This document shows, in pieces, positions 1 through 64,000 of a DNA stretch of 64,000 nt (position 1 is the stretch's first letter; each line of letters opens with the position of its first letter). The stretch is from NCBI RefSeq assembly GCF_009766065.1, contig NZ_LMUE01000012.1:310001-374000 (forward strand), given 5' to 3'. The notes under the pieces were generated by a model that saw only the letters and a program-made list of their open reading frames with translations, was not told the origin of the DNA and made no database searches. Source of the stretch: Dyella sp. S184 (lineage in GTDB: Bacteria; Pseudomonadota; Gammaproteobacteria; Xanthomonadales; Rhodanobacteraceae). Made by a program: the position numbers and the translations under genes.

Positions 1-1277
1 CGCCAGAAGGCCGCCAGATCGTCGAACGTGCGCGTGTACTCGTTGCCGGCCAGATACTGGCGATAGCACGAGAAGCAGGTCTCCAGCGGGTCACGCCGGC
101 ACGCGATGATGCGCGCCCCCGGCAGCATGGCGCGGATCGCGCCGATGTACATCCAGTTGTTCGGTAGCTTGTCGGTGAAGACAGGACGCTGCCGACGCCA
201 GTGCGCGGTGCGCTCCAGATAGCGCCGTCCCAAGCGCTCCCAGTCAGCTGGCTGCATCGCGTGCACCCATTGCGGAAACGGTTGGCCGCGGCGACGCGAT
301 TCCTCGCCCAGCACCTGTGGCAGGTCAGGCAGTTCGCCGGCACCCTCGACCGAGCTATGCGAGGCGAGGATCTGTTCGACCAGGGTCGAACCGGATCGCG
401 GCAGGCTGACGATGAAGACGACTTCCTTGCCAAGCGCTTCCGCAGCGGCTGCAAGCGGCGGCAGGAAAGCCTGGTTGGCCGCCGAGATTCCCTTGGAAAA
501 GGCGTTTGCATCCCACTGCTGCCGGCGCCTGGCGATGGCGTTGGCCTGGGCGAGTGCAGCCAGTGATTCATCCAGGCGACCGTTATCGTCCAGTGCCTTG
601 GCCAGCGCGAAACCCATCGCGATCAGGTCGTTTTCGCTGGCCCGCGGCTGTTGCATCGCCGCTTGCATGTGCGCGATGTCGTCATCGTTGAAGCGGGTGG
701 TCCTGAGGTCGGCTAGCCCCCACCAGGCCTGGCCAGCCCAGGGCTGTTCCACGAGTACTTTGCGGTATTCCATCGTGGCTTCCACGGTCTGGCCGCGGGT
801 ACGTAGCATGTCAGCCAGCAGGGCGCGTGCGTCCACATGATCGGGCGCCAGCGCAACGGCGCGCTGCAAGGCAATCACGGCCTCGTCGTTGCGTACGCAG
901 CGGGTCAGCATGACACCGAGGTTGTACCAGGCGATGGCCAGGCCGGGTTTCAGTTCGCAGCAGCGACGCAGTGCGGCAATCGCGGCATCGAATGCTCCTG
1001 CATTGCCCAGCAAGGTACCGAGAGTGTTGTGGTAAAGCGCGTCCTGCGGGCGTTGCGCCAAGGCCTGTTGCATCGTGCTTACGGCCTGTTGGGAACGACC
1101 GCGCAGACTGTGGATGCCGGCCTGCATCCGCAGGACTTCAGGGTGCTGCGGATCTGATGCGGAAGCGCTGGCCAGGTGGCTTTCGGCCACATCCACCCGG
1201 CCCGCTTCGAGTGCTTCGCCGGCGACCATGATGTGCATGCGGGTGTCGGGGCTCAATCCATGCAGGCGAGGAGTCAT
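1..1277 (-). CDS. TPR-containing sulfotransferase (partial, runs off the window)
   Basis: The first 425 codons of a two-part protein are visible; the C-terminus lies beyond the window. The N-terminal ~230 residues are tetratricopeptide-like helical repeats (for example PQHPEVLRMQAGIHSLRG and a repeat containing AWYNLGVML). The following sulfotransferase domain opens with a 5'-phosphosulfate-binding loop, VSLPRSGSTLVEQILASH, and continues with the ARIIACRRDPLETCFSCY segment typical of sulfotransferase family 3. Such enzymes move sulfate from PAPS to a protein or small-molecule acceptor; the acceptor cannot be told from sequence. The ATG start gives a complete TPR region. It diverges from another TPR protein with a hydroxylase domain, which suggests but does not prove a shared modification role. 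Confidence 0.88.
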   Translation of the reverse strand, partial: MTPRLHGLSPDTRMHIMVAGEALEAGRVDVAESHLASASASDPQHPEVLRMQAGIHSLRGRSQQAVSTMQQALAQRPQDALYHNTLGTLLGNAGAFDAAIAALRRCCELKPGLAIAWYNLGVMLTRCVRNDEAVIALQRAVALAPDHVDARALLADMLRTRGQTVEATMEYRKVLVEQPWAGQAWWGLADLRTTRFNDDDIAHMQAAMQQPRASENDLIAMGFALAKALDDNGRLDESLAALAQANAIARRRQQWDANAFSKGISAANQAFLPPLAAAAEALGKEVVFIVSLPRSGSTLVEQILASHSSVEGAGELPDLPQVLGEESRRRGQPFPQWVHAMQPADWERLGRRYLERTAHWRRQRPVFTDKLPNNWMYIGAIRAMLPGARIIACRRDPLETCFSCYRQYLAGNEYTRTFDDLAAFW

Positions 1278-1466
1278 GTCTGCTCTTTTGGCATCAGGTG
1301 AATGGCGGCGTGCAACTTGCTGTATCTGATCTAACGCGGCGCGATGCAAGCCATGTTTCAAAACGACGCCTTGCCAGCCAAGGCAATCGAATGCGTCACC
1401 GCGTATTATGCCGGTTAGTTCAGCCTGCTGCGGCGTTGTATTGGGGCTCCCGCAGCCCATCCGGTA

Positions 1467-2801
1467 GTGAAGCCAGCAATGAAGAATGAGTCAGACCCGC
1501 GCTCTGCGGATTATCGTGAACAGGCCCGCGCAGGCTTGCGCCAGGGCGACTTGGCGCTTGCCGAGCAAGCCTATTCGGATTTGCTCGAGACCGATCCCGA
1601 CGATCTCGAGGCGCTGCGGCAATTGGCCAACATCCAGCTTGCCCGCGGCGCGGCGAACCGGGCCGTCGAGCTGCTTGTTATCGCAGATCGTGCGCATCCC
1701 GGCGATGCCGTGACGCTGCATCAGTTGGGTGTGGCGCGGATGACGAGTGGCGATTTTCGGGGTGCGGTCGCCGATTTGCGGCGCGGGCTCGAGATTGCGC
1801 CGAACATGTTCGTGGCGCGCTTGCGCCTGGGAATGTTGCTGGATCAATTGGGAGAGAAGTACGAGGCCCTGGCCACCTCTTTCATGGCGATCAATGCGGC
1901 GCAGGCGCATGGGCGCTGGCTCAGTGACGAGACGACGGCGCCGGAATATCGGGATGCCGTGAAGAGTGCCATGCAATATGTCAATGTCGGCAGGCATGAT
2001 CTTTTTGATGCCGTGCTTGAACCGCTGCGGCAGCGTTACGGAAAGTCCGAACTCGTGCGGGTGGAACGATGCATTGCCATCTACCTGGGCGAGCAAGAGG
2101 CCAACTTGCCTGATTCACGGCAGCAGCCCAAGTTTCTGTATTTCCCGGGTGTGCCGAGTCAGCCGTATTACCCGCGCGAGCGATTCCCGTGGCTGGCCGA
2201 GCTGGAGGCCAATACCGCGGTGATCCGCGAGGAGCTGCGCAGCGTACTTTCGCAGCCCCAGGACCTCGAATCATTCCTGCAGACGGATTCGCCACAGGAT
2301 ACGGCCGATCTGCTGCGATCCTCCGGTGCCCGGCAAGCTGCCTGGGATGCCTACTTTTTCCACCGGCATGGCGAGCGCTACGACGCACATGCCGCGCGTT
2401 GCCCGCAAACCGCGGCAATCCTCGATGCGCTTCCGCTTGCGCACGTCCGCGAGCATTCGCCGGAAACACTGTATTCGGTGCTGCAGCCTGGCACGCATAT
2501 CCTCCCGCATCGCGGCGTCACCAATACCCGGCTGGTCACGCATCTGCCGCTTATCGTGCCGTCCGATTGCGCCCTGCGTGTCGGTGGGGAAATCCATGAA
2601 TGGCAAGAAGGTCGCTGCGTCACCTTCGATGACACCTACGAACACGAGGCATGGAACAACAGCGCCGAGACCCGGGTGGTGTTGATCCTCGACAGCTGGA
2701 ATCCGGATCTCAGCGAGGCCGAGCGGGCAGCGGTGGCCGATCTGGTCGGGGTGATCGGCGATTTCAATCGGGCCAGCGACGTAGTCACCCCGAAGGGCTG
2801 A
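1467..2801 (+). CDS. TPR / aspartyl-asparaginyl beta-hydroxylase-like 2OG dioxygenase
   Basis: This 444-residue protein has TPR-like repeats over residues ~15-130 and a C-terminal domain resembling the aspartyl/asparaginyl beta-hydroxylase family, an Fe(II)/2-oxoglutarate-dependent fold. The C-terminal half shows LQPGTHILPHRGVTNTRL, then GGEIHEWQEGRCVTFDDTYEHEAWN; the histidines of PHRG and YEHEAWN match the expected metal ligands, and R in ETRVVL the 2-oxoglutarate contact. No signal peptide is visible, so it is probably cytoplasmic. The start may be GTG (chosen) or an ATG four codons in. Neither has a strong ribosome binding site. It diverges from the TPR sulfotransferase and ends just before a strong bidirectional terminator. 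The substrate is unknown. Confidence 0.85.
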   Translation: MKPAMKNESDPRSADYREQARAGLRQGDLALAEQAYSDLLETDPDDLEALRQLANIQLARGAANRAVELLVIADRAHPGDAVTLHQLGVARMTSGDFRGAVADLRRGLEIAPNMFVARLRLGMLLDQLGEKYEALATSFMAINAAQAHGRWLSDETTAPEYRDAVKSAMQYVNVGRHDLFDAVLEPLRQRYGKSELVRVERCIAIYLGEQEANLPDSRQQPKFLYFPGVPSQPYYPRERFPWLAELEANTAVIREELRSVLSQPQDLESFLQTDSPQDTADLLRSSGARQAAWDAYFFHRHGERYDAHAARCPQTAAILDALPLAHVREHSPETLYSVLQPGTHILPHRGVTNTRLVTHLPLIVPSDCALRVGGEIHEWQEGRCVTFDDTYEHEAWNNSAETRVVLILDSWNPDLSEAERAAVADLVGVIGDFNRASDVVTPKG

Positions 2802-2819
2802 GTCTCGATCGTCAATGGC

Positions 2820-2855
2820 TGAACAAAAACGCCCCTGTTGGGGCGTTTTTGTTCA
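2820..2855. terminator. Bidirectional intrinsic terminator between convergent genes
   Basis: A perfect 16-bp stem with a 4-nt TGTT loop: a GC core (CGCCCC/GGGGCG) flanked by A5 on the left and T5 on the right, so it can terminate transcription from both sides. It lies between the hydroxylase-like gene and the glutaredoxin fusion, which converge here. Confidence 0.92.
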
Positions 2856-2894
2856 AGGCTGTTGCATCGCCGGTCGGGTAGCAGCCGGTCTGGC

Positions 2895-3818
2895 TCAGTA
2901 GCGCGGCACGCTTGAGTCGATTTCGGCAGCCCATGCATCCATGCCACCTTCCACGTTGTGCACGTTGCTGAAGCCGTGCGTGGCGAAGCGCTCGGCCATG
3001 CCGCGGCTGGAGATGCCGTGGTGGCAGATGAAGGCCAGCGCTGTGTCTTTCGGCAGTGCGGCGAGGCTTTCGTAGCCTTCGTCCTCCAGCACCCGTGCCT
3101 GCGCCAACGGTGCGGCCTGGGCGCGGCCCGCGGCCGGGCGCACGTCGATCAGCGTGATGTCGTTCGCGGCCAGGCGCGCCTTGAGCTGCTGCACGCTGAG
3201 CGAGCCGATCTCCTGCGCGCCGGGAAACTTCAGGCTGAGACCTTCGCCCTGCACGGTAGAAACCCAGTCGATCACGATGCCCTTGGCACGCTGGGCACTG
3301 GCCGGATCGAAGTGAACTTCCAGGCCATTGGCGTGGGCGACGATGTCATGCTCGCCGGCCGGGGCGAGCTGGAAGCCGGCGCTGTGGTCGGGACCAATCT
3401 CCAGATGCAGCGCCACGCCATGCGCGTTGGCGGTGCCCTGGCGGATCGCCTCGGCGGCGGCGTCGGTGATGGTGATCTGCGGCGGGGTGCGATCCGGTGC
3501 GGCCACGCCGAACAGGGCATGCAGTTCACCGTTGCCGTACATCTGGCGGATGATGTCGGCGCCACCGACCAGTTCGCCTTCCACGTACAACTGCGGGATC
3601 GTCGGCCAGTCGCCGTAGGCCTTGATGCCTTCGCGGATTTCCGGGTCCTCCAGCACGTTGACCGTGTAGTAGTCCGGCAGCAGTTCGTTCAGCGTGTTGG
3701 TGGCGGCGGAGGAGAAGCCGCACATCGGCTGCTGGCGGTCGCCCTTCATGAACAGCACCACGCGGTGGTCCTTGAGCAGGGTTTCGATACGCTCGCGGGT
3801 AGTGTTGTCGAGGGACAT
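2895..3818 (-). CDS. grxD: Monothiol glutaredoxin / A-type-like / rhodanese three-domain fusion
   Basis: 307 residues with three domains. Residues 1-105 are a Grx4-type monothiol glutaredoxin with the CGFS motif at 33-36 and the WPTIPQLYVEGELVGGADI segment, a family that carries [2Fe-2S] clusters. Residues ~110-198 resemble the HesB/IscA A-type carrier fold (start ITITDAAAEAIRQ, end GLSLKFPGA), but contain no cysteine, so this part cannot bind a cluster in the usual way. Residues ~205-307 are a rhodanese domain with the active-site loop ICHHGISSRGM (Cys265) and a typical HNVEGGMDAWA ending. Single-domain Grx4 is about 110 residues, so this is a fusion; I recall similar fusions in Xanthomonadales. 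A role in iron-sulfur trafficking or sulfur transfer is inferred. Confidence 0.9.
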   Translation of the reverse strand: MSLDNTTRERIETLLKDHRVVLFMKGDRQQPMCGFSSAATNTLNELLPDYYTVNVLEDPEIREGIKAYGDWPTIPQLYVEGELVGGADIIRQMYGNGELHALFGVAAPDRTPPQITITDAAAEAIRQGTANAHGVALHLEIGPDHSAGFQLAPAGEHDIVAHANGLEVHFDPASAQRAKGIVIDWVSTVQGEGLSLKFPGAQEIGSLSVQQLKARLAANDITLIDVRPAAGRAQAAPLAQARVLEDEGYESLAALPKDTALAFICHHGISSRGMAERFATHGFSNVHNVEGGMDAWAAEIDSSVPRY

Positions 3819-3897
3819 GCAGGAACTCCGGTAAATGAAGGTAATGATACGCCGCCTGATATGCGGTGATCTCGCCGGCCTTCAAGGTATGCGTGGT

Positions 3898-4755
3898 TCA
3901 GGCGGCTCGATGCAGCTCATTCAGGTCGCGCCGACAGACGCCCAGCGGCGCCAGGGCGAGTGCGGCAGCCGGTGAGGGCCATACCAGCTCGCGGCTGGCC
4001 CGGCCCAGGGCGGCGGGCTGTTCGCTCCAATGGAGCAGTTCCATCGCGCCGGTGTGGTCCTCGATCAGGGCGGTGCAGTGCTCGACCCAGTCGCCGTCGT
4101 TGAGGTAGAGCACCCCATTCAACTCGCGCACGTGGCCGAAATGGATGTGTCCGCAGATATGGCCGTCGAAGCCGCGCTCGCGGGCGTCATCAACCACCCG
4201 TTCCTCGTAGGCGCAGATATAGGCCAGCGCCTTGCCGATATGCGATTTGACGATGATCGACAGCGGCAGGTAAGGCAGTTCCAGTCGTTGCCGCATCACG
4301 TGCAACCGGCGGTTGCTCCAGCAGATCAGGCGGTGCATGGCCTCACCGAAGTGCTGCATCCAGCCGCGGCCGATCTGCTCGGGATCGAACTCGTCGCCGT
4401 GGCTGACCCGATAGCGCCGACCGTCCGCGCCGACATGCACGGCATCCAGTTCGATCCGTACGCCACCGAATTCCTGCCCGTGCAGGCCACGCATCGGCGC
4501 ATCGTGGTTGCCGGGGATATAGATCACCTCGACCCCGCGTTGTGCCAGGTCGAGTATTTCGGCGATCACGGCGGTGTGCTCGGTCGGCCACCAGGGTCGT
4601 CGGGCCAGTGCCTCCAGGTCGATGATGTCGCCAACCAGATAGAGCTTTTCACAGCGCAGCTTGCGCAGGAAGTCGAGCAGGTAGCCGGCCTTGCAGTCGG
4701 GCGTACCCAGGTGCACATCGGAGATGAAGGCACTGCGGCAGCGAAGGGTCGTCAT
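3898..4755 (-). CDS. UDP-2,3-diacylglucosamine diphosphatase-like metallophosphoesterase
   Basis: A calcineurin-like phosphoesterase of 285 residues carrying all the dimetal motifs: SDVHLG (12-17), VGDIID (41-46), GNHD (82-85), SHGDEFD (118-124) and CGHIHFG (201-207). The spacing and the DVHLGT...C pattern resemble the LpxH/LpxH2 group, which cleaves UDP-2,3-diacylglucosamine to lipid X in lipid A synthesis; other substrates are possible because the family is broad. E. coli LpxH is ~240 residues, so this is somewhat long, with an extra Ala-rich C-terminal tail. The protein is soluble with no signal peptide. It is followed upstream by an SGNH hydrolase gene on the same strand. Confidence 0.82.
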   Translation of the reverse strand: MTTLRCRSAFISDVHLGTPDCKAGYLLDFLRKLRCEKLYLVGDIIDLEALARRPWWPTEHTAVIAEILDLAQRGVEVIYIPGNHDAPMRGLHGQEFGGVRIELDAVHVGADGRRYRVSHGDEFDPEQIGRGWMQHFGEAMHRLICWSNRRLHVMRQRLELPYLPLSIIVKSHIGKALAYICAYEERVVDDARERGFDGHICGHIHFGHVRELNGVLYLNDGDWVEHCTALIEDHTGAMELLHWSEQPAALGRASRELVWPSPAAALALAPLGVCRRDLNELHRAA

Positions 4756-4822
4756 GGCGCGTACTCCCGGTAGGATGCCGGGGCACCAGTCTGCCCACGC
4801 AAGGTCACCGTGCGATGGCGAA

Positions 4823-4836
4823 CAGGTTGCAACCTG
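4823..4836. promoter_or_regulatory. 14-bp perfect palindrome upstream of the phosphoesterase
   Basis: CAGGTTGCAACCTG is self-complementary and lies in the 102-bp gap between the SGNH hydrolase end and the phosphoesterase start. It could be an operator for a dimeric regulator. I found no matching promoter boxes, so this is a weak call. Confidence 0.3.
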
Positions 4837-4857
4837 ATTGCGGCGGAACGGAGCGGC

Positions 4858-5481
4858 TCAGCGTGACGCGCGCAGCGCGGCACGCGCCACTGGCAGGATC
4901 GCATCGACCCACAACGCATACTGCGCCGCCGAGGGATGCAGGCCATCGCTGGCGACGAGTACGGGATAGCGGCGCGAGATGCCGGTGATGTCCACGAAAT
5001 GCGCGCCGGCGCGTGCAGTCTCGTCGCGGGCGATCGCGTTGTAGACGTCCAGCTCGCGGGCAATTTGCGCGCGATCGCGACCCTGTTCATGCGCGAAGTG
5101 GGTGACACCCCAATCGGGAATCGATACCACCACCACCCGCGCGGCGCGGCCACCGGCCAGCGCAACCGCACGTGCCAGCAGGCTGGCGAACTGGGTACGG
5201 TATTCACCGGCCGGACGGCCACGATATTGGTTGTTGACGCCGATCTGCAGGCTGACCAGGTTGTACGGCGGCGCCAGTGGCGTCGCGTCCATGCCTAGCG
5301 CCAGCTCGTCGGTGGTCCAACCGGTGACAGCGATGATGCTGGGATCGTCAATCACCACCCCGGCCCGGCGCAGCCGCTGCACCAGCACGGCCGGCCAGCG
5401 CTGCTGCGCGGGCACTGCCTCGCCGATGGTGTAGGAATCACCGAGGGCGAGATAATGCAGAGGCGGAGTGACTGGCACCAT
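4858..5481 (-). CDS. SGNH/GDSL-type esterase (lysophospholipase-like)
   Basis: A 207-residue hydrolase with the SGNH blocks in order: LALGDSYTIG (nucleophile Ser16), IGVNNQY (Asn83/84, block III) and ASDGLHPS (Asp179 and His182, block V). Block II glycine is in TGWTTDEL. Such enzymes cleave esters or thioesters of lipids or carbohydrates; the substrate is not predictable. The first residues (MVPVTPPLHYLALGDS) leave no room for a signal peptide, so it is likely cytoplasmic. The length is typical for a minimal SGNH hydrolase. It lies 12 nt after the end of the aminotransferase gene on the same strand, so the two may be co-transcribed. Confidence 0.87.
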   Translation of the reverse strand: MVPVTPPLHYLALGDSYTIGEAVPAQQRWPAVLVQRLRRAGVVIDDPSIIAVTGWTTDELALGMDATPLAPPYNLVSLQIGVNNQYRGRPAGEYRTQFASLLARAVALAGGRAARVVVVSIPDWGVTHFAHEQGRDRAQIARELDVYNAIARDETARAGAHFVDITGISRRYPVLVASDGLHPSAAQYALWVDAILPVARAALRASR

Positions 5482-5493
5482 GGGTGGGTGAGT

Positions 5494-6750
5494 TCAGGCT
5501 ACTGCGGCGGCAGAGCGTGGCGACTGCTCCCGTGCCATCCGCGCCAGCACCCGTTCGATCCGCACGAACACTTCGCGCAACTGCGCCGGAGGTGGCAGCA
5601 GGGTCAGCCGGAAGTGCCGGCTGCGTGGCACGTTGAAGCTGCTGCCGGGTACCACCAGTACCGATTCCTCCTCCAGCAGACGCAGGGCGAAAGCCTCGTC
5701 GTCGAAGCTGGCGAAGCGGTCGGCGCGCACCTGCGGGAACGCATACAGGGCACCATCCGGGACAACCAGTTCCAGGTATTCGCTGGCGGCGACAGCCTGC
5801 AGCACGACCCGGCGCGCCTCATGCAGGCGGCCACCGGGCGCGGTCAAGGCGCCGATCGTCGGGGTGTCCTGCAGGGCCGGCAGCACCGCCCATTGCGCGG
5901 TGACGTTGGCGCACAAGCGCAATGCGGCGAGCAGCTGTAGCGCATCGCGGTAGGCGGCACTGCGTGACGGATCGCCGGACAGGCTCATCCAGCCGACCCG
6001 GTAGCCGCAGGCACGATGCACCTTGGACAGGCCGCCGAAGCTGAGGCAGGGCAGTTCGCCGGCGACCTCGGCCAGCGGCTGGAAGCTCGCGCCGTCGTAC
6101 AGGATCTCGTCGTAGATCTCATCGCTGAGCAGCAGCAGCCGGTGTCGCGCGGCAATCGCCACCAGCCGCTGCAGCAGCGCGCGCGGATACACCGCGCCGG
6201 TGGGGTTGTTCGGATTGATCAGCACCAGGGCGCGCGTACGCGGGGTGACCAGCGCCTCGATCTCGTCCGGATCAGGCAGGTGGCCATGGCTGGCGAGGCA
6301 GTGGTAATAGCGCGGCTGGCCGCCATTGAGGATGGTCGCCGCGCTCCAAAGTGGATAGTCCGGGCTCGGCAGCAGCACTTCGTCGCCGGGCTGCAGCAAG
6401 GCGCGCAGGCTGAGGTCGATCAGTTCGCTGACGCCGTTGCCGATGAAGATGCGTTCGGGTTCGACGCCGTGCGCGCCGCGGGAACGCTGCTGCGCGGCGA
6501 TCGCCTCGCGGGCGAGTTCCAGCCCCTGCTCGTGTCCGTAGGCCTCGCTCTCGTGCAGGTGGCTGGCGATCGCCTCGCGCAGATGCGCCGGCGCTTCGAA
6601 GCCGTAGCGGCCGGGGTTGCCGATGTTGAGCTTGATGATGTCGAGGCCGGCAGCCTCCAGCTCGCGGGCGCGCCGGGTCAGCGCGCCACGGATTTCATAG
6701 CGCACGTCAGCGAGGTGCGCACTGGGTGTGATCGAAGCCAACGCCGGCAT
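5494..6750 (-). CDS. Class I/II PLP-dependent aminotransferase (alanine aminotransferase-like)
   Basis: 418 residues from the chosen ATG (MPALASITPSAH); the frame stays open further upstream but that part reads like non-coding sequence and an AAGG ribosome binding site precedes this ATG. Family signs: LNIGNP, NGVSELIDLSLRALLQPGDEVL, PSPDYPLW, LINPNNPTGAVY, LSDEIYDEI (Asp210) and the Schiff-base lysine in GLSKVHRACGYRVGW (Lys243). This pattern matches the AlaA/AlaC group that exchanges the amino group between alanine and 2-oxoglutarate, though related aromatic or branched-chain specificities cannot be excluded. It diverges from rsgA and is followed closely by an SGNH esterase gene. Confidence 0.85.
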   Translation of the reverse strand: MPALASITPSAHLADVRYEIRGALTRRARELEAAGLDIIKLNIGNPGRYGFEAPAHLREAIASHLHESEAYGHEQGLELAREAIAAQQRSRGAHGVEPERIFIGNGVSELIDLSLRALLQPGDEVLLPSPDYPLWSAATILNGGQPRYYHCLASHGHLPDPDEIEALVTPRTRALVLINPNNPTGAVYPRALLQRLVAIAARHRLLLLSDEIYDEILYDGASFQPLAEVAGELPCLSFGGLSKVHRACGYRVGWMSLSGDPSRSAAYRDALQLLAALRLCANVTAQWAVLPALQDTPTIGALTAPGGRLHEARRVVLQAVAASEYLELVVPDGALYAFPQVRADRFASFDDEAFALRLLEEESVLVVPGSSFNVPRSRHFRLTLLPPPAQLREVFVRIERVLARMAREQSPRSAAAVA

Positions 6751-6913
6751 CCTTGGTTGTCTGGGGGTCAGGAGCCGGCGCCACCGCCGGCAGGCCGATG
6801 CTAGCAGCGTGATGCAGTGCAGCGCGAGCGCCAGCCGGGGCGGATTCCGGTTCATCGGCGGGCAATCCCCGGGCAGGGCATAATTGCCAGACCGTGCAGA
6901 CCGACTTCCCCGA

Positions 6914-7969
6914 ATGAGCGATGCCGAAACGATCGAGCGCCTGCGACACATAGGCTGGCGTGGTGATGTGCTGCCCGCCGCCGGCCTGCGACTGGCCCGG
7001 GTAGTCGCGCAGCATCGCGCCGGCTACGAGTTGCACGACGGCGAAACCCTGTTCGGGGCGCAGCCGGACGGGCGTTTCCTCAAGCGCGGCATCGATCCGG
7101 CCGAGCGGCCGGTGGTCGGTGATTTCGTCGAAGTGGAAAGCGGCTCGCCGCCGCATATCGTCACCGTAGCGCCACGGCGCACGGTGTTGTCGCGCGCGGC
7201 GGCGGGCGAGCGTTACGAACGCCAGCTGATCGCCACCAATATCGATTACGTGCTTGTGCTGACCGGGCTGGATGGCGATTTCAATCCGGCACGGATCGAG
7301 CGTTACCTGTCGCTGACCGAGGATTCCGGCGCGCAGCCGGTGGTGTTGCTGAGCAAGCTCGATACGCGTGACGACGCGGCCGAGCAGATCGCAGCGCTGC
7401 GTGCACGGTTGCCGGCGGGCATCCCGATCCATCCGTTGAACGGCAAGGATCCGTCCAGCGTAGATCTGCTGGCGCAGTACCTGCAGCCGGGCGACAGTGC
7501 CGTGCTGGTCGGTTCTTCCGGTGCTGGCAAATCCACCTTGACCAACACTTTGCTTGGCACGGCCACGATGGCCACGGCCGAAGTACGCAGCCATGACAGC
7601 CGTGGCCGCCACACCACCACCCATCGTGCCTTGCTGCAGCTGCCCAGCGGCGGTTGCCTGATCGACACGCCCGGCATGCGCGAGCTGAAACTCACCGGTG
7701 AGGAAAACCTCGACTTGTTCGCCGACATCGAGGTACTGGCCGAGCAATGCCGTTTCGCCGACTGCGGCCACGGCAGCGAACCGGGTTGTGCGGTGCAGGT
7801 GGCGCTGGACAATGGTGAACTGGCTCCGGGGCGCTGGCGCAATTATCTCAAGCTGCACGATGAGCGCGAAGAGCAGGCGGCGACGCTGGAAGCGCGCCTG
7901 CGCCGGCAGCGCGGTGGTCGCCCCATCGAGCGGCCGCATGGGCACCGCGGGCAGCGCGAGCGGGACTGA
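6914..7969 (+). CDS. rsgA: Small ribosomal subunit biogenesis GTPase RsgA
   Basis: A circularly permuted GTPase of 351 residues that helps the late maturation of the 30S subunit. The G motifs appear in the permuted order: G4 as LLSKLD (145-150), G1 as GSSGAGKS (200-207) and G3 as DTPGM (251-255), with the RGRHTTTH switch segment between. The C-terminal zinc site is visible as Cys279, Cys284, His286 and Cys292 (CRFADCGHGSEPGC). An N-terminal OB-like region covers ~30-95. The ATG was preferred over an in-frame TTG ten codons upstream. A CATAAT box lies about 30 nt before the start. It diverges from the aminotransferase gene. Confidence 0.95.
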   Translation: MSDAETIERLRHIGWRGDVLPAAGLRLARVVAQHRAGYELHDGETLFGAQPDGRFLKRGIDPAERPVVGDFVEVESGSPPHIVTVAPRRTVLSRAAAGERYERQLIATNIDYVLVLTGLDGDFNPARIERYLSLTEDSGAQPVVLLSKLDTRDDAAEQIAALRARLPAGIPIHPLNGKDPSSVDLLAQYLQPGDSAVLVGSSGAGKSTLTNTLLGTATMATAEVRSHDSRGRHTTTHRALLQLPSGGCLIDTPGMRELKLTGEENLDLFADIEVLAEQCRFADCGHGSEPGCAVQVALDNGELAPGRWRNYLKLHDEREEQAATLEARLRRQRGGRPIERPHGHRGQRERD

Positions 7970-8062
7970 TTTCCGCTGCGGATGATCGACGGCGCCGGGG
8001 CCTGTGCACGGCGCGCTGCAAAGCATCTAGTATCGCGACATCGTTGCTGCGGGGGTGCAGGT

Positions 8063-8551
8063 ATGCGTCGGTTGTCATCGTCGCTCACGTTCTTCTACAA
8101 GCGGGTCTTTCCGGTGCTGTGGATCGGCTTTGTGCTGACCATCTTCGGCGTGCAGATCTGGGTAATGCAGCATGCCCGCGTGAACGCGCCATCGCCGCCA
8201 TTTTTTCCGCTGGTGCTGGTGCCGCTGTTCATGGTTGGCGTGATGTTGCTGCTCTACCGCAAGCTGCTGTATGACTTGCTGGACGAAGTCTGGCTGGACG
8301 GCGACGACCTGGTGGTGAAGAATCGCGGCGAGAAGATCCGCGTGGCGCTGCGCGACGTGATGAACGTCAATGCCACCACGATGACCAACCCGCGTCGTGT
8401 CACGCTGATGCTGCGGACGGATTCCCGTTTCGGGCGCAATCTCACCTTCATGCCGGCCAGCCCGCGCGGCTTCATGAGCGCGTTCCAGCCCGATCCGATC
8501 GCCACCGAATTGATCGGACGGGTGGATGCCCTGCGTGGAACCTCGCGATGA
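8063..8551 (+). CDS. Small two-helix membrane protein, function unknown
   Basis: 162 residues. Two hydrophobic segments near the N-terminus (~14-34, VLWIGFVLTIFGVQIWVM, and ~50-66, VLVPLFMVGVMLLLYR) are followed by a soluble domain of ~95 residues that resembles a small beta-rich PH-like domain (EVWLDGDDLVVKNRGEKIRVALRDV). The stop codon overlaps the start of the next gene by 4 nt, so it is translationally coupled to the QEGLA-type peptidase. I do not recognise the family. A membrane-anchored role linked to the downstream gene is only inferred from coupling. Confidence 0.7.
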   Translation: MRRLSSSLTFFYKRVFPVLWIGFVLTIFGVQIWVMQHARVNAPSPPFFPLVLVPLFMVGVMLLLYRKLLYDLLDEVWLDGDDLVVKNRGEKIRVALRDVMNVNATTMTNPRRVTLMLRTDSRFGRNLTFMPASPRGFMSAFQPDPIATELIGRVDALRGTSR

Positions 8552-9822
8552 GCGCGCCGGTCGGTGCCATCGCACCCGAACTGCAGCGCTACGCGGCACT
8601 TGACCAGCGCCTGCTGGCCGCAGTGCGCGGCATCCATATCCTGTCGACGGTGGCCTGGCCGGCCTCGCTGGAGGACCGCATGATTGCGGCCTACGGCAGC
8701 GGTCAGTTCACCTTGCCGGAGGTGACCTATACGCGACCGGATCTGGCTGTCGCACGTGCCGAGCTGGAGGCGATCGAGCGCGAGGCGGGTGATGACGATC
8801 CGCTGGGTGACTACCTGCGCCGCACGGCGGAGTCATGGCGGATCGCTGCGGAGATGCTGGAATCCGTGGGCACGGCGGGTGTCACCGCGCCGTCGATCGC
8901 GCTGTACGGCAAGCCGGGCGACCTGATTCCCGGCAGCCAGCGCAGCAATCTCGATGCCGCGCATTACTTCGTCGAACTGTCCGACGAGCTGGGCGCGGAC
9001 CTGCTGGCCGACGACAGCAGCGTGGACATGTCGGCGACCGTGCTGCGCGACGAGCTGGCAAAGACGCTGGACGATTTCTTCGGTGCCGGCGTGATCAAGG
9101 TCGAGGTGGATTCCGAGCTGACCGCGAAGGCGGCGGCCGGTGCCACCCGCATTCGCCTGCGCGATGGCACCAGCTTCAGCGAGTACGACCGTCACCAATT
9201 GCTGGCACACGAGGCGTTCGTGCACTCGCTGACCGCGCTGAATGGCCGCCAGCAGCCGCTGTTGGCCTCGCTGGCGCGAACCTCGCCACGGGTGACCGCG
9301 ACGCAGGAAGGGTTGGCGGTGTTCGCCGAGCTGATGTCCGGCGCGATCGATATCGCCCGGCTCAAGCGCATCAGCCTGCGCATCCTGGCGATCGACATGG
9401 CGCTGAACGGTGCCGATTTCGTCGAGGTCTACCGCTATTTCAGCGACTGCGGGCAGAGCGTGGCGGACAGTTTCCATTCGGCCCAACGGGTGTTCCGCGG
9501 CGTGCCGCTGACTGGCGGCGCGGCGTTCGCCAAGGACAATGTTTACCTGTCCGGCCTGCTTACCGTTCACACGTTCTTCCGCTGGGCGTTCAAGCAGCAG
9601 CGCATGGATCTGCTGCGCCACCTGTTTGCCGGCAAGCTGACCCTGCACGACGTGATCGCGCTGCAGCCGCATTTCGCCTCCGGCGCGATCCTGCCGCCGC
9701 GCTGGCTGCCGCCATGGATGCAGCATGTGCACGGGCTGGCCGGCAAGCTGGCGTTTTCGGTCTTCATCAACGGCATCCACATGAACCGGGTGCACGGCGA
9801 CGAGCTGTTGCAGAGTGTGTAG
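8548..9822 (+). CDS. QEGLA-motif (DUF1704/MATCAP-like) putative metallopeptidase
   Basis: 424 residues that carry the TQEGLA signature (Gln253-Ala257) of the family often annotated as flavohemoglobin expression-modulating QEGLA protein. The motif LLAHEAFVHSLTALNG contains HExxxH (His221, Glu222, His226); with Glu254 of the QEGLA motif this makes the zinc ligand set known from the eukaryotic tubulin-tyrosine carboxypeptidases of the MATCAP family, which belong to the same domain family. A peptidase role in bacteria has not, to my knowledge, been shown. The gene begins 4 nt inside the preceding membrane-protein gene. No signal peptide is seen, so it is probably cytoplasmic. Confidence 0.85.
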   Translation: MSAPVGAIAPELQRYAALDQRLLAAVRGIHILSTVAWPASLEDRMIAAYGSGQFTLPEVTYTRPDLAVARAELEAIEREAGDDDPLGDYLRRTAESWRIAAEMLESVGTAGVTAPSIALYGKPGDLIPGSQRSNLDAAHYFVELSDELGADLLADDSSVDMSATVLRDELAKTLDDFFGAGVIKVEVDSELTAKAAAGATRIRLRDGTSFSEYDRHQLLAHEAFVHSLTALNGRQQPLLASLARTSPRVTATQEGLAVFAELMSGAIDIARLKRISLRILAIDMALNGADFVEVYRYFSDCGQSVADSFHSAQRVFRGVPLTGGAAFAKDNVYLSGLLTVHTFFRWAFKQQRMDLLRHLFAGKLTLHDVIALQPHFASGAILPPRWLPPWMQHVHGLAGKLAFSVFINGIHMNRVHGDELLQSV

Positions 9823-9932
9823 CGGGGTTATCGGGGCGTAGCAGGGAATCGGTTCGGCTCGCCCCGGTGCTAACATCACAGGTGGTCAGCCGCTTCAGCG
9901 GGCGCCGCCCCTCCCTCAATAAAATCGCATCC

Positions 9933-12224
<2,292 letters not shown>

Positions 12225-12237
12225 TCACGGAGTCTGC

Positions 12238-12261
12238 ATCTGATGAGTCATCTCATCAGAT
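12238..12261. terminator. Hairpin after maeB, possible terminator
   Basis: A perfect 10-bp inverted repeat (ATCTGATGAG / CTCATCAGAT) with a TCAT loop, 13 nt after the maeB stop. It lacks a T-run, so it is weak as an intrinsic terminator and may instead protect the mRNA 3' end or be an operator. Confidence 0.45.
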
Positions 12262-12380
12262 TCGGAAAGAGGATATTGCATCGTTCCACTTGTCGGGAAC
12301 ACCGTGGCTCCGCGAGCGTCCACAGGCGTGATGAGACGCAGCGGCGATAGGCGCGTACCAGACTACTCAGGGAGATTCAG

Positions 12381-13232
12381 GTGAAACAGGATTCAAGGCT
12401 TCGCAAGGCAGCAAAAGGTATTCCGCCGATCTATTGGCTTGCTGGGCTGGCGAAATATGCCAGGTTTCGAATGGAGCTGTCTCGCGAAAACAGGACGTAT
12501 CGCAGCGGAAATTCGTCAAAAACGCCACCACCGATACTCCGGTATCGCGTGCATCGGGCATTCGACGAGGATAGCTATGTGCGCAATGGTCGCACTATCT
12601 CGCAATGTCTTGCCGGCGCGTTTGGTGCAAACGGCGTCCATCTGAAGAACTTGACGATTCTTGATTTCGCCTGCGGCCCGGGTCGGGTCATCAATGAATT
12701 TTCCGGGTTTACGGAGTCCTGCGCGCTGTACGGTTCGGACATTGATGCGGAGGCGATTGCTTGGGCTCAGTCGAATCTGTCGGACGTGGCTCTTTTCTCG
12801 ACGAACACGGCGACCGCACGCACCCGCTATGCAAGCGATATGTTCGACGCAATCTACTGTGTCTCGCTCTTCACCCATCTGGATGAGCAGGCCCAGGACG
12901 AATGGCTGGGTGAAATGGCGCGGTTGCTGAAGCCGAACGGAGTGTTCATTACCACGACCCATGGTTGCTGTGCCATGGATAGCTGCACGCCGCGGGAATT
13001 GGCCGATCTGCAGCGTGACGGCATCGTCTATCGGGTGGATCGGAAGGGGAAATTCAAGGTCGATGGCCTCCCTGATTTCTATCAGACAACATTTCATGCC
13101 GTTGACTATGTAAAGAAGCATTGGGGGCGTTTTCTTTCAGTAGTCGATCACATCGAAGGTGGACTGAACGGTCATCAGGACATTGTGGTGATGCGGAAAT
13201 CCCGCGTCGGTGCTGGTTACAACCCGCAGTGA
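12381..13232 (+). CDS. Class I SAM-dependent methyltransferase
   Basis: 283 residues starting at GTG, preceded by GGGAGA. The SAM-binding motif I is LTILDFACGPGRV (residues ~91-103), the acidic end of strand 2 is LYGSDIDAEAI, and a later motif reads FDAIYCVSLFTHLDEQ, followed by EMARLLKPNGVFITTTHG. These are the features of methyltransferase family 11/25 small-molecule or polysaccharide-associated enzymes; the substrate is unknown. The base composition is clearly less GC-rich than maeB and aceE around it, and codons ending in A or T are frequent, which points to more recent acquisition. It stands alone between the two housekeeping genes. Confidence 0.8.
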   Translation: MKQDSRLRKAAKGIPPIYWLAGLAKYARFRMELSRENRTYRSGNSSKTPPPILRYRVHRAFDEDSYVRNGRTISQCLAGAFGANGVHLKNLTILDFACGPGRVINEFSGFTESCALYGSDIDAEAIAWAQSNLSDVALFSTNTATARTRYASDMFDAIYCVSLFTHLDEQAQDEWLGEMARLLKPNGVFITTTHGCCAMDSCTPRELADLQRDGIVYRVDRKGKFKVDGLPDFYQTTFHAVDYVKKHWGRFLSVVDHIEGGLNGHQDIVVMRKSRVGAGYNPQ

Positions 13233-13329
13233 TATCCACTGTGGTCATGATGGTCGATGCGAGGAGCGGTCCCGCCTGACGCGAGCGATGTGATCTGTCA
13301 CACGGACTGCCCGTTGCCTGTCCGGCATG

Positions 13330-13349
13330 GCCATGCGCTAGCGCATGGC
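13330..13349. repeat. 20-bp perfect palindrome upstream of aceE
   Basis: GCCATGCGCTAGCGCATGGC is fully self-complementary. It sits just upstream of the proposed aceE promoter. It may be a regulator site or a short dispersed palindrome; no second copy was noticed in the window. Confidence 0.5.
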
Positions 13350-13355
13350 TACAAA

Positions 13356-13391
13356 TTGGCAGCCATGTGGTCCAGCGGCTAAACTTAGCCG
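13356..13391 (+). promoter_or_regulatory. Candidate aceE promoter with overlapping inverted repeat
   Basis: TTGGCA and TAAACT are separated by 18 bp and lie ~80 nt before the aceE start. A 7-2-7 inverted repeat (CGGCTAA-AC-TTAGCCG, 13376-13391) covers the -10 box, a usual place for a repressor operator. The promoter match is partial, so the call is tentative. Confidence 0.4.
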
Positions 13392-13464
13392 TTGACCCGC
13401 TGCTTCCCCGACCGCGGGAGTCCCCCTCAAGCCTGGCACCGCAATGGCGCCGCGGAGAATCTTC

Positions 13465-16158
13465 ATGGATCAGCTCGACGATATCCTCAACCAGGACATC
13501 GATCCCACCGAAACCCGCGAGTGGATCGATTCGCTCGATGCGGTGATCCATCACGACGGCACCGAGCGTGCGCACTTCCTGCTGGAACGGATGGTGGATA
13601 CCACCCGTCGCTCCGGCGGCTACCTGCCGTTCGATCCGACCACCGAATACGTCAACACCATCGCGCCCGGCAACGAGGCAAAGATGTCCGGCGATGCCGC
13701 GATGGAATGGCGCATCCGCACGCTGATCCGCTGGAATGCGATGGCGATGGTAGTGCGTGCAAACCGCAAGCCGGGCGAACTGGGCGGCCATATTGCCAGC
13801 TTCGCTTCGAGCGCGACGCTGTACGACGTCGGCTTCAATCATTTCTGGCGTGCGCCGAGCGCTGACCATCCGGGCGACCTGGTATTCCACCAGGGCCACT
13901 CCAGCCCGGGCATTTATGCGCGCTCGTTCCTCGAAGGCCGTCTGGCCGAGGACCAGCTCGACCTGTTCCGCATGGAAGTTGTCGGCAAAGGTCGCGCGCT
14001 GTCGTCGTACCCGCATCCGTGGCTGATGCCGGATTACTGGCAGGTGCCGACGGTGTCGATGGGCCTGGGTCCGATCCAGGCGATCTACCAGGCGCAGTTC
14101 TTCAAGTACCTCGAGCATCGTGGCCTGGTGCCGAAGAGCGACCGCAAGATCTGGTGCTTCCTCGGTGACGGCGAGACGGACGAGCCGGAGTCGCTCGGTG
14201 CGATCTCGCTGGCCGGACGCGAAGGTCTGGACAACCTGATCTTCGTGGTCAACTGCAACCTGCAGCGTCTGGACGGCCCGGTGCGCGGCAACGGCAAGAT
14301 CATCCAGGAACTGGAAGGCGTGTTCCGCGGCGCCGGCTGGAATGCACTCAAGCTGGTCTGGGGCAGCTACTGGGATCCACTTCTCGCGCGCGACACCAAG
14401 GGCGTGCTGCGCAAGCTGATGATGGAAACCGTCGACGGCGAATACCAGGCATGCAAAGCGTTCGGCGGCGCATATACGCGCGAGCATTTCTTCGGCAAGT
14501 ATCCGGAGACGCGCGAGATGGTCGCCAACTTGAGCGACGACGACATCTGGCGGCTGAACCGCGGTGGCCACGATCCGCACAAGGTCTACGCGGCCTATCA
14601 CGCGGCCTCGAACACCAAGGGTATGCCGACGGTGATCCTGGCCAAGACGGTGAAGGGTTACGGCATGGGCGCGGCCGGCGAGTCGCAGAACCCGACCCAC
14701 CAGCAGAAGAAGCTGGACGAGGAGGCGGTGCGGCATTTCCGCGACCGTTTCCAGATTCCGATCAGCGACGACAAGCTGAAGGACGTGCCGTACTACCACC
14801 CGGGCAAGGAGTCGCCGGAAGTGCAGTACATGCTGGAGCGGCGCCAGGCGCTCGGCGGCTTCCTGCCGCAGCGCCGGCGCAAGGCCGAGGCGAAGCTGAA
14901 GACGCCGGAGCTGGCTGCGTTCGAGCAGATCACCAAGGGCACAGGTGAGCGTGAAATTTCCACCACGATGGCGCTGGTACGCGGCATCAACCTGTTGTTG
15001 CGCGACAAGCAGCTGAGCGAGCGCGTGGTACCGATCGTCGCCGACGAGGCGCGCACGTTCGGCATGGAAGGCATGTTCCGCCAGATCGGCATCTATGCGC
15101 CGTTCGGCCAGAAGTACAAGCCGCAGGATTCTGATCAGCTGCTGTACTACCGCGAGGACCAGAAGGGCCAGGTGTTGCAGCAGGGCATCAGCGAGGCCGG
15201 CGGCATGGCCTCGTGGATGGCCGCGGCGACCAGCTATTCGATCAGCAACCAGGCGATGCTGCCGTTCTTCATCTACTACTCGATGTTCGGCTTCCAGCGC
15301 ATCGGCGACCTGTGCTGGGCCGCCGGTGACATGCGCTCGCGCGGTTTCCTGATTGGCGGTACGGCCGGCCGCACCACGCTCAATGGCGAAGGCCTGCAGC
15401 ATGAGGACGGCCATTCGCACCTGATGTCCGGCACGATCCCGAACGTGAAGTCGTATGACCCGACGTTCTCCTATGAGGTTGCGGTAGTCCTGCAGGACGG
15501 CACGCGCCGGATGATGCAGGAGCAGGAGGACATCTACTACTACATCACCGTGATGAACGAGAACTATAGCCACCCTGATCTGCCGCAAGGCGTCGAGGAC
15601 GGCATCATCAAGGGCATGTATTTGTTCAAGGATGGCGGCAAGCCGAAGAAGGGTGAGCCGCGCGTGCAGCTGCTCGGCTCGGGCACGATTTTGCGCGAGG
15701 TTATCGCCGCGGCCGAACTGCTGGAGAAGGACTTCGGCGTGAAATCGGACATCTGGTCGTGCCCCAGCTTCATCGAGCTGCGCCGCGACGGCTTCGATGC
15801 CGAGCGCTGGAACCGTCTGCACCCGGAAGCGGAGCAGCGCGTGCCGTATGTCACCGGCCTGCTTGAGGGTCGTCAGGGTCCGGCGATCGCCGCCACCGAC
15901 TACGTGCGTGAATTCGCCGACCAGATCCGCGCCTTCATGCCCGATGGCATGCGTTACACCGTGCTCGGCACCGATGGTTTCGGTCGTTCGGACACGCGTG
16001 CGCACCTGCGCGAGTTCTTCGAGGTCGATCGCTACTGGATCGCGCATGCTGCGCTGGCCGCACTGGCGAAGGACGGCAAGGTCAACGCCAAGGACGTCAG
16101 CCGGGCGATCAAGGAATACCGGCTCGATCCGGACAAGCCGAATCCGCAGACGGTCTGA
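13465..16158 (+). CDS. aceE: Pyruvate dehydrogenase E1 component (homodimeric type)
   Basis: 897 residues, as expected for the single-chain E1 of proteobacteria. It decarboxylates pyruvate on thiamine diphosphate and transfers the acetyl unit to the lipoyl group of E2. The thiamine diphosphate motif starts with LGDGE (233-237) and ends with NCN, with LAGREGLDNLIFVV between. Other conserved stretches include HQGHSSPGIYARSFLEGR, IGGTAGRTTLNGEGLQHEDG and LGTDGFGRSDTRAHLR. The ATG was chosen because the upstream seven codons are not conserved-looking. The E2 and E3 genes are not adjacent but 24 kb downstream on the same strand. A strong terminator follows, so it is a single-gene unit. Confidence 0.97.
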   Translation: MDQLDDILNQDIDPTETREWIDSLDAVIHHDGTERAHFLLERMVDTTRRSGGYLPFDPTTEYVNTIAPGNEAKMSGDAAMEWRIRTLIRWNAMAMVVRANRKPGELGGHIASFASSATLYDVGFNHFWRAPSADHPGDLVFHQGHSSPGIYARSFLEGRLAEDQLDLFRMEVVGKGRALSSYPHPWLMPDYWQVPTVSMGLGPIQAIYQAQFFKYLEHRGLVPKSDRKIWCFLGDGETDEPESLGAISLAGREGLDNLIFVVNCNLQRLDGPVRGNGKIIQELEGVFRGAGWNALKLVWGSYWDPLLARDTKGVLRKLMMETVDGEYQACKAFGGAYTREHFFGKYPETREMVANLSDDDIWRLNRGGHDPHKVYAAYHAASNTKGMPTVILAKTVKGYGMGAAGESQNPTHQQKKLDEEAVRHFRDRFQIPISDDKLKDVPYYHPGKESPEVQYMLERRQALGGFLPQRRRKAEAKLKTPELAAFEQITKGTGEREISTTMALVRGINLLLRDKQLSERVVPIVADEARTFGMEGMFRQIGIYAPFGQKYKPQDSDQLLYYREDQKGQVLQQGISEAGGMASWMAAATSYSISNQAMLPFFIYYSMFGFQRIGDLCWAAGDMRSRGFLIGGTAGRTTLNGEGLQHEDGHSHLMSGTIPNVKSYDPTFSYEVAVVLQDGTRRMMQEQEDIYYYITVMNENYSHPDLPQGVEDGIIKGMYLFKDGGKPKKGEPRVQLLGSGTILREVIAAAELLEKDFGVKSDIWSCPSFIELRRDGFDAERWNRLHPEAEQRVPYVTGLLEGRQGPAIAATDYVREFADQIRAFMPDGMRYTVLGTDGFGRSDTRAHLREFFEVDRYWIAHAALAALAKDGKVNAKDVSRAIKEYRLDPDKPNPQTV

Positions 16159-16197
16159 AATCAGCGAGCCCGTCGTTCGGGCGCATGGTGAGCCGAT

Positions 16198-16227
16198 TCA
16201 AAAAACCGCCGAGTGGCGGTTTTTTGA
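16198..16227 (+). terminator. Intrinsic terminator after aceE
   Basis: A perfect 13-bp stem (TCAAAAAACCGCC / GGCGGTTTTTTGA) with a GAGT loop, ending in T6. It lies 40 nt after the aceE stop and is a textbook rho-independent terminator, symmetrical enough to act in both directions. Confidence 0.93.
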
Positions 16228-16555
16228 TGGATGCGGTTCGGCCAGCGCGTCCTGGTGGAGCGAATGTCACGGCACGATGGGCTGCGATGTCTTTCGTGGG
16301 CATGGCAGGTTGTTTGGTGCGCAAAAATTCAGCATGGCCGTCGCATTCTGTGGGGTGTCATCACTGCCAGCGATGCGCGGGACAAGCTTTGCGCCATGAC
16401 AGCCATGGGTGTCGCCACGGATCGGTGGCGTCGGCGCAGCAGCGGTGTCCGTGCGGCTGTACGAGCGGTCATGTCATTGCGTGGAGCAGCGACTGCGCCC
16501 ATGGCGGTCGCCGGTGTTTTCATCAGGTCATCTGACCATACGAAGGATGGAGACT
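16228..16555. other. Intergenic region, no gene recognised
   Basis: About 330 nt between the aceE terminator and the OmpA-domain lipoprotein. Short open frames exist on both strands, but they have no ribosome binding site with a matching start and their codon choice does not look coding. The last part must hold the promoter of the lipoprotein gene; I see no clear boxes. Confidence 0.5.
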
Positions 16556-17095
16556 ATGAACAAGACCATACACATGAGCATGATCGCGTCTGCTGGCGCC
16601 GCCGTGCTGCTGGCGGGTTGCTGCCCCTGTCCCGTCTACCGAGCCAGGCCGGTGGTGGTGATGCAGGCCCCGCCAATGCAGCGAGAAATGCCGGCACCGG
16701 CACCGATGGTCGAAAACCGGCATGAGACGCTGGGGGCGGATGCGCTGTTCGCTTTTGGCCGATCCGACATCAACAGCCTGACTGGGCGGGGCCGCAGTCA
16801 ACTGGATCGGCTGGTGGCGGAGTTGCATGAGGCCAGGAGCATTCATGCAGTGGGTCTGGTCGGCTACACCGACCGGATCGGTGACCGCGCACAGAACGAT
16901 GACCTTTCACTGCGGCGCGCCAATGCGGTGCGCGATTACCTGGTCGGGCATGGCGTGGATGCTGGCCTGATCACCACCGAAGGCCGCGGCGACGCCGATC
17001 CGGTGGTCGCCTGCCCGGACCTCACGGGCCAGCGGCTGCGTGACTGCCTGGCGCCGAACCGGCGCGTGGAAGTGAATATCCAGGCGGTCAGGTAA
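16556..17095 (+). CDS. OmpA-family peptidoglycan-associated lipoprotein
   Basis: 179 residues. The signal peptide ends in a lipobox, LLAGC (Cys22), so the protein is probably lipidated and outer-membrane-anchored. After a Pro-rich linker (~30-52), residues ~60-179 form an OmpA-like domain: LFAFGRSDINSLTGRG, VGLVGYTDRIGD, LSLRRANAVRDYLVGHGVD, GRGDADPV and NRRVEVNI. This domain binds the diaminopimelate peptide of peptidoglycan through Asp and Arg residues present here (TDRIGD, NRR). Cys residues in VACPDLTG and RDCLAPN may form the usual disulfide. GGAG lies about 6 nt before the start. It ends near a hairpin shared with the convergent downstream gene. Confidence 0.9.
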   Translation: MNKTIHMSMIASAGAAVLLAGCCPCPVYRARPVVVMQAPPMQREMPAPAPMVENRHETLGADALFAFGRSDINSLTGRGRSQLDRLVAELHEARSIHAVGLVGYTDRIGDRAQNDDLSLRRANAVRDYLVGHGVDAGLITTEGRGDADPVVACPDLTGQRLRDCLAPNRRVEVNIQAVR

Positions 17096-17117
17096 ATCGG
17101 CGGCGCAGAACTCCCAC

Positions 17118-17153
17118 ACTCAATGACCGGATGCGTGCATCCGGTCATTGAGT
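17118..17153. terminator. Perfect 17-bp inverted repeat between convergent genes
   Basis: ACTCAATGACCGGATGC and its exact reverse complement are separated by 2 nt. It lies 22 nt after the lipoprotein stop and 20 nt from the end of the convergent gene. There is no T-run, but place and stability suggest a shared transcription stop. Confidence 0.6.
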
Positions 17154-17172
17154 CACTTAGCTTCCTGACGAT

Positions 17173-17505
17173 TCATTCGTCGTCGCGGCTGCGAAACACG
17201 TGACGCAGCAGCAGGAACGCACCGATGGTGCCGGCGACAATCGCCACGCTGGCCGTCGGATGGCGATTCACTTGGCGGCGCAGGCGGCGATAGTGATAGT
17301 TCGCTTCGTCGGCGAAGTCCTCGGCCGCATTCGTCAGCCGTTGGCTGTAATGATTGCCGCGCTTGCCAAAGCGTTCGCCAATGCTGCGGCCACGATCGAA
17401 CAGGCTCTGCGCACTGCTGGCGGCGCCATCGGCGTAATGACGTACGCGCTCGCCAGCCTGTTCGCCGGCGTCGCGGATCTGTCGCTCGATATCACGATTA
17501 CGCAT
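17173..17505 (-). CDS. YqjD/ElaB-like (DUF883-type) small membrane protein
   Basis: 110 residues: a hydrophilic, helical, Arg/Glu/Ala-rich stretch (1-78) and one C-terminal membrane helix (ASVAIVAGTIGAFLLLRHVF, ~85-104) with a charged tail RSRDDE. This layout, with the RRLRRQVNRHPTASVAIVAG junction, resembles the YqjD/ElaB family of inner-membrane proteins reported to bind ribosomes in stationary phase in E. coli. The resemblance is by architecture, so the function is inferred. An AGGAG ribosome binding site stands 7-8 nt before the ATG. Confidence 0.7.
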   Translation of the reverse strand: MRNRDIERQIRDAGEQAGERVRHYADGAASSAQSLFDRGRSIGERFGKRGNHYSQRLTNAAEDFADEANYHYRRLRRQVNRHPTASVAIVAGTIGAFLLLRHVFRSRDDE

Positions 17506-17611
17506 CAGTCTTCTCCTCGCTATCTGAAATGACAGGTTGCCAGCGGGGTTGTGAGCAGTGTGTGGACAACGGCTGCGGATGCTGTTGTCCGTTCAGCTAT
17601 GAAGTGCGCAA

Positions 17612-18283
17612 TCAGCCACCAAGCTTGTATTCGCCGCCCTTCTGCAGCGCGCGCTGGTACGCCGGTCGCGCATGGATTCGCTGCAGGAATGCTGACAGCC
17701 GGGGGTAGCTGGCATCCAGCCCCCCACGTGCTGCGAAGGCTTCCAGCGGAAAACTCAGCTGAATATCGGCCGCACTGAACTCGTTGCCGGCAAACCATTC
17801 ACTCTTGCCCAGTTCGCCTTCCAGGTAATCCAGATGCAGCTTCAGCTGCGGATCGACGAAGCTGTTCATCACTTTGTGTGCGATGCCTTTGGCGATCGGC
17901 TTCACGAAGAACGGTGCAGGTGCGGTTTCGACCCGACGGAATACCAGCTTCAGCAGCAGCGGTGGCATCGCTGAACCTTCGGCGTAATGCAGCCAGTAGT
18001 TGCAGCGCAGGCGCTCTGGCGTGCCGTGCGCGGGAATCAGCGTGCCGGCGCCATAGCGGTCGGCGAGGTATTCGATGATCGCGCCGGATTCGGCCAGGGT
18101 GAGCTCACCATCGGTGATCACCGGCGACTTGCCCAGCGGATGCACCGCGCGCAGTTCCGGCGGCGCCAGCATGGTCTTCGGATCGCGCTGGTAGCGCTTG
18201 ATCTCGTATGGCACGCCGAGCTCTTCCAGCAGCCACAGGATGCGCTGGGAGCGCGAGTTGTTCAGATGGTGGACGGTGATCAT
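17612..18283 (-). CDS. Glutathione S-transferase
   Basis: 223 residues. The N-terminal thioredoxin-like domain has NNSRSQRILWLLEELGVPYE (Ser11 in the catalytic position or close to it), the cis-proline segment GKSPVITDGE and the glutathione-binding ESGAIIEYL. The helical C-terminal domain contains WFAGNEFSAADIQLSFPLEA, the N-capping box and hydrophobic staple of GSTs. Typical roles are conjugation or peroxide reduction with glutathione; substrate unknown. The ATG overlaps the end of the upstream membrane-protein gene by 4 nt, so the two form an operon. Confidence 0.9.
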   Translation of the reverse strand: MITVHHLNNSRSQRILWLLEELGVPYEIKRYQRDPKTMLAPPELRAVHPLGKSPVITDGELTLAESGAIIEYLADRYGAGTLIPAHGTPERLRCNYWLHYAEGSAMPPLLLKLVFRRVETAPAPFFVKPIAKGIAHKVMNSFVDPQLKLHLDYLEGELGKSEWFAGNEFSAADIQLSFPLEAFAARGGLDASYPRLSAFLQRIHARPAYQRALQKGGEYKLGG

Positions 18284-18873
18284 GGTGGACTGCCGAGAAA
18301 GGTGGGTGATGCGGTCACCGGGCTGAATTCGCGTTGTACCGCGGGACTGCATAGGCGCTTGATGATCCAGCCGAACAACACGCTGAAGCCAATGGCCATG
18401 ATCGTGCCGAAAATCTGCATCGCCAGCATGAAGCCATGCATGCCGTCGGCAAAGTGTGCAGGCGCGTTGGACGGCAGTTGCATCATCTGCTGCATCGAAC
18501 CCATGAGCCACCACTGGAATATCAAGCCGAGCAATTGATAGGCGATGGCGAAACCCATCAGCCCGATGAAGAGCAGGCGGCCCCAGTTGCGTCGCAATAG
18601 AAGGCCGATGGCGGCGATCAAGGTGGTGATCGACAACAGCAGGAAGACGCGGAAAAACCAGATCATGTGGCCGAACACCCAGTCCATTGGTGCCGGCATA
18701 TTCGGAGGCATAGGCTGAGTGGCCATCTGCTGCTGCATGGCCGGCAGGAATACCAGCTGAAGCATCAGGTTCTGCAGCAGGCCAATCAGCGTGGCGAAAC
18801 CAGCGAGGCAGACGAAGATCCAACCCAGGATGGTGACGAAGCTGGAGCGGATCGGTGGTGGCAATGCGGACAT
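18280..18873 (-). CDS. Four-helix membrane protein of unknown function
   Basis: 197 residues with four predicted membrane helices (~11-45, 68-92, 99-122 and 150-172), a Met/Pro/Gln-rich loop after the first helix (QQQMATQPMPPNMPAP) and another Met/Gln-rich loop (GSMQQMMQLPSNAP). AAGGAG precedes the ATG by 8 nt. It is the first gene of a two-gene operon with the glutathione S-transferase. I do not recognise a family; the Met-rich loops could bind a metal but that is speculative. Confidence 0.7.
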   Translation of the reverse strand: MSALPPPIRSSFVTILGWIFVCLAGFATLIGLLQNLMLQLVFLPAMQQQMATQPMPPNMPAPMDWVFGHMIWFFRVFLLLSITTLIAAIGLLLRRNWGRLLFIGLMGFAIAYQLLGLIFQWWLMGSMQQMMQLPSNAPAHFADGMHGFMLAMQIFGTIMAIGFSVLFGWIIKRLCSPAVQREFSPVTASPTFLGSPP

Positions 18874-18941
18874 CGGTATGCTCCTTCAACAAGATCCAGC
18901 ATTGCAGATCGACCTGTGTTCCGTCTCGTTCGCGTGGCTGG

Positions 18942-19859
18942 TCAGTAAATCTCGCCCACGCAGCAGCGCAGGCTGCCGCCGGCTTTCTCGATCTCGCTCA
19001 AGTCCACCGCGCCGACGGCGAAGCCGTAGCCAGCCAGTGCCTCGTACTGTTCGGCGGTCAGCGATGCGGTGGCGCAGGCGCTCATCCATACCCGGTCGTC
19101 GGACAAGGCGATGGCGTTGGCAGCGAACGCCTGTTTCTGCGCGGGCGTCAGCCAGATCGCGCGGTCGCCATAGGCCTTTGCGATGGCCCTGGGTACTACC
19201 GGATCGCGGAAGCCGTCAGCGGCAATGATCGCGGCGCGGCTGGCCAGCAAGGTCAGCACCACATTGGTGTGGTACTCGGCTTCGGCCAGCTCGAAGCATA
19301 ACGTCAGGCGTAGATCGAAGGCCTTGTGCATCGCCTGCGCGCCGGCCATGTCGCAGCGTTCGCTGAGGCCGCAATAGCCGATACCGCGCGCGCGATCGAT
19401 GATCAGCGAGCCGGTGAGTTCGGCTACCAGGTCATCGCAACCGGACAGGTCGATTTCGTCGTAACCCAGCACGTCGCCGAAGAAGTCGCGGATGTCGGCG
19501 CGCTCCGCCTCGCGCTGGCGCACTGAATGGCGCATGCGGCCGACGATCAGCCGGCCCGGCGCGGTGGCGAACACATTGTTGGGAAACACCGCATCGGGCG
19601 TCGCCGGGTTGCCGGGAAACGTGATCACCGGAATATCCGCGCGCAGCGCTTGCGCCAAAGCGCTGTGCTGGGCGAGTGCCTTCAGCGGATCGACCGTGAG
19701 GCTCATGTCCATGTATTGGTTGTCGCGTGCCGATTCCGCCGCCAGCGTGAACTCCGCGGGTGCGACCAGATAGGCCGCGCGTGCAGTGGCTTCGGCGTCC
19801 GGCAACGGCGCCAGGGTGGCAAAAGCCTCGAGGAATTCGGTCGCTGAAGAGGTGATCAC
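18942..19859 (-). CDS. CtlX/DDAH-like guanidino-group hydrolase (arginine deiminase superfamily)
   Basis: 305 residues. Marks of the pentein (amidinotransferase/deiminase) fold: PDAVFPNNVFAT (89-100), LTGSLIIDR, the general-base histidine in AEYHTNVVL (His197) and the C-terminal nucleophile region GGSLRCCVGEIY (Cys299 or Cys300). The PDAVFPNN and GGSLRC motifs match the CtlX citrulline-utilisation group and dimethylarginine dimethylaminohydrolases. It probably hydrolyses a citrulline- or arginine-type substrate in the cytoplasm, but the exact one cannot be told. The start is GTG. The neighbouring MFS gene lies 70 nt upstream on the same strand. Confidence 0.8.
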   Translation of the reverse strand: MITSSATEFLEAFATLAPLPDAEATARAAYLVAPAEFTLAAESARDNQYMDMSLTVDPLKALAQHSALAQALRADIPVITFPGNPATPDAVFPNNVFATAPGRLIVGRMRHSVRQREAERADIRDFFGDVLGYDEIDLSGCDDLVAELTGSLIIDRARGIGYCGLSERCDMAGAQAMHKAFDLRLTLCFELAEAEYHTNVVLTLLASRAAIIAADGFRDPVVPRAIAKAYGDRAIWLTPAQKQAFAANAIALSDDRVWMSACATASLTAEQYEALAGYGFAVGAVDLSEIEKAGGSLRCCVGEIY

Positions 19860-19928
19860 GTTACGGCTCCATGACTCTCTAGGTTCGGCGCTGGCATCAC
19901 TGGCGGAGGTCCCCGCCGGGATCGAGTG

Positions 19929-21182
19929 TCAAAGAGTATCTGCTGCGGGCTCATCAGGTACGGTTGCCTCGACCTGCAGCCGCTGCCGCCGGCGCAGGGT
20001 CGGGAACATCGCCATCCACAACCCGACCACCAGCAAGGTGCCCACACCACCAAGTACGGTGGCGTGCACCGCCCCCATCCACGCGGCCAGCATGCCCGAT
20101 TCGAACTCGCCGAGCTGGTTGGAGGTATTGATGAAGATGGCATTGACCGCGCTGACCCGCCCGCGCATGTCATCCGGCGTATCGAGCTGCACCAGCGAGC
20201 TGCGGATCACCATGCTGACCATGTCGAACGCACCCAGTGCGAACAAGGCGAGTAGCGACAGCCACAGCGTGGTGGAGAGTGCGAACACCAGAGTGGCCAC
20301 GCCGAAGCCGGCGACGGCGGCGAACATGATCGGGCCGACCCGACGCTGCAGGTTGTGCCGCGCCAGCCACAGCGACATCAGCAGCGCACCGACCGCCGGC
20401 GCCGCGCGTAGCAGGCCGAGCCCCCACGGGCCGGTGTGCAGGATGTCCTTGGCGAAGATCGGCAGCAGCGCGGTGGCACCGCCGAGCAGCACGGCGAACA
20501 GGTCCAGCGAGATCACGCCAAGCACGTCCTTGCGCTCGCGGATGAAATGCACGCCGGCGAACAGGGTCTTCAGCGTGGCCGGCTCGCGTTTGGGCGGCGC
20601 CTGTTCGTAACGCAGCCGGCTCATCAGCGTGGCGGCGACCAGGTACAGAACGGCGGCCACCACGTAGACCACGCCAGGTCCGGCCACGTAGAGCAGGCCG
20701 CCCAACGCCGGGCCCATGATCATCGCCGCCTGGCCGGCCGAGGCATTCACCGCCATCGCACGCGGCAGGATCGACGCGGGCACCAGCGCCGGCAGCATCG
20801 ATTGCAAGGAGGGAAACTCGAATGCCTTGGCCACGCCAATCACGAAGACCAGCGCAAGGATGCCGATCTCGTGGACGTGCCGGGTCAGGGTGAGCGCAGC
20901 GAGTACAACGATCGCCAGCCATTCGACGATTTGCCCGATCAGCACGATTCGCCGGCGCTCGAACTGGTCGGCGACATGCCCGGCCGGCAACGCCAGCACG
21001 ACCGACGGCACGAACTGCACCAGCCCGATCAGGCCCAGGTCGAACGCGCGGCCGGTGATCGCGTAGATCTGCCAGCCGACTGCCACCGACAGCATCTGGA
21101 AACCGAAACTGGAGGCGATCCGGGCGAACCAGAACGCGACAAAGGCCGGGTGGCGGAACAGGGAGTCGTCGCGTTTTGACAT
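19929..21182 (-). CDS. MFS transporter of the EntS/MFS_3 type
   Basis: 417 residues with about 12 membrane helices. The N-terminus (FRHPAFVAFWFARIASSFGFQML), the loop GHVADQFERRRIVLIGQ between helices 2 and 3 (MFS motif A) and the mid-protein RSSLVQLDTPDDMRGRVSAVN are typical for the group that includes the enterobactin exporter EntS and many drug or unknown exporters. The substrate is unknown. No siderophore genes are nearby, so a siderophore role is not supported. The gene is the upstream neighbour of the CtlX-like hydrolase on the same strand. Confidence 0.87.
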   Translation of the reverse strand: MSKRDDSLFRHPAFVAFWFARIASSFGFQMLSVAVGWQIYAITGRAFDLGLIGLVQFVPSVVLALPAGHVADQFERRRIVLIGQIVEWLAIVVLAALTLTRHVHEIGILALVFVIGVAKAFEFPSLQSMLPALVPASILPRAMAVNASAGQAAMIMGPALGGLLYVAGPGVVYVVAAVLYLVAATLMSRLRYEQAPPKREPATLKTLFAGVHFIRERKDVLGVISLDLFAVLLGGATALLPIFAKDILHTGPWGLGLLRAAPAVGALLMSLWLARHNLQRRVGPIMFAAVAGFGVATLVFALSTTLWLSLLALFALGAFDMVSMVIRSSLVQLDTPDDMRGRVSAVNAIFINTSNQLGEFESGMLAAWMGAVHATVLGGVGTLLVVGLWMAMFPTLRRRQRLQVEATVPDEPAADTL

Positions 21183-21255
21183 GAATCGGCGTGGCTGAAA
21201 ACGCCTAGTCTAGCCGGCTAGTTGCACACGGATACGATGTATCAGGAGCCTGTCA

Positions 21256-23079
21256 CTATGCCGTACGCGTGAAGCCGTCGGCGCTCCATGCTTCGCTACC
21301 CACGCCGTGGTGCACGAAGAACAAGCCATCCGGATCGTACTTGCGTTTCACCGCGGCGAGCTTCGCGTAGTGGGGGCCCCAGAATCCCTGTCGCCAGTCG
21401 TGCAAGAAATAATCGCTCTCGGAAACGTACGAACCGGCGCCGGGCGCCACGGCGCGTAGCGCATCCATCGCCTTGTCGATGGTCGCCGCCTCGCGTCGCG
21501 CCTTGGCCAGTTCGGGGCGGGCGTTCGGCATGCCGGGAAAGGCCGGGTCGCCGCTGCTTCCGCAGATAGCCAGCGCAAAGGCATCCAGCACCTGCGGGTG
21601 GGTCGCAGTGTCGCGTGCGCGCTCAATCGCGTCGGCGGCACCGCCGGCCAGTCCCTTGTTGAAGTGCAGCGCGAAATCCCAGTGCCGCGAGGCGGCGAAC
21701 AGGGCCTCCGCCAGTCGTGACTGCTGGCCCGGCTGCAGCAGTGCGGCCGGCAGCCATGCCGATTGATAGCTGTGGATGAACCAGCCGACCTGACCCTGGT
21801 CGTCAGCCCAGAGGGTATGGTGGGCCGGCGCACCGGGCCGGTCGTCCGCCACGATGAGCTTGGGCGCATGGGCGCGGAAAAACTCCGCGTCCCAGAAATG
21901 CCGCGCCGGCACCGCCAGCGCCTGCATCGGTTTGGCGAACCGGTAGTCGCTGTGGGCGCTGACCCAGTCGAGAAACGGCGCCCAGACCTGCTCCGCCTGC
22001 TGCTGGGTCAAGTCCTGGAACACCATCGATATGTTCAGCGTGTTGTCGCTGCGGAACGACATCTGTTCACCCCAGTGCGGGTTAAACAGTGCGCTGTGAT
22101 AGAACTCCATTACCTTGACGATCAGCGCGCGGAACGCGTCGTCGGACGCTGCTTTGATGGCGGCGGATACCCCGCCGAACATCGCCGGCAGCTCGAACGT
22201 ACGCAGGGTGAGGCGCGTGATCGTTCCGAGGCTACCGCCACCGCCGCCCTTGATGCCCCAGAACAGATCGGGATGGGTGCAGGTATTGGCGATGCGCACT
22301 TCGCCGTCAGCGGTGACGATTTCCGCCTCCAGCAGGTTGGCGGCCGCAGTGCCCCAGTTTTTCGAGAAATTGCCGAAGCCGCCGCTCTGCACCAGGCCGG
22401 CAACGCCCACCGTGGTGCAGCCGCCACCCTGCACGTAGCGGCCGCCCTTGGTGGTGACCGCGTCGTAGGCGTCGATCCACATTGCGCCGGCTTCGATCGT
22501 CACCGCCGGCTGCGGCGCCTCGGTAGAGCCTTGCGCGATAAAGGCGTCATGCAGGGTCACCTTGTTCATGTGCCGTGGCCATACCAGCAGCGAATCCGGC
22601 GCGTCCGAGGTGCCCTGATAACTGTGGCCACCGCCTTTCACCACCAGCCTCAGGCGGTGCTCCCGCGCGAAGTTGATCGCTGCCACCACGTCGGCGGTGT
22701 TCTCCGCTGCGACTGCGTAAGCACTGGGCTGCGATGTCCAAGCATCGGCCCAGCCGCTGGTTTGGGTCAGCGCGGGGTTGTCGCCCAGTGCGAAAGGGTT
22801 GTCGAGATGTTTCAGCGCCTCCGCGCAAATGCTGTCGGGGGGAGATGTGGCGCAGTGTGCGAAGGGTGATTCGAGCTTCAGCAGCCGGCCGCCGACGTCG
22901 CGCTTCAGCTGATCCCATTGCGCGGGCAGCGGCCAACCCGGATCGCCTGGCCGTACCCGTGCGCGGAGTTTCTTCGCGATGACGCTGGCGGCATTCTGCG
23001 CCGTGGTTACGCCACTGCGCATCAGCAGCGGTAACAGTGGCAGCGTTGCCATGGCTTTCAACAGTTCGCGTCTTTTCAT
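21256..23079 (-). CDS. Tat-exported FAD-linked oxidase with BBE domain
   Basis: 607 residues. The start KRRELLKAMATLPLLPLLM resembles a twin-arginine signal with Arg3-Arg4. The FAD_binding_4 domain has VVKGGGHSYQGTSDAPDSLLVW (His152) and VQGGGCTTVGVAGLVQSGGFG (Cys221), the two residues that carry a bicovalent flavin in berberine-bridge-type and hexose oxidases. The C-terminus (YDPDGLFFVHHGVG) is the BBE domain. These enzymes oxidise sugars or alkaloid-like substrates with O2; the substrate here is open. GGAG precedes the ATG. The frame continues far upstream, but the motif and the ribosome binding site favour this start. It diverges from the LytTR regulator. Confidence 0.85.
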   Translation of the reverse strand: MKRRELLKAMATLPLLPLLMRSGVTTAQNAASVIAKKLRARVRPGDPGWPLPAQWDQLKRDVGGRLLKLESPFAHCATSPPDSICAEALKHLDNPFALGDNPALTQTSGWADAWTSQPSAYAVAAENTADVVAAINFAREHRLRLVVKGGGHSYQGTSDAPDSLLVWPRHMNKVTLHDAFIAQGSTEAPQPAVTIEAGAMWIDAYDAVTTKGGRYVQGGGCTTVGVAGLVQSGGFGNFSKNWGTAAANLLEAEIVTADGEVRIANTCTHPDLFWGIKGGGGGSLGTITRLTLRTFELPAMFGGVSAAIKAASDDAFRALIVKVMEFYHSALFNPHWGEQMSFRSDNTLNISMVFQDLTQQQAEQVWAPFLDWVSAHSDYRFAKPMQALAVPARHFWDAEFFRAHAPKLIVADDRPGAPAHHTLWADDQGQVGWFIHSYQSAWLPAALLQPGQQSRLAEALFAASRHWDFALHFNKGLAGGAADAIERARDTATHPQVLDAFALAICGSSGDPAFPGMPNARPELAKARREAATIDKAMDALRAVAPGAGSYVSESDYFLHDWRQGFWGPHYAKLAAVKRKYDPDGLFFVHHGVGSEAWSADGFTRTA

Positions 23080-23268
23080 CAAGCTGCTCCAGATCGGCTG
23101 CACGGAATCGCCACGACCGGTTCGGACAGGCCATGGCATGCGACCCATGATGGTCTGATGGAGCGGGTTGTCGATCCGCAAGTGATGGAACGTGCTTGAA
23201 CAGGGATGAGCGGCGGTCCGGTGGGGCGAATAGCATGGGCGTTCTCGCGGCCACGTAGAATCGCCGAC

Positions 23269-24135
23269 ATGACGAAACAGACGGATTTCGAATATCGCGA
23301 TTTTCAGCGCTGGCGACGCCCGGCCGAAGTTGGCTTCTGGGTCGTGCTGTCGATACTCAATACCGTGTTCAACAGCATGGTCGCGCGCATCGACCATGCC
23401 CGCACGGCGGCATGGGAGCCGTGGGTATGGGAGTGGACCAGCTCGATCCTGATCCTGGCCCTGATTCCGGCGGTGCTGGCGGTCGAACGGCGCTGGCCGT
23501 TTCGCTTCGATACCTGGCGGCGCAGCCTGCCGTGGCACTTGCTGGCCAGTGTGTCATTCAGCCTCATCCATGTCGCCGGCATGACCGTGCTGCGCAAGCT
23601 GGCTTATGCGGTTGTTGGTGAGCACTACGATGCAGGTGCCTGGCTGCCGAATTTCGGCTACGAGTTCCTCAAGGACTTCCGCACCTATTTTCTCATCATC
23701 GCGCTGATCTGCCTGTCGCGGTTATGGTTGATGCGCTGGCAGGGCGAGGCGCGGTTGCTGGTCGCACCGGAGGAAGGTCCACCGGTAGAGCCAGTAGATC
23801 GGCCGGAGCGCTTCCTGGTGCGCAAGCTGGGCAAGGAGTTCCTGATCAACGCCAGCGAGATCGAATGGCTGCAAGCGTCAGGCAACTATGTGAACCTGCA
23901 TGTGCGCGGTCGCGACTACCCGCTGCGCGCGACCATGGCCGGGATCGAGGAACGGTTGGATCCTGCGCGCTTCGTGCGTGTGCACCGCAGCTATTTCATC
24001 AATCTCGATTACCTCGCCGAGATCGAGCCACTGGAGACCGGCGATGCCCGCCTGCAGATGCGCGACGGCGTGAAGGTTTCGTGCAGTCGGCGTTACCGGG
24101 CAGCCCTGCGCGAGCGCTTCGGGTCGCCGGACTGA
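23269..24135 (+). CDS. Membrane-bound LytTR-type transcriptional regulator
   Basis: 288 residues: four membrane helices in the first ~155 residues (GFWVVLSILNTVFNSM; SSILILALIPAVLAV; LLASVSFSLIHVAGM; TYFLIIALICLSRLWLM), then a LytTR DNA-binding domain (~185-285: FLVRKLGKEFLINASEIEWLQASGN, PLRATMAGIEERLDPARFVRVHRSYFINLDYL). LytTR domains bind DNA through beta-strands. No receiver domain is present, so the signal is probably sensed in the membrane. It diverges from the flavin oxidase gene, which could be a target; this is inference only. Confidence 0.87.
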   Translation: MTKQTDFEYRDFQRWRRPAEVGFWVVLSILNTVFNSMVARIDHARTAAWEPWVWEWTSSILILALIPAVLAVERRWPFRFDTWRRSLPWHLLASVSFSLIHVAGMTVLRKLAYAVVGEHYDAGAWLPNFGYEFLKDFRTYFLIIALICLSRLWLMRWQGEARLLVAPEEGPPVEPVDRPERFLVRKLGKEFLINASEIEWLQASGNYVNLHVRGRDYPLRATMAGIEERLDPARFVRVHRSYFINLDYLAEIEPLETGDARLQMRDGVKVSCSRRYRAALRERFGSPD

Positions 24136-24198
24136 CGGTTGCGTTATCCGGCCACCTCGTTCCAAGCTAATAGCCTGTTCCCGATCGGTGTCTCGCTG

Positions 24199-24933
24199 AT
24201 GAAGCCCGTTATCCATCGTTACGCCGCCGCGATCTTGTGCGTCGCCTTGTTGCTCGTCGGTTGTTCGCAACAGGGCGGCGCCGCGGCACCATCCGCAGCG
24301 CAGCAGCAGGCGCAGGCGCAGGCAGCCGATGCGGCGCGCGATCTCGATACCTACCGCCAGCTGTTGCGTATCGGCAACGACCAGATGGCGGTGTCAATGG
24401 GTCATGACATCATCAGCCACTATCCGGGCGGCGCCGCGGCGAAGGAAGTACAGCAGACCCTGCCGGCGATCGAGCAGCGCTATACCGCGGCCAGCGAGAA
24501 GAACCGGCTGGCGAGTTTGTGGCTGTATCAGGTGTCGCCGATGGCCGGCGGTACGCAGTCCACCGCCACCATCGTCAGCAGCCAGCCGTCTGGCAATGAT
24601 CGGGTGCAATTGGTATTGCGTCGGCATACCAGCTGGGGCCAGAGCGTGTTCCTGTATGGCAGCAAGCCCGGTTTCGTCTGCCATGGCAACTGCGTGATGG
24701 CCATGACGGTGGATGGCAAGCCGGTACACATCAAGGTGTTCGCGCCGCCGACCGGCGAGCCGGCGTTGATGGTGGTCGACGACAAGGGCTTTATTGCCAT
24801 GCTGCAGAAGGCAAAGAAAATCAGCATGGATGTGACTTTCGCCGACGGCGAGAAGAAGCAGACCCTTGTCTACGAAGTCGGTGGCTTTGATCCGGCCAAG
24901 TGGGCCAGTGTCGGCAAGGGAAAAAAGAAGTAA
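24199..24933 (+). CDS. Putative lipoprotein of unknown function
   Basis: 244 residues. The N-terminus (HRYAAAILCVALLLVGCSQQ) ends in a lipobox with Cys22, so lipidation is likely. An Ala/Gln-rich stretch follows (~24-48). The rest contains a two-cysteine segment GFVCHGNCVMAMTVDGKPV (possibly a disulfide) and ends in a Lys-rich tail GKGKKK. I do not recognise the family. It stands between the LytTR regulator and the DUF6491 lipoprotein pair, on the same strand. Confidence 0.7.
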   Translation: MKPVIHRYAAAILCVALLLVGCSQQGGAAAPSAAQQQAQAQAADAARDLDTYRQLLRIGNDQMAVSMGHDIISHYPGGAAAKEVQQTLPAIEQRYTAASEKNRLASLWLYQVSPMAGGTQSTATIVSSQPSGNDRVQLVLRRHTSWGQSVFLYGSKPGFVCHGNCVMAMTVDGKPVHIKVFAPPTGEPALMVVDDKGFIAMLQKAKKISMDVTFADGEKKQTLVYEVGGFDPAKWASVGKGKKK

Positions 24934-24996
24934 ACCGGTGTATGCCTGCGGTCGAGTAGAGCGTTATCAACCTTATCCATGCAGGAGGGCGTCGCC

Positions 24997-25446
24997 ATGA
25001 AATCCATCCAACTGTTGTCTGGGTTGCTCATCGCCGGATTGCTCGCGGGCTGCTCCAGCGTGCCTTATGCACAACGGCAGAGCCAGCGCCAGGCGGAGTA
25101 TGCGGCAGCCGCCGGTGCGCCGGTGCGCAGCTTTCACTTTTTCAGCCCGATGTATTCGTGGGAGGCGCTGAGCAATCAGCAACTGGCGGTTTATACACGG
25201 CCCAACCAGGCGTGGCTGCTGGATGTGGACAGCTGCCCGAACCTGACGTTTGCGAACGTGATCGGACTGACCTCCAGCGTCCATGAGGTATCGGCGCGTT
25301 TCGACCGCGTGCTGACCGGGCGTGACCATTTCCCCTGCACCATCACGCAGATCCGCCCGATCGACGTTAGTCATCTGCGGGCCGCGCAGCAGGCGCAGCG
25401 CAAGATCGATGAACAGCCGCGCGTGGTGCCTGCCGGCGGCCAGTGA
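24997..25446 (+). CDS. DUF6491-type lipoprotein, first of a tandem pair
   Basis: 149 residues with a lipobox LLAGC (Cys19). The mature part shares a pattern with the next gene: AAAGAPVRSFHFF, YSWEALSNQQLAVYTRP, WLLDVDSCPNL, and C-terminal CTITQIRPIDVSHL. Two conserved cysteines (in DSCPNL and FPCTI) could form a disulfide. The pattern fits DUF6491 (no known function). AGGAGG lies 8 nt before the ATG. The neighbour is a paralogue, so the pair arose by duplication. Confidence 0.75.
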   Translation: MKSIQLLSGLLIAGLLAGCSSVPYAQRQSQRQAEYAAAAGAPVRSFHFFSPMYSWEALSNQQLAVYTRPNQAWLLDVDSCPNLTFANVIGLTSSVHEVSARFDRVLTGRDHFPCTITQIRPIDVSHLRAAQQAQRKIDEQPRVVPAGGQ

Positions 25447-25564
25447 TGAGGTTGCGCGGGTGATCTTGCATGATGACACGCACTGCCCGGTCCAGCGTGG
25501 CTACGGCTTCCAGGTGATAGCGATCGCTGCGTTGACAATCACGGTTCCGGTGGAGGGTGCGGTC

Positions 25565-26041
25565 ATGTCCAAGTCTTGCCTGTCATTGATCGGCTGCATG
25601 CTGGCCGGGTTGCTCGCCGCCTGCTCCAGCATGCCGTCCGCGCAGGACGCACAGCAGCGGCAAGCCGCCTATGTGGCGGCGGCTGGCACGCCGGTACGCA
25701 GTTTTCGTCTGGTGCTGGGAGATGGGATTTATTCGTGGGAGCCGCTCGACGATACCCAGCTGGTGGTCTATACACGCCCCACGCGCGCGTACCTGCTGGA
25801 TACATGGCCGTGCAGCGGCCTGAGCTTTACCAACCGGGTCGGCTTTACCTCCTTTGCCGGGGAGGTGTCGGTGGGCTTCGACAAAGTGCTAACGGCGCGC
25901 GGCTACCTGCCTTGCGCGATCAAGCAGATTCGACCAGTGGATCTGGCGCGCTTCAAGCTCGAGAAGGAAGCCCGGCGCCAAGCCGATGTCGTGGCCCGCG
26001 ACAGCCCAGGTGCTGCGCCAGCCCCTGCTGCAAGCCACTAG
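25565..26041 (+). CDS. DUF6491-type lipoprotein, second of a tandem pair
   Basis: 158 residues with a lipobox LLAAC (Cys20). It is a paralogue of the preceding gene: AAAGTPVRSFRLVLGDGIYSWEPLDDTQLVVYTRP, LLDTWPCSGLSFTN, YLPCAIKQIRPVDLARF. The C-terminus is longer and Ala/Pro-rich. The 118-nt gap to the first copy suggests separate ribosome loading but possibly one transcript. Its stop overlaps the stop of the convergent ferritin-like gene by 4 nt. Function unknown. Confidence 0.75.
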   Translation: MSKSCLSLIGCMLAGLLAACSSMPSAQDAQQRQAAYVAAAGTPVRSFRLVLGDGIYSWEPLDDTQLVVYTRPTRAYLLDTWPCSGLSFTNRVGFTSFAGEVSVGFDKVLTARGYLPCAIKQIRPVDLARFKLEKEARRQADVVARDSPGAAPAPAASH

Positions 26042-26859
26042 TGCAGGAACAGCTTCCCGGTGATCCGCGCCAATGGTTTTTCCAGCGCGTTCTGCAGCAT
26101 GGTCGGCAAGTCCAGTGGCTTGAGCAGCATCTTCACCGTCATCGCGGCGGGGATGTGCCGGCGCAGCAGGTTCTGTGCGCGGCCGCTGATGCGGCGAAAC
26201 TCGGTCTCGTTGCCCTGGTGTTGCGGATAGCACTGGTTGAACACGTGGCGCAGCGCGATGTTGCTGTCCTCGCCCTTGATCTCGTTGACCCGCCGCAGGA
26301 TCGCGCGGAACACCTTGTAGCGGCCGAAACCCTCGCGCTCCCGATATAGCCGGTAGTGCTGGTAGAAGTGTTTGTAGTGACGCACCTCATCGCTCTTGAT
26401 GTGGTTGGTCAGCTGCTTCAGTACCGGCTCGTCAGTGATCTCATGCAGCGCGCGGTACAGGCTGGCGGTGCCGGTTTCCACCACGCAGCGGGCGGCCAGT
26501 TCCAGTCCGCGGCAGGGTTCGAGTTGCTCGGCGGTGCATACCGCGCCGTACTCGTTCCAGAACGCCGTAAAACCCTTGTCCCAGTCGAATTCCGGCCACA
26601 CGGTTCTGACATAACCGGCCAGTGCGCGGCCATGTTGCAGTTCCTCATGTTCCCAATGTTGGCTCAGCCAGGTCTGCAGTTCCTGGTCGCCGGCAAAGTG
26701 ATCGATCAGATTCTGCGTGTAGAGATCCGAGCCGCTCTCGACGAACGACGAACTGCACAGCAGGAAGAACAGATCCTCGTTGTGCCGAATGCGCGTCAGG
26801 TCGATACGGTTCAGATCGAGGCTGTCGAGTGTCCATGTGGGCGAATCGGTATAGCTCAA
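26038..26859 (-). CDS. Ferritin-like diiron protein
   Basis: 273 residues, all-helical. A complete diiron ligand set can be read: Glu41 (FVESGSDLY), Glu73/His76 (EELQH), Glu128 (VVETGTASLY) and Glu158/His161 (DEVRHYKH). This E...ExxH...E...ExxH order is that of ferritin-like oxidases, hydroxylases and desaturases. Length and motif spacing suggest a ferritin-like oxidase rather than a storage ferritin; the substrate is unknown. The start is TTG, preceded by AGGA 9 nt upstream; no other start fits the conserved N-terminus. Confidence 0.75.
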   Translation of the reverse strand: MSYTDSPTWTLDSLDLNRIDLTRIRHNEDLFFLLCSSSFVESGSDLYTQNLIDHFAGDQELQTWLSQHWEHEELQHGRALAGYVRTVWPEFDWDKGFTAFWNEYGAVCTAEQLEPCRGLELAARCVVETGTASLYRALHEITDEPVLKQLTNHIKSDEVRHYKHFYQHYRLYREREGFGRYKVFRAILRRVNEIKGEDSNIALRHVFNQCYPQHQGNETEFRRISGRAQNLLRRHIPAAMTVKMLLKPLDLPTMLQNALEKPLARITGKLFLH

Positions 26860-26933
26860 CGTGATTTTCCTGTGCGTAGCGCAACGCTTGCCGAGTACGG
26901 GATAGTGATGACACGGTCATGAGCGCAGCATAA

Positions 26934-27273
26934 AGCTGGGTCCTCGACACCGTATCGGCGCCGCACGATCTCAACGTCTATCGGCAGATGCTCAGGCGCG
27001 ACGGCACGATGGTCCTGGTCGGGCTGCCGCATATACCACCGACGATCCGTGGCGGCGCATTGATCTTCGGTTGCCATTCGCTGGCCGGCTCCCTGATCGG
27101 CTGCATTGCCGAGATGCAGGAGATGCTGGATTTCTGTGCCGAGCATGGCATCGTCTCGGACATCGAGAAAACCTGTATCCAGGACATCAATGAGGCCTAC
27201 GAGCGGATGCTGAAGAGCGACGTGAAATACCGCTTCGTGATCGACATGGCTTCGTTGCGGGAAACCGCCTCAG
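26934..27273 (+). pseudogene. C-terminal remnant of an NAD(P)-dependent alcohol dehydrogenase
   Basis: About 113 codons that read as the last third of a zinc-type alcohol dehydrogenase of the YahK/cinnamyl-alcohol class: LDTVSAPHDLNVY, LRRDGTMVLVGLP, RGGALIFGCHSLAGSLIG, QEMLDFCAEHGIVSDIE, INEAYERMLKSDVKYRFV. The frame is closed by a TAA at 26931 directly before the homology, and no catalytic zinc or Rossmann-core part is found upstream, where the next gene begins 70 nt away. So the N-terminal two thirds are gone and this is a decayed fragment. An internal ATG exists but gives no functional enzyme. Confidence 0.8.
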
Positions 27274-27291
27274 CGACACGGTGGTGCACGC

Positions 27292-27708
27292 TTAGCGCAC
27301 CACCGTCACCGGCACATGGGCCCGTGCCAGCACGTTGCCTGACACCGAGCCGAGTAGCCAGCGCGCCAGCGCGCCGCGCTCGGTGTGGCCGATCACGATG
27401 TGATCGACGCCATGCTGGTCAATCTGGCTCAACAGCACATCGCCGGGGCTGCCGTAGGTCATCTCGACGTCGACCAGACTGGCGGCATCGGGCACGATCG
27501 TGGTCAGTTCGTCCAGCAGCTCCTTGACGCGCTGGGTGCTGGAGTCGGTCATCATCAGGGCCGAGCAGTCGGCGCCGCCTTCGGTCACCTGTAATACCGA
27601 CACCACACGCACCCGGCTGCTGCCGCAGCGAGCCAGGTCGATGGCGAATTGAAAGGCGCGGCGGGAAGCATCGGAGCCGTCGTAACCAACTAGTGAGTAC
27701 TTGACCAT
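27292..27708 (-). CDS. Universal stress protein (UspA family)
   Basis: 138 residues, a single Usp domain: YSLVGYDGSDASRRAFQFAIDLA at the N-terminus and the ATP-binding signature GHTERGALARWLLGSVS (G-2x-G-9x-GS) followed by VLARAHVPVTVVR. Proteins of this form bind ATP and act in stress survival. AAGGA lies 7 nt before the ATG. It starts on its own after a ~280-nt gap and runs against the alcohol dehydrogenase remnant. Confidence 0.92.
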   Translation of the reverse strand: MVKYSLVGYDGSDASRRAFQFAIDLARCGSSRVRVVSVLQVTEGGADCSALMMTDSSTQRVKELLDELTTIVPDAASLVDVEMTYGSPGDVLLSQIDQHGVDHIVIGHTERGALARWLLGSVSGNVLARAHVPVTVVR

Positions 27709-27985
27709 GGATATCCTTTGCTGCGTTCTGGCCCAGAGTCTATGTAGTGTTTCAGCCGCGCCACAACCCGGGCACGGCTTCCGTACAACCGGCGCCTAGC
27801 ACCTCCAGTCTGCGCGGCAGCCTGTTAGCTAAGCATCAAAGCCGGAAACCTGAACGGGCTGTCATCTTCTGCACACAGCTATCACGCGGCGGTGCACATT
27901 CTTGATCCACCACGCAGGGGCGTGCCGATTCCTTTGGGAAGCACGTTTGACCCTGTGCCGGGAAAATCTATTCAAGGAGATGACG

Positions 27986-28444
27986 ATGATCAAGCGTACT
28001 TTTGGTATGGCCGCCCTGGTGCTGGCTTGCGCGACGGCAGCGACCGCGCTCCCCACTTCCAGCGCCCACGCTGACGAGGCCATGGTGAAGTGCCATCTCA
28101 GGTTCAACCTTTCCGGTTGGTCGCTGATCTACAAGCATGCCGAAGGCATCGGTACCATTCGATGCGACAACGGACAGCTCGCCAACGTCAAGATCAGTGT
28201 GATCGGCGGCGGCATTACCGCCGGCAAATACCGCATCAATGACGGAACGGGCGAGATCAGCAACGTGCATGGCATTCGCGAAGTCTTCGGCGACTATGCG
28301 CAGGCTGGTGCCGAGGCTGGCGTGGTCAGGAGTTCCCAGGCGCAGGTATTGACCAAGGGCACTACGTCACTGGCGCTGGCCGGTACCGGTGAAGGCGTCG
28401 ATCTGGGTGTTTCGGTGGGCAGGTTCAGCATCAAGCCGCGTTGA
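27986..28444 (+). CDS. Exported protein of unknown function
   Basis: 152 residues with a Sec signal peptide (KRTFGMAALVLACATAATALP; likely cleavage after AHA near residue 30). The mature part is Gly/Val-rich with alternating strands and two cysteines (KCHLRF, IRCDNG). The end, GTGEGVDLGVSVGRFSIKPR, and the general layout weakly recall DUF992-type exported proteins. AAGGAG lies 6 nt before the chosen ATG; another ATG two codons upstream is too close to it. Confidence 0.7.
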   Translation: MIKRTFGMAALVLACATAATALPTSSAHADEAMVKCHLRFNLSGWSLIYKHAEGIGTIRCDNGQLANVKISVIGGGITAGKYRINDGTGEISNVHGIREVFGDYAQAGAEAGVVRSSQAQVLTKGTTSLALAGTGEGVDLGVSVGRFSIKPR

Positions 28445-28568
28445 TGCATGAGGGTTGTCGGCTAGACAGGGTGTGACAACGAAGGGCGCCGCATGGCGCC
28501 CTTCGCTTTGGTGCGCGTAAACTGCGAAGGCTGTATCTCGCCACCATTGCCCAGCTGGAGATCCCTTC

Positions 28569-29099
28569 ATGCGCCGTTTTTCCTGTTTGCTCGTGTTGGC
28601 CCTGTTATGTGGCTTGGCGGCGCCGGCTTTTGCCGCTGGCCCGCAGGCGGGTGATGTCGCCCCGACGTTCCATCTGCAGGATCAAAACGGCCACTGGCAT
28701 ACACCGGCAGATTTTCATGGCCACTGGCTGGTGATGTATTTCTATCCGAAGGATTTCACCCCGGGCTGCACGACCGAGGTATGCACGTTCCGCGACGATA
28801 TTGCCAAGCTGCGCAAGGCGGGTGCCGATGTGGTCGGCGTGAGTCTCGATGACGTGAAATCGCATGCCGATTTCGCCGCGAAATACCACGTGCCTTTTCC
28901 GTTGCTGTCAGATGCCGATAGCTCGGTATCCGCCGCCTATGGTGTGCTGACTTCGCATCTGGGCATGCACTACGCCAAGCGCACCACCTTCCTGATCGAC
29001 CCGCAGGGCAAGATCGCCAAGGTCTATGTGGATGTCGATCCGGAGAAGAATTCCGCCCAGGTGATGAGCGACCTGGCCACGCTCAAGGCGGCACCCTGA
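28569..29099 (+). CDS. Periplasmic peroxiredoxin (BCP/AhpC-TSA type)
   Basis: 176 residues with a Sec signal peptide (LLVLALLCGLAAPAFAA). The peroxidatic site is PKDFTPGCTTEVCTFRD with Cys67 and a second cysteine at 72, the five-residue spacing of BCP-type atypical 2-Cys peroxiredoxins. The later arginine is in KRTTFLIDPQG. It should reduce hydroperoxides in the periplasm. The stop overlaps the next ATG (TGATG), so the next membrane protein is coupled to it. Confidence 0.92.
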   Translation: MRRFSCLLVLALLCGLAAPAFAAGPQAGDVAPTFHLQDQNGHWHTPADFHGHWLVMYFYPKDFTPGCTTEVCTFRDDIAKLRKAGADVVGVSLDDVKSHADFAAKYHVPFPLLSDADSSVSAAYGVLTSHLGMHYAKRTTFLIDPQGKIAKVYVDVDPEKNSAQVMSDLATLKAAP

Positions 29100-29659
29100 T
29101 GCCCTTGGCGATACGTGTCGATCAGCCCGCGCCCCCGCGCGGACTGACCATCTGGCGTGTGCTGGTGTGGATGCTGCTGCTGTTTGCGGCACTTGGCTGC
29201 CTACAGTATGTGCGGCACGCGCAACTGGTATGGGGACAACTGCAGGCTCTGGCGCCGGCGCAGCCTGACGCGGTCGCGGCGCTGCATGGCATGCTGGCTT
29301 GGGATGTTGGTTACCTGGTGGCTGCGTTTGTCCTTATCGTGATCTGTGCGGGCTGCATCCTGCGGCAGGCTTGGGCGCGTCCTGTATTGCGCGTGGCTTC
29401 CTGTCTGCTGGCACTGTGGGCGCTGGTCAGCGGCGGCTTGCTGCTGGCGCAGTGGTCGTCGTTCAATCATGCCAGCGCAGATGCCATCGCCCAGCTCCAG
29501 AGCGACGCGGCACTGCAGCAGGCGCTATTGCATGCACGTCGCAGCTACCAGATGGCGCTGATACTGAAAGCGGTCGCTGTGCCTGTGCTGCTGTGGCTGG
29601 CGTGGCAGCTGGGACTGCCGGTGGTGAAGGTCCAGTTTCGACGACGGCCCTCGCGTTGA
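29099..29659 (+). CDS. Membrane protein coupled to the peroxiredoxin, function unknown
   Basis: 186 residues with four hydrophobic segments (~20-38, 62-82, 90-115 and ~153-172). The start codon overlaps the stop of the peroxiredoxin gene by one base, so expression is coupled. I recognise no family; a link to thiol or peroxide chemistry would be inference from position only, as there is no CxxC motif. Confidence 0.72.
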   Translation: MPLAIRVDQPAPPRGLTIWRVLVWMLLLFAALGCLQYVRHAQLVWGQLQALAPAQPDAVAALHGMLAWDVGYLVAAFVLIVICAGCILRQAWARPVLRVASCLLALWALVSGGLLLAQWSSFNHASADAIAQLQSDAALQQALLHARRSYQMALILKAVAVPVLLWLAWQLGLPVVKVQFRRRPSR

Positions 29660-29745
29660 AAGTATGTTGGTCAGCATTGTCTGCGCTAGCTAGCGGGTAT
29701 GATACAAATCGCTAGGGCGTCATCTGGGAAATAGGGGAGACACGG

Positions 29746-30630
29746 ATGAAACGCTTGCTGTTGGGGTTGCTTGGCGTGTTTTGCAGCGGTGCGGTGATAG
29801 CAAATGGTGGGGTCGATGCAGTGCGCAAGCAGGTGCAGGCCAGCATGCTGGTGACCGGCTCGATTGTCGTGGCACAGGATGGCAGCGTGAACAGCTATAC
29901 CCTGGATCAGCAGGACAAGCTGCCGCCGTTGGTGCTTGAAGTCATCAACAAGACCGTGCCGCATTGGAGGTTCGGTATCGACGTCAGCGACTTTCAGGAG
30001 TACATGCGCGCGAGCCAGGCAAGGCTACTCAAAGCAAAGATGAATCTGCGTGTGGTCGCTGTTCCTGTCGATAATCAAAATTACTCGGTGAGTATCAGTG
30101 AAGCGTCCTTCGGCGAGGACGCTTCCGCCCGGAAATCTTCAAGTGACACGCTCAGTGAAAAAGACATAGTCCAGCCGCGTTACCCATCGAGATCTTCGCA
30201 AGATGGCGTAGGTGGCACTGTCTATGTGTATGTCCGCATTGGTCGGGACGGCAAGGTCGAGGATCAGGTCGCTCGCCAGGTTAATCTGCATGTTGTTGCG
30301 CCCGAGACCGAGATGGCAGTTTTTCGGAAGGATCTTGCCAAGGCAGCCGTGGACGCAGTTCGGCGCTGGACCTTCAACCCGCCAACGTCGGGCAAGGAAG
30401 CCAGCTGGCAGCATTGGTATGCCATGGTTCCAGTCGAATTTTGCCAGAGTGCTCGTTGTGACGAAGAGGCGTATGGCAAGTGGGCGGGTTATATACCCGG
30501 ACCCAACGTGCCAATTCCATGGCATGACGATCCCGAGGTGACCCCCCAAGATTCGGATGCTATGCCGTCGGGCGTAGCTTTCCAGCCAGATCAGCGATTG
30601 AAGTTGCTCACATCATTGGGCAAAAGCTGA
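29746..30630 (+). CDS. Secreted TonB C-terminal-domain protein
   Basis: 294 residues. A short signal peptide (LLLGLLGVFCSGAVIA) replaces the usual TonB membrane anchor, and there is no Pro-rich spacer. Residues ~137-215 form a TonB C-terminal domain: IVQPRYPSRSSQDGVGGTVYV, VRIGRDGKVED, AAVDAVRRWTFNPP. The N-terminal ~130 residues and the C-terminal ~80 are unlike TonB. It may therefore be a periplasmic protein that uses this fold for protein binding rather than energy transduction. The gene is less GC-rich than neighbours. A TATGAT box lies about 43 nt before the ATG. Confidence 0.75.
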   Translation: MKRLLLGLLGVFCSGAVIANGGVDAVRKQVQASMLVTGSIVVAQDGSVNSYTLDQQDKLPPLVLEVINKTVPHWRFGIDVSDFQEYMRASQARLLKAKMNLRVVAVPVDNQNYSVSISEASFGEDASARKSSSDTLSEKDIVQPRYPSRSSQDGVGGTVYVYVRIGRDGKVEDQVARQVNLHVVAPETEMAVFRKDLAKAAVDAVRRWTFNPPTSGKEASWQHWYAMVPVEFCQSARCDEEAYGKWAGYIPGPNVPIPWHDDPEVTPQDSDAMPSGVAFQPDQRLKLLTSLGKS

Positions 30631-30759
30631 GCAATCGGCGACGACTTCGGAACGTCCCGTGATGCGTGGCGTTTCGATGCTCCGGTTTAGGGTGTTCAGT
30701 AGGGGTTGCCGAGCGGTCATATATTGCTGGCCGACGCCATCTGCCCTGGAACCTCATCA

Positions 30760-31503
30760 ATGCGCCGACTTATCCTATCCGTATTCCTGCTGCTGGCGAC
30801 GGGCCTCCACGCACAGGACATGGAAACCACCTGCCATGCCAGCAGCAGCTATGACGTGACGTTGAAGACGGACAGCCTGCTGTTCGATCGTGCGTCGCCA
30901 GCGCCCTTCCACGTCGAACTGCAGCAGGGCACGTTGCGTACCGATGGCGTCGCGGTGCCTCTGAATGCGGAGGATCAGGATCGGCTGGCGCTGTTCGAGC
31001 GTGAGTTGCGTGCACTGGCTCCAAGGGTGCGCACGGTCGCTCAAAACGGGGTAGACATGGCGGTGCACGCAATGCGCGCCGAGGCTGCGGGCCTGGGTCT
31101 GAGTGCGGACACTCGCGCCGAACTCGATCGGCGCTTAAGCGCGCATGCCAGCGAGCTCAAGCAGCGCATCGCGGCCAGCCGCAGCACCCACGACTGGCAA
31201 GGTGATTTCGCCGAGCAGTACGGGAACCAGATCGCCGCCGACCTGGTGCCTTTGCTGGTGGCCGATCTCGGTCAGCAGGCGATCAACGCGGCCTTGGCCG
31301 GCGACATGCAGACTGCCGCCGACTTGCGTGATCGCGCCGCGTCGCTCGCCACCAACCTGCAGCCACGCCTGCAGCAGCGGATGCAGGCTTTGCGTCCGCA
31401 GATCGAGGCATTGTGCCCGTCGATCCAGCGGCTGGCCGAGCTGCAGCAAGGCGTGCGCGGCAGTGACGGGCGACCGTTGAACCTGCTGCAGATCGGCCAG
31501 TGA
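30760..31503 (+). CDS. YggN-like (DUF2884) exported protein
   Basis: 247 residues with a signal peptide (RRLILSVFLLLATGLHAQ). The mature protein begins ETTCHASSSYDVTL and has a second conserved cysteine near the end (EALCPSIQRLAELQQGVRG), with a long helical middle. This matches the YggN/DUF2884 pattern, a periplasmic family without known function. The start is the ATG directly before the signal peptide; longer in-frame starts are unlikely. Confidence 0.78.
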   Translation: MRRLILSVFLLLATGLHAQDMETTCHASSSYDVTLKTDSLLFDRASPAPFHVELQQGTLRTDGVAVPLNAEDQDRLALFERELRALAPRVRTVAQNGVDMAVHAMRAEAAGLGLSADTRAELDRRLSAHASELKQRIAASRSTHDWQGDFAEQYGNQIAADLVPLLVADLGQQAINAALAGDMQTAADLRDRAASLATNLQPRLQQRMQALRPQIEALCPSIQRLAELQQGVRGSDGRPLNLLQIGQ

Positions 31504-31634
31504 GCCCGTGGGCCCGGTGCAGCCTGCTGCCGGCTGACCGTGATCCGACAAATTTTCCCGGGTTAATCTCCGGCTAAGTCGCCGGGGGTGACGATGGTGT
31601 CGTGATCCACCCATCCTCCAGCAAGGAGGCGGCC

Positions 31635-32075
31635 ATGGCGCCGCGCCCTCCCCGAGCTATTTGCAATGCCTTGCTCCGGCGCAGCATCGACCTGCAGCGG
31701 CTCTATCGGCACGCCGCCGCGGCCTGCGAGCCCGGATTGCGGATGGTGCTGGGCGAGAACGTGCACACGCTGGAACTGCTGATTGCCGACCTGCAGGCGC
31801 AGCTGCGCCTCAGCGGCGGCAAGTCGAGTAGACGCGGTAGCTTGTACGGCGTCGTGCACCGTCACGTGGCCGGGAAGCTGGTGCACGCGATTGCGCGTCG
31901 CGACAGCGCCTGGATCGGTGTACTGGCGCATCACGAGACTGCTCTGCTGCAGGCGTTCGAACAGGCGATCGCCAACGTGCCGGCCGAGTTGGCACTCGTC
32001 CTGCAGCGACAGCTGCCGCGCCTGCGCGGGATTCATCTGGACATGCACAACCTCGTCGGCAGTGCGCGCTACTGA
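31635..32075 (+). CDS. PA2169/DUF2383-like four-helix-bundle protein
   Basis: 146 residues, helical. It follows the DUF2383 pattern: an N-terminal helix pair with ALLRRSIDLQRLYRHAA, a central GGKSSRRGSLYGVVHRHV and a C-terminal helix with HHETALLQAFEQAI. The family is a ferritin-like bundle with no known activity. The strong ribosome binding site AAGGAGG stands 7 nt before the ATG. The next gene begins 10 nt after its stop, so the two probably form an operon. Confidence 0.7.
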   Translation: MAPRPPRAICNALLRRSIDLQRLYRHAAAACEPGLRMVLGENVHTLELLIADLQAQLRLSGGKSSRRGSLYGVVHRHVAGKLVHAIARRDSAWIGVLAHHETALLQAFEQAIANVPAELALVLQRQLPRLRGIHLDMHNLVGSARY

Positions 32076-32085
32076 CGGAGTGGCG

Positions 32086-32658
32086 ATGTCAGCAGCAGGG
32101 GACGTCCTCGATTTCTGGTTTGCCGAAGCGAACGCAGCACGCTGGTTCGTTACCGATGCAGCATTCGATGAGGAAATCCGCGAACACTTCGGCCACTCGG
32201 TGGATGCGGCTGCCGACGGCCGGCTGGATGGCTGGACGGAGACGCCATCGGGCTGGCTGGCGCTGCTGATCCTGCTCGACCAGTTTCCACGCAATCTGTA
32301 TCGCGGTGATTCGCGTGCCTGGGCACAGGACGTCAAGGCACAGCGTGTGGTGCTGTCGGGGATTTCCCGTGGTGACGACCGACGGTTACCGCCATTACAG
32401 CGCGTATTCGCCTACATGCCGCTGGAACATGCTGAAAACATGGATCTGCAGCAGCTCGCGGTGGAGCGGTTCGGGGCGTTATGCCTGGAGGCGCTGCAGG
32501 GACAGCGTGAACGTTTCGAAGGATTTTTCGAATATGCTCGGCGGCATCGCGAGGTGATCGCGCGCTTCGGCCGCTTTCCGCATCGCAATGCTGCACTGGG
32601 TCGTGCCAGCACGCCGGAAGAGCTGCTTTACCTGGCCCAGCCGGGCGCAGGTTTCTGA
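32086..32658 (+). CDS. DUF924 family protein
   Basis: 190 residues with the family marks: VLDFWFAEANAARWFVTDAAFDEEIREHFG, WLALLILLDQFPRNLYRGDSRAWAQD, FAYMPLEHAENMDLQQLAVERF and a C-terminal GRFPHRNAALGRASTPEELLYL. DUF924 proteins are cytoplasmic, helical and TPR-like in structure, with no established activity. GGAG lies 8 nt before the start and 10 nt separate it from the upstream DUF2383 gene. Confidence 0.9.
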   Translation: MSAAGDVLDFWFAEANAARWFVTDAAFDEEIREHFGHSVDAAADGRLDGWTETPSGWLALLILLDQFPRNLYRGDSRAWAQDVKAQRVVLSGISRGDDRRLPPLQRVFAYMPLEHAENMDLQQLAVERFGALCLEALQGQRERFEGFFEYARRHREVIARFGRFPHRNAALGRASTPEELLYLAQPGAGF

Positions 32659-32688
32659 AACGCATTCCATCGTGCGAAGGAGAGTGCC

Positions 32689-32973
32689 ATGCGTCGTCTG
32701 TTGCTTATACCGCTGCTGACTTTGAGTCTGAGTGTCTGCGCCAGCGAAACCCTGCGCGTCGGCCAGCAGGTGCTGTCCGTCGGTGACACCGCTGCGCACG
32801 CGCTCGATCTGCTGGGTACGCCGGCCTACAAGGAGCCGGTGGAGAATACGTTCGGCGCGTTTCGCGGTGAACGCTGACAATTAATCCGCGAGGATGGCCA
32901 CGTGATTACCGTGACGATCATCGCCGGCAAGGTTTCCTCGATCGAGGATCATCTGGATGAGCGTCGCGGCTGA
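32689..32973 (+). pseudogene. DUF2845 gene broken by an in-frame TGA
   Basis: The first 62 codons encode a signal peptide and SETLRVGQQVLSVGDTAAHALDLLGTPAYKEPVENTFG. At 32875-32877 the frame meets TGA, yet the same frame then continues for 31 more codons as QLIREDGHVITVTIIAGKVSSIEDHLDERRG and stops at 32971. The paralogue next door has GEKWQY...HITIVTMVDGKVSDIED at this place, so the TGA stands where a tryptophan TGG is expected. One base change (or a sequencing error) explains it. The short product, if made, lacks the conserved C-terminal half. Confidence 0.85.
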
Positions 32974-33035
32974 GTCGACTCGACTTTGTCGAAGGGTAAA
33001 GGACTACCGAATTTCACCAGACCAGGGAGAAGGTC

Positions 33036-33365
33036 ATGCGCATTTGTTTCATCATCGCTTTATTCGTATTCAGCGCCGCTGTGCAGGCGTCCAGCAGTTT
33101 GCGTGTGGGCAACCAGGTGCTGAGCATCGGCGACAGCGCCGTGCGTGTCACCGAGTTGCTGGGCAAGCCGTCGTACAAAGCCCATGGCCACAGTTCACGC
33201 AGCAGCAGTTCGCGCAGTAGCCGCTCCCGCCGCAGTCGCACGACTGCCAACGCGACGAGCAAAGCGGCCAGCGGCGAAAAATGGCAGTACCGGCGCGGTG
33301 ACCACATCACCATCGTGACGATGGTCGACGGCAAGGTCAGTGATATCGAGGACGATCGGCGCTGA
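33036..33365 (+). CDS. DUF2845 exported protein with Ser/Arg-rich insert
   Basis: 109 residues with a signal peptide (CFIIALFVFSAAVQAS). The DUF2845 core is SLRVGNQVLSIGDSAVRVTELLGKPSYK and WQYRRGDHITIVTMVDGKVSDIED. Between them lies a low-complexity Ser/Arg-rich stretch, SSRSSSSRSSRSRRSR, absent from the neighbouring paralogue. Function unknown. The intact copy of the tandem pair. The start is preceded by GGGAGAAGG. Confidence 0.8.
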   Translation: MRICFIIALFVFSAAVQASSSLRVGNQVLSIGDSAVRVTELLGKPSYKAHGHSSRSSSSRSSRSRRSRTTANATSKAASGEKWQYRRGDHITIVTMVDGKVSDIEDDRR

Positions 33366-33432
33366 GTCGAGTTCGCATGGCGATGTCCGGCCTGTCGTGC
33401 GATAAATGCGCGGACATGCCGGAGGCCGCATC

Positions 33433-34659
33433 GTGAGCATTTCCCCATCAGTTAGTCATTCCGGCTCGGCGCGGGCCAGCCTGCTGCGTTCGCGAGGTGT
33501 CGGTGGCCATAGCAAGGTCACCAATATCGAGCTGTTCTTCGACCTGGTGTTCGTCTACGCAGTGACCCAGTTGTCGCACACACTTCTGCATGGTTTGAAC
33601 ATGGTGGGTGCGCTGCAGGTGCTGCTGCTGTTCCTGGCGGTGTGGTGGGTATGGGTGTTTACCGGCTGGGTGACCAACTGGCTGGATCCGGAACGTCCGT
33701 TGGTACGGCTGTTGCTGCTGGCGCTGATGCTGGCGGGATTGCTGCTTTCGATCGCTTTGCCCGAGGCGTTCGGCGCACGCGGTCTGCTGTTTGCCGGCGC
33801 CTACGTCTTCATGCAGGTGGGGCGCACGTTGTTCATGTTGTGGGCGCTGGGAAATGCGGCGCCTGCGAATAAGCGCAACTTCCAGCGCATCACGGTCTGG
33901 CTCGTCCTGTCGGGCGCGCTGTGGCTGGCAGGCGGATGGCTGGATGGCCAGTGGCGCTGGGCGTGGTGGACCGCTGCACTGGTACTGGAATACCTCGGGC
34001 CGGCGTTGGCCTTTCCGGTGCCTGGCCTGGGTCGATCGAGCACCGCTGACTGGGATATCGACGGCGGTCACCTGGCCGAGCGCTGCAGCCAGTTCGTGAT
34101 CATCGCGCTGGGCGAGTCGGTACTGGTGACCGGGTCGAGTTTTGCTGACACCTTGTCGCAACCACAGGCGTTGCTTGCGTTCGTCAGCGCTTTCATCGGC
34201 AGTGTGGCGATGTGGTGGATCTATTTCGACCTGGCGGCAGAGCGTGGCAGCCGGGCGATCCGGCAGTCGGCCGATCCCGGCCGCACGGCACGGCTCGCCT
34301 ATACCTATCTGCATCTGCTGATCGTCGCCGGCATCATCGTCAGTGCGGTGGCGGACGAACTGACCCTGCGTGACGCATCGCTGCGTGTCGACACGATCAG
34401 GGGCGCCGTGCTGCTGGGTGGTCCGGCGCTGTATCTATGCGGCAATGCGTGGTTCAAGAAGACGGTGAACAGCACCAACCTGCCGCTGTCGCATCTGCTC
34501 GGGCTCGGCTTGCTGGCAGCATTGGCGCTGACCCTTACGCACTGGTCGGTGGCGTCGCTGGGCATGGTGACGACGGCCGTGCTGGTACTGGTGGCGCTGT
34601 GGGAGGTGTGCTCATTGCGTTCGGTGCGCCATACGCTGCGTGGGTCGGCCACGGACTGA
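33433..34659 (+). CDS. Low-temperature requirement A (LtrA) family membrane protein
   Basis: 408 residues from GTG, with GGAGG 7 nt upstream. The family signature is near the N-terminus, KVTNIELFFDLVFVYAVTQLSHTL, and there are about 12 membrane helices; the middle has AERCSQFVIIALGESVL and WWIYFDLAAERG. LtrA was named from Listeria growth at low temperature; the molecular role is unknown. The next gene, a mechanosensitive channel, starts 80 nt downstream on the same strand. Confidence 0.9.
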   Translation: MSISPSVSHSGSARASLLRSRGVGGHSKVTNIELFFDLVFVYAVTQLSHTLLHGLNMVGALQVLLLFLAVWWVWVFTGWVTNWLDPERPLVRLLLLALMLAGLLLSIALPEAFGARGLLFAGAYVFMQVGRTLFMLWALGNAAPANKRNFQRITVWLVLSGALWLAGGWLDGQWRWAWWTAALVLEYLGPALAFPVPGLGRSSTADWDIDGGHLAERCSQFVIIALGESVLVTGSSFADTLSQPQALLAFVSAFIGSVAMWWIYFDLAAERGSRAIRQSADPGRTARLAYTYLHLLIVAGIIVSAVADELTLRDASLRVDTIRGAVLLGGPALYLCGNAWFKKTVNSTNLPLSHLLGLGLLAALALTLTHWSVASLGMVTTAVLVLVALWEVCSLRSVRHTLRGSATD

Positions 34660-34739
34660 GCCATACGCTTGCCGCCGACGTCGAATTCTTCATGGCGGGT
34701 TTGCTAGGCTGGCGCCGGTTTTTCCGCGAGCCGTCAGCC

Positions 34740-35588
34740 ATGCATGATTTTCTGGAACGCCTACTCGGGCACGATCTTGCCGAAGCCGTCATCACGAATG
34801 GACTGCACTTGCTGGAAGCCTTGCTGATTCTCTTGCTGGGCATCTGGCTGGCTGCACGGCTGGCCAATGTCACGCAGCGCGCGCTGCAGCGTGCGCGCGT
34901 GGACACCACACTGAGCGGCTTTCTGCGCAACCTGATCTACGGCGTGCTGGTTGCGGTGCTGATCGTGATGGCGCTGACCCAGGCCGGCATACCTTCAGCG
35001 CCGCTGGTCGCTGCATTGGGAACGGCCGGACTGGCGGTTGGGCTGGCGCTGCAAGGTTCGCTCAGCAACCTTGCCTGGGGCGTGCTGCTTGTCGTGTTCC
35101 AGCCCTTCCGTGTCGGTGACTACGTTGTCGCCGGTGGCGTCGAGGGCACGGTGGAAACCATCAACCTGATGCATACGCTGCTGATCCTGCCGGACAACCG
35201 CGAGGCGATCGTGCCGAACGCGAAAATTGGTGGAGACGCCATCCTCAATTTCAATCGTCGTGGCACGCGACGCTTTGAATTGAAGTTCGGTGTCAGCCAT
35301 CGCGACGACATCGACAAGGTGATGGCCGCCATCACGCGACTATTCGAAGCCGATGCACGGATATTGAAGGACCCGCCGCCGAACGTATCGATCGCCAGCC
35401 TGGCTGGCGACACGGTGAACCTGGTCTTGCGCGGCTGGACCCGCGTCAGCGACAGCACGGGAGTCCAGGCCGACCTGCTACGCGCGATCAAGCAGCGGAT
35501 CGACGCGCAGGAGATCGGCATACCGACCCCGCCACTGGATATCCGCTTGGTCCAGGGCGTGATGCCAGCCGCGGTGAAACCGGACTGA
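34740..35588 (+). CDS. mscS: Small-conductance mechanosensitive channel (MscS family)
   Basis: 282 residues, close to E. coli MscS (286). Three membrane segments are visible; the pore helix region reads AALGTAGLAVGLALQGSLSNLAWGVLLVVFQPF with the Gly/Ala packing of MscS, followed by RVGDYVVAGGVEGTVETI and the beta-domain (LPDNREAIVPNAKIGGDAILNF). It releases solutes on membrane tension. The chosen ATG gives the usual length; an ATG 16 codons upstream is in frame, and neither has a strong ribosome binding site. Confidence 0.92.
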   Translation: MHDFLERLLGHDLAEAVITNGLHLLEALLILLLGIWLAARLANVTQRALQRARVDTTLSGFLRNLIYGVLVAVLIVMALTQAGIPSAPLVAALGTAGLAVGLALQGSLSNLAWGVLLVVFQPFRVGDYVVAGGVEGTVETINLMHTLLILPDNREAIVPNAKIGGDAILNFNRRGTRRFELKFGVSHRDDIDKVMAAITRLFEADARILKDPPPNVSIASLAGDTVNLVLRGWTRVSDSTGVQADLLRAIKQRIDAQEIGIPTPPLDIRLVQGVMPAAVKPD

Positions 35589-35595
35589 GCCGCCG

Positions 35596-38500
35596 CTACT
35601 GCAGCGTCACCGGTCGCCGGTTGTCGCTGGAGACGCGGTCGATCAGTTCGTTGTACGGATCGATACCGGCTTCGAACGGTTTGCTGTCGACGGTCACGGT
35701 GATCGTGCTGTCACCGTTCGCCACCATCTGCTTCTTCAGGTACAGCGGCTTGCCATCCTTGCCATCGGCGGGCGCGGCAAACACGCCGATGTCGATCGGG
35801 ATGTCCGGCGTGCCGTCGGTTTCCTTGCCGGTGCCATCGACGTAGACCTTGCCGGCATGCACCTTCATGGTCACTTCATATTTCCCGTCCGGCAGCTTCT
35901 TCGCCGTGGCCTCGGTCATGCGGTTGTCGAACAGGGTGATCTTCCAGAAGAAGTCATTAAGCAGTGGCTGCCACTTCGGCCCGGCGGACTTGGCCAAGGC
36001 GTTCATGAATTCCTGCGAGGTGGTGTAGGGCGGTTGCTGGAAACCCTTGTCGATCAGGAACTGCTTGAGCATTGCGTCGAGCTTGTCCTCGCCGATGTAA
36101 TCCTGCAGCGCGTAGAACACCAGCGAGCCCTTGTTGTAATGGATGTACTGCTGGTTCTCAACCTTCGCCAGCGGCTCCTCGGCCAGCTTCTCGGTGGCGC
36201 GGCCCGCGAGATATTTGTCCAGTTCGTACTTCAGGAACTTGTGCATCTGGTCGGCGCCGTACTTCTGCTTCATCACCATCAGCGCGGAATATTGCGCCAG
36301 CGATTCGCTGAGCATGGTGGAGCCCTGCATGTTGGCGCCGATCACCCGGTGTGCCCACCACTGGTGCGCCACTTCGTGCGCGGTGATGTAGTAGGGGTAG
36401 TCGATCTTGGATTGATCGCGCAGATCGGCGATGAAGCCGACCGATTCGGAGAACGGAATCGTGTTCGCAAACGACTGCGCGATGCTTATGTAGTTCGGGA
36501 ACTCCAGGATGCGCAGCTGGTGAAACTGGTATGGCGTGTAGTTCGCGTTGTAATAGTCCAGCGCGTCCTTCGTGCCCTGGATCATCCGGTCCACGTTCCA
36601 TGCATGCGCCGGGTTGTAGTACACCGCGATATCGACGCCTTTCCAAAGCTCGTGCTTCACGGCATAGCGTGCCGAGAGGTAGGAGAAGAACGGCAGCATG
36701 GGCTGGTCCATTGTGTAATGGAAATAGTGCCGTCCGTTGGCCGTCCATTCCTTCTGCAGGTAGCCCGGTGCCACCGCGATCTGATCGGCGGCGGTTGACA
36801 CGGTGGTGTCGAAGCTGATCCAGTCCGCATCGTTGCTGATATAGGTATTGGCGCGTGCCTTCTCGTCACCGAGTTTCGGCATTCGCGGCACTTCGCCGAC
36901 AAGGTCGTACTTGCGGCGATCATTACGATCCGTGATCTGCGCATCCGTCTGGTAGCCGAACTGCGGCATCACCGTGTTATTGAAGAAGGTGCCGTTATAA
37001 GCGAGGAATTGGCCTTCCGGGCTGTTGGTAAAGCCCTTCGGCGCGTACTCCATGTCGAAGTCGAAGTTCATGGATGCGCCCGGTGCCAGCGGCGTCTTCA
37101 GCCGGTAGATGGTGTAACCGAGATCCTTGTCTTCGCTGATCGTGTCATGCGGCGCGAAATCCAGCGACTTCAGCTTGAAGCCGTCGGTGTAATTCACATG
37201 CAGTTCGCTGATCGGCGTGTCGTGCTTGTTCACCAGTGTGTAGTGGCCGCGGATCTCCAGCCTGCGCTGGTACGGGTAGATGTCGACATCGGTCTTTACC
37301 GCGGTGATGCGCGGCTGCGGCAGATCCTTGTACTTCGCGTATTTCCTCTCGTAGTTGGCATGCTGCTGTAACTTGTCGCTGCTGCTCAGGTAGTGATTGA
37401 GCACGTTGGTGTTGTAGTAGATCCACGCGCCGCTGCCGACGAACGCGAGCAGGCCGAACGCCATGGCGATCTTCGCCGGTACATGCAGTCGTACCCTTGC
37501 TTCGCGCATCCGCTCAGGCCAGGTCTGGTCGGTGCCGCGTACCCAGAACAGCGCGGCCAGTACCTGCAGCACTACCGCGCAGCTGGCCCAATAAAAGTCG
37601 AACCACAGTGTGGCCGCGAGGAAATGGCCGAAACCGTTCATGTCCGAATACGGCAGGTCCGGCGCGCTGCCGTAGTCATACAGGTTCTGTTCCCAGTGCA
37701 GCAGGCCGAAGCCGATCTGGCAGACGAACCACATGATGGTGAACAGATAGCCAAGGAACTTGTTGTTCGACAGCACCTGCAGGAACAGCGCCAGCGCCGC
37801 CAGCAGCGCGAATGGAATCGCATCCAGCGCCAGCGTCTCCAGGTACAGACCCAGCTCCAGATGGGTGTAACCATGCGCCAGCTGCCAGCCGATGCCGACC
37901 AGCGAGCCGACCAGCAGGAATGCCCCGATCACTGCCAGCAGCGCACCCAGCTTGGCGGTCAGCGGGATCCAGTCTGGCAACGGAAACGCGTCGGTAACCT
38001 CGGCCGAGCGCTGGCTGCGCTCGCGCCACACCAGCTCACCGGCATAGAAGGTGATGATGATGTACAGCAGCCACTGGAAGCCGCCGCGGATGTTTTCCAG
38101 CACCTGATGGGTGACCGGCCAGGTCGCGGTGCCGTAGATCTGTCCGGAGAACATCAAGGCGCCGAACAGGTTGGCCAGGCCCAGCGCCAGCATGATCAGG
38201 AACGGCGCGCCGCGCAACACGCCGAGCGTGTCAAACGCGAACTGCGTGCGCAGCTGCAGCAAGTGCGCGCCGAGGTTGTCGGCCAGGCGAACCTTGGGCA
38301 GCGTCAGTGTGGTGTTGCTGGCTTGCGGGCACAGCATCGGTGGCTCTGCGCGCTTCTTGCGCCGTGGCAGTTGCAGTCCTTCGCGGTTCGGCCGGAACAG
38401 TGCAAACGTGGCGCCGAACATGGCCACACTGACGCCGGTCCACAGCAACCGATTGAACAACAGGACACCGGTCAGCGCGGGCAACTCGTGATTGGACTGG

Positions 38501-39177
38501 TAGGCCGACCAGTAGCGGGTGACCAGCGCAACCGTGCGCCCGCCGAACGGATCGAGCATGGCGGCAACGTAGTGATTGTTGACGTCCTTGGTCAGCTGGC
38601 CAACGATGCTTTGCAGTACGAAGTAGGCGATCACCCCGATATAGGTGGCCAGCAGCGAACGCGTGGTGGTGGCGAGCAGGAACAGCAACGCAGCAATGAA
38701 CAGCATGTCCGGCACCACCATCACGCCGAACGCCCACGCGTAGCCGTGCCAGCTGGCCGGACCCAGTCGTAGCACATCGATCCACGGCATCATGCCGCCG
38801 AATGCGATGCCAAGCGCACAGGCCAGCATGATCGCCAGCGAGGCCAGGTAGCCTGCGGCGAAGCGGCCGCCGAGATAGGCGCCGCGGCTCATCGGCGTAG
38901 TGAAGAACAGTTCGGCGGTGCGCTGCTCGAAGTCGCGCAGCGCGGCGCCAGCGACGAATACCGTCACCAGGAACATGCTGAGTACGGTCAGCGCGCTGAG
39001 CAGCCGGACGATCACCAGCGGTGCATTGCGCAGCACGTTGCCGCTGGCGCCACCAACGGTCACCGCATCGGTTGTCACCAGGGTGAAGGCAAGCGTGCCG
39101 AACACCGCCGTAATGATCCAGAACAGTGGCGCCTTCAGCTGCTGGCGCAATTCGAATCGGAGGATCTCGAAGAACAT
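35596..39177 (-). CDS. ABC-2 type permease fused to M1-family metallopeptidase
   Basis: 1193 residues. The first ~575 residues contain about 12-14 membrane helices arranged as two ABC-2-type permease units (starts ILRFELRQQLKAPLFWIITAVFG and later QTWP...VRLHVPAKIAMAFGLLAF). The C-terminal ~600 residues are an M1 aminopeptidase-like domain with the zinc motif HEVAHQWW (His934, Glu935, His938) and a downstream glutamate in MLSESLAQYSALM, 19-20 residues on. A GAMEN-type motif is not obvious. The ATPase gene lies directly upstream in the same operon. This fusion is known in sequence databases from several phyla; its substrate is not known. It could export and trim peptides, which is inference. 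Confidence 0.88.
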   Translation of the reverse strand: MFFEILRFELRQQLKAPLFWIITAVFGTLAFTLVTTDAVTVGGASGNVLRNAPLVIVRLLSALTVLSMFLVTVFVAGAALRDFEQRTAELFFTTPMSRGAYLGGRFAAGYLASLAIMLACALGIAFGGMMPWIDVLRLGPASWHGYAWAFGVMVVPDMLFIAALLFLLATTTRSLLATYIGVIAYFVLQSIVGQLTKDVNNHYVAAMLDPFGGRTVALVTRYWSAYQSNHELPALTGVLLFNRLLWTGVSVAMFGATFALFRPNREGLQLPRRKKRAEPPMLCPQASNTTLTLPKVRLADNLGAHLLQLRTQFAFDTLGVLRGAPFLIMLALGLANLFGALMFSGQIYGTATWPVTHQVLENIRGGFQWLLYIIITFYAGELVWRERSQRSAEVTDAFPLPDWIPLTAKLGALLAVIGAFLLVGSLVGIGWQLAHGYTHLELGLYLETLALDAIPFALLAALALFLQVLSNNKFLGYLFTIMWFVCQIGFGLLHWEQNLYDYGSAPDLPYSDMNGFGHFLAATLWFDFYWASCAVVLQVLAALFWVRGTDQTWPERMREARVRLHVPAKIAMAFGLLAFVGSGAWIYYNTNVLNHYLSSSDKLQQHANYERKYAKYKDLPQPRITAVKTDVDIYPYQRRLEIRGHYTLVNKHDTPISELHVNYTDGFKLKSLDFAPHDTISEDKDLGYTIYRLKTPLAPGASMNFDFDMEYAPKGFTNSPEGQFLAYNGTFFNNTVMPQFGYQTDAQITDRNDRRKYDLVGEVPRMPKLGDEKARANTYISNDADWISFDTTVSTAADQIAVAPGYLQKEWTANGRHYFHYTMDQPMLPFFSYLSARYAVKHELWKGVDIAVYYNPAHAWNVDRMIQGTKDALDYYNANYTPYQFHQLRILEFPNYISIAQSFANTIPFSESVGFIADLRDQSKIDYPYYITAHEVAHQWWAHRVIGANMQGSTMLSESLAQYSALMVMKQKYGADQMHKFLKYELDKYLAGRATEKLAEEPLAKVENQQYIHYNKGSLVFYALQDYIGEDKLDAMLKQFLIDKGFQQPPYTTSQEFMNALAKSAGPKWQPLLNDFFWKITLFDNRMTEATAKKLPDGKYEVTMKVHAGKVYVDGTGKETDGTPDIPIDIGVFAAPADGKDGKPLYLKKQMVANGDSTITVTVDSKPFEAGIDPYNELIDRVSSDNRRPVTLQ

Positions 39178-39225
39178 CGGTATTCGCGTCCCTGTAATGG
39201 AAGACTGCTGCCGGAGCGGCGGGTG

Positions 39226-40110
39226 TCAGGCGGCTCTGGCAGTGGCCTGCTCGCGCAGGCGCCCGAAATAGACGTCTTCCAGATCGGGTACAACGGCTTC
39301 GAAGCCTGCCTCCGGCCGGGTGTCGGCCAGTACATGCAGCAGGGTGCGTCCGCCGGCGAGGCGGGTGGACAGGATGTTCATGCGGGCGCGGTAACCGTCC
39401 AGTTCGGCCTTGTCGATCGTGCGCCGCCACACGCGGCCGTCGAGCGAACGGATCGCCTCGACCGGCTCACCACTCAGCAGCACCTGGCCCTGGCCGATGA
39501 TCGCCATGCGCGAGCACAGGTCGGTGACGTCCTCCACGATATGTGTGGACAGGATCACCACCACCCGCTCGCCGATTTCTGCGAGCAGATTGAGGAAGCG
39601 GTTGCGCTCCTCCGGGTCGAGGCCCGCGGTGGGTTCGTCGACGATCACCAGTCGCGGATCGCCGATCAGCGCCTGCGCAATACCGAAACGCTGGCGCATG
39701 CCGCCGGAGTAGGTGCCGAGCTTGCGCTTGCGTACATCCCACAGGTTCACCTGGCGCAGCAGCGACTCGACCAGCTCGCGACGTTCGCTTTTCACGGTGA
39801 CGCCCTTGAGCACGGCGAAGTGGTCCAGCATCGCCTCGGCCGAGACCCTCGGATACACCCCGAACTCCTGCGGCAGATAGCCGAGCAGACGGCGGGTGGC
39901 CTGCTTGTCGGCCATCAGGTCCATGTCGTCCAGCTTGATCGTGCCCTCGTCCGGATCCTGCAGGGTGGCGATCGTGCGCATCAGCGACGATTTGCCCGCA
40001 CCGTTGGGGCCGAGCAGGCCGAACATGCCATTGGGGATGTCCAGCGACACGCCGCGCAGTGCCCGCACTCCGTTGGCGTAGGTTTTCGACAGGTCACGAA
40101 TCGTCAGCAT
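39226..40110 (-). CDS. ABC transporter ATP-binding protein for the permease/peptidase fusion
   Basis: 294 residues. Walker A is GLLGPNGAGKSS, the Q-loop YLPQEFGVYPRVSAEAMLDHF, the signature YSGGMRQR, Walker B LVIVDEPTAGLDPEER and the H-loop STHIVED. It belongs to the ABC-2 (drug/lipid export) class. It starts 48 nt upstream of the permease/M1 fusion on the same strand, so the two proteins should form one transporter. The C-terminal ~70 residues are an accessory domain (DGRVWRRTIDKAELDGYRARM). Confidence 0.93.
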   Translation of the reverse strand: MLTIRDLSKTYANGVRALRGVSLDIPNGMFGLLGPNGAGKSSLMRTIATLQDPDEGTIKLDDMDLMADKQATRRLLGYLPQEFGVYPRVSAEAMLDHFAVLKGVTVKSERRELVESLLRQVNLWDVRKRKLGTYSGGMRQRFGIAQALIGDPRLVIVDEPTAGLDPEERNRFLNLLAEIGERVVVILSTHIVEDVTDLCSRMAIIGQGQVLLSGEPVEAIRSLDGRVWRRTIDKAELDGYRARMNILSTRLAGGRTLLHVLADTRPEAGFEAVVPDLEDVYFGRLREQATARAA

Positions 40111-40339
40111 GGCTTGCTTCCCGGTACCGCTCTGAGCGGCGTTGGCTGAGCCCAGATTAGGGGAACGATTGAGGCAGTGCGTGCGCTCAAGGTCATGCAT
40201 ACGCGCGCGCATGGTAACCGTCGAAAGAAGCTGCCGCACAACATCAGGCATACGAATCGGGCAGCGCTTCGTTATGATTGAGGCCTTGTCTGCGGCCGCC
40301 ATCCCCGAGCGGCACGCCACCGCCATTGCAGGAGTCATC

Positions 40340-41701
40340 ATGGCCGAGCTCAAAGAAGCCCTTGTTCCCGATATCGGTCACGCCGACGTCCCCGTCATCG
40401 AAGTGCTGGTCAAGGTCGGTGATCGCGTGGAGAAGGAGCAGAGCCTGATCACGCTGGAGTCGGACAAGGCCACGATGGAAGTCCCTGCGCCGTTCGCCGG
40501 CACGATCAAGGAAATGAAGCTGAAAGTGGGCGACGAGGTGTCGGAGGGCGCTGTGATCGCGATCATCGAGGCCGACGGCGCCGCTGCTGCACCTGCCGCC
40601 GAGGCGCCGAAAGCCGCTGCGCCAGCTCCAGCCCCGGCACCTGCGCCAGCCAAGGTGGCCGCGCCGCAGGTCGAGGAAAAGCCCGCGCCGATCGGCGGCC
40701 GCAGTGTGCTGCCCGGCAACGTGCCGGAAGGCGACGTGTCGCCGGCTGCGCGACCACCGCTGGATGCACGCCTGGTAATGCCAGGCGATGCGCCGTACGC
40801 CAGCCCGGCGATCCGTGCCTTCGCGCGTGAGCTGGGCGTCGACATCACCCAGGTCAAGGGTTCCGGCCGCGGCGGCCGCATCCAGCGCGAGGACGTCAGC
40901 GCCTACGTGAAGCATGCGCTCGCTTCCGGTGCGCGACCGACAGCTGGCGCTGCGGCGTCGCTCGGCGGCCTCAGCCTGCTGCCGTGGCCGAAGATCGACT
41001 TCGCCAAGTTCGGCGAGATCGAGGAGAAGCCGCTGTCGCGCATTCAGAAAATTTCCGGCGCCAACCTCGCGCGCAACTGGGCGATGATCCCGCACGTTAC
41101 CCAGCACGATGATGCCGATATCACCGAGCTGGAGGCCTTCCGCAAGAAGCTTGGCGAAGAGAACAAGGAGTTGAAGGTCACACCGCTGGTGTTCCAGATC
41201 AAGGCGGTGGTGGCGGCGCTGAAGCAGTTCCCGCAGTTCAACGCCTCACTCGACGAGAGCGGCGAGAAGCTGATACTGAAGAAGTACTTCCATATCGGCA
41301 TCGCGGTGGACACGCCCGATGGCCTGGTGGTGCCGGTGATCCGCGATTGCGACAAGAAGGGCTTGCTCGACCTTGCCCGCGAGCTGGGCGAGATTTCGAA
41401 GAAGGCGCGCGACAAGAAGCTGGGGCCGGCCGAGATGTCCGGTGGCTGCTTCTCGATCTCCTCGCTCGGCGGTATCGGTGGCACCGGCTTTACGCCGATC
41501 GTCAATGCGCCGGAAGTGGCGATCCTCGGCGTCTCCAAGGCGGCGACCAAGCCGGTGTGGAACGGCAAGGAATTCGCGCCGCGGCTGATCCTGCCGCTGT
41601 CGCTGTCCTACGACCATCGCGTGATCGACGGCGCGCTCGCCGCGCGCTTCGCGTCCTTCCTCGCCACCCAGCTCGGCGACATCCGTCGCCTGCTGCTCTG
41701 A
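40340..41701 (+). CDS. aceF: Pyruvate dehydrogenase E2, dihydrolipoyl acetyltransferase
   Basis: 453 residues. One lipoyl domain (1-76) with the lipoyl-lysine in ESDKATME (Lys43); an Ala/Pro linker (~82-115); the E1/E3-binding domain (~150-190: [34 protein letters not shown]); and the acetyltransferase domain (~225-453) with the active-site motif [13 protein letters not shown]. coli AceF has three lipoyl domains, so this is the short, single-lipoyl form. GGAG lies 6 nt before the start. The E3 gene follows after 14 nt; aceE lies 24 kb upstream. Confidence 0.96.
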
Positions 41702-41715
41702 CCGGGAGGATGACG

Positions 41716-43512
41716 ATGGCCAACACGATCGAAATCAAGGTTCCCGACATCGGCGGTCACGGCAACGTGCCGGTGATCGAAGTGCTGGTGAAAGCCGGCG
41801 ACACCGTGGCGAAAGAACAGAGCCTGATCACGCTGGAGTCGGACAAGGCGACGATGGAGATTCCCTCCAGCGCCGCCGGCGTGGTCAAGGAGTTGAAACT
41901 CAAGGTGGGCGACGAGGTCTCCGAAGGCGCGGTGATCGCCGTGCTTGAAGTTGCTGATGACACTGCTGCGCCCAAGGCCGAGGCGCCACAAGTCGAGGCA
42001 CCACGAGTCGAGGCACCCAAGGCTGCTGCGCCGGCACCTGCTGCGAGCGCGCCTGCCGCGGCACCGGCTCCACAAGCCGCCGGTGCTTCCGGCCGCAAGG
42101 CCGACATCGAATGCAAGCTGGTCGTGCTTGGTTCCGGCCCGGGCGGCTACTCGGCGGCGTTCCGCGCCGCGGATCTGGGTGTCGATACCGTGCTGGTGGA
42201 ACGCTATGCCACGCTCGGCGGCGTCTGCCTCAACGTGGGCTGCATCCCCTCCAAGGCGCTGCTGCATGCGGCCGCAGTGATCGACGAAGCGGCCTCGATG
42301 GCCGCGCACGGCGTCAGCTTCGGCGCGCCGAAGATCGACATCGACAAGCTGCGTGGCTTCAAGACCAAGGTGGTCGGTCAGCTTACCGGCGGCCTGACCA
42401 GCATGGCGAAGCAGCGCAAGGTGCGTACGCTCGAAGGCAACGGCAGCTTTGTCTCGCCGAACGAAATGGAAGTCCAGACCAAGGACGGCGTGAAGCTGGT
42501 CCGCTTCGAGAACGCAATCATCGCCGCCGGTTCGCAGTCGGTGAAGCTGCCCTCGTTCCCGTGGGACGACGATCGCATCGTCGACTCCACCGGCGCGCTG
42601 GAGCTGAAGGACGTACCGAACAAGCTACTCGTTGTCGGCGGCGGCATCATCGGCCTGGAAATGGCGACGGTGTATTCCGCGCTCGGCAGCGAAGTGACCG
42701 TGGTCGAGTTCATGGATCAGCTCATCCCAGGTGCCGATGCCGACCTGATCAAGCCGCTGGCCAAGCGCATCGGCGGCAAGCTCAAGGGCGTGCATCTGAA
42801 GACCAAGGTGGTCGAGGCGAAGGCGACCAAGAAGGGCATCGAAGTCAGCTACGAAGGCGATAGCATCCCCGAAACCACCTTGTTCGATCGCGTGCTGGTG
42901 TCGGTGGGCCGCTCGCCGAACGGCGGCAAGATCGGCGCCGACAAGGCCGGTGTTGCGGTGACCGATCGCGGTTTCATCAACGTCGATAGCCAGATGCGCA
43001 CCAATGTGCCGCACATCTTCGCGATCGGCGACTTGGTCGGCCAGCCGATGCTGGCGCACAAGGCCACGCACGAGGCGAAGGTCGCCGCGGAGGTCGTCGC
43101 CGGGCAGAAGAGCTACTTCGATGCACGGGTGATTCCGTCGGTGGCCTATACCGATCCGGAAATCGCCTGGGTCGGCGTGACCGAACGCGAGGCGAAGGAA
43201 AAGGGCCTGAAGATCGGCGTGGGCAAGTTCCCGTGGGCGGCCAGCGGCCGCGCGATCGGCATCGACCGCACCGAGGGCTTCACCAAGCTGATCTTCGACG
43301 AAGCGACCCATCGCATCGTCGGCGGCGGCATCGTCGGCGTGCATGCCGGCGAGCTGATCTCCGAAGTCGCGTTGGCGATCGAGATGGGCAGCGAGGCCGC
43401 TGATATCGGCCTGACCATCCACCCGCATCCCACGCTGAGCGAGTCGATCGGCATGGCGGCCGAGGTGTACGAAGGCACGATCACCGACCTGTACCTGCCA
43501 AAGAAGAAGTAA
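41716..43512 (+). CDS. lpdA: Dihydrolipoamide dehydrogenase (E3) with N-terminal lipoyl domain
   Basis: 598 residues, 120 more than the usual E3. Residues 1-77 are a lipoyl domain nearly identical in form to that of the E2 gene (Lys44 in ESDKATME), then an Ala/Pro/Glu linker, then E3: FAD fold VVLGSGPGGYSAAFRAADLG, redox disulfide GGVCLNVGCIPSKALLH, NAD fold VVGGGIIGLEMATVYSALG, and the C-terminal base HPHPTLSES. It reoxidises lipoamide for the pyruvate dehydrogenase complex. It lies 14 nt after aceF. The second ATG was preferred because the first overlaps the GGGAGG site. Confidence 0.96.
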   Translation: MANTIEIKVPDIGGHGNVPVIEVLVKAGDTVAKEQSLITLESDKATMEIPSSAAGVVKELKLKVGDEVSEGAVIAVLEVADDTAAPKAEAPQVEAPRVEAPKAAAPAPAASAPAAAPAPQAAGASGRKADIECKLVVLGSGPGGYSAAFRAADLGVDTVLVERYATLGGVCLNVGCIPSKALLHAAAVIDEAASMAAHGVSFGAPKIDIDKLRGFKTKVVGQLTGGLTSMAKQRKVRTLEGNGSFVSPNEMEVQTKDGVKLVRFENAIIAAGSQSVKLPSFPWDDDRIVDSTGALELKDVPNKLLVVGGGIIGLEMATVYSALGSEVTVVEFMDQLIPGADADLIKPLAKRIGGKLKGVHLKTKVVEAKATKKGIEVSYEGDSIPETTLFDRVLVSVGRSPNGGKIGADKAGVAVTDRGFINVDSQMRTNVPHIFAIGDLVGQPMLAHKATHEAKVAAEVVAGQKSYFDARVIPSVAYTDPEIAWVGVTEREAKEKGLKIGVGKFPWAASGRAIGIDRTEGFTKLIFDEATHRIVGGGIVGVHAGELISEVALAIEMGSEAADIGLTIHPHPTLSESIGMAAEVYEGTITDLYLPKKK

Positions 43513-43563
43513 GTCGCGCCGCCGCGATAAAACAAAAACTCGGGTCGCCCCGAAGGAGTCGTG

Positions 43564-45345
43564 ATGAGTCATTCGCAGATCCGGATCGGCGCTGCCGTCG
43601 CCTTGTTGGTGGGGCTGACGGCCGCGACGAATGTCAGTGCCGATGTCGGCCGGGGTGATCGCTACTCCGGCCATCCCTGGGCCTCCCGTTCGCCGGTGCT
43701 GGCCCAGCATGGCATGGCAGCGACCGAGCAGCCGCTGGCCTCGCAGATCGCGATCGACATCCTCAAGAAGGGCGGCAGTGCGGTGGATGCCGCGATCGCG
43801 GCGAACGCGGCGCTCGGCCTGATGGAGCCGGTGTTGAACGGCATCGGCGGCGACTGCTTCGTGATCGTGTGGGATCCGAAGACGCACAAACTCTACGGCT
43901 ACAACGGCTCCGGCCCGTCGGCAAAGGGCCGCGATCTGGCGAAGATGCAGGCCGAGGTCAAGGCCGCGTATCTCAAGGCCGGCCTGCCGGTGAAGGATCA
44001 CATTCCCGCCGTCGGCTCGCTGCCGATCACCGTGCCTGGCACGGTCGATACCTGGGGCGCGCTGCACGACAAGTTCGGCAAGCTCTCATTGGCCGACGAT
44101 CTGGCGCCGGCGATCGGCTATGCCCAGAACGGTTTCCCGGTCACCCAGCTGGTTGCCCAGTACTGGAAGGGCAACATGGCCGCGTTCGAGCGGATGCACG
44201 GGCTGATCGAGGAAAGTGCCAATGCGCGCCACACCTATTTGATCGACGGTCACGCGCCGGCCGAAGGCGAGGTGTTCCGCAATCCCGATCTGGCCCGCAC
44301 GCTGACGCTGATCGCGCAGGGCGGCCGCGATGCGTTCTACAAGGGCGCGATCGCGCACACCATGGATGCCTACTTCAAGCGCATCGGCGGCGACCTGCGC
44401 TACGAGGACTTTGCCGGTTATCACGGCGAGTGGGTGACGCCGCAGTCGGTGAACTACCACGGTTACGACGTCTACGAACTGCCGCCGAACGGACAGGGCT
44501 TCGCCGCGCTGGAAATGCTGCAGCTGCTCAAGGGCTTCGACCTGAAGAAAATGGGCGTGGGCAGCGCCGACGCGCTGACCGCGATGCTGGAAGCCAAGCG
44601 CCTCGCCTATGAGGATCTGGCCAAGTACTACGCCGATCCGCGTTTCGTCGATGTGCCGATGAAGGGCCTGCTGTCCGAGGGCTACGCCGACCAGCGGCGG
44701 AAGCTGATTCATCTCGACCACGCCAACGCGGACATCGGTCCCGGCGATCCGAAGCTGTTCAACGGCGACACCACGTACTTCACCACCGCCGACAAGGACG
44801 GCATGATGGTCTCGATCATCCAGTCCAACTACCGCGGCATGGGTTCGGGCCTGGTCGCCGACGGGCTCGGCTTCATGTTCCAGGATCGCGGCGAGCTGTA
44901 TTCGCTCAAGCCTGGCGCGGCGAATGTCTACGCTGCCGGCAAGCGGCCGTTCCACACCATTATCCCGGGCTTCGTGATGAAGGATGGCGCGCCGTACATG
45001 TCGTTCGGCCTGATGGGCGGCGACATGCAGCCGCAGGGTCACATCCAGGTGCTGACCAACATGATCGATTACGGCATGAACGTGCAGGACGCCGGCGATG
45101 CCGCGCGCTGGCGCCACTACGGCAACGCCGAACCCACCGGCGAAGCCTCGCAGGGCATCGGCACGGTGGAGATGGAGTCGGGCTTCGACCCCGCGGTGAA
45201 AGCCGAGTTGGTCAAACGCGGCTACAAGGTCGTGCCGGGCACCGGCAACTTCGGCGGCTACGAGGCGATCATGTTCGACGCCAAACAGCAGGTGTACTGG
45301 GGCGCTACCGAGATGCGCAAGGATGGCGAGGTGCTCGGGTATTGA
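43564..45345 (+). CDS. ggt: Gamma-glutamyltransferase family protein
   Basis: 593 residues with a signal peptide (IRIGAAVALLVGLTAATNVSA), so probably periplasmic. It is an N-terminal nucleophile hydrolase: the proenzyme cleavage and catalytic threonine is Thr403 in FNGDTTYFTTADKDGMMVS, and other marks are GMAATEQPLASQIAIDILKKGGSAVDAAIAAN, MEPVLNGIGGDCF and GLMGGDMQPQGHIQVL. Family members hydrolyse or transfer gamma-glutamyl groups of glutathione, or act on related amides. AAGGAG lies 5 nt before ATG; a GTG one codon earlier is possible. Confidence 0.9.
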   Translation: MSHSQIRIGAAVALLVGLTAATNVSADVGRGDRYSGHPWASRSPVLAQHGMAATEQPLASQIAIDILKKGGSAVDAAIAANAALGLMEPVLNGIGGDCFVIVWDPKTHKLYGYNGSGPSAKGRDLAKMQAEVKAAYLKAGLPVKDHIPAVGSLPITVPGTVDTWGALHDKFGKLSLADDLAPAIGYAQNGFPVTQLVAQYWKGNMAAFERMHGLIEESANARHTYLIDGHAPAEGEVFRNPDLARTLTLIAQGGRDAFYKGAIAHTMDAYFKRIGGDLRYEDFAGYHGEWVTPQSVNYHGYDVYELPPNGQGFAALEMLQLLKGFDLKKMGVGSADALTAMLEAKRLAYEDLAKYYADPRFVDVPMKGLLSEGYADQRRKLIHLDHANADIGPGDPKLFNGDTTYFTTADKDGMMVSIIQSNYRGMGSGLVADGLGFMFQDRGELYSLKPGAANVYAAGKRPFHTIIPGFVMKDGAPYMSFGLMGGDMQPQGHIQVLTNMIDYGMNVQDAGDAARWRHYGNAEPTGEASQGIGTVEMESGFDPAVKAELVKRGYKVVPGTGNFGGYEAIMFDAKQQVYWGATEMRKDGEVLGY

Positions 45346-45426
45346 AGCGACTGGTGCGGAGTGCCGAAAGCGCCGCCGCACCGCGTATCGCTGTGCATCG
45401 ATACGGGACCGATCCTGGGCTGACGA

Positions 45427-45735
45427 TCAGGCCTGCAGGAACGCCAGCTTCCGCTCCCGCGGCAACTGCTTGATCGCCCACTCCGCACGCGAGGCGCTGG
45501 CGCGATCGGGATAGCTGCGAAAGCCCAACAACCGCAGCGGCGGGTTGGCGCGGGTATAGCGCGCGCCGCGGCCGGCCACATGGGCGGCGTAGCGTGCGTC
45601 GAGGCGGTTGGTGATGCCGGCATAGTAGCTGCCGTTGCGGCATTCAATCAGGTACAGGCACCACGTACCGCTGGCTTCCGCCAGCTGCGATGGGGCGTCG
45701 ATGGGTGTCGTTGCGGCCACGGGATTTCGGTTCAA
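45427..45735 (-). CDS. GIY-YIG nuclease-domain protein (UPF0213/YhbQ type)
   Basis: 102 residues, a single GIY-YIG domain: [42 protein letters not shown], with [34 protein letters not shown]. The GIY half is changed to CLYLIE and the YIG half to YAGIT, which is usual in this small family. Activity on DNA has been reported for some members but the biological role is open. The longest frame starts at TTG; an alternative GTG lies five codons in (45720). It converges with ggt. Confidence 0.87.
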
Positions 45736-45812
45736 TCGTCGTTGGTGATTCGGGACAAGCGTGCCACGCCAGATTACTCTGCGCTGATCACGACAAGAAC
45801 CATGAGGTCACC

Positions 45813-46613
45813 ATGTCACTGAAGGTATGTGTTGCCGGCGCCACCGGCTGGGCCGGCTCCGAACTGGCGCGCGGTATCGCCGCGGCCGATGACCTCGCGC
45901 TGGTCGCTGCGGTGGCACGCAAGCACGCTGGGCAGACGCTCGGCGACGTGTTGGGCGAGCCGCGACTGGCGACACCGATCTTTGCCAGCGCCACCGAAGC
46001 GCTGACACAGCCCTGCGATGTCTTCGTCGAATACACCCGGCCAGACAGCGCGAAGGCAAATATCCTTGCCGCGCTGGAGCATGGCGCGCACGTGGTGGTC
46101 GGCACGTCGGGCCTCACCGACGAGGATTACGCGCAGATCGATGCGCTGGCTCGCGAGCGGCAGCGCGGCGTGCTTGCCTGCGGCAACTTTGCGCTGACCG
46201 CGGTGCTGCTGATCAAGTTTGCCGAGATGGCGGCGAAGCTCATCCCGCAATGGGAGATCATCGACTATGCCTCGGCCGGCAAACCGGATGCACCCAGCGG
46301 CACCGTGCGCGAGCTGGCCGGCCGGCTGGGCAAGGTGCGCCAGCCGACACTGGAAGTGCCGCTGGAGCAGACCATCGGTATGCGCGAGACGCGTGGCGGC
46401 ACGCTGGCCGGCAGCCAGGTACATGCGCTGCGCCTGCCGGGTTTCGTGATCGGGGTCGAGACGATCTTCGGCATGCCGGACCAGACGTTGAGCCTGCGTC
46501 ACAACGCCGGCAGCAGTGCGAAGCCTTATGTGGGTGGCGCGTTGCTGGCGATCCGCAACGTGTCGGGGCTGGTTGGCGTGCATCGCGGACTGGATGCAGT
46601 ACTCGATCTGTGA
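45813..46613 (+). CDS. dapB: Atypical 4-hydroxy-tetrahydrodipicolinate reductase (DapB family)
   Basis: 266 residues. The nucleotide-binding start is LKVCVAGATGWAGSELARGI, the middle has FVEYTRPDSAKANILAALEHG, VVVGTSGLTDEDY and GNFALTAVLLIKFAEMAAK, and the C-terminus ends GGALLAIRNVSGLVGVHRGLDAVL, all as in DapB. However, the substrate-site motif, normally EIIExHHxxKxDAPSGTA, reads WEIIDYASAGKPDAPSGTV: the two histidines, one of which is the catalytic acid, are missing while Lys and PSGT remain. It may be a variant DapB or a paralogue with another substrate. No other lysine genes are near. The chosen ATG is preceded by GAGG. Confidence 0.75.
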   Translation: MSLKVCVAGATGWAGSELARGIAAADDLALVAAVARKHAGQTLGDVLGEPRLATPIFASATEALTQPCDVFVEYTRPDSAKANILAALEHGAHVVVGTSGLTDEDYAQIDALARERQRGVLACGNFALTAVLLIKFAEMAAKLIPQWEIIDYASAGKPDAPSGTVRELAGRLGKVRQPTLEVPLEQTIGMRETRGGTLAGSQVHALRLPGFVIGVETIFGMPDQTLSLRHNAGSSAKPYVGGALLAIRNVSGLVGVHRGLDAVLDL

Positions 46614-46646
46614 ACGGCCGCGATCGAACGGCGCGTATCTCCTGCG

Positions 46647-47123
46647 TCAGTCGCGTCCATGCCTGTGCTGCTGCCATGAGCCCAGCAGCCACGACATGCC
46701 GATGCAACCGGCGAAGGCCAGCAGCCAGCGGATGGCCGATGGGCCGGGCGCGGGTAGTGCCGCGCTGATCGAGGGCAGCCACGTGCTGCCATAGATTACC
46801 GTCGCCGCGCCAGCGGCCAGTACGAAGACGATGACGAGGGAAATCGTCAATGCAAGTTCGAAGCGGGTGCTGGATGTCGGTTTGGCCCTCATGCCTGCGG
46901 CGGCCAAGGTGGCCATGTGCCGTGCGAAGTCGGGCGGCAGGGACTCCTGCAGCGGTTGCCGCAATGCATGCGCCAGCATCCGATAGCGCAAGGCCTTTGC
47001 ATCATCGCCTGCGGGGTCGAGGTGCAGACGTTCGCGCCGCATGGCGCGCTCCTGCAGCAGCCATTCGCGTTCGTGGGCCGCGTCGTCGAAAGGAGGGATG
47101 GTGTCGTCGATGTCGTGATTCAT
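46647..47123 (-). CDS. Probable membrane anti-sigma factor partner of the ECF sigma factor
   Basis: 158 residues: a charged N-terminal cytoplasmic part (~1-85, with LRYRMLAHALRQPLQESLPPDFARHMA) followed by two membrane helices (~90-112 and ~130-147). The start overlaps the end of the ECF sigma gene by 4 nt. Position, overlap and the soluble-helical-plus-membrane layout fit an anti-sigma factor. No zinc HxxxCxxC motif is present, so it would be of a non-zinc type. The call rests mainly on context. Confidence 0.65.
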   Translation of the reverse strand: MNHDIDDTIPPFDDAAHEREWLLQERAMRRERLHLDPAGDDAKALRYRMLAHALRQPLQESLPPDFARHMATLAAAGMRAKPTSSTRFELALTISLVIVFVLAAGAATVIYGSTWLPSISAALPAPGPSAIRWLLAFAGCIGMSWLLGSWQQHRHGRD

Positions 47124-47698
47124 GCTGCAACTCCGGTCCGGGCTTCGAGTGCGCCGCGCAGGCGCAGTCGTGAGCGGAACAAGTGGCTCTTGATGGTGCC
47201 GCTGGCCAGCCCGGTGATCCGGGCAATCTCGGGAATCGTGACTTCCTCAAGGTAATACAGCGTCAGCACGGTCCGCTGCAAGGGCGGCAATGCCTCGATG
47301 GCAGCGTGCAGGTGCTGCGTCGTTTCCGCGTCTGCGCAGGCAGCTTCGAGATCGAAGCCGTCGCCGATGTTTTCCACCAGCGCATAGTCATCGTCATCGG
47401 TGTTCTCGAGCAGCGGGATGCGTTTGTGTTGCAGGTGGCGCAGCGCGATGGTGTAGGCCACGCGTCCGATCCACGATTTCAGCGCGCTCTCGTAGCGATA
47501 CTGGTGCAGGCACTGATGCACGCGCAGAAAGGTGTCCTGGCACAGCTCGCGCGCATCCTCGGGGTGGCGCACCATCCGATGGATGATGTGCCAGCACAGG
47601 CCCTGATACTCGCGCACCAGGCGCTCGAACGCGCCCGGCCGGTTGGCCAGCACGGCGTCGACCAGTTCGCGGTCCGGGCTGCTGCGGATGTCTTCCAT
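47120..47698 (-). CDS. ECF-type RNA polymerase sigma factor
   Basis: 192 residues. Region 2: FERLVREYQGLCWHIIHRMVRHPEDARELCQDTFLRVHQCLHQYRYESALKSWIGRVAYTIALRHL. Region 4: HAAIEALPPLQRTVLTLYYLEEVTIPEIARITGLASGTIKSHLFRSRLRL. A variable linker rich in Asp and Glu lies between. It belongs to the RpoE-like class. The ATG chosen lies only a few bases after a predicted ECF promoter, so the mRNA may be leaderless; a TTG 17 codons upstream would lie before that promoter. The putative anti-sigma gene follows with a 4-nt overlap. Confidence 0.93.
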   Translation of the reverse strand: MEDIRSSPDRELVDAVLANRPGAFERLVREYQGLCWHIIHRMVRHPEDARELCQDTFLRVHQCLHQYRYESALKSWIGRVAYTIALRHLQHKRIPLLENTDDDDYALVENIGDGFDLEAACADAETTQHLHAAIEALPPLQRTVLTLYYLEEVTIPEIARITGLASGTIKSHLFRSRLRLRGALEARTGVAA

Positions 47699-47707
47699 GC
47701 CGCAAGG

Positions 47708-47734
47708 GATACGCGCATCGCCCCAATGGTTGCA
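47708..47734 (-). promoter_or_regulatory. ECF-type promoter of the sigma factor gene
   Basis: On the minus strand, TGCAACC is followed by 14 nt and CGTATC. The divergent gene has TGCAACC-N14-TGTCTC with the same spacing. A shared -35/-10 pair at both ends of the divergent region is what autoregulation by the ECF factor predicts. The transcript would begin within a few bases of the ATG. Confidence 0.6.
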
Positions 47735-47744
47735 AGTGGATGGC

Positions 47745-47771
47745 TGCAACCGCTGTGAGGGTGGCTGTCTC
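47745..47771 (+). promoter_or_regulatory. ECF-type promoter of the divergent small membrane gene
   Basis: TGCAACC-N14-TGTCTC on the plus strand, matching the minus-strand site in both boxes and spacing. A start about 7 nt downstream would give a ~43-nt leader containing AAGGAG before the ATG at 47821. Confidence 0.58.
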
Positions 47772-47820
47772 TATGGTCCCGACAGCCAATCATTCCACCA
47801 TCACTCCCAAGGAGAGCCCC

Positions 47821-48147
47821 ATGAATTTCGGCGACTTTATCCCGATCAGCCTGTTCATCTGCATTGCCTACTCGATCAAGGTCTGCGTCGACGCCATGGT
47901 GCGCCGGCATATGGTCAACGCCGGCGGTTCCGAGGATCTGGTCAATTCGATCCTGCGTGACGAGGCGCTGCGTCGGCGCAACTCCTCGCTGCGCTGGGGC
48001 ATCGTGCTGGTGTCAGTGGCGGTCGGCTTCGGCCTGATCCAATGGTTCAACTGGCAGGAAGTCACACCCGGCCTGGTCGCCGTGCTGGCTGGTGCCACGG
48101 GCCTGGGCAACCTGGCGTTCTTCGCTATCTCGCGGCGGCTCAGCTGA
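47821..48147 (+). CDS. Small membrane protein (DUF6249-like), probable ECF target
   Basis: 108 residues with three hydrophobic segments (FIPISLFICIAYSIKVCVDAM; WGIVLVSVAVGFGLIQWF; GLVAVLAGATGLGNLAFFAI) separated by a charged loop (RRHMVNAGGSEDLVNSILRDEALRRR in which Arg-rich parts flank the middle). The layout resembles DUF6249. AAGGAG lies 7 nt before the ATG. It is divergent from the ECF sigma gene and carries the same type of promoter, so it is a likely member of that regulon. Function unknown. Confidence 0.75.
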   Translation: MNFGDFIPISLFICIAYSIKVCVDAMVRRHMVNAGGSEDLVNSILRDEALRRRNSSLRWGIVLVSVAVGFGLIQWFNWQEVTPGLVAVLAGATGLGNLAFFAISRRLS

Positions 48148-48235
48148 GTTGAGCGCGACGCGCCGTGCATCGGCGCGTCGCGCTTGCCAGCCTCGGCAGA
48201 TATTCCCCCGCCGCCTCGCCGGAAGGAAAGCTACG

Positions 48236-49465
48236 GTGCATTCCAGAATCCTGGTTACCTTGCTTGCGTTATGCACATATTTCAGTTCTATGTTCGCGGT
48301 TGCCCAGACGTCTTCATTCCGGTTCCTGGAAAAGCCGGGGCTGTATCCGGTGGGGCTGAAAGTAGTGAATCAGTACGATCACTCCCGCAGCTTCCCCTCG
48401 GCACCCGGGGCCTTGGGGAAACCGGCCATCAAGGATGGTGCGCGCCCGTTGCAAACCCTGATCTGGTATCCGTCGCTGCGAAGCACGGAGGAGCCGATGA
48501 CGGTTGGCGAGTATGCCCAGCTGGCCGACACGGAAATCCACTTCGACGCTCCGCATCCGGGCGAGAATCGGTGGCGTTCGCTACTGAAAACGTCCTTCGA
48601 CGTCCCACTGTGGGCGGTGCGGAATGCGAAGCCGATGCAAGGACGTTATCCCGTGCTCATTTACGCGCCCGGCGACTCTTCCGTTTCATGGGAGAACGCC
48701 GACTTGTGCGAGTATCTTGCCAGTCACGGCTATGTCATTCTCGCAAGCCCATCGATGGGAGTGTCGACGCGCGATATGACGGACGATCTCGACGGGATCA
48801 ACGCGCAGGCCCGCGACATCTCGTTTCTCATTGCGTATGCCAAGACGCTTCCCGACGCGGATATGTCCAGGGTAGCCGTATTGAGCTGGAGCTGGGGCGG
48901 AGGATCAAGTCTGTTTGCGGCAGCGCGCGATCCGCGTATCGATGCCCTGGTATCGCTGGACGGCAGCATGCGCGTTTACCCGGGCCTTGTGAAAATGGCC
49001 GGGGACGTTCGTCCAGAGCGAATGGCCATACCACTTCTTTTCTTCCTGGGAGGGTATCCGAACCTTCTTGAGGATATTGAAAAATATCATGATGGCCCGC
49101 TGGAATGGACCGAGGGCCCCAACGTTCTGAATGCATGGACACACGGTGACCTCCTTACGGTGAACATGCTGGGCATGGCACATCCGGAATTCAGCTCGAT
49201 GTACCAACGCAGAGAGAGTGCACAGCGCTTTGCTGAAAATCAGGTGGCCGATTACGGGCGGGATGACGCCAACACGTATCATGCCTGGACCGCACGCTAT
49301 ACCCTGAATTTCCTGGATGCTTACCTGAAACACGATGCGGCGGCAGCCGCCTTCCTCAAGAAGACACCGGCCGAAAACGGTGTTCCCAAACATTTCATGG
49401 CTACGAAATTTCGCCCCGCACAAGGGGCATCCCCATCCGGTGCGGGCTCGGTGTCAAATCCCTGA
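48236..49465 (+). CDS. Secreted alpha/beta hydrolase (dienelactone hydrolase/PAF-AH-like)
   Basis: 409 residues from GTG, with GGAAGGA about 6-12 nt upstream. A signal peptide covers the first ~25 residues (ILVTLLALCTYFSSMFAVAQ). The fold marks are RYPVLIYAPGDSSVSWENADLCEYLASHGYVILASP and the nucleophile elbow VAVLSWSWGGGSSLFAA, where the usual GxSxG has become SxSxG. The C-terminal region has DANTYHAWTARYTLNFLDAYLKHD. The substrate is unknown. The gene is clearly less GC-rich than its surroundings, which suggests more recent arrival. Confidence 0.78.
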   Translation: MHSRILVTLLALCTYFSSMFAVAQTSSFRFLEKPGLYPVGLKVVNQYDHSRSFPSAPGALGKPAIKDGARPLQTLIWYPSLRSTEEPMTVGEYAQLADTEIHFDAPHPGENRWRSLLKTSFDVPLWAVRNAKPMQGRYPVLIYAPGDSSVSWENADLCEYLASHGYVILASPSMGVSTRDMTDDLDGINAQARDISFLIAYAKTLPDADMSRVAVLSWSWGGGSSLFAAARDPRIDALVSLDGSMRVYPGLVKMAGDVRPERMAIPLLFFLGGYPNLLEDIEKYHDGPLEWTEGPNVLNAWTHGDLLTVNMLGMAHPEFSSMYQRRESAQRFAENQVADYGRDDANTYHAWTARYTLNFLDAYLKHDAAAAAFLKKTPAENGVPKHFMATKFRPAQGASPSGAGSVSNP

Positions 49466-49574
49466 AAGGGCATGAAAAGCATGCGGAGCCGAGGAGTGCG
49501 GATGCGTGCTTTCGACGGTTGATCGAGCCTGCCAAACTGGCCGGATGCCTTGCACGTCACCAGGAGTCAACACC

Positions 49575-49973
49575 ATGCACGCCAGCGGTACGTTCGAAGT
49601 GAAGATGATTCCGCAGCCGGCGGAAGACGGCGTCGGCGACGCCAGCATTGGCCGGATGGCGCTGGACAAGCAGTATCACGGCGACCTTGCGGCGATCGGC
49701 AACGGCCAGATGCTGGCGCTCCGCACAGCAGTCGAAGGCTCGGCCGGCTATGTCGCGCTGGAGCGGGTCAGTGGCACGCTGCATGGGCGCAGCGGCGCGT
49801 TCGCTTTGCAGCACAGCGGCACGATGACGCGTGGTGCGCCGCAGTTGATCATTTCTGTGGTACCTGACTCGGGTAGCGACGAACTGCAGGGGTTGGCCGG
49901 CACGCTGGCGATCACGATTACCGGCGGCCAGCATTTCTACGAGTTCGAGTACACGCTGCCCGCAGTGGACTGA
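49575..49973 (+). CDS. DUF3224 family protein
   Basis: 132 residues, beta-rich, with the DUF3224 signs: ASGTFEVKMIPQP, IGRMALDKQYHGDL, GYVALERVSGTLHGRSGAFALQHSGTM and a C-terminal GTLAITITGGQHFYEFEYTL. The family is an allene-oxide-cyclase-like small beta-barrel with no known activity. No signal peptide. GGAG stands ~9 nt before the ATG. It stands alone, convergent with dinB. Confidence 0.9.
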   Translation: MHASGTFEVKMIPQPAEDGVGDASIGRMALDKQYHGDLAAIGNGQMLALRTAVEGSAGYVALERVSGTLHGRSGAFALQHSGTMTRGAPQLIISVVPDSGSDELQGLAGTLAITITGGQHFYEFEYTLPAVD

Positions 49974-49996
49974 GTGTCAGAGTGGTGTTGTTCCGT

Positions 49997-51088
49997 TCAG
50001 CCGGGCGCGATGTCGAACAGGTCGGTCTGCGCGTGGTAGCTGTCCTGTTCCACGAAACCGGCCAGACCCACGCCGACGAGGCGATAACGACTATCGGCGG
50101 GACGCTCGACCCGATCGCGCAGCGCGCAGGCGATATCGGCCAGTTCATTGGCTGATTGTGGCCGTTGCAGCGGAGTCAGGCTGCGCGTGAGCGTGTGGAA
50201 GTCGGAGGTCTTCAGCTTGAGCACAACGGTGCGCGCAACACGGCCCTGTTCGCGTTGATGACCGGCCCAGGCCTTTTCGGCGAGTCGGCGGATGTGTGGT
50301 TCGAGTTCGTCGAGCAGTAGATCGTGCTCGAACGTATCCTCGGCGGAGACCTGCAGGGTGAGACGCTCGGGTTGCACCACATGTTCGTCGATGCCGCGCG
50401 CCAGTTCATAAAGGCGTCGACCCCAGCGACCGAAGCGCTGCTCCAGTTCCGTCAGCACAAATCCACGCAAATCGCCGACGCTGGCAATGCCAAGCACGGC
50501 GAGCTTCGCCTCCATCACTTTACCGACACCCGGCAGGCGGCCGACCGGCAGTGGCGTGAGAAACGCATCCACCTGATGAGGGCGGATCACGCACAGACCG
50601 TCCGGCTTGTTCCAGTCCGAAGCGATCTTTGCCAGGAACTTGTTCGGTGCCACGCCAGCGGATGCGGTGAGCTGGGTTTCCTCGCGGATCGCCGCACGGA
50701 TCGCTTCGGCGGTGGCGGTGGCCGAGGGCAGGCCGGTCTTCGTCATGGTGACGTCGAGATAGGCTTCGTCCAGCGACAGTGGTTCGATCAAGTCGGTATG
50801 CCGCGTGAAGATCTCGCGCACCTGCCGCGACACCGCCTTGTAACGCACGAAATCCGGTGGCACGAAGATCAGCTGCGGGCACAGCCGTTCGGCGCGGATC
50901 GCCGGCATCGCCGAGCGCACGCCGAACACACGCGCCTCGTAACTTGCGGCACACACCACCGAGCGTGCGCCGCGCCATGCCACCGCCACCGGCTTGCCGC
51001 GCAACGACGGATCGTCACGCTGCTCCACCGACGCGTAGAACGCGTCCATGTCGATATGCAGGATCTTTCGTGCGGGTGGGACAGGCAT
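49997..51088 (-). CDS. dinB: DNA polymerase IV
   Basis: 363 residues, a Y-family translesion polymerase. The catalytic residues are in ILHIDMDAFYASVEQRDDP and SLDEAYLDVT; other marks are SYEARVFGVRSAMP, GVAPNKFLAKIASDWNKPDG, LPGVGKVMEAKL and the little-finger domain (~240-345). It copies past damaged bases at low fidelity. The C-terminal end, QTDLFDIAPG, lacks a strong beta-clamp-binding QLxLF but has QTDLF, which may serve. A second Y-family gene lies 6 kb away. Confidence 0.94.
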   Translation of the reverse strand: MPVPPARKILHIDMDAFYASVEQRDDPSLRGKPVAVAWRGARSVVCAASYEARVFGVRSAMPAIRAERLCPQLIFVPPDFVRYKAVSRQVREIFTRHTDLIEPLSLDEAYLDVTMTKTGLPSATATAEAIRAAIREETQLTASAGVAPNKFLAKIASDWNKPDGLCVIRPHQVDAFLTPLPVGRLPGVGKVMEAKLAVLGIASVGDLRGFVLTELEQRFGRWGRRLYELARGIDEHVVQPERLTLQVSAEDTFEHDLLLDELEPHIRRLAEKAWAGHQREQGRVARTVVLKLKTSDFHTLTRSLTPLQRPQSANELADIACALRDRVERPADSRYRLVGVGLAGFVEQDSYHAQTDLFDIAPG

Positions 51089-51097
51089 GCGGTGATT

Positions 51098-52027
51098 CTA
51101 GGACGTGGCAGCTCGCGTGTCGGTGTTGTCCGTAAGCCGTCGGTTGCGAACAAGCCGTTCCGCCACACGCCGTGCCAGGCATTCGGCGGCGCCCGGCTGG
51201 ATGCCCAGGTGCAGGAACGGCTCGATCAGCTCCAGCTCCATGATCAGGAAGCGGCCGGCGCAGATCACGCCGTCGACACGCACGTAGAGGTGATCGCCAT
51301 GTCCTATGTCGGCGACTGCAGCAAGTGCGCGCTCTGCGGCCGCCAGTATCGCGACACTCGGCATGATTCGGTCGGCGCTCCCGCCGTATTCGCTCTGCAC
51401 GCGGTAGTCGCCAGATGCCGGGCGCTTGATCACGGCGTGACTGAATTCGCCTGCGAAATACAGCAGCGACCACTCGCCGTCGCTGACGATCTCCGGTACG
51501 AACGGCTGCACAAGGTAGTCGTATTCGCGTGGCAGTTGCGTCACGGCCTGAGCGAAGACTTCGTCGCCGACGGTACCGCGCAGCGTATGCCAGGCGCCGC
51601 CGCTGATGGTCGGCTTGATCACCACCTGCTGCGCCGGTGTCGCTGCCAGCACGTCGCCCAGCTCATGCGCACTGGCGAGCTGCGTCGGGATGATGTCGAT
51701 GCCGTGTTTGGCGAGTTCGAGCAGGTAGCGCTTGTCGCTGTTCCAGCGCAGCAGGGCGTTGTCGTTGATGGTGGGCACACCCAGCCGGTCGAGTCGGTCC
51801 AGCCAGTCCAGAAATGCTGCGTGGTATTTGAAGTAATCCCAGATCGTGCGGATCAGCACCGCATCGAAGGTCGACCAGTCCACGTCCGGGTCATTCCAGA
51901 CGCAGACGATCGGCTGGATGCCGAGGCGTTCCAGCGAGGCGGCCAGACCGGCATCGTCCAGCTGGATGGATGGATAGTCCGCGGATGTGGCGAAAGCGAG
52001 CCGGCGAGTGGCAGCGGGAAAAGACAT
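51098..52027 (-). CDS. ATP-grasp family protein (RimK/glutathione-synthase-like)
   Basis: 309 residues. N-terminal sugar-binding-like half (LAFATSADYPSIQLDDAGLAASLERLG) and ATP-grasp core: QQVVIKPTISGGAWHTLRG, YDYLVQPFVPEIVSDGEWSLLYFAGEFSHAVIKRP, HLYVRVDGVICAGRFLIMELELIEPFLHL with the metal-binding acidic residues. It should ligate an acid to an amine or thiol with ATP; the substrates are unknown. It lies 9 nt upstream of dinB on the same strand, so the two may share a transcript although the roles look unrelated. Confidence 0.85.
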   Translation of the reverse strand: MSFPAATRRLAFATSADYPSIQLDDAGLAASLERLGIQPIVCVWNDPDVDWSTFDAVLIRTIWDYFKYHAAFLDWLDRLDRLGVPTINDNALLRWNSDKRYLLELAKHGIDIIPTQLASAHELGDVLAATPAQQVVIKPTISGGAWHTLRGTVGDEVFAQAVTQLPREYDYLVQPFVPEIVSDGEWSLLYFAGEFSHAVIKRPASGDYRVQSEYGGSADRIMPSVAILAAAERALAAVADIGHGDHLYVRVDGVICAGRFLIMELELIEPFLHLGIQPGAAECLARRVAERLVRNRRLTDNTDTRAATS

Positions 52028-52302
52028 GGCGACACCTCCATAAATGGACAGGGCGCCCTTGCGATGGAGTCGCATGCCGAGCGTGGCGGATGGAGGTCCG
52101 CTGCAGCACCCCTCGGTAGCGATGACGCAGCGAAGTGGCTGCTGCGTCATGAACAGGCAGCGTGTATCGCGCTGCCAATACCAGTGTTTCGGGACGCAGG
52201 GCGCTTGTCAATTTGCACTTGGAGCTACCGCCGCCGCCTGAAAAGCTTCGTATGCCACGCGGGACTGGCCGAAACGGTGCGCACAATGGCATGGTAGCGC
52301 CC

Positions 52303-53634
52303 ATGCTGACCGAACCCGCCAATGCTTATGTCCGTCGCCTGAACACCTGGGACGCCGCGATGATCGTCATCGGCGGCGTGATCGGTGCAGGCATCTTCAT
52401 CACGCCGGCCACGGTGGCGCAGAACACCTCATCCGGCATGCAGGTACTGATCCTTTGGACGATCGGCGGCCTGCTGACGCTGGCTGGTGTGCTGTGTTAT
52501 GCCGAGCTTGGCGCACGGCGACCGCAGGCGGGCGGCATCTATGTGTACCTGCGCGAGGCGTTTGGCATGCTGCCGGCGTTCCTGTTCGGCTGGACCATGG
52601 CGCTGATCAACTATCCCGGCAGCGTGGCCGCGGTGGTGACCAAGTTCGCCGTCTATTTCTGCCGGGCGCTGGGCCTGAGCCGACTCTACGAAATGCCGGT
52701 CGCGGTCGGCGCGATCGTGTTCATCGTCAGCATCAACCTGTTCGGTATCCGCGCCGGCGCATGGATGCAGAACATCTTCACGGTGTTGAAGGTGATGGCG
52801 ATCGCCTTGCTGGTGGTGGCCGGCTTGGTGCTGGCGCATGGCCAGCTGGCACTGGTGCTGGTGCCGGATACCACCCAGCCGGTGTCGTCGTGGGCTTTTG
52901 CCGGCGCCTTGCTGCCGGTGCTGTTCGCGTACGGCGGTTTTCATTACCTCAACGATCTGGCCGGCGAAGTGCGCAACCCACAGCGTACCCTGCCACGCGC
53001 GCTGGGCATGGGCATGGCCGGCGTGGTCCTCTGCTACGTACTGGTCAACTTCGCGTATTTGGCCGGGCTCGGCCATGCTGGCCTCGCAACCAGTCTGGCG
53101 CCAGCGGCGGACCTGATGCAGAAGCTGTTCGGTGTGCATGGCGCCACCGTGATCGAGGTCGGCATTGCCTGCTCCACCTTTGGCTACTGCAGTATTGCGA
53201 TCGCCGGTGGCGCACGTGTGCTGCAGACGATGGGTGCAGACGGCGTGTTCTTTCGCGCGACCGGGCGCGTCGATCCGCGCACGCGTGCGCCGCAGATCGC
53301 GCTGGCTGTACTCGGGGCATGGGCGATCGTGCTGACTGTATCGGGCAGTTTCAATCAGCTGCTCAACTACACCACGGTGGGTGAGTGGCTGGGCCACATG
53401 TTCGGCATCGGCACGCTGTTCTGGTACCGCAAGCATTTCATCGACCAGCCGGCGCCGTACCGGGTGCCGTTCTATCCGCTGCTGCCGCTGATCTTCGTGA
53501 TCACCGTGTTCGGCGTGATCGTGGCCAGCGCCATCCACGAGCCGGGCGATGCCGGCATGAGCCTGCTGATCATCGCGCTGGGCGTGCCGGTGTATTACGG
53601 CTGGCGGTGGTGGTCACACCGGCACGCGGCGTAA
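52303..53634 (+). CDS. APC-family amino acid permease
   Basis: 443 residues with about 12 membrane helices. The N-terminal signature is AAMIVIGGVIGAGIFITPATVAQNT, the G-[ST]-G-I-type substrate site of the APC superfamily, followed by GVLCYAELGARRPQAGGIYVYLREAFG and, later, YGGFHYLNDLAGEVRNPQRTLPRAL. It imports or exchanges an amino acid or amine; the substrate cannot be named. An ATG four codons upstream is also in frame. Confidence 0.9.
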   Translation: MLTEPANAYVRRLNTWDAAMIVIGGVIGAGIFITPATVAQNTSSGMQVLILWTIGGLLTLAGVLCYAELGARRPQAGGIYVYLREAFGMLPAFLFGWTMALINYPGSVAAVVTKFAVYFCRALGLSRLYEMPVAVGAIVFIVSINLFGIRAGAWMQNIFTVLKVMAIALLVVAGLVLAHGQLALVLVPDTTQPVSSWAFAGALLPVLFAYGGFHYLNDLAGEVRNPQRTLPRALGMGMAGVVLCYVLVNFAYLAGLGHAGLATSLAPAADLMQKLFGVHGATVIEVGIACSTFGYCSIAIAGGARVLQTMGADGVFFRATGRVDPRTRAPQIALAVLGAWAIVLTVSGSFNQLLNYTTVGEWLGHMFGIGTLFWYRKHFIDQPAPYRVPFYPLLPLIFVITVFGVIVASAIHEPGDAGMSLLIIALGVPVYYGWRWWSHRHAA

Positions 53635-53710
53635 CGGGCAGGTAGTTTCCCGACGGCGCTGCTCTCCAGCCGCAGCGCGCTCTTTCGACCGCGCCACTCT
53701 CTTTCCCTTT

Positions 53711-53754
53711 CGTCATTCCGGCATAGGCCGGAGTAGCTTCACAACAGCGAAGCT
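53711..53754. repeat. REP-like palindromic element
   Basis: CGTCATTCCGGCATAGGCCGGAGTA has the CGTCATTCC...GGA.. form of repetitive extragenic palindromes common in Xanthomonadales, followed by a second small hairpin (AGCTTC...GAAGCT, 53735-53754 approximately). No second copy was noticed in this window. Confidence 0.5.
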
Positions 53755-53866
53755 GGTAATCGCACTTGGTCTTCAGCCCATCCGGCATCGGCGTCGACCT
53801 TTGCACGTTGAACTTCACACCGCCGCCGCATAATGCCCAGGCATCTCACCGCGAGGCCTCTTACGC

Positions 53867-56005
53867 ATGAATCGTCGAGTATCGATCTGGCTGTGCCTGG
53901 GTAGCCTAAGCGCCTGCCATGCGGCGAGCATCCCCGCTGTCGCGGATCTCGCCAGTCCCGATGCCATCGCGCAGGTAGCGCTCGATCAGGTGCAGCGCGC
54001 GAATGCCGTCGAGCACGCCGCTGACGGTGTGGCGCAACAGCGTTATGCCTTCCAGCCTGCAGCACATCCGCAAATCGTGCTGAGTCCTGCGCATGGTGCA
54101 TGGGACTGGTCGAAACAGGGCGAACTTGATCTGCGCGTGCAGAACGCGATGCCGTGGGCGGTCACGTTGAACGTGGATATCGACGGCACCGGCGAGGGCC
54201 AGCATCTGCATGCGACGGTCGGCGTACTGCCCGGGCCAGCGCAGACGCTAGTGATTCCGCTGCATGCCGTGTCGCCGCGCGCGTTCGGCATGCAGGTTGG
54301 CCCACCGATGCCGTTCGATGAGGCCGGTCGCAACGTCCTGCTGGCAACTACGGTGGAAGGCGCGCTGGATCTGCACCAGGTTCATGCCGTGCATATTGGT
54401 ATGCCGACGCCGCAGGCGGCGCAGACTGTACTGCTGGGTCGCGTCCAGACGGTTGCCGGCGATGCGGCCCTGCACGCTGCCTATGTCGGCATTGTTGATC
54501 GCTACGGGCAGTACACGCGCGGACGCTGGCCGGAGAAGGTTGACTCGGATGCTGCGCTGAGTGCTGCACAGTCAAAAACTGGCGCCGCCCAGGCTGGCGC
54601 AGTGTCGAAGGACATGGATCGCTACGGCGGACGTCTGGACGTCCATGGCCTGCAACAGAGCGGCTGGTTCCACGCGCAGAAGCTGAGCGATCGCTGGAGG
54701 CTGGTGACGCCAGACGGTCATGCGTTCTTCTCGCTGGGCGTGAACGCGGTGGTCGCCGATGGTGGTCGCACCTATGTGCAGGGCCGCGAATTCATGTTCA
54801 GGGATCTGCCGCCGGATAGCGGCGAGTTGGCGCCATTCTACGGCGGCGGCGACAACCGCCGGGTGGATCAGGGCGCCAGCGCGGGCATCGGTTACAACCA
54901 TGGCCGCTGGTTCGACTTCTATGCGGCGAACCTGTATCGCGTCGACGGCCAGGACTGGCTGAGTGCATGGCGCGCACGCACGCTGGATCGCCTGCAGGCG
55001 TGGGGCTTCAACACCGTTGGCAACTGGAGCGACGAGGCGCTGGGCAGTGCGCACCGCTTGCCGTACACGCGCTCGATCAATATCGCGGGCAATTATGCAA
55101 ACGTCGCCAGCGGCTACGACTACTGGGGTCGCATGCCCGATCCGTTCGATCCGCGCTTCGTGCAGGCCACCGAGCAGGCGGTGGCAAAGGAAACGGCGAA
55201 CGTGGTCGACGACCCGTATCTGCTCGGTTATTTCGCCGACAACGAGTTGGCCTGGGCGGGACAGGGGCCGCAGGGTCGCTGGGGACTGGCGATCGGCACC
55301 TTGCGTGGTGATGCAAACAGCCCAGCCAAGCAGGCCTTCATCGCCATGCTGAAGAAGAAATACGCTGATCCGATCAAGCTGGGCAATGCATGGAATCTGC
55401 CGCTGGGATCCTGGGACATGCTGCAGGCGTCAGGCTTTGTTCCGCCGAATCCGGACGAGGCGCATCCGGCGATCGCCGAAGATTACAGTGCGTGGCTGCG
55501 CGAATATGCCGATACCTATTTCCGCGTGGTTGCCGCGGCAATCCATCGGCATGATTCGCACCACCTGTTCCTTGGTGGCCGCTTTGCGGTGAACACGCCG
55601 GAGGCCGTCGCTGCCTGCGCGCAGTACTGCGACGTGGTCAGTTTCAACGTCTACGCCGACCTGCCACAGCACGGTTTCGACGCGGCTGCGATGCACCAAC
55701 TGGACAAGCCGGTGCTGATCAGCGAATTCCACTTCGGCTCCGACGATCGCGGCCCGTTCGGCAAGGGCGTCGTGTCGGTGTGGAACGAGCCGCAGCGCGG
55801 CGAGGCGTATGCAAAATTCATCGCAGCGGCGGCAGCCGACCCGGATATCGTCGGTGCGCACTGGTTCGAGTACACCGACCAGCCGGTGACTGGCCGTCTG
55901 CTCGATGGCGAGAACAGCCATATCGGGCTGGTGGGTATTACCGACATTCCGTTCGGTGGTTTTGTCGAGGCAGTGCGTGCGGCGAACAACGCCGTGGGTT
56001 ACTGA
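53867..56005 (+). CDS. GH50-like (agarase-type) glycoside hydrolase lipoprotein
   Basis: 712 residues. The N-terminus (VSIWLCLGSLSAC) offers a lipobox ending at Cys17. A beta-sandwich-like part (~50-225) precedes a TIM-barrel domain (~270-700). The acid/base candidate is Glu460 in LLGYFADNELAWAG, the nucleophile candidate Glu620 in VLISEFHFGSDDRGPFG, and the end reads GAHWFEYTDQPVTGRLLDGENSHIGLVGITD. This order and wording resemble GH50 beta-agarases. Agar is unlikely to be the natural substrate of a soil-type bacterium, so another galactan or glucan is possible. It ends 7 nt inside the convergent polymerase gene. Confidence 0.72.
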   Translation: MNRRVSIWLCLGSLSACHAASIPAVADLASPDAIAQVALDQVQRANAVEHAADGVAQQRYAFQPAAHPQIVLSPAHGAWDWSKQGELDLRVQNAMPWAVTLNVDIDGTGEGQHLHATVGVLPGPAQTLVIPLHAVSPRAFGMQVGPPMPFDEAGRNVLLATTVEGALDLHQVHAVHIGMPTPQAAQTVLLGRVQTVAGDAALHAAYVGIVDRYGQYTRGRWPEKVDSDAALSAAQSKTGAAQAGAVSKDMDRYGGRLDVHGLQQSGWFHAQKLSDRWRLVTPDGHAFFSLGVNAVVADGGRTYVQGREFMFRDLPPDSGELAPFYGGGDNRRVDQGASAGIGYNHGRWFDFYAANLYRVDGQDWLSAWRARTLDRLQAWGFNTVGNWSDEALGSAHRLPYTRSINIAGNYANVASGYDYWGRMPDPFDPRFVQATEQAVAKETANVVDDPYLLGYFADNELAWAGQGPQGRWGLAIGTLRGDANSPAKQAFIAMLKKKYADPIKLGNAWNLPLGSWDMLQASGFVPPNPDEAHPAIAEDYSAWLREYADTYFRVVAAAIHRHDSHHLFLGGRFAVNTPEAVAACAQYCDVVSFNVYADLPQHGFDAAAMHQLDKPVLISEFHFGSDDRGPFGKGVVSVWNEPQRGEAYAKFIAAAAADPDIVGAHWFEYTDQPVTGRLLDGENSHIGLVGITDIPFGGFVEAVRAANNAVGY

Positions 56006-57366
56006 CCGCGCTTGTCGCGATCACGCTTGCGATGCTCGCCCTCGGCGAGCACCTTGAAGCGATTCAGTGATTGCAGCCACAGTGCATCGTGGCTTGCATC
56101 GCTTTCATGCGTGGCCTCGTTCTCGCTCCCGGTGTCGGGGATGCGGTTGAACGGGATGCGCATCGGTGCAGCATCGTGCTCCAGCGCCAGCTGCATGCTG
56201 CCGAAGTAGAGCTTGTTGTAGCCAAACTTCGCGTTGATGCGGTCGACCAGCGCATCGATGCGGCCGGTGTCTTCCGCGGGTGCGAACAGCGAGCCGCTGC
56301 TCTGCGTTCGCGGCACCAGCCGCATGAGGGTCACGCTGACCGATAGCGGTGTGGCATTCACCGGCCCGGGCAACAGCCGGCGCTGGTTGCCGCTGTCGAG
56401 CATGCCGTTCAACAGGCGCAGCAGTTCGCGGCTGTCGTCGGTGGGGTCGAAGGCGAGGTCGCGTTCCCAGCGTTGGTCGTGGCCGATGAAGCGGATGCGC
56501 ACGGCCAGCGCGCCGCTGAGCATTTCCTCGCGGCGCATGCGCATCGCCGCCTTCACCAGCAGTTTCTTCAGTACCGCGCGGGCGCCGATGGCCGTGCGCA
56601 GTTCCGGTCCCAGCACATGCGAGTGGCCGATCGAGCCGCGTTCGGTGGGTGCGGTCGGTAGCCAGGCACCACGCAGCAGCCCCCACATGCGCTCGCCTTC
56701 GATGCCGCCCCAGGCATGCCGCAGCCGGTGCTTGTCGGCGGCGGTGAGCTGCGCCACGGTGGTGATGCCGGCTTCGTGCAGGCGTGCCTCCATCGAGTGG
56801 CCGATACCACACAGGTCGCGCAACTTCAGTCCATGCAAAGCCTGCGGCAGGTCGGCCTGCTCGATCACGCTGAGGCCGTCGGGCTTGCGCATGTCCGAGG
56901 CGGTCTTGGCGAGGAAATCGTTCGGCGCGATGCCGATTGAGCAGCGGATCGCACCGCCGGGAGCGGCCAATGCGATTTCATGCTTCACCTGTTGCGCGAT
57001 CTCTTCGGCGATGTCGCGCCGGCGCTGGCGACCGACCAGTTCGCAGGCCACCTCGTCGATCGAGCCGACGCGGGCAATCGGAATCGCGTGGTCGATCGCC
57101 TCGATCAGGCGGTGATGCCAGTACACGTAGCGCTCCGGGCGTGCCACGCGAATCTGGATACCAGGGCACAGCCGTCGCGCCTCACGCACCATCGTGCCGG
57201 TACTCACTCCGAACGCCTTCGCCTCGTAGCTGGCGGCGATCAGGCTGGTGGTCTCGGCGGCCACCGGCGCCACGCCGACCGGCCGGCCGCGCAGCGCCGG
57301 ATCTTCGTGCTGTTCGACCGAGGCAAAGTAACTATTGAAGTCGACAAACAGGCTGCGCAGGCTCAT
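55999..57366 (-). CDS. Second Y-family DNA polymerase (DinB/UmuC type)
   Basis: 455 residues. It keeps the catalytic acids: Asp in FVDFNSYFASVEQHEDP and the SIDE motif in RVGSIDEVACELV, with SIGIAPNDFLAKTASDMRKPDG and LCGIGHSMEARLHEAG further on. The motif NSYFASVE has Asn where Pol IV has Asp, and the C-terminal ~200 residues are longer than Pol IV, with no clear clamp-binding motif at the end. It is thus a distinct Y-family branch; no imuA, lexA or dnaE2 gene lies nearby. The ATG six codons into the frame is chosen because it begins SLRSLFVDF. Confidence 0.88.
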   Translation of the reverse strand: MSLRSLFVDFNSYFASVEQHEDPALRGRPVGVAPVAAETTSLIAASYEAKAFGVSTGTMVREARRLCPGIQIRVARPERYVYWHHRLIEAIDHAIPIARVGSIDEVACELVGRQRRRDIAEEIAQQVKHEIALAAPGGAIRCSIGIAPNDFLAKTASDMRKPDGLSVIEQADLPQALHGLKLRDLCGIGHSMEARLHEAGITTVAQLTAADKHRLRHAWGGIEGERMWGLLRGAWLPTAPTERGSIGHSHVLGPELRTAIGARAVLKKLLVKAAMRMRREEMLSGALAVRIRFIGHDQRWERDLAFDPTDDSRELLRLLNGMLDSGNQRRLLPGPVNATPLSVSVTLMRLVPRTQSSGSLFAPAEDTGRIDALVDRINAKFGYNKLYFGSMQLALEHDAAPMRIPFNRIPDTGSENEATHESDASHDALWLQSLNRFKVLAEGEHRKRDRDKRGQ

Positions 57367-57551
57367 GGAGCATCTCGTAAGCAAGCGGAGAGTTATAGCT
57401 TGCGCCGGTCTCGCGCGGGGAGACAGTGCACCTGCCGAAGGCGTATGGAATCAGTTAGGCTGGCGCCACCGTCGGAAGGGGAAGGGGTGGCATGGGGATG
57501 CCAGCCGATGGTTTCTGTTCAACAGGCTTCCGTTCACTCGGGGGGAGTGTC

Positions 57552-57980
57552 ATGGGGACTTCTTCGTTGGTCGCGCTGGCGGGCATGGGTTTGGTTGCCA
57601 TGCTGGTGGCGTTCGTTGTCGGCATCCTGATTGCCGGACTGGCTTTATGCGTGGCGTTCCGGCTGATCATCGGTTACATGCCGGCCTATCTGCGTTCGTT
57701 GGGCGTCGTGCTGCTGACCGCAGTTGCCGTGATGGTGGCATCGATCGTGCTGGGTATGCTCATGCACGGCGGGGCGAGCTGGCTGGGCGTGGCTGTGGAG
57801 TTTCTGGTCGGCGCCGCGGTGGTGAACTATCTGTTGCTGTCGGAGAACGGCAGCCGGATCGGTTACGGCAAGGCCTGCCTGGTGCAGCTGGTCTACATGG
57901 TGATCGGTTTTGTGCTGTTCGTGATCGCCGCCGCGATCCTGGCAGTCATATTTGGCACCGCGATACTCGGCACGCATTGA
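57552..57980 (+). CDS. Four-helix membrane protein of unknown function
   Basis: 142 residues that are almost wholly hydrophobic: helices at ~5-30, 35-70, 75-100 and 108-135. GGGGGAG stands 4 nt before the ATG. No motif or family is recognised. It diverges from the Y-family polymerase gene and converges with the next membrane-protein gene. Confidence 0.68.
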   Translation: MGTSSLVALAGMGLVAMLVAFVVGILIAGLALCVAFRLIIGYMPAYLRSLGVVLLTAVAVMVASIVLGMLMHGGASWLGVAVEFLVGAAVVNYLLLSENGSRIGYGKACLVQLVYMVIGFVLFVIAAAILAVIFGTAILGTH

Positions 57981-58023
57981 GCGCAACTGATGATTTTCGC
58001 TGATTCAAGTGCAGCCTGGCGGC

Positions 58024-58431
58024 TCATGCCAGGCTGGTGGCGATGCCGAAGCTGATCGCCATGATTGCGGCTACCGCCATGCAGGCGCTGCCGGGACGGA
58101 TGCGGTGCGCATCGATGCGCGGGGTGAGCCGCCACACCAATGCCGTGCCGATCAGCATGTCCAACACCAGCGCACAGCGCAGCAGGCCGGAATTGAGCAG
58201 CGCTGCATAGGGTGGGTGCAGGTGGCCCTCGTACGCGGCTACGCCGGTGATCAGCAGGAGGCCGATCATCGTCCACAGCAGGCAGGCCAGGTAGATGCGG
58301 TTGAACACCACCGCGCAACGTTCGGTCCAGCGCAGCACCGACCAGCCGATCAGGGCGAAGAACAGCGCGCCGATACTGCTGTACAGCACCCACCAGAGCA
58401 GGCTGCTGATCAAGGTAAGCAGGGTCGTCAT
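58024..58431 (-). CDS. Membrane protein following the Mpo1-like gene, function unknown
   Basis: 135 residues with about four membrane helices (LTLISSLLWWVLYSSIGALFFALIGW; YLACLLWTMIGLLLITGV; LRCALVLDMLIGTALVW; CMAVAAIMAISFGIATSLA). Its ATG overlaps the end of the Mpo1-like gene by 4 nt, so the two are translationally coupled. The family is not recognised. Confidence 0.72.
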   Translation of the reverse strand: MTTLLTLISSLLWWVLYSSIGALFFALIGWSVLRWTERCAVVFNRIYLACLLWTMIGLLLITGVAAYEGHLHPPYAALLNSGLLRCALVLDMLIGTALVWRLTPRIDAHRIRPGSACMAVAAIMAISFGIATSLA

Positions 58432-58898
58432 GTGGTCTGTTTGAATCCCAGCCGGCGAAGCAGTTTGGCCATCAGCCAGGCGGGGCCAATCAGCAGATAC
58501 GACAGGTCGGTGAGGAAGCTTGGCCGGCGTCCCTCGAACTTGTGGCCGATGAACTGGCCGATCCAGGCGACGACGAAGACGCCGATCGCCAGGTAGCACA
58601 GCGACACGGCGCCGAGTCGATCGAACAGCACGTGCGTGAGCAGGCCCAGCAGGGCAAATGCGATCAGCAGCGCGATCGCCAACCGGTGCGAATGCTTCCA
58701 GTACCAGTAGAATGCCAGCACCATCACCGCTACCGCCCAAGCGCCGGGACGCAGGAACGCCGTTGGCACCGGCATCGCCCACAGCAGCGCGATCACCGAC
58801 CACACGATCGGCGGCACGCACAGCCAGTGGAACAACCGGTTGGTCGGGTTCTGGTGGTCGCTGCTGTAGCTGTCGAGCCAGTCCTGCATGGTGCGCAT
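58428..58898 (-). CDS. Mpo1-like (DUF962) membrane protein
   Basis: 156 residues. It has the DUF962 marks WLDSYSSDHQNPTNRLFHWLCVPPIVWSVIALLW and, later, WIGQFIGHKFEGRRPSFLTDLSYLLIGPAWLMAKLL, with about four membrane helices. The conserved histidines (SDHQNP, LFHWL, GHKFEG) are those linked to iron binding in the yeast homologue Mpo1, a 2-hydroxy fatty acid dioxygenase. A lipid-oxidation role in bacteria is inferred. GGAG lies 7 nt before the ATG. It is followed by a coupled membrane-protein gene. Confidence 0.9.
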   Translation of the reverse strand: MRTMQDWLDSYSSDHQNPTNRLFHWLCVPPIVWSVIALLWAMPVPTAFLRPGAWAVAVMVLAFYWYWKHSHRLAIALLIAFALLGLLTHVLFDRLGAVSLCYLAIGVFVVAWIGQFIGHKFEGRRPSFLTDLSYLLIGPAWLMAKLLRRLGFKQTT

Positions 58899-58923
58899 GG
58901 GGCCACTCCGGGTTGAGTTGGAT

Positions 58924-59820
58924 CTAGTCGAGCTTGATGCCAGCCAGTCGCTGCAACGCCTCGGCGTACTTCGCGGCGGTAGCCGCGATGACGTTGTCCG
59001 GAATCACCGGGCCTGGCGCGGTCTTGTTCCAGTCCTGTGTCTCCAGATAATCACGCACGAACTGCTTGTCGTAGCTGGGTGGGCTGATGCCGACGCGGTA
59101 TTCGTCGGCGGGCCAGAAGCGCGAGGAATCCGGCGTCAGCATCTCGTCCATCACGTACAGCTTGCCGCTGGCGTCGGTGCCGAATTCGAACTTGGTGTCA
59201 GCGATGATGATGCCGCGTTCGGCCGCATAGGCCGCCGCCCACTGGTAGATCGCCAGCGTGGCGTCGCGCACCTTGCCGGCCAGTTCGGCGCCGACCGTAT
59301 CAACCACCACGTCGTAGCTGACGTTCTCGTCGTGGTCGCCGACGGCGGCCTTGGTCGACGGGGTGAAGATCGGTGCGGGCAACTGCTGCGCCTGCTGCAG
59401 GCCGGCGGGCAATGCGATGCCGCACAGCGAGCCAGTGGTGCGGTAATCCTTCCAGCCCGAGCCGATCAGGTAACCGCGGGCGATCGCTTCCACTGGGACC
59501 GGCTTCAGCCGCCGCGTCACCACCGCGCGCTTTTCGTACAGAGCCAGGTCGGTGCCGGGCGGCAATACCTCGGCCAGCGGCACGTCGAGCAGATGGTTCG
59601 GCAGCAGGTGCGCGGTCTTGCCGAACCAGAAATTGGAGATCTGCGTGAGCATCTCGCCCTTGCCCGGGATCGGGTTGGGCAGCACCACGTCGAACGCCGA
59701 CAGCCGGTCGGTGGCGACCATCAGCAGCCGATCGTCGGACAACGCGTAGACATCGCGCACCTTGCCGCGATGGAGCAGTTCCAAGCCGGGCAGATTCGAT
59801 TGCGGCAGGGTGGTGGGCAC
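58924..59820 (-). CDS. purC: Phosphoribosylaminoimidazole-succinocarboxamide synthase
   Basis: 298 residues, the long form found in Xanthomonadales and eukaryotes. It joins aspartate to CAIR in purine synthesis. Marks: [82 protein letters not shown] and [15 protein letters not shown] ([12 protein letters not shown]) is preferred as start because this is the usual N-terminus; an ATG twelve codons upstream is possible. Neither has a strong ribosome binding site. A large inverted repeat lies ~150 nt upstream and could fold in the purC leader. Confidence 0.93.
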
Positions 59821-59967
59821 GACGGGGGTTCCACGGAGGGGGAGGAGAGCGCCCATTCTAGCTGCTGTGGACGATAGGCCGGAAAGTCGCACCCGGCAGG
59901 CCGGATCATCGGGCACTGCTAGAATTGCTGGCCTTTACCCCCCCATGTGTTGCCGATGCGAATCCCA

Positions 59968-60143
59968 GAGCCTGCTCATGATCTGCCAGTGGCCCGCGCC
60001 ACGGCCCGAAGGGTTGAGCCGCTGTGGCCGCCAGGCGGTAGCGCGCGGCTTGACCTGACGGCCAGTCAGGCGCTGCGCCACGCACTACCGCCTGGCGGCC
60101 ACAGCAACTCAACGCGAACCACCGGCAAACCATGAGCAGGCTC
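59968..60143 (-). repeat. 176-nt imperfect inverted repeat with strand-specific pairing
   Basis: Two 67-nt arms (59968-60049 with a 15-nt bulge at 59999-60013, and 60077-60143) can pair. 58 of 67 positions are Watson-Crick. All nine mismatches are transitions that become G-U or U-G pairs if the minus strand is transcribed, and A-C mismatches if the plus strand is. The centre holds a further small hairpin (CCTGAC...GTCAGG, 60054-60070). Minus-strand sense is that of purC, whose start lies 148 nt on. The right arm also includes the start codon and first codons of the cytochrome gene. It could be a purC leader structure, an independent RNA, or a mobile palindromic element. Confidence 0.75.
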
Positions 60144-60446
60144 CTGACTGCGGTGCTGTGCCTGGCCGCCGCCATTCCAGCCCTTGCCCAGAGCCCGGCC
60201 GCGGCCCAGCCAAGCCGGCTGGGCCTGTGCGCGGCCTGCCATGGTGAAACCGGTCACGCCAGCATGCCCGGCGTGCCGAACCTGGCCGGTCAGCAGCTGG
60301 ACTATCTGCGCAGCGCGCTCAGGCACTATCGGGATGGCAGCCGCGACGTGCCGCTGATGCGTGCGGCAATCGGCCCGGTCAGCGATGCCGATCTCGACGC
60401 GCTGGCCCGCTGGTACAGCGCGCAGTCGCCGCAGGCACATCCATGA
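60132..60446 (+). CDS. Small periplasmic c-type cytochrome
   Basis: 104 residues with a signal peptide (RLLTAVLCLAAAIPALAQ). The haem site is LCAACHGETGHASMPGVPNLAGQQLDYL (CxxCH) and the axial methionine is in VPLMRAAIGPVSDADLDALARWYSAQ. This is a class I, c553/c4-half-like cytochrome that carries one electron in the periplasm. The first codons lie in the right arm of the large inverted repeat. Its stop overlaps the djlA start by 4 nt. A TAGAAT box at 59920-59925 could be its -10. Confidence 0.92.
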   Translation: MSRLLTAVLCLAAAIPALAQSPAAAQPSRLGLCAACHGETGHASMPGVPNLAGQQLDYLRSALRHYRDGSRDVPLMRAAIGPVSDADLDALARWYSAQSPQAHP

Positions 60447-61258
60447 GTTTTTCCTACACGCTGTGGTTCGCGTTTTTCGGCCTGATCATCGGCCACCTGC
60501 CCGGTGCGATCACCGGGGCCGTGGTTGGCTTCATCTTCGACAACCTGCGGCACAGCCAGCGCAAGAACGCCACACCGGAAGCCGGTGGCTTTGTCGGACC
60601 GCTGTTCACCCTGCTTGGCGCGGTGGCGAAATCCGACGGCCGCGTATCGGAGCAGGAGATCGCGATTGCCGAGCGGATGATGACCCGGATGAATCTGGAT
60701 GCCGAGCTGCGCAAGCAGGCGGTGGTCAGCTTCAATGTCGGCAAACAGCCCGAATTCGACGTCACCCAGACCATCACGGCGTTGCGCAATTGGGTCGGCA
60801 TGCGCCGTGACCACGCGTTCCCGGTGCTCGACGTGGTGATCGATACGGTGCTGGCCGAGGGCAACCCGGCGCCGGAAAAGATGGCGATCCTGCGCCAGCT
60901 CGCCTTCGCACTGCGGGTCAGCGAGATGGAGCTGATGGCGCTGATGGCGATGAAGGGTTATGCGTGGAACGGCGGTGGTCAGCGCGGTTATGGCTACGGA
61001 CAGGGACATGGTTCGGCCGGTGGTGGCTATGTACCGCCACAGCGCACTACGCTTGGGCCGGATCCGTATGCTGTGCTCGGCATCGAGCGCAGCGCCGACG
61101 ATCGTGCGGTGAAGCGTGCCTATCGCAAGCTGATTTCCGAACATCATCCCGATCGCCTGGGTGATCTGCCTGAAGACATGCGCAAGCGCGCCGAATCGCG
61201 CGCCAGCGAAATCAATGCCGCCTATGACCGCATCAAGGAACAACGGGGTTTCAAGTAA
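60443..61258 (+). CDS. djlA: Membrane-anchored J-domain co-chaperone DjlA
   Basis: 271 residues in the DjlA order: one N-terminal membrane helix (LWFAFFGLIIGHLPGAITGAVVGFIF), a TerB-like helical domain (~50-165, LFTLLGAVAKSDGRVSEQEIAIAERMM), a Gly/Tyr/Gln-rich linker (~170-200) and a C-terminal J domain with EHHPDRLGDLPEDMRKRAESRASEINAAYDRI (HPD motif). It stimulates DnaK at the inner membrane and is linked to envelope stress and capsule control in E. coli. It overlaps the cytochrome gene by 4 nt. Confidence 0.94.
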   Translation: MSFSYTLWFAFFGLIIGHLPGAITGAVVGFIFDNLRHSQRKNATPEAGGFVGPLFTLLGAVAKSDGRVSEQEIAIAERMMTRMNLDAELRKQAVVSFNVGKQPEFDVTQTITALRNWVGMRRDHAFPVLDVVIDTVLAEGNPAPEKMAILRQLAFALRVSEMELMALMAMKGYAWNGGGQRGYGYGQGHGSAGGGYVPPQRTTLGPDPYAVLGIERSADDRAVKRAYRKLISEHHPDRLGDLPEDMRKRAESRASEINAAYDRIKEQRGFK

Positions 61259-61303
61259 TCTTGATCGGGTCTCACCCGGCACGCTTCCGCACCGAGAAAA
61301 ATC

Positions 61304-61972
61304 ATGAGCAAACAGACTCCGATCATCGCCCCGTCCATTCTCGCCGCTGATTTCGCGCGACTCGGCGAAGACACCGCTGCGGCGCTCGCTGCCGGTGCCG
61401 ACTGGGTGCATTTCGACGTGATGGACAACCATTACGTGCCGAATCTCACGATCGGGCCGATGGTGCTGCAATCGCTGCGCGGTTATGGCATCACCGCGCC
61501 GATCGACGTGCACCTGATGGTCAAGCCGGTCGACCGCATCGTGCCGGACTTCGCCAAGGCCGGCGCCAGCCTGATCAGCTTCCATCCGGAAGCGAGCGAG
61601 CATATCGATCGCACGCTCAGCTTGATCAAGGAATCGGGCTGCGAGGCTGGACTGGTGTTCAACCCGGCTACGCCGCTGGATTACCTCGATTACGTGATGG
61701 ACAAGCTCGACCTGATCCTGATCATGTCGGTCAACCCCGGCTTTGGTGGGCAGAAGTTCATCCCCGGCACGCTGGAAAAACTGCGCCAGGCACGCCGGCG
61801 GATCGAGGCCAGCGGCCGCACGATCCGGCTGGAAGTGGACGGTGGCGTCACCGCCGACAACATCGGCGCGATTGCCGCCGCCGGTGCCGACACCTTCGTC
61901 GCCGGTTCAGCGATCTTCCACGCCAAGGATTACCGTGCCGAGATCGCCGCCATGCGCAAGGCGATCGCTTGA
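61304..61972 (+). CDS. rpe: Ribulose-phosphate 3-epimerase
   Basis: 222 residues, a TIM barrel of normal length. Marks: [38 protein letters not shown] (metal-binding His and Asp), [51 protein letters not shown] and [30 protein letters not shown]. It interconverts ribulose- and xylulose-5-phosphate in the pentose phosphate pathway. A diverged copy of its last 27 bases, stop codon included, follows directly after the stop. Confidence 0.96.
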
Positions 61973-62007
61973 GAGTTGCCGCCGCCATGCGCAAAGTGAT
62001 CGGCTGA
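61946..62007 (+). repeat. Tandem duplication of the rpe 3' end
   Basis: The last 27 bases of rpe (GCCGCCATGCGCAAGG...TGA, coding AAMRKAIA then stop) are repeated with a few changes at 61981-62007 (coding AAMRKVIG then stop). The copies are 8 nt apart. Because the second copy also ends in an in-frame-looking stop, this is probably an old slippage or duplication event of the gene tail. Confidence 0.7.
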
Positions 62008-62022
62008 ACGTCGGGCATAAAA

Positions 62023-62053
62023 ATCCCGGCGCCGAGAACTGCGGCGCCGGGAT
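62023..62053 (+). terminator. Hairpin after rpe, possible terminator
   Basis: A perfect 12-bp GC-rich stem (ATCCCGGCGCCG / CGGCGCCGGGAT) with a 7-nt loop, 50 nt after the rpe stop. It has A4 before it but no clear T-run after, so it could stop transcription arriving from the minus side better than from rpe. Still the likeliest end of the rpe transcript. Confidence 0.6.
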
Positions 62054-62255
62054 AAACGTCGTCGGATGACGTGAGAGGAAACACCATTGATCGGTGTGCC
62101 GATACGACCGCATCGGAGGGAGGGGGTCGCGGCCGTACCGGCACGTTCCACGGCAATGGAACGGTACCAATCAGTAACTCTGACCCGGGCGATCCGGTTT
62201 GGTTCCGGCCAAATCATGAACGTGCTGAATTGACCGCGCGATCGGTTCAGATTCC
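62054..62255. other. Intergenic region, no gene recognised
   Basis: About 200 nt between the rpe hairpin and the terminator of the small-peptide operon. It holds a short 7-bp hairpin (CGTTCCA...TGGAACG, 62144-62163) and a purine-rich GGAGGGAGGGGG stretch. No convincing open frame or RNA gene was seen. Confidence 0.45.
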
Positions 62256-62281
62256 AAAAAAATCCCCTCGTTAAGGAGGGG
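62256..62281 (-). terminator. Intrinsic terminator of the small-peptide operon
   Basis: Read on the minus strand: a 6-bp stem CCCCTC / GAGGGG with a CTTAAC loop, followed by AT7. It lies 36 nt after the stop of the second small ORF and is positioned only for minus-strand transcription, which supports that this operon is transcribed. Confidence 0.88.
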
Positions 62282-62316
62282 AAAGTAACCACCATGTCGG
62301 ACGGAATACAGTTGCA

Positions 62317-62433
62317 CTAGATGGGTTGCCAATCGGGATCCGGCTCTTCGTGCCCCGCGTCCGGCGCGATTCCCTTCGCGCCGGACGCACCGATGCCTTC
62401 CACGGCAGAAAGTTTGAAGATGTTCATGTGCAT
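62317..62433 (-). CDS. Small ORF 2, 38-residue acidic-tailed peptide
   Basis: 38 residues: a short hydrophobic start (MHMNIFKLSAVEGIGASG), a Gly/Ala-rich middle and an acidic, Pro-rich end (HEEPDPDWQPI). GGAG lies 8 nt before the ATG and the codons are GC-rich at the third position, as in real genes of this genome. It follows small ORF 1 by 15 nt of spacer and is followed by an intrinsic terminator. I know no family for it. It could be a small regulatory or secreted peptide or a peptide precursor; no leader-cleavage motif is recognised. Confidence 0.6.
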   Translation of the reverse strand: MHMNIFKLSAVEGIGASGAKGIAPDAGHEEPDPDWQPI

Positions 62434-62448
62434 GGCGTCAACTCCGAA

Positions 62449-62568
62449 TCAATGCATGCCAAGGATCAGGCCGAGCAGCAGGGCGCCCAGCGCCAGGGTC
62501 ACCCGCAGCGGTTCGAAGTTGCGCAGTTCGGCGTTCGGGTCGTGTTCGGTGGGTTCGATCTTGGACAT
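62449..62568 (-). CDS. Small ORF 1, 39-residue single-helix membrane peptide
   Basis: 39 residues: a charged first half (SKIEPTEHDPNAELRNFEPL) and one membrane helix at the C-terminus (VTLALGALLLGLILGM, ~24-38). GGAG lies 7 nt before the ATG. Third codon positions are almost all G or C. It is the first gene of a two-gene operon divergent from the PdsR-type regulator, with 176 nt between the starts. The topology suggests a tail-anchored inner-membrane micropeptide. No family is recognised. Confidence 0.62.
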   Translation of the reverse strand: MSKIEPTEHDPNAELRNFEPLRVTLALGALLLGLILGMH

Positions 62569-62744
62569 CGTTCAGCTCCATGCGTGGTGCATGGGACACA
62601 TCAAACATCCGGCCGCGGCGCTGGCGCCGGCACAATCGGGCCGGCTTGCCGCTGGTATGTGGCAAAACGCGGGCAGTCATGCTGCACAGCTTGCGCACGC
62701 GCGTTCCACATAGCACGCTGCGCGCACTACCAAGGGAGCGCGCC

Positions 62745-63434
62745 ATGGGCCGCAGCATTGCCATCGTCGAGGATGAACCGTTGATCCGTGCCAACTACGT
62801 CGAGGCGCTGAACCGCTTTGGCTACGACGCACGTGGTTACGGTTCGCGACAGGAAGCGTCCAGCGCATTCGCGATGCGACTGCCGGAGCTGGTGATCATC
62901 GACATCGGCCTCGGCGACGAGCCGGAGGGCGGCTTTGACCTGTGCCGCGAACTGCGTGCGAAGTCGTCCACGCTGCCGCTGATCTTCCTCACCGCGCGCG
63001 ACTCGGATTTCGACGTGATCTCCGGGCTGCGCTTGGGCGCCGACGACTACCTCAGCAAGGACACCAGCCTGCATCAGCTGGCCGCGCGCATCGCCGCGTT
63101 GTTTCGCCGGATCGAGTCGTTGAAGGCGCCGGCTTCCAGTGAGACCGTGATCGAACATGGTTCGCTGAAAATGGAATCCGAACGCATGCGGATCAGCTGG
63201 AATGGCGAGGAAGTACCGCTCACCGTCACCGAGTTCTGGATGGTGCACACGCTGATCCGTTTCCCCGGCCACGTGAAGAACCGCGACCAGCTGATGCGGG
63301 AGGCGGAACTGGTGGTGGACGACGCCACCATCACCTCGCACATCAAGCGCATCCGCAAGAAGTTCATCGCGGTGGCGCCGGAGTTCGACGCGATCGAAAC
63401 GGTGCATGGCGTGGGCTATCGGTGGAAACCGTGA
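62745..63434 (+). CDS. PdsR-type response regulator (OmpR/PhoB winged helix)
   Basis: 229 residues. Receiver domain: acidic pair in IAIVEDEPLIRANY, phospho-acceptor Asp53 in LVIIDIGLGDEPEGGFDLCREL, Lys in DDYLSKD. DNA-binding winged helix: PLTVTEFWMVHTLIRFPGHVKNRDQLM, DDATITSHIKRIRKKF, VHGVGYRW. The wording IDIGLGDE..GGF.LCREL and FLTARDSDFDVISGLRLGADDYL closely matches the response regulator of the proteobacterial dedicated sortase system (PdsR). No sortase or kinase gene is visible in the window. AAGGGAG lies 6 nt before the ATG. The VanW-like gene follows 49 nt later. Confidence 0.9.
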   Translation: MGRSIAIVEDEPLIRANYVEALNRFGYDARGYGSRQEASSAFAMRLPELVIIDIGLGDEPEGGFDLCRELRAKSSTLPLIFLTARDSDFDVISGLRLGADDYLSKDTSLHQLAARIAALFRRIESLKAPASSETVIEHGSLKMESERMRISWNGEEVPLTVTEFWMVHTLIRFPGHVKNRDQLMREAELVVDDATITSHIKRIRKKFIAVAPEFDAIETVHGVGYRWKP

Positions 63435-63483
63435 CGGATGTATGCGCTTCCCCATAATGCCGTCTACAGATGAGTGGCTGACA

Positions 63484-64000
63484 ATGACGACGCAGGTACG
63501 GGATGTACCCAGCCGGCTGGATGCCATGTGGTTCTGGTTGCGTTCTCGTCGGTTGATCGTTCTGCAGGCTTGGCGCAACGTATTTGATCGGCGATTGCGT
63601 CGATGGGCAGCCGGAGACGCGTTGGTTGATGCCCCGATTCTTGCGCAACTGCGCACACCCCTGTGGAATGATGGCCGTCCTGACGAGTTCATGCTGGTTG
63701 CGGGCAAGGTGCATAACCTACGCATAGCCGCAAAGGCCTTCCATGCGGTGGAAGTGCCAGCCAGAGCATGTCTGAGTTTCTGGCAACAGCTGGGGCGACC
63801 GACGGCACGACAGGGCTTTGTCCGTGGGCGCGAAATACGCGAAGGTTGTGTGGTGCCAACGCTTGCCGGTGGTCTCTGCCAAATTTCCAATGCATTGGCA
63901 ATCTGCGCTATACAAGCCGGTTTCGAGTTGGTGGAACGGCATGGACATAGCGCGCGTATCGAGGATGCCGGTGCTCATGCTGAGCAGGTTGATGCCACCG
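63484..64000 (+). CDS. VanW family protein (partial, runs off the window)
   Basis: 172 codons are visible. After a basic N-terminal part (FWLRSRRLIVLQAWRNVFDRRLRRW), the VanW domain is clear: AFHAVEVPARACLSFWQQLGRPTARQGFVRGREIREG, then CVVPTLAGGLCQISNALAICAIQAGFELVERHGHSARIE. VanW was named from VanB-type vancomycin resistance clusters; its molecular role is unknown and the domain does not by itself mean resistance. It lies just after the response regulator on the same strand, possibly with its own promoter (CATAAT at 63453-63458). Base composition is lower in GC than the regulator. The C-terminus lies beyond the window. Confidence 0.88.
   Translation, partial: MTTQVRDVPSRLDAMWFWLRSRRLIVLQAWRNVFDRRLRRWAAGDALVDAPILAQLRTPLWNDGRPDEFMLVAGKVHNLRIAAKAFHAVEVPARACLSFWQQLGRPTARQGFVRGREIREGCVVPTLAGGLCQISNALAICAIQAGFELVERHGHSARIEDAGAHAEQVDAT

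Follow-up and report, generated by a model that had tools for sequence, protein, structure and literature searches.

An inverted repeat with one-sided mismatches beside purC

The window analysed here is a stretch of 64,000 nucleotides from Dyella sp. S184. Between purC (SAICAR synthetase; minus strand, 58924–59820 with a predicted start) and a plus-strand gene of the cytochrome c family (60132–60446; open reading frame, Pfam PF13442/PF00034) lies a large inverted repeat whose arms depart from complementarity in one sense only. The question raised by this locus is whether such a pattern marks a functional minus-strand RNA, either a purC leader or a separate small RNA as the first-pass annotation had suggested, or has another origin.

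The repeat consists of two arm pairs, 60013–60049 with 60077–60113 (37 nt, 89%, four mismatches) and 59968–59998 with 60113–60143 (31 nt, 84%, five mismatches). Base 60113 is common to both, giving 67 positions with 58 Watson–Crick pairs and nine mismatches, exactly as first described. The predicted folding energy was −161.2 kcal/mol for the minus strand (z −16) and −126.7 kcal/mol for the plus strand (z −12). None of 200 shuffled sequences matched the real fold on either strand, placing the repeat far beyond chance.

All nine mismatches are A·C on the plus strand and hence G·U in a minus-strand RNA. This observation holds, with two qualifications. First, the true element extends by one further base at either end, and the extra pair 59967/60144 is a tenth A·C. 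Second, judging from two other genomes (G017 and G021) with a 178-nt copy at the same site (L054 and L055), the nine mismatches are not nine independent recent events. Five of them (59993/60118, 59994/60117, 60019/60107, 60020/60106 and 60046/60080) are A·C in all three same-site copies, and 60042/60084 is A·C in two of the three. Only 59981/60130, 59983/60128 and 59988/60123 are A·C in the window and Watson–Crick in both other genomes.

The repeat is a copy of a dispersed family

The feature is an arm-deleted copy of a protein-free repeat family of ∼268 bp and not a unique purC leader. The search for further copies that the first-pass annotation had proposed found three in the window's own genome, and a full copy used as query has matches in 27 of the 40 genomes of the genus. 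A pattern built on the most conserved part matched at least 118 stretches; the organisms among the 80 matches listed are Rhodanobacter, Dyella, Fulvimonas, Luteimonas and Lysobacter, together with three family-level records (Rhodanobacteraceae, Lysobacteraceae) and one Proteobacteria MAG. A covariance model of the conserved core, arm P2 (defined below), matched 54 of the 299 genomes searched within the order, representing 20 of 85 genera and three families, here called f1, f2 and f8. One Fulvimonas genome alone contains 69 forward and 67 reverse matches to the element end. A blastn search with one copy as query found no match in plasmids or phages.

Full copies are 267–268 nt long and contain no transposase gene. 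Their terminal inverted repeats and large copy number are those of a miniature inverted-repeat transposable element (MITE). Each comprises a stem P1, formed by the terminal repeats, two arms P2 and P3, and a mini-hairpin J between the arms. The window copy (59967–60144, in plus orientation on the window plus strand) is 178 bp long and lacks P2; its ends and inner parts align with the full copies, and the two same-site copies support its limits. By repeat search and alignment, the left arm of P1, the left terminal repeat, occupies 59967–59998 (plus), and the right arm, the right terminal repeat, which holds the cytochrome start, occupies 60113–60144 (plus). Alignments place a six-base remnant at 59999–60004 (plus), where full copies have the 96 nt of P2. 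J (CCC-GAA-GGG, 60005–60013) was identified from the sequence and family counts. P3 (60014–60112), delimited by repeat search, family counts and folding, folds best on the minus strand and ends in an apical hairpin CTGAC/GTCAG (60055–60069), seen in the sequence and in covarying helix pairs.

Several smaller observations concern the limits of the family. Two pairs of end motifs lie close together, 42 bp apart at G004:C20:26840-26881 and ∼160 bp apart at G002:C10:12185-12345, and may be short derivatives, perhaps with one or both arms lost. A lone end-like site (L053) was rejected as an element. In three Dyella ASV24 contigs (L108, L144 and L157) the element runs, inside P3, into a common stretch, CTGTCTCTTATACACATCT, which resembles library adapter sequence; the hairpin therefore seems to break assemblies. 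Two Rfam searches gave no hit at the gathering score and 9 and 2 sub-threshold matches (VA RNA, miRNA precursors and others), which fall on long hairpins and were not accepted. At L008:185-307 (minus) there is a match to the ribosomal S15 leader, with 33 bits against an Rfam gathering score of 39.5.

Full copies fold as a covarying Y

From 181 extracted copies, 140 had accepted, distinct ends; 99 of these were distinct and 262–270 nt long, and the 78 below 93% identity formed our alignment. In its coordinates, P1 pairs 1–32 with 237–268, P2 spans 33–128 and is followed by J (CCC-NNN-GGG), and P3 spans 138–236. Full copies fold as a Y, with P1 as the stem and P2 and P3 as the arms. The covariation check proposed for relatives of the window sequence showed that this family fold covaries strongly. 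When pairs were ranked by corrected mutual information, the top 45 fell without exception inside the fold registers; both sides change in 83 of 108 pairs across the 78 copies, and the covariation score was 0.389 against 0.125 after shuffling and at most 0.065 in slid registers. A plus-strand alternative for P3 (162–168 with 194–200) was dropped, the direct pairs being those that covary.

P2 contains four tandem G·A/A·G steps, or eight pairs, of which six are identical in all 78 copies and the remaining two in 68 and 74. A further A·G is identical in 76 of the 78. Of the six Watson–Crick pairs between the steps, three vary on both sides. Conservation is higher inside the element than in the inner half of its ends.

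The J loop, which lies at the centre of the element, reads GNA in 31 of the 78 copies, and 33 have the reverse complement, TNC. The individual loops also occur as reverse-complement sets (GAA 19/TTC 19, GGA 10/TCC 6 and GCA 2/TGC 8), as if the mini-hairpin flipped.

The two arms favour opposite strands

When mismatches in the 78 copies were counted as G·T or A·C on the plus strand, the three parts of the fold differed. P1 had 74 G·T and 68 A·C. P2 had 78 G·T and 23 A·C (42:14 in the stem and 36:9 in the pairs between G·A steps), with a tip that is opposite to the rest of the arm (2:6). P3 had 33 G·T and 391 A·C, with 3:3 in its apical helix. Within P3, six pairs, picked after the counts had been seen, gave A·C : G·T of 279:3, and the remaining pairs gave 112:30. 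Folding energies agreed: P2 folded better on the plus strand in 73 of 78 copies, P3 on the minus strand in all 78, and P1 was unbiased (40:32 with six ties). RNA and DNA folding parameters favoured the same strands.

The polarity extends to the more distant families. Of 25 loci tried, 3 lacked J, 7 were dropped for poor arms and 15 were counted; agreement was 12/12 and 11/12 usable copies in family f2, and 3/3 and 3/3 in family f8. In three of four f8 copies, P2 read on the plus strand resembles P3 read on the minus strand, with scores of 35, 36 and 40; the maxima of 300 simple shuffles were 25, 25 and 30, and the same-strand comparison gave 15, 17 and 14. The likeness is absent from the fourth f8 copy (L313, score 15) and from all six nearer copies, so that an inverted doublet of hairpin units, as in a REPIN, is seen in three of four distant copies and none of six nearer ones. 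These comparisons suggest that the element arose long ago as an inverted dimer, and that each end-adjacent arm folds on the strand starting at that end.

The window mismatches can be read against this family background. Of the four in P3, two are A·C in most family copies, namely 60042/60084 (element pair 166/208, A·C in 53 of 78) and 60046/60080 (element pair 170/204, 64 of 78), and the other two are common to the three same-site copies. Of the five in P1, two are common to the same-site copies and three are new. Because P1 mismatches run in both senses across the family, five of one sense are within chance for a case picked as striking. The first-pass annotation had itself named copies with mismatches of both senses as evidence against its reading, and P1 provides them. 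Since the window copy lacks P2, its one-sided mismatches amount to the family habit of P3 plus those in P1. A minus-strand preference is supported as a trait of P3 throughout the family; selection for a minus-strand RNA specific to this locus is not supported.

Pairing seems to be renewed between copies

Where copies at the same site could be compared (six independent comparisons, with the repeats L026/L162 and L078/L189 counted once), we found 50 one-sided and 5 double changes. Between copies at different sites, 42–43% of changes were double, in pairs of copies that have 6–14 changed pairs and are not independent of one another. Four comparisons, of L009/L085 with L057/L066 (15–18 one-sided and 14–15 double changes), were excluded from the 50:5 count. 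The flanks of these copies are alike and their stems differ by 14–15 double changes; here one copy has probably been replaced by another at the same site.

As changes at the same site are mostly one-sided, pairing is not visibly kept in place. The one-sided changes were 20 A·C and 11 G·T in P3 and 5:4 in P1, the latter without the window-site copies; in P2 they were 4 A·C and 1 G·T, against the trend of that arm. On these counts, pairing seems to be renewed between copies through mobility and not guarded in place. This argues against a host function of the window copy and for a fold needed in spread, and we infer that the fold serves the spread of the element and not the host locus at the window. 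Either a folded RNA or a single-stranded DNA could be concerned, as both sets of folding parameters favour the same strands.

Ends and target duplications point to an IS5-type partner

The element begins with GAGCCTG and ends with CAGGCTC. Identical triplets flank 31 of 140 copies (shuffled mean 15.6, maximum 22). In the GAGCC subtype, 30 of 124 copies have an identical TNA on both sides (shuffled 15.0, maximum 24), most junctions being without one; in the GGGCC subtype, 11 of 16 have TA on both sides, and shuffling gave similar values (9.7, maximum 12). Of 21 copies that have an at least 95% identical copy elsewhere, ten show a matching TNA and three a TA. Target site duplication, a MITE property, thus exceeds shuffling in a minority of junctions. 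At the window site no duplication is visible, with 3 + 3 nt of flank where empty sites have 6.

Subgroups of the IS5 family generate TA or TNA duplications. An insertion sequence in Fulvimonas (L275) shares 16–17 of its first 18 end bases with the element and has a TGA duplication. Its transposase, in two frames, is assigned to the IS5 family by PF13340, PF01609 and NF033580 (transpos_IS5_3). Ends shared with an autonomous element of the same genome were found in Fulvimonas only. Close relatives of this transposase occur in 7 of 197 family genomes, and one of these (G063) carries 15 copies of the insertion sequence, ten with matching TNA. Among the listed genomes with a close transposase, only Fulvimonas (G086) shows element matches; G056, G063 and G069 gave none with the P2 covariance model, and G214, G215 and G225 lie outside the element-match listing. 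At 1e-30 there was no transposase match in the window's genome or in other element-rich genomes. A helper search found PF01609 matches in 25 of 40 genus genomes, and the best four inverted pairs at each of 30 PF01609 loci included no GAGCCTG-like end.

Ends and TNA duplications shared with an IS5-family insertion sequence make a MITE with IS5-type partners, now mostly partnerless, the best reading of the sequence comparisons. As the two seldom co-occur, the partner itself is only inferred, and an IS5-type transposase would be what moved the element.

The genes at the 140 junctions, called with a home-made codon model that gets the genes on either side of the window copy wrong, were co-directional in 49 and 31 cases, divergent in 27 and convergent in 20; three junctions lie inside a gene and ten have one side missing. 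By the same rough calls, 45 of 122 stop codons end within three bases of the element. TAA and TGA fit a TNA target, so that duplication there can leave the stop intact.

The insertion displaced the start of a cytochrome gene

The cytochrome is present in all 40 genus genomes. Of 30 loci fetched, 27 were readable, and 24 of these are empty sites with an ATG-CG/CA... start, typically ccgATGCGAAYCCTACTGATCGCG. In the window, G017 and G021 the element sits after the third or fourth cytochrome codon. The distribution is patchy: G007, whose cytochrome is 86% identical, has no element, and G021, at 75%, has one. A dispersed repeat that 24 of 27 relatives lack at this site gives no support to a leader of purC or to a small RNA specific to the locus.

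The overlap of the right arm with the cytochrome start is real. The element end supplies an in-frame ATG AGC AGG CTC, changing the N-terminus from MRxLL to MSRLL, and from the reading frames the ATG at 60132–60134 would be the one in use. A putative 59-codon frame (59956–60135, plus) opens at the former start, now displaced, and crosses the element to reach a TGA that overlaps the new ATG (ATGA); it is the same in all three same-site copies. The new start is probably supplied through translational coupling to the old one. A leader peptide selected as a protein was rejected, as substitutions per codon position (2/5/3, 7/3/8 and 7/6/5) carry no coding signal. Across the family, rough calls place 20 of 142 gene starts in an element end, nine of them at the position of the window ATG (−13), where 65 of 280 family ends have an ATG. 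A GGAG-like motif has been lost from the window copy.

Readings of the element

We consider that the feature is a decayed, P2-less copy of a non-autonomous transposon (MITE) with IS5-family-like ends, in origin an inverted dimer, inserted in the start of the cytochrome gene, and put the probability of this reading at about 80%. What has been observed is the repeat family, its covarying Y fold, the opposite polarity of the arms, the IS-shared ends with their TNA duplications and the empty site. Points against the reading are the rare co-occurrence of insertion sequence and element, the many junctions without an identical TNA, the lack of a visible duplication at the window site, the patchy occupancy of that site and the conserved inside; against use of the new ATG stand its presence in only 65 of 280 family ends and the lost GGAG-like motif. 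On this reading, a full element would run from each end inward through a terminal repeat into a hairpin arm, and each arm would fold best on the strand starting at its end, P2 on plus and P3 on minus. After insertion into the first codons of the gene beside purC, the right end would offer the in-frame ATG. Having retained P3 alone, the window copy would carry mismatches that mimic selection for a minus-strand RNA.

A bolder version, possible but held tentatively, is that the element is mobile in a structure-dependent way. Each strand of the inverted dimer would fold its own 5′ arm, marked in P2 by the G·A steps, and it is this folded strand, as single-stranded DNA or RNA, that the machinery of mobility or some host factor would have to read. 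The IS5-type ends would then serve for cutting only, and the Y core would act as a further signal that has outlasted repeated changes of end sequence across the order.

A different enzyme could also be involved: a RAYT/HUH transposase might act on the folded single strand, and the TNA flanks would then show no more than a target preference. The inverted dimer of hairpin units and the compensatory changes are as in REPINs, on the description in the consulted parts of PMC3116915. Strand-specific arms, invariant G·A steps and the stronger conservation of the inside relative to the inner half of each end would fit as well, but with target duplications exceeding shuffling and ends common with an IS5-family insertion sequence we regard this as unlikely.

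Slightly more doubtful still is an origin of the one-sense mismatches in strand-specific mutation, with C turning to T on whichever strand of an arm is exposed and no selection on the fold. In its favour, the six picked pairs of P3 have C on the left and A on the right in 275 of their 282 transition mismatches, as expected from C to T on the minus strand. However, the bias shifts within one 268-bp element, from P1 to P2 to P3, and reverses at the P2 tip, and the invariance of the G·A steps is left unexplained.

Least probable of all is that a minus-strand RNA is made at this locus with its fold selected in place: the G·U sense of all nine (ten) mismatches, the P3 bias with its weak same-site lean (20:11) and the better minus-strand fold would suit it, but the repeat is dispersed, P1 has both senses, same-site changes are one-sided, the element is retained at this gene in only 3 of 27 loci, no Rfam family reached its gathering score, as a cis-regulatory leader might, and a crude scan of 59750–60250 gave no sigma-70-like promoter or terminator-like site.

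Relation to known elements and implications

As far as the cited texts were consulted (PMC10969869, PMC2229807), the type II MITEs of bacteria, such as RUP, Correia/NEMIS and Chunjie, resemble the element in being small, multi-copy and mostly intergenic, without a transposase gene, and in having IS-shared ends, a short target duplication and a stable predicted fold. Unlike them as described there, the element is most conserved inside, has two arms of opposite strand preference, is an inverted dimer and is spread through an order. The Fulvimonas insertion sequence is like the element in its end bases and TNA duplication and differs in encoding a transposase within a unit of about 850 bp; beyond the ends no similarity was seen by eye. 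REPINs, in the consulted parts of their description, likewise replicate as two inverted hairpin units with compensatory changes and have two possible folds, hairpin and clover (PMC3116915). They are RAYT-linked, whereas the element has target duplications, IS5-type ends and a unit of ∼268 bp. The Caulobacter CIR elements, compared by their partial description, also have two long inverted repeats, two arms and a linker, but are ∼110 bp long with GANTC sites (PMC2229807). No paper listed by searches of the open-licence literature names this family in its title or abstract opening, and the terms looked for in connection with it were absent from PMC11109978.

MITEs are usually seen as elements with conserved ends and an unconstrained interior, so that such inner conservation is unexpected. 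Here the best conserved part is the inside, a covarying Y fold with opposite-strand arms whose dimer origin is still visible in distant copies, and such a conserved two-stranded fold is unusual for a MITE family. Should spread depend on the fold, elements linked to IS5 would have a requirement for a folded strand that has so far gone unrecognised. For annotation, mismatches that are all G·U in one strand can mislead, since they may reflect a tendency of a single arm within a mobile family and not a local RNA gene. The locus itself shows clearly how, in nature, a mobile element can displace the start of a gene.
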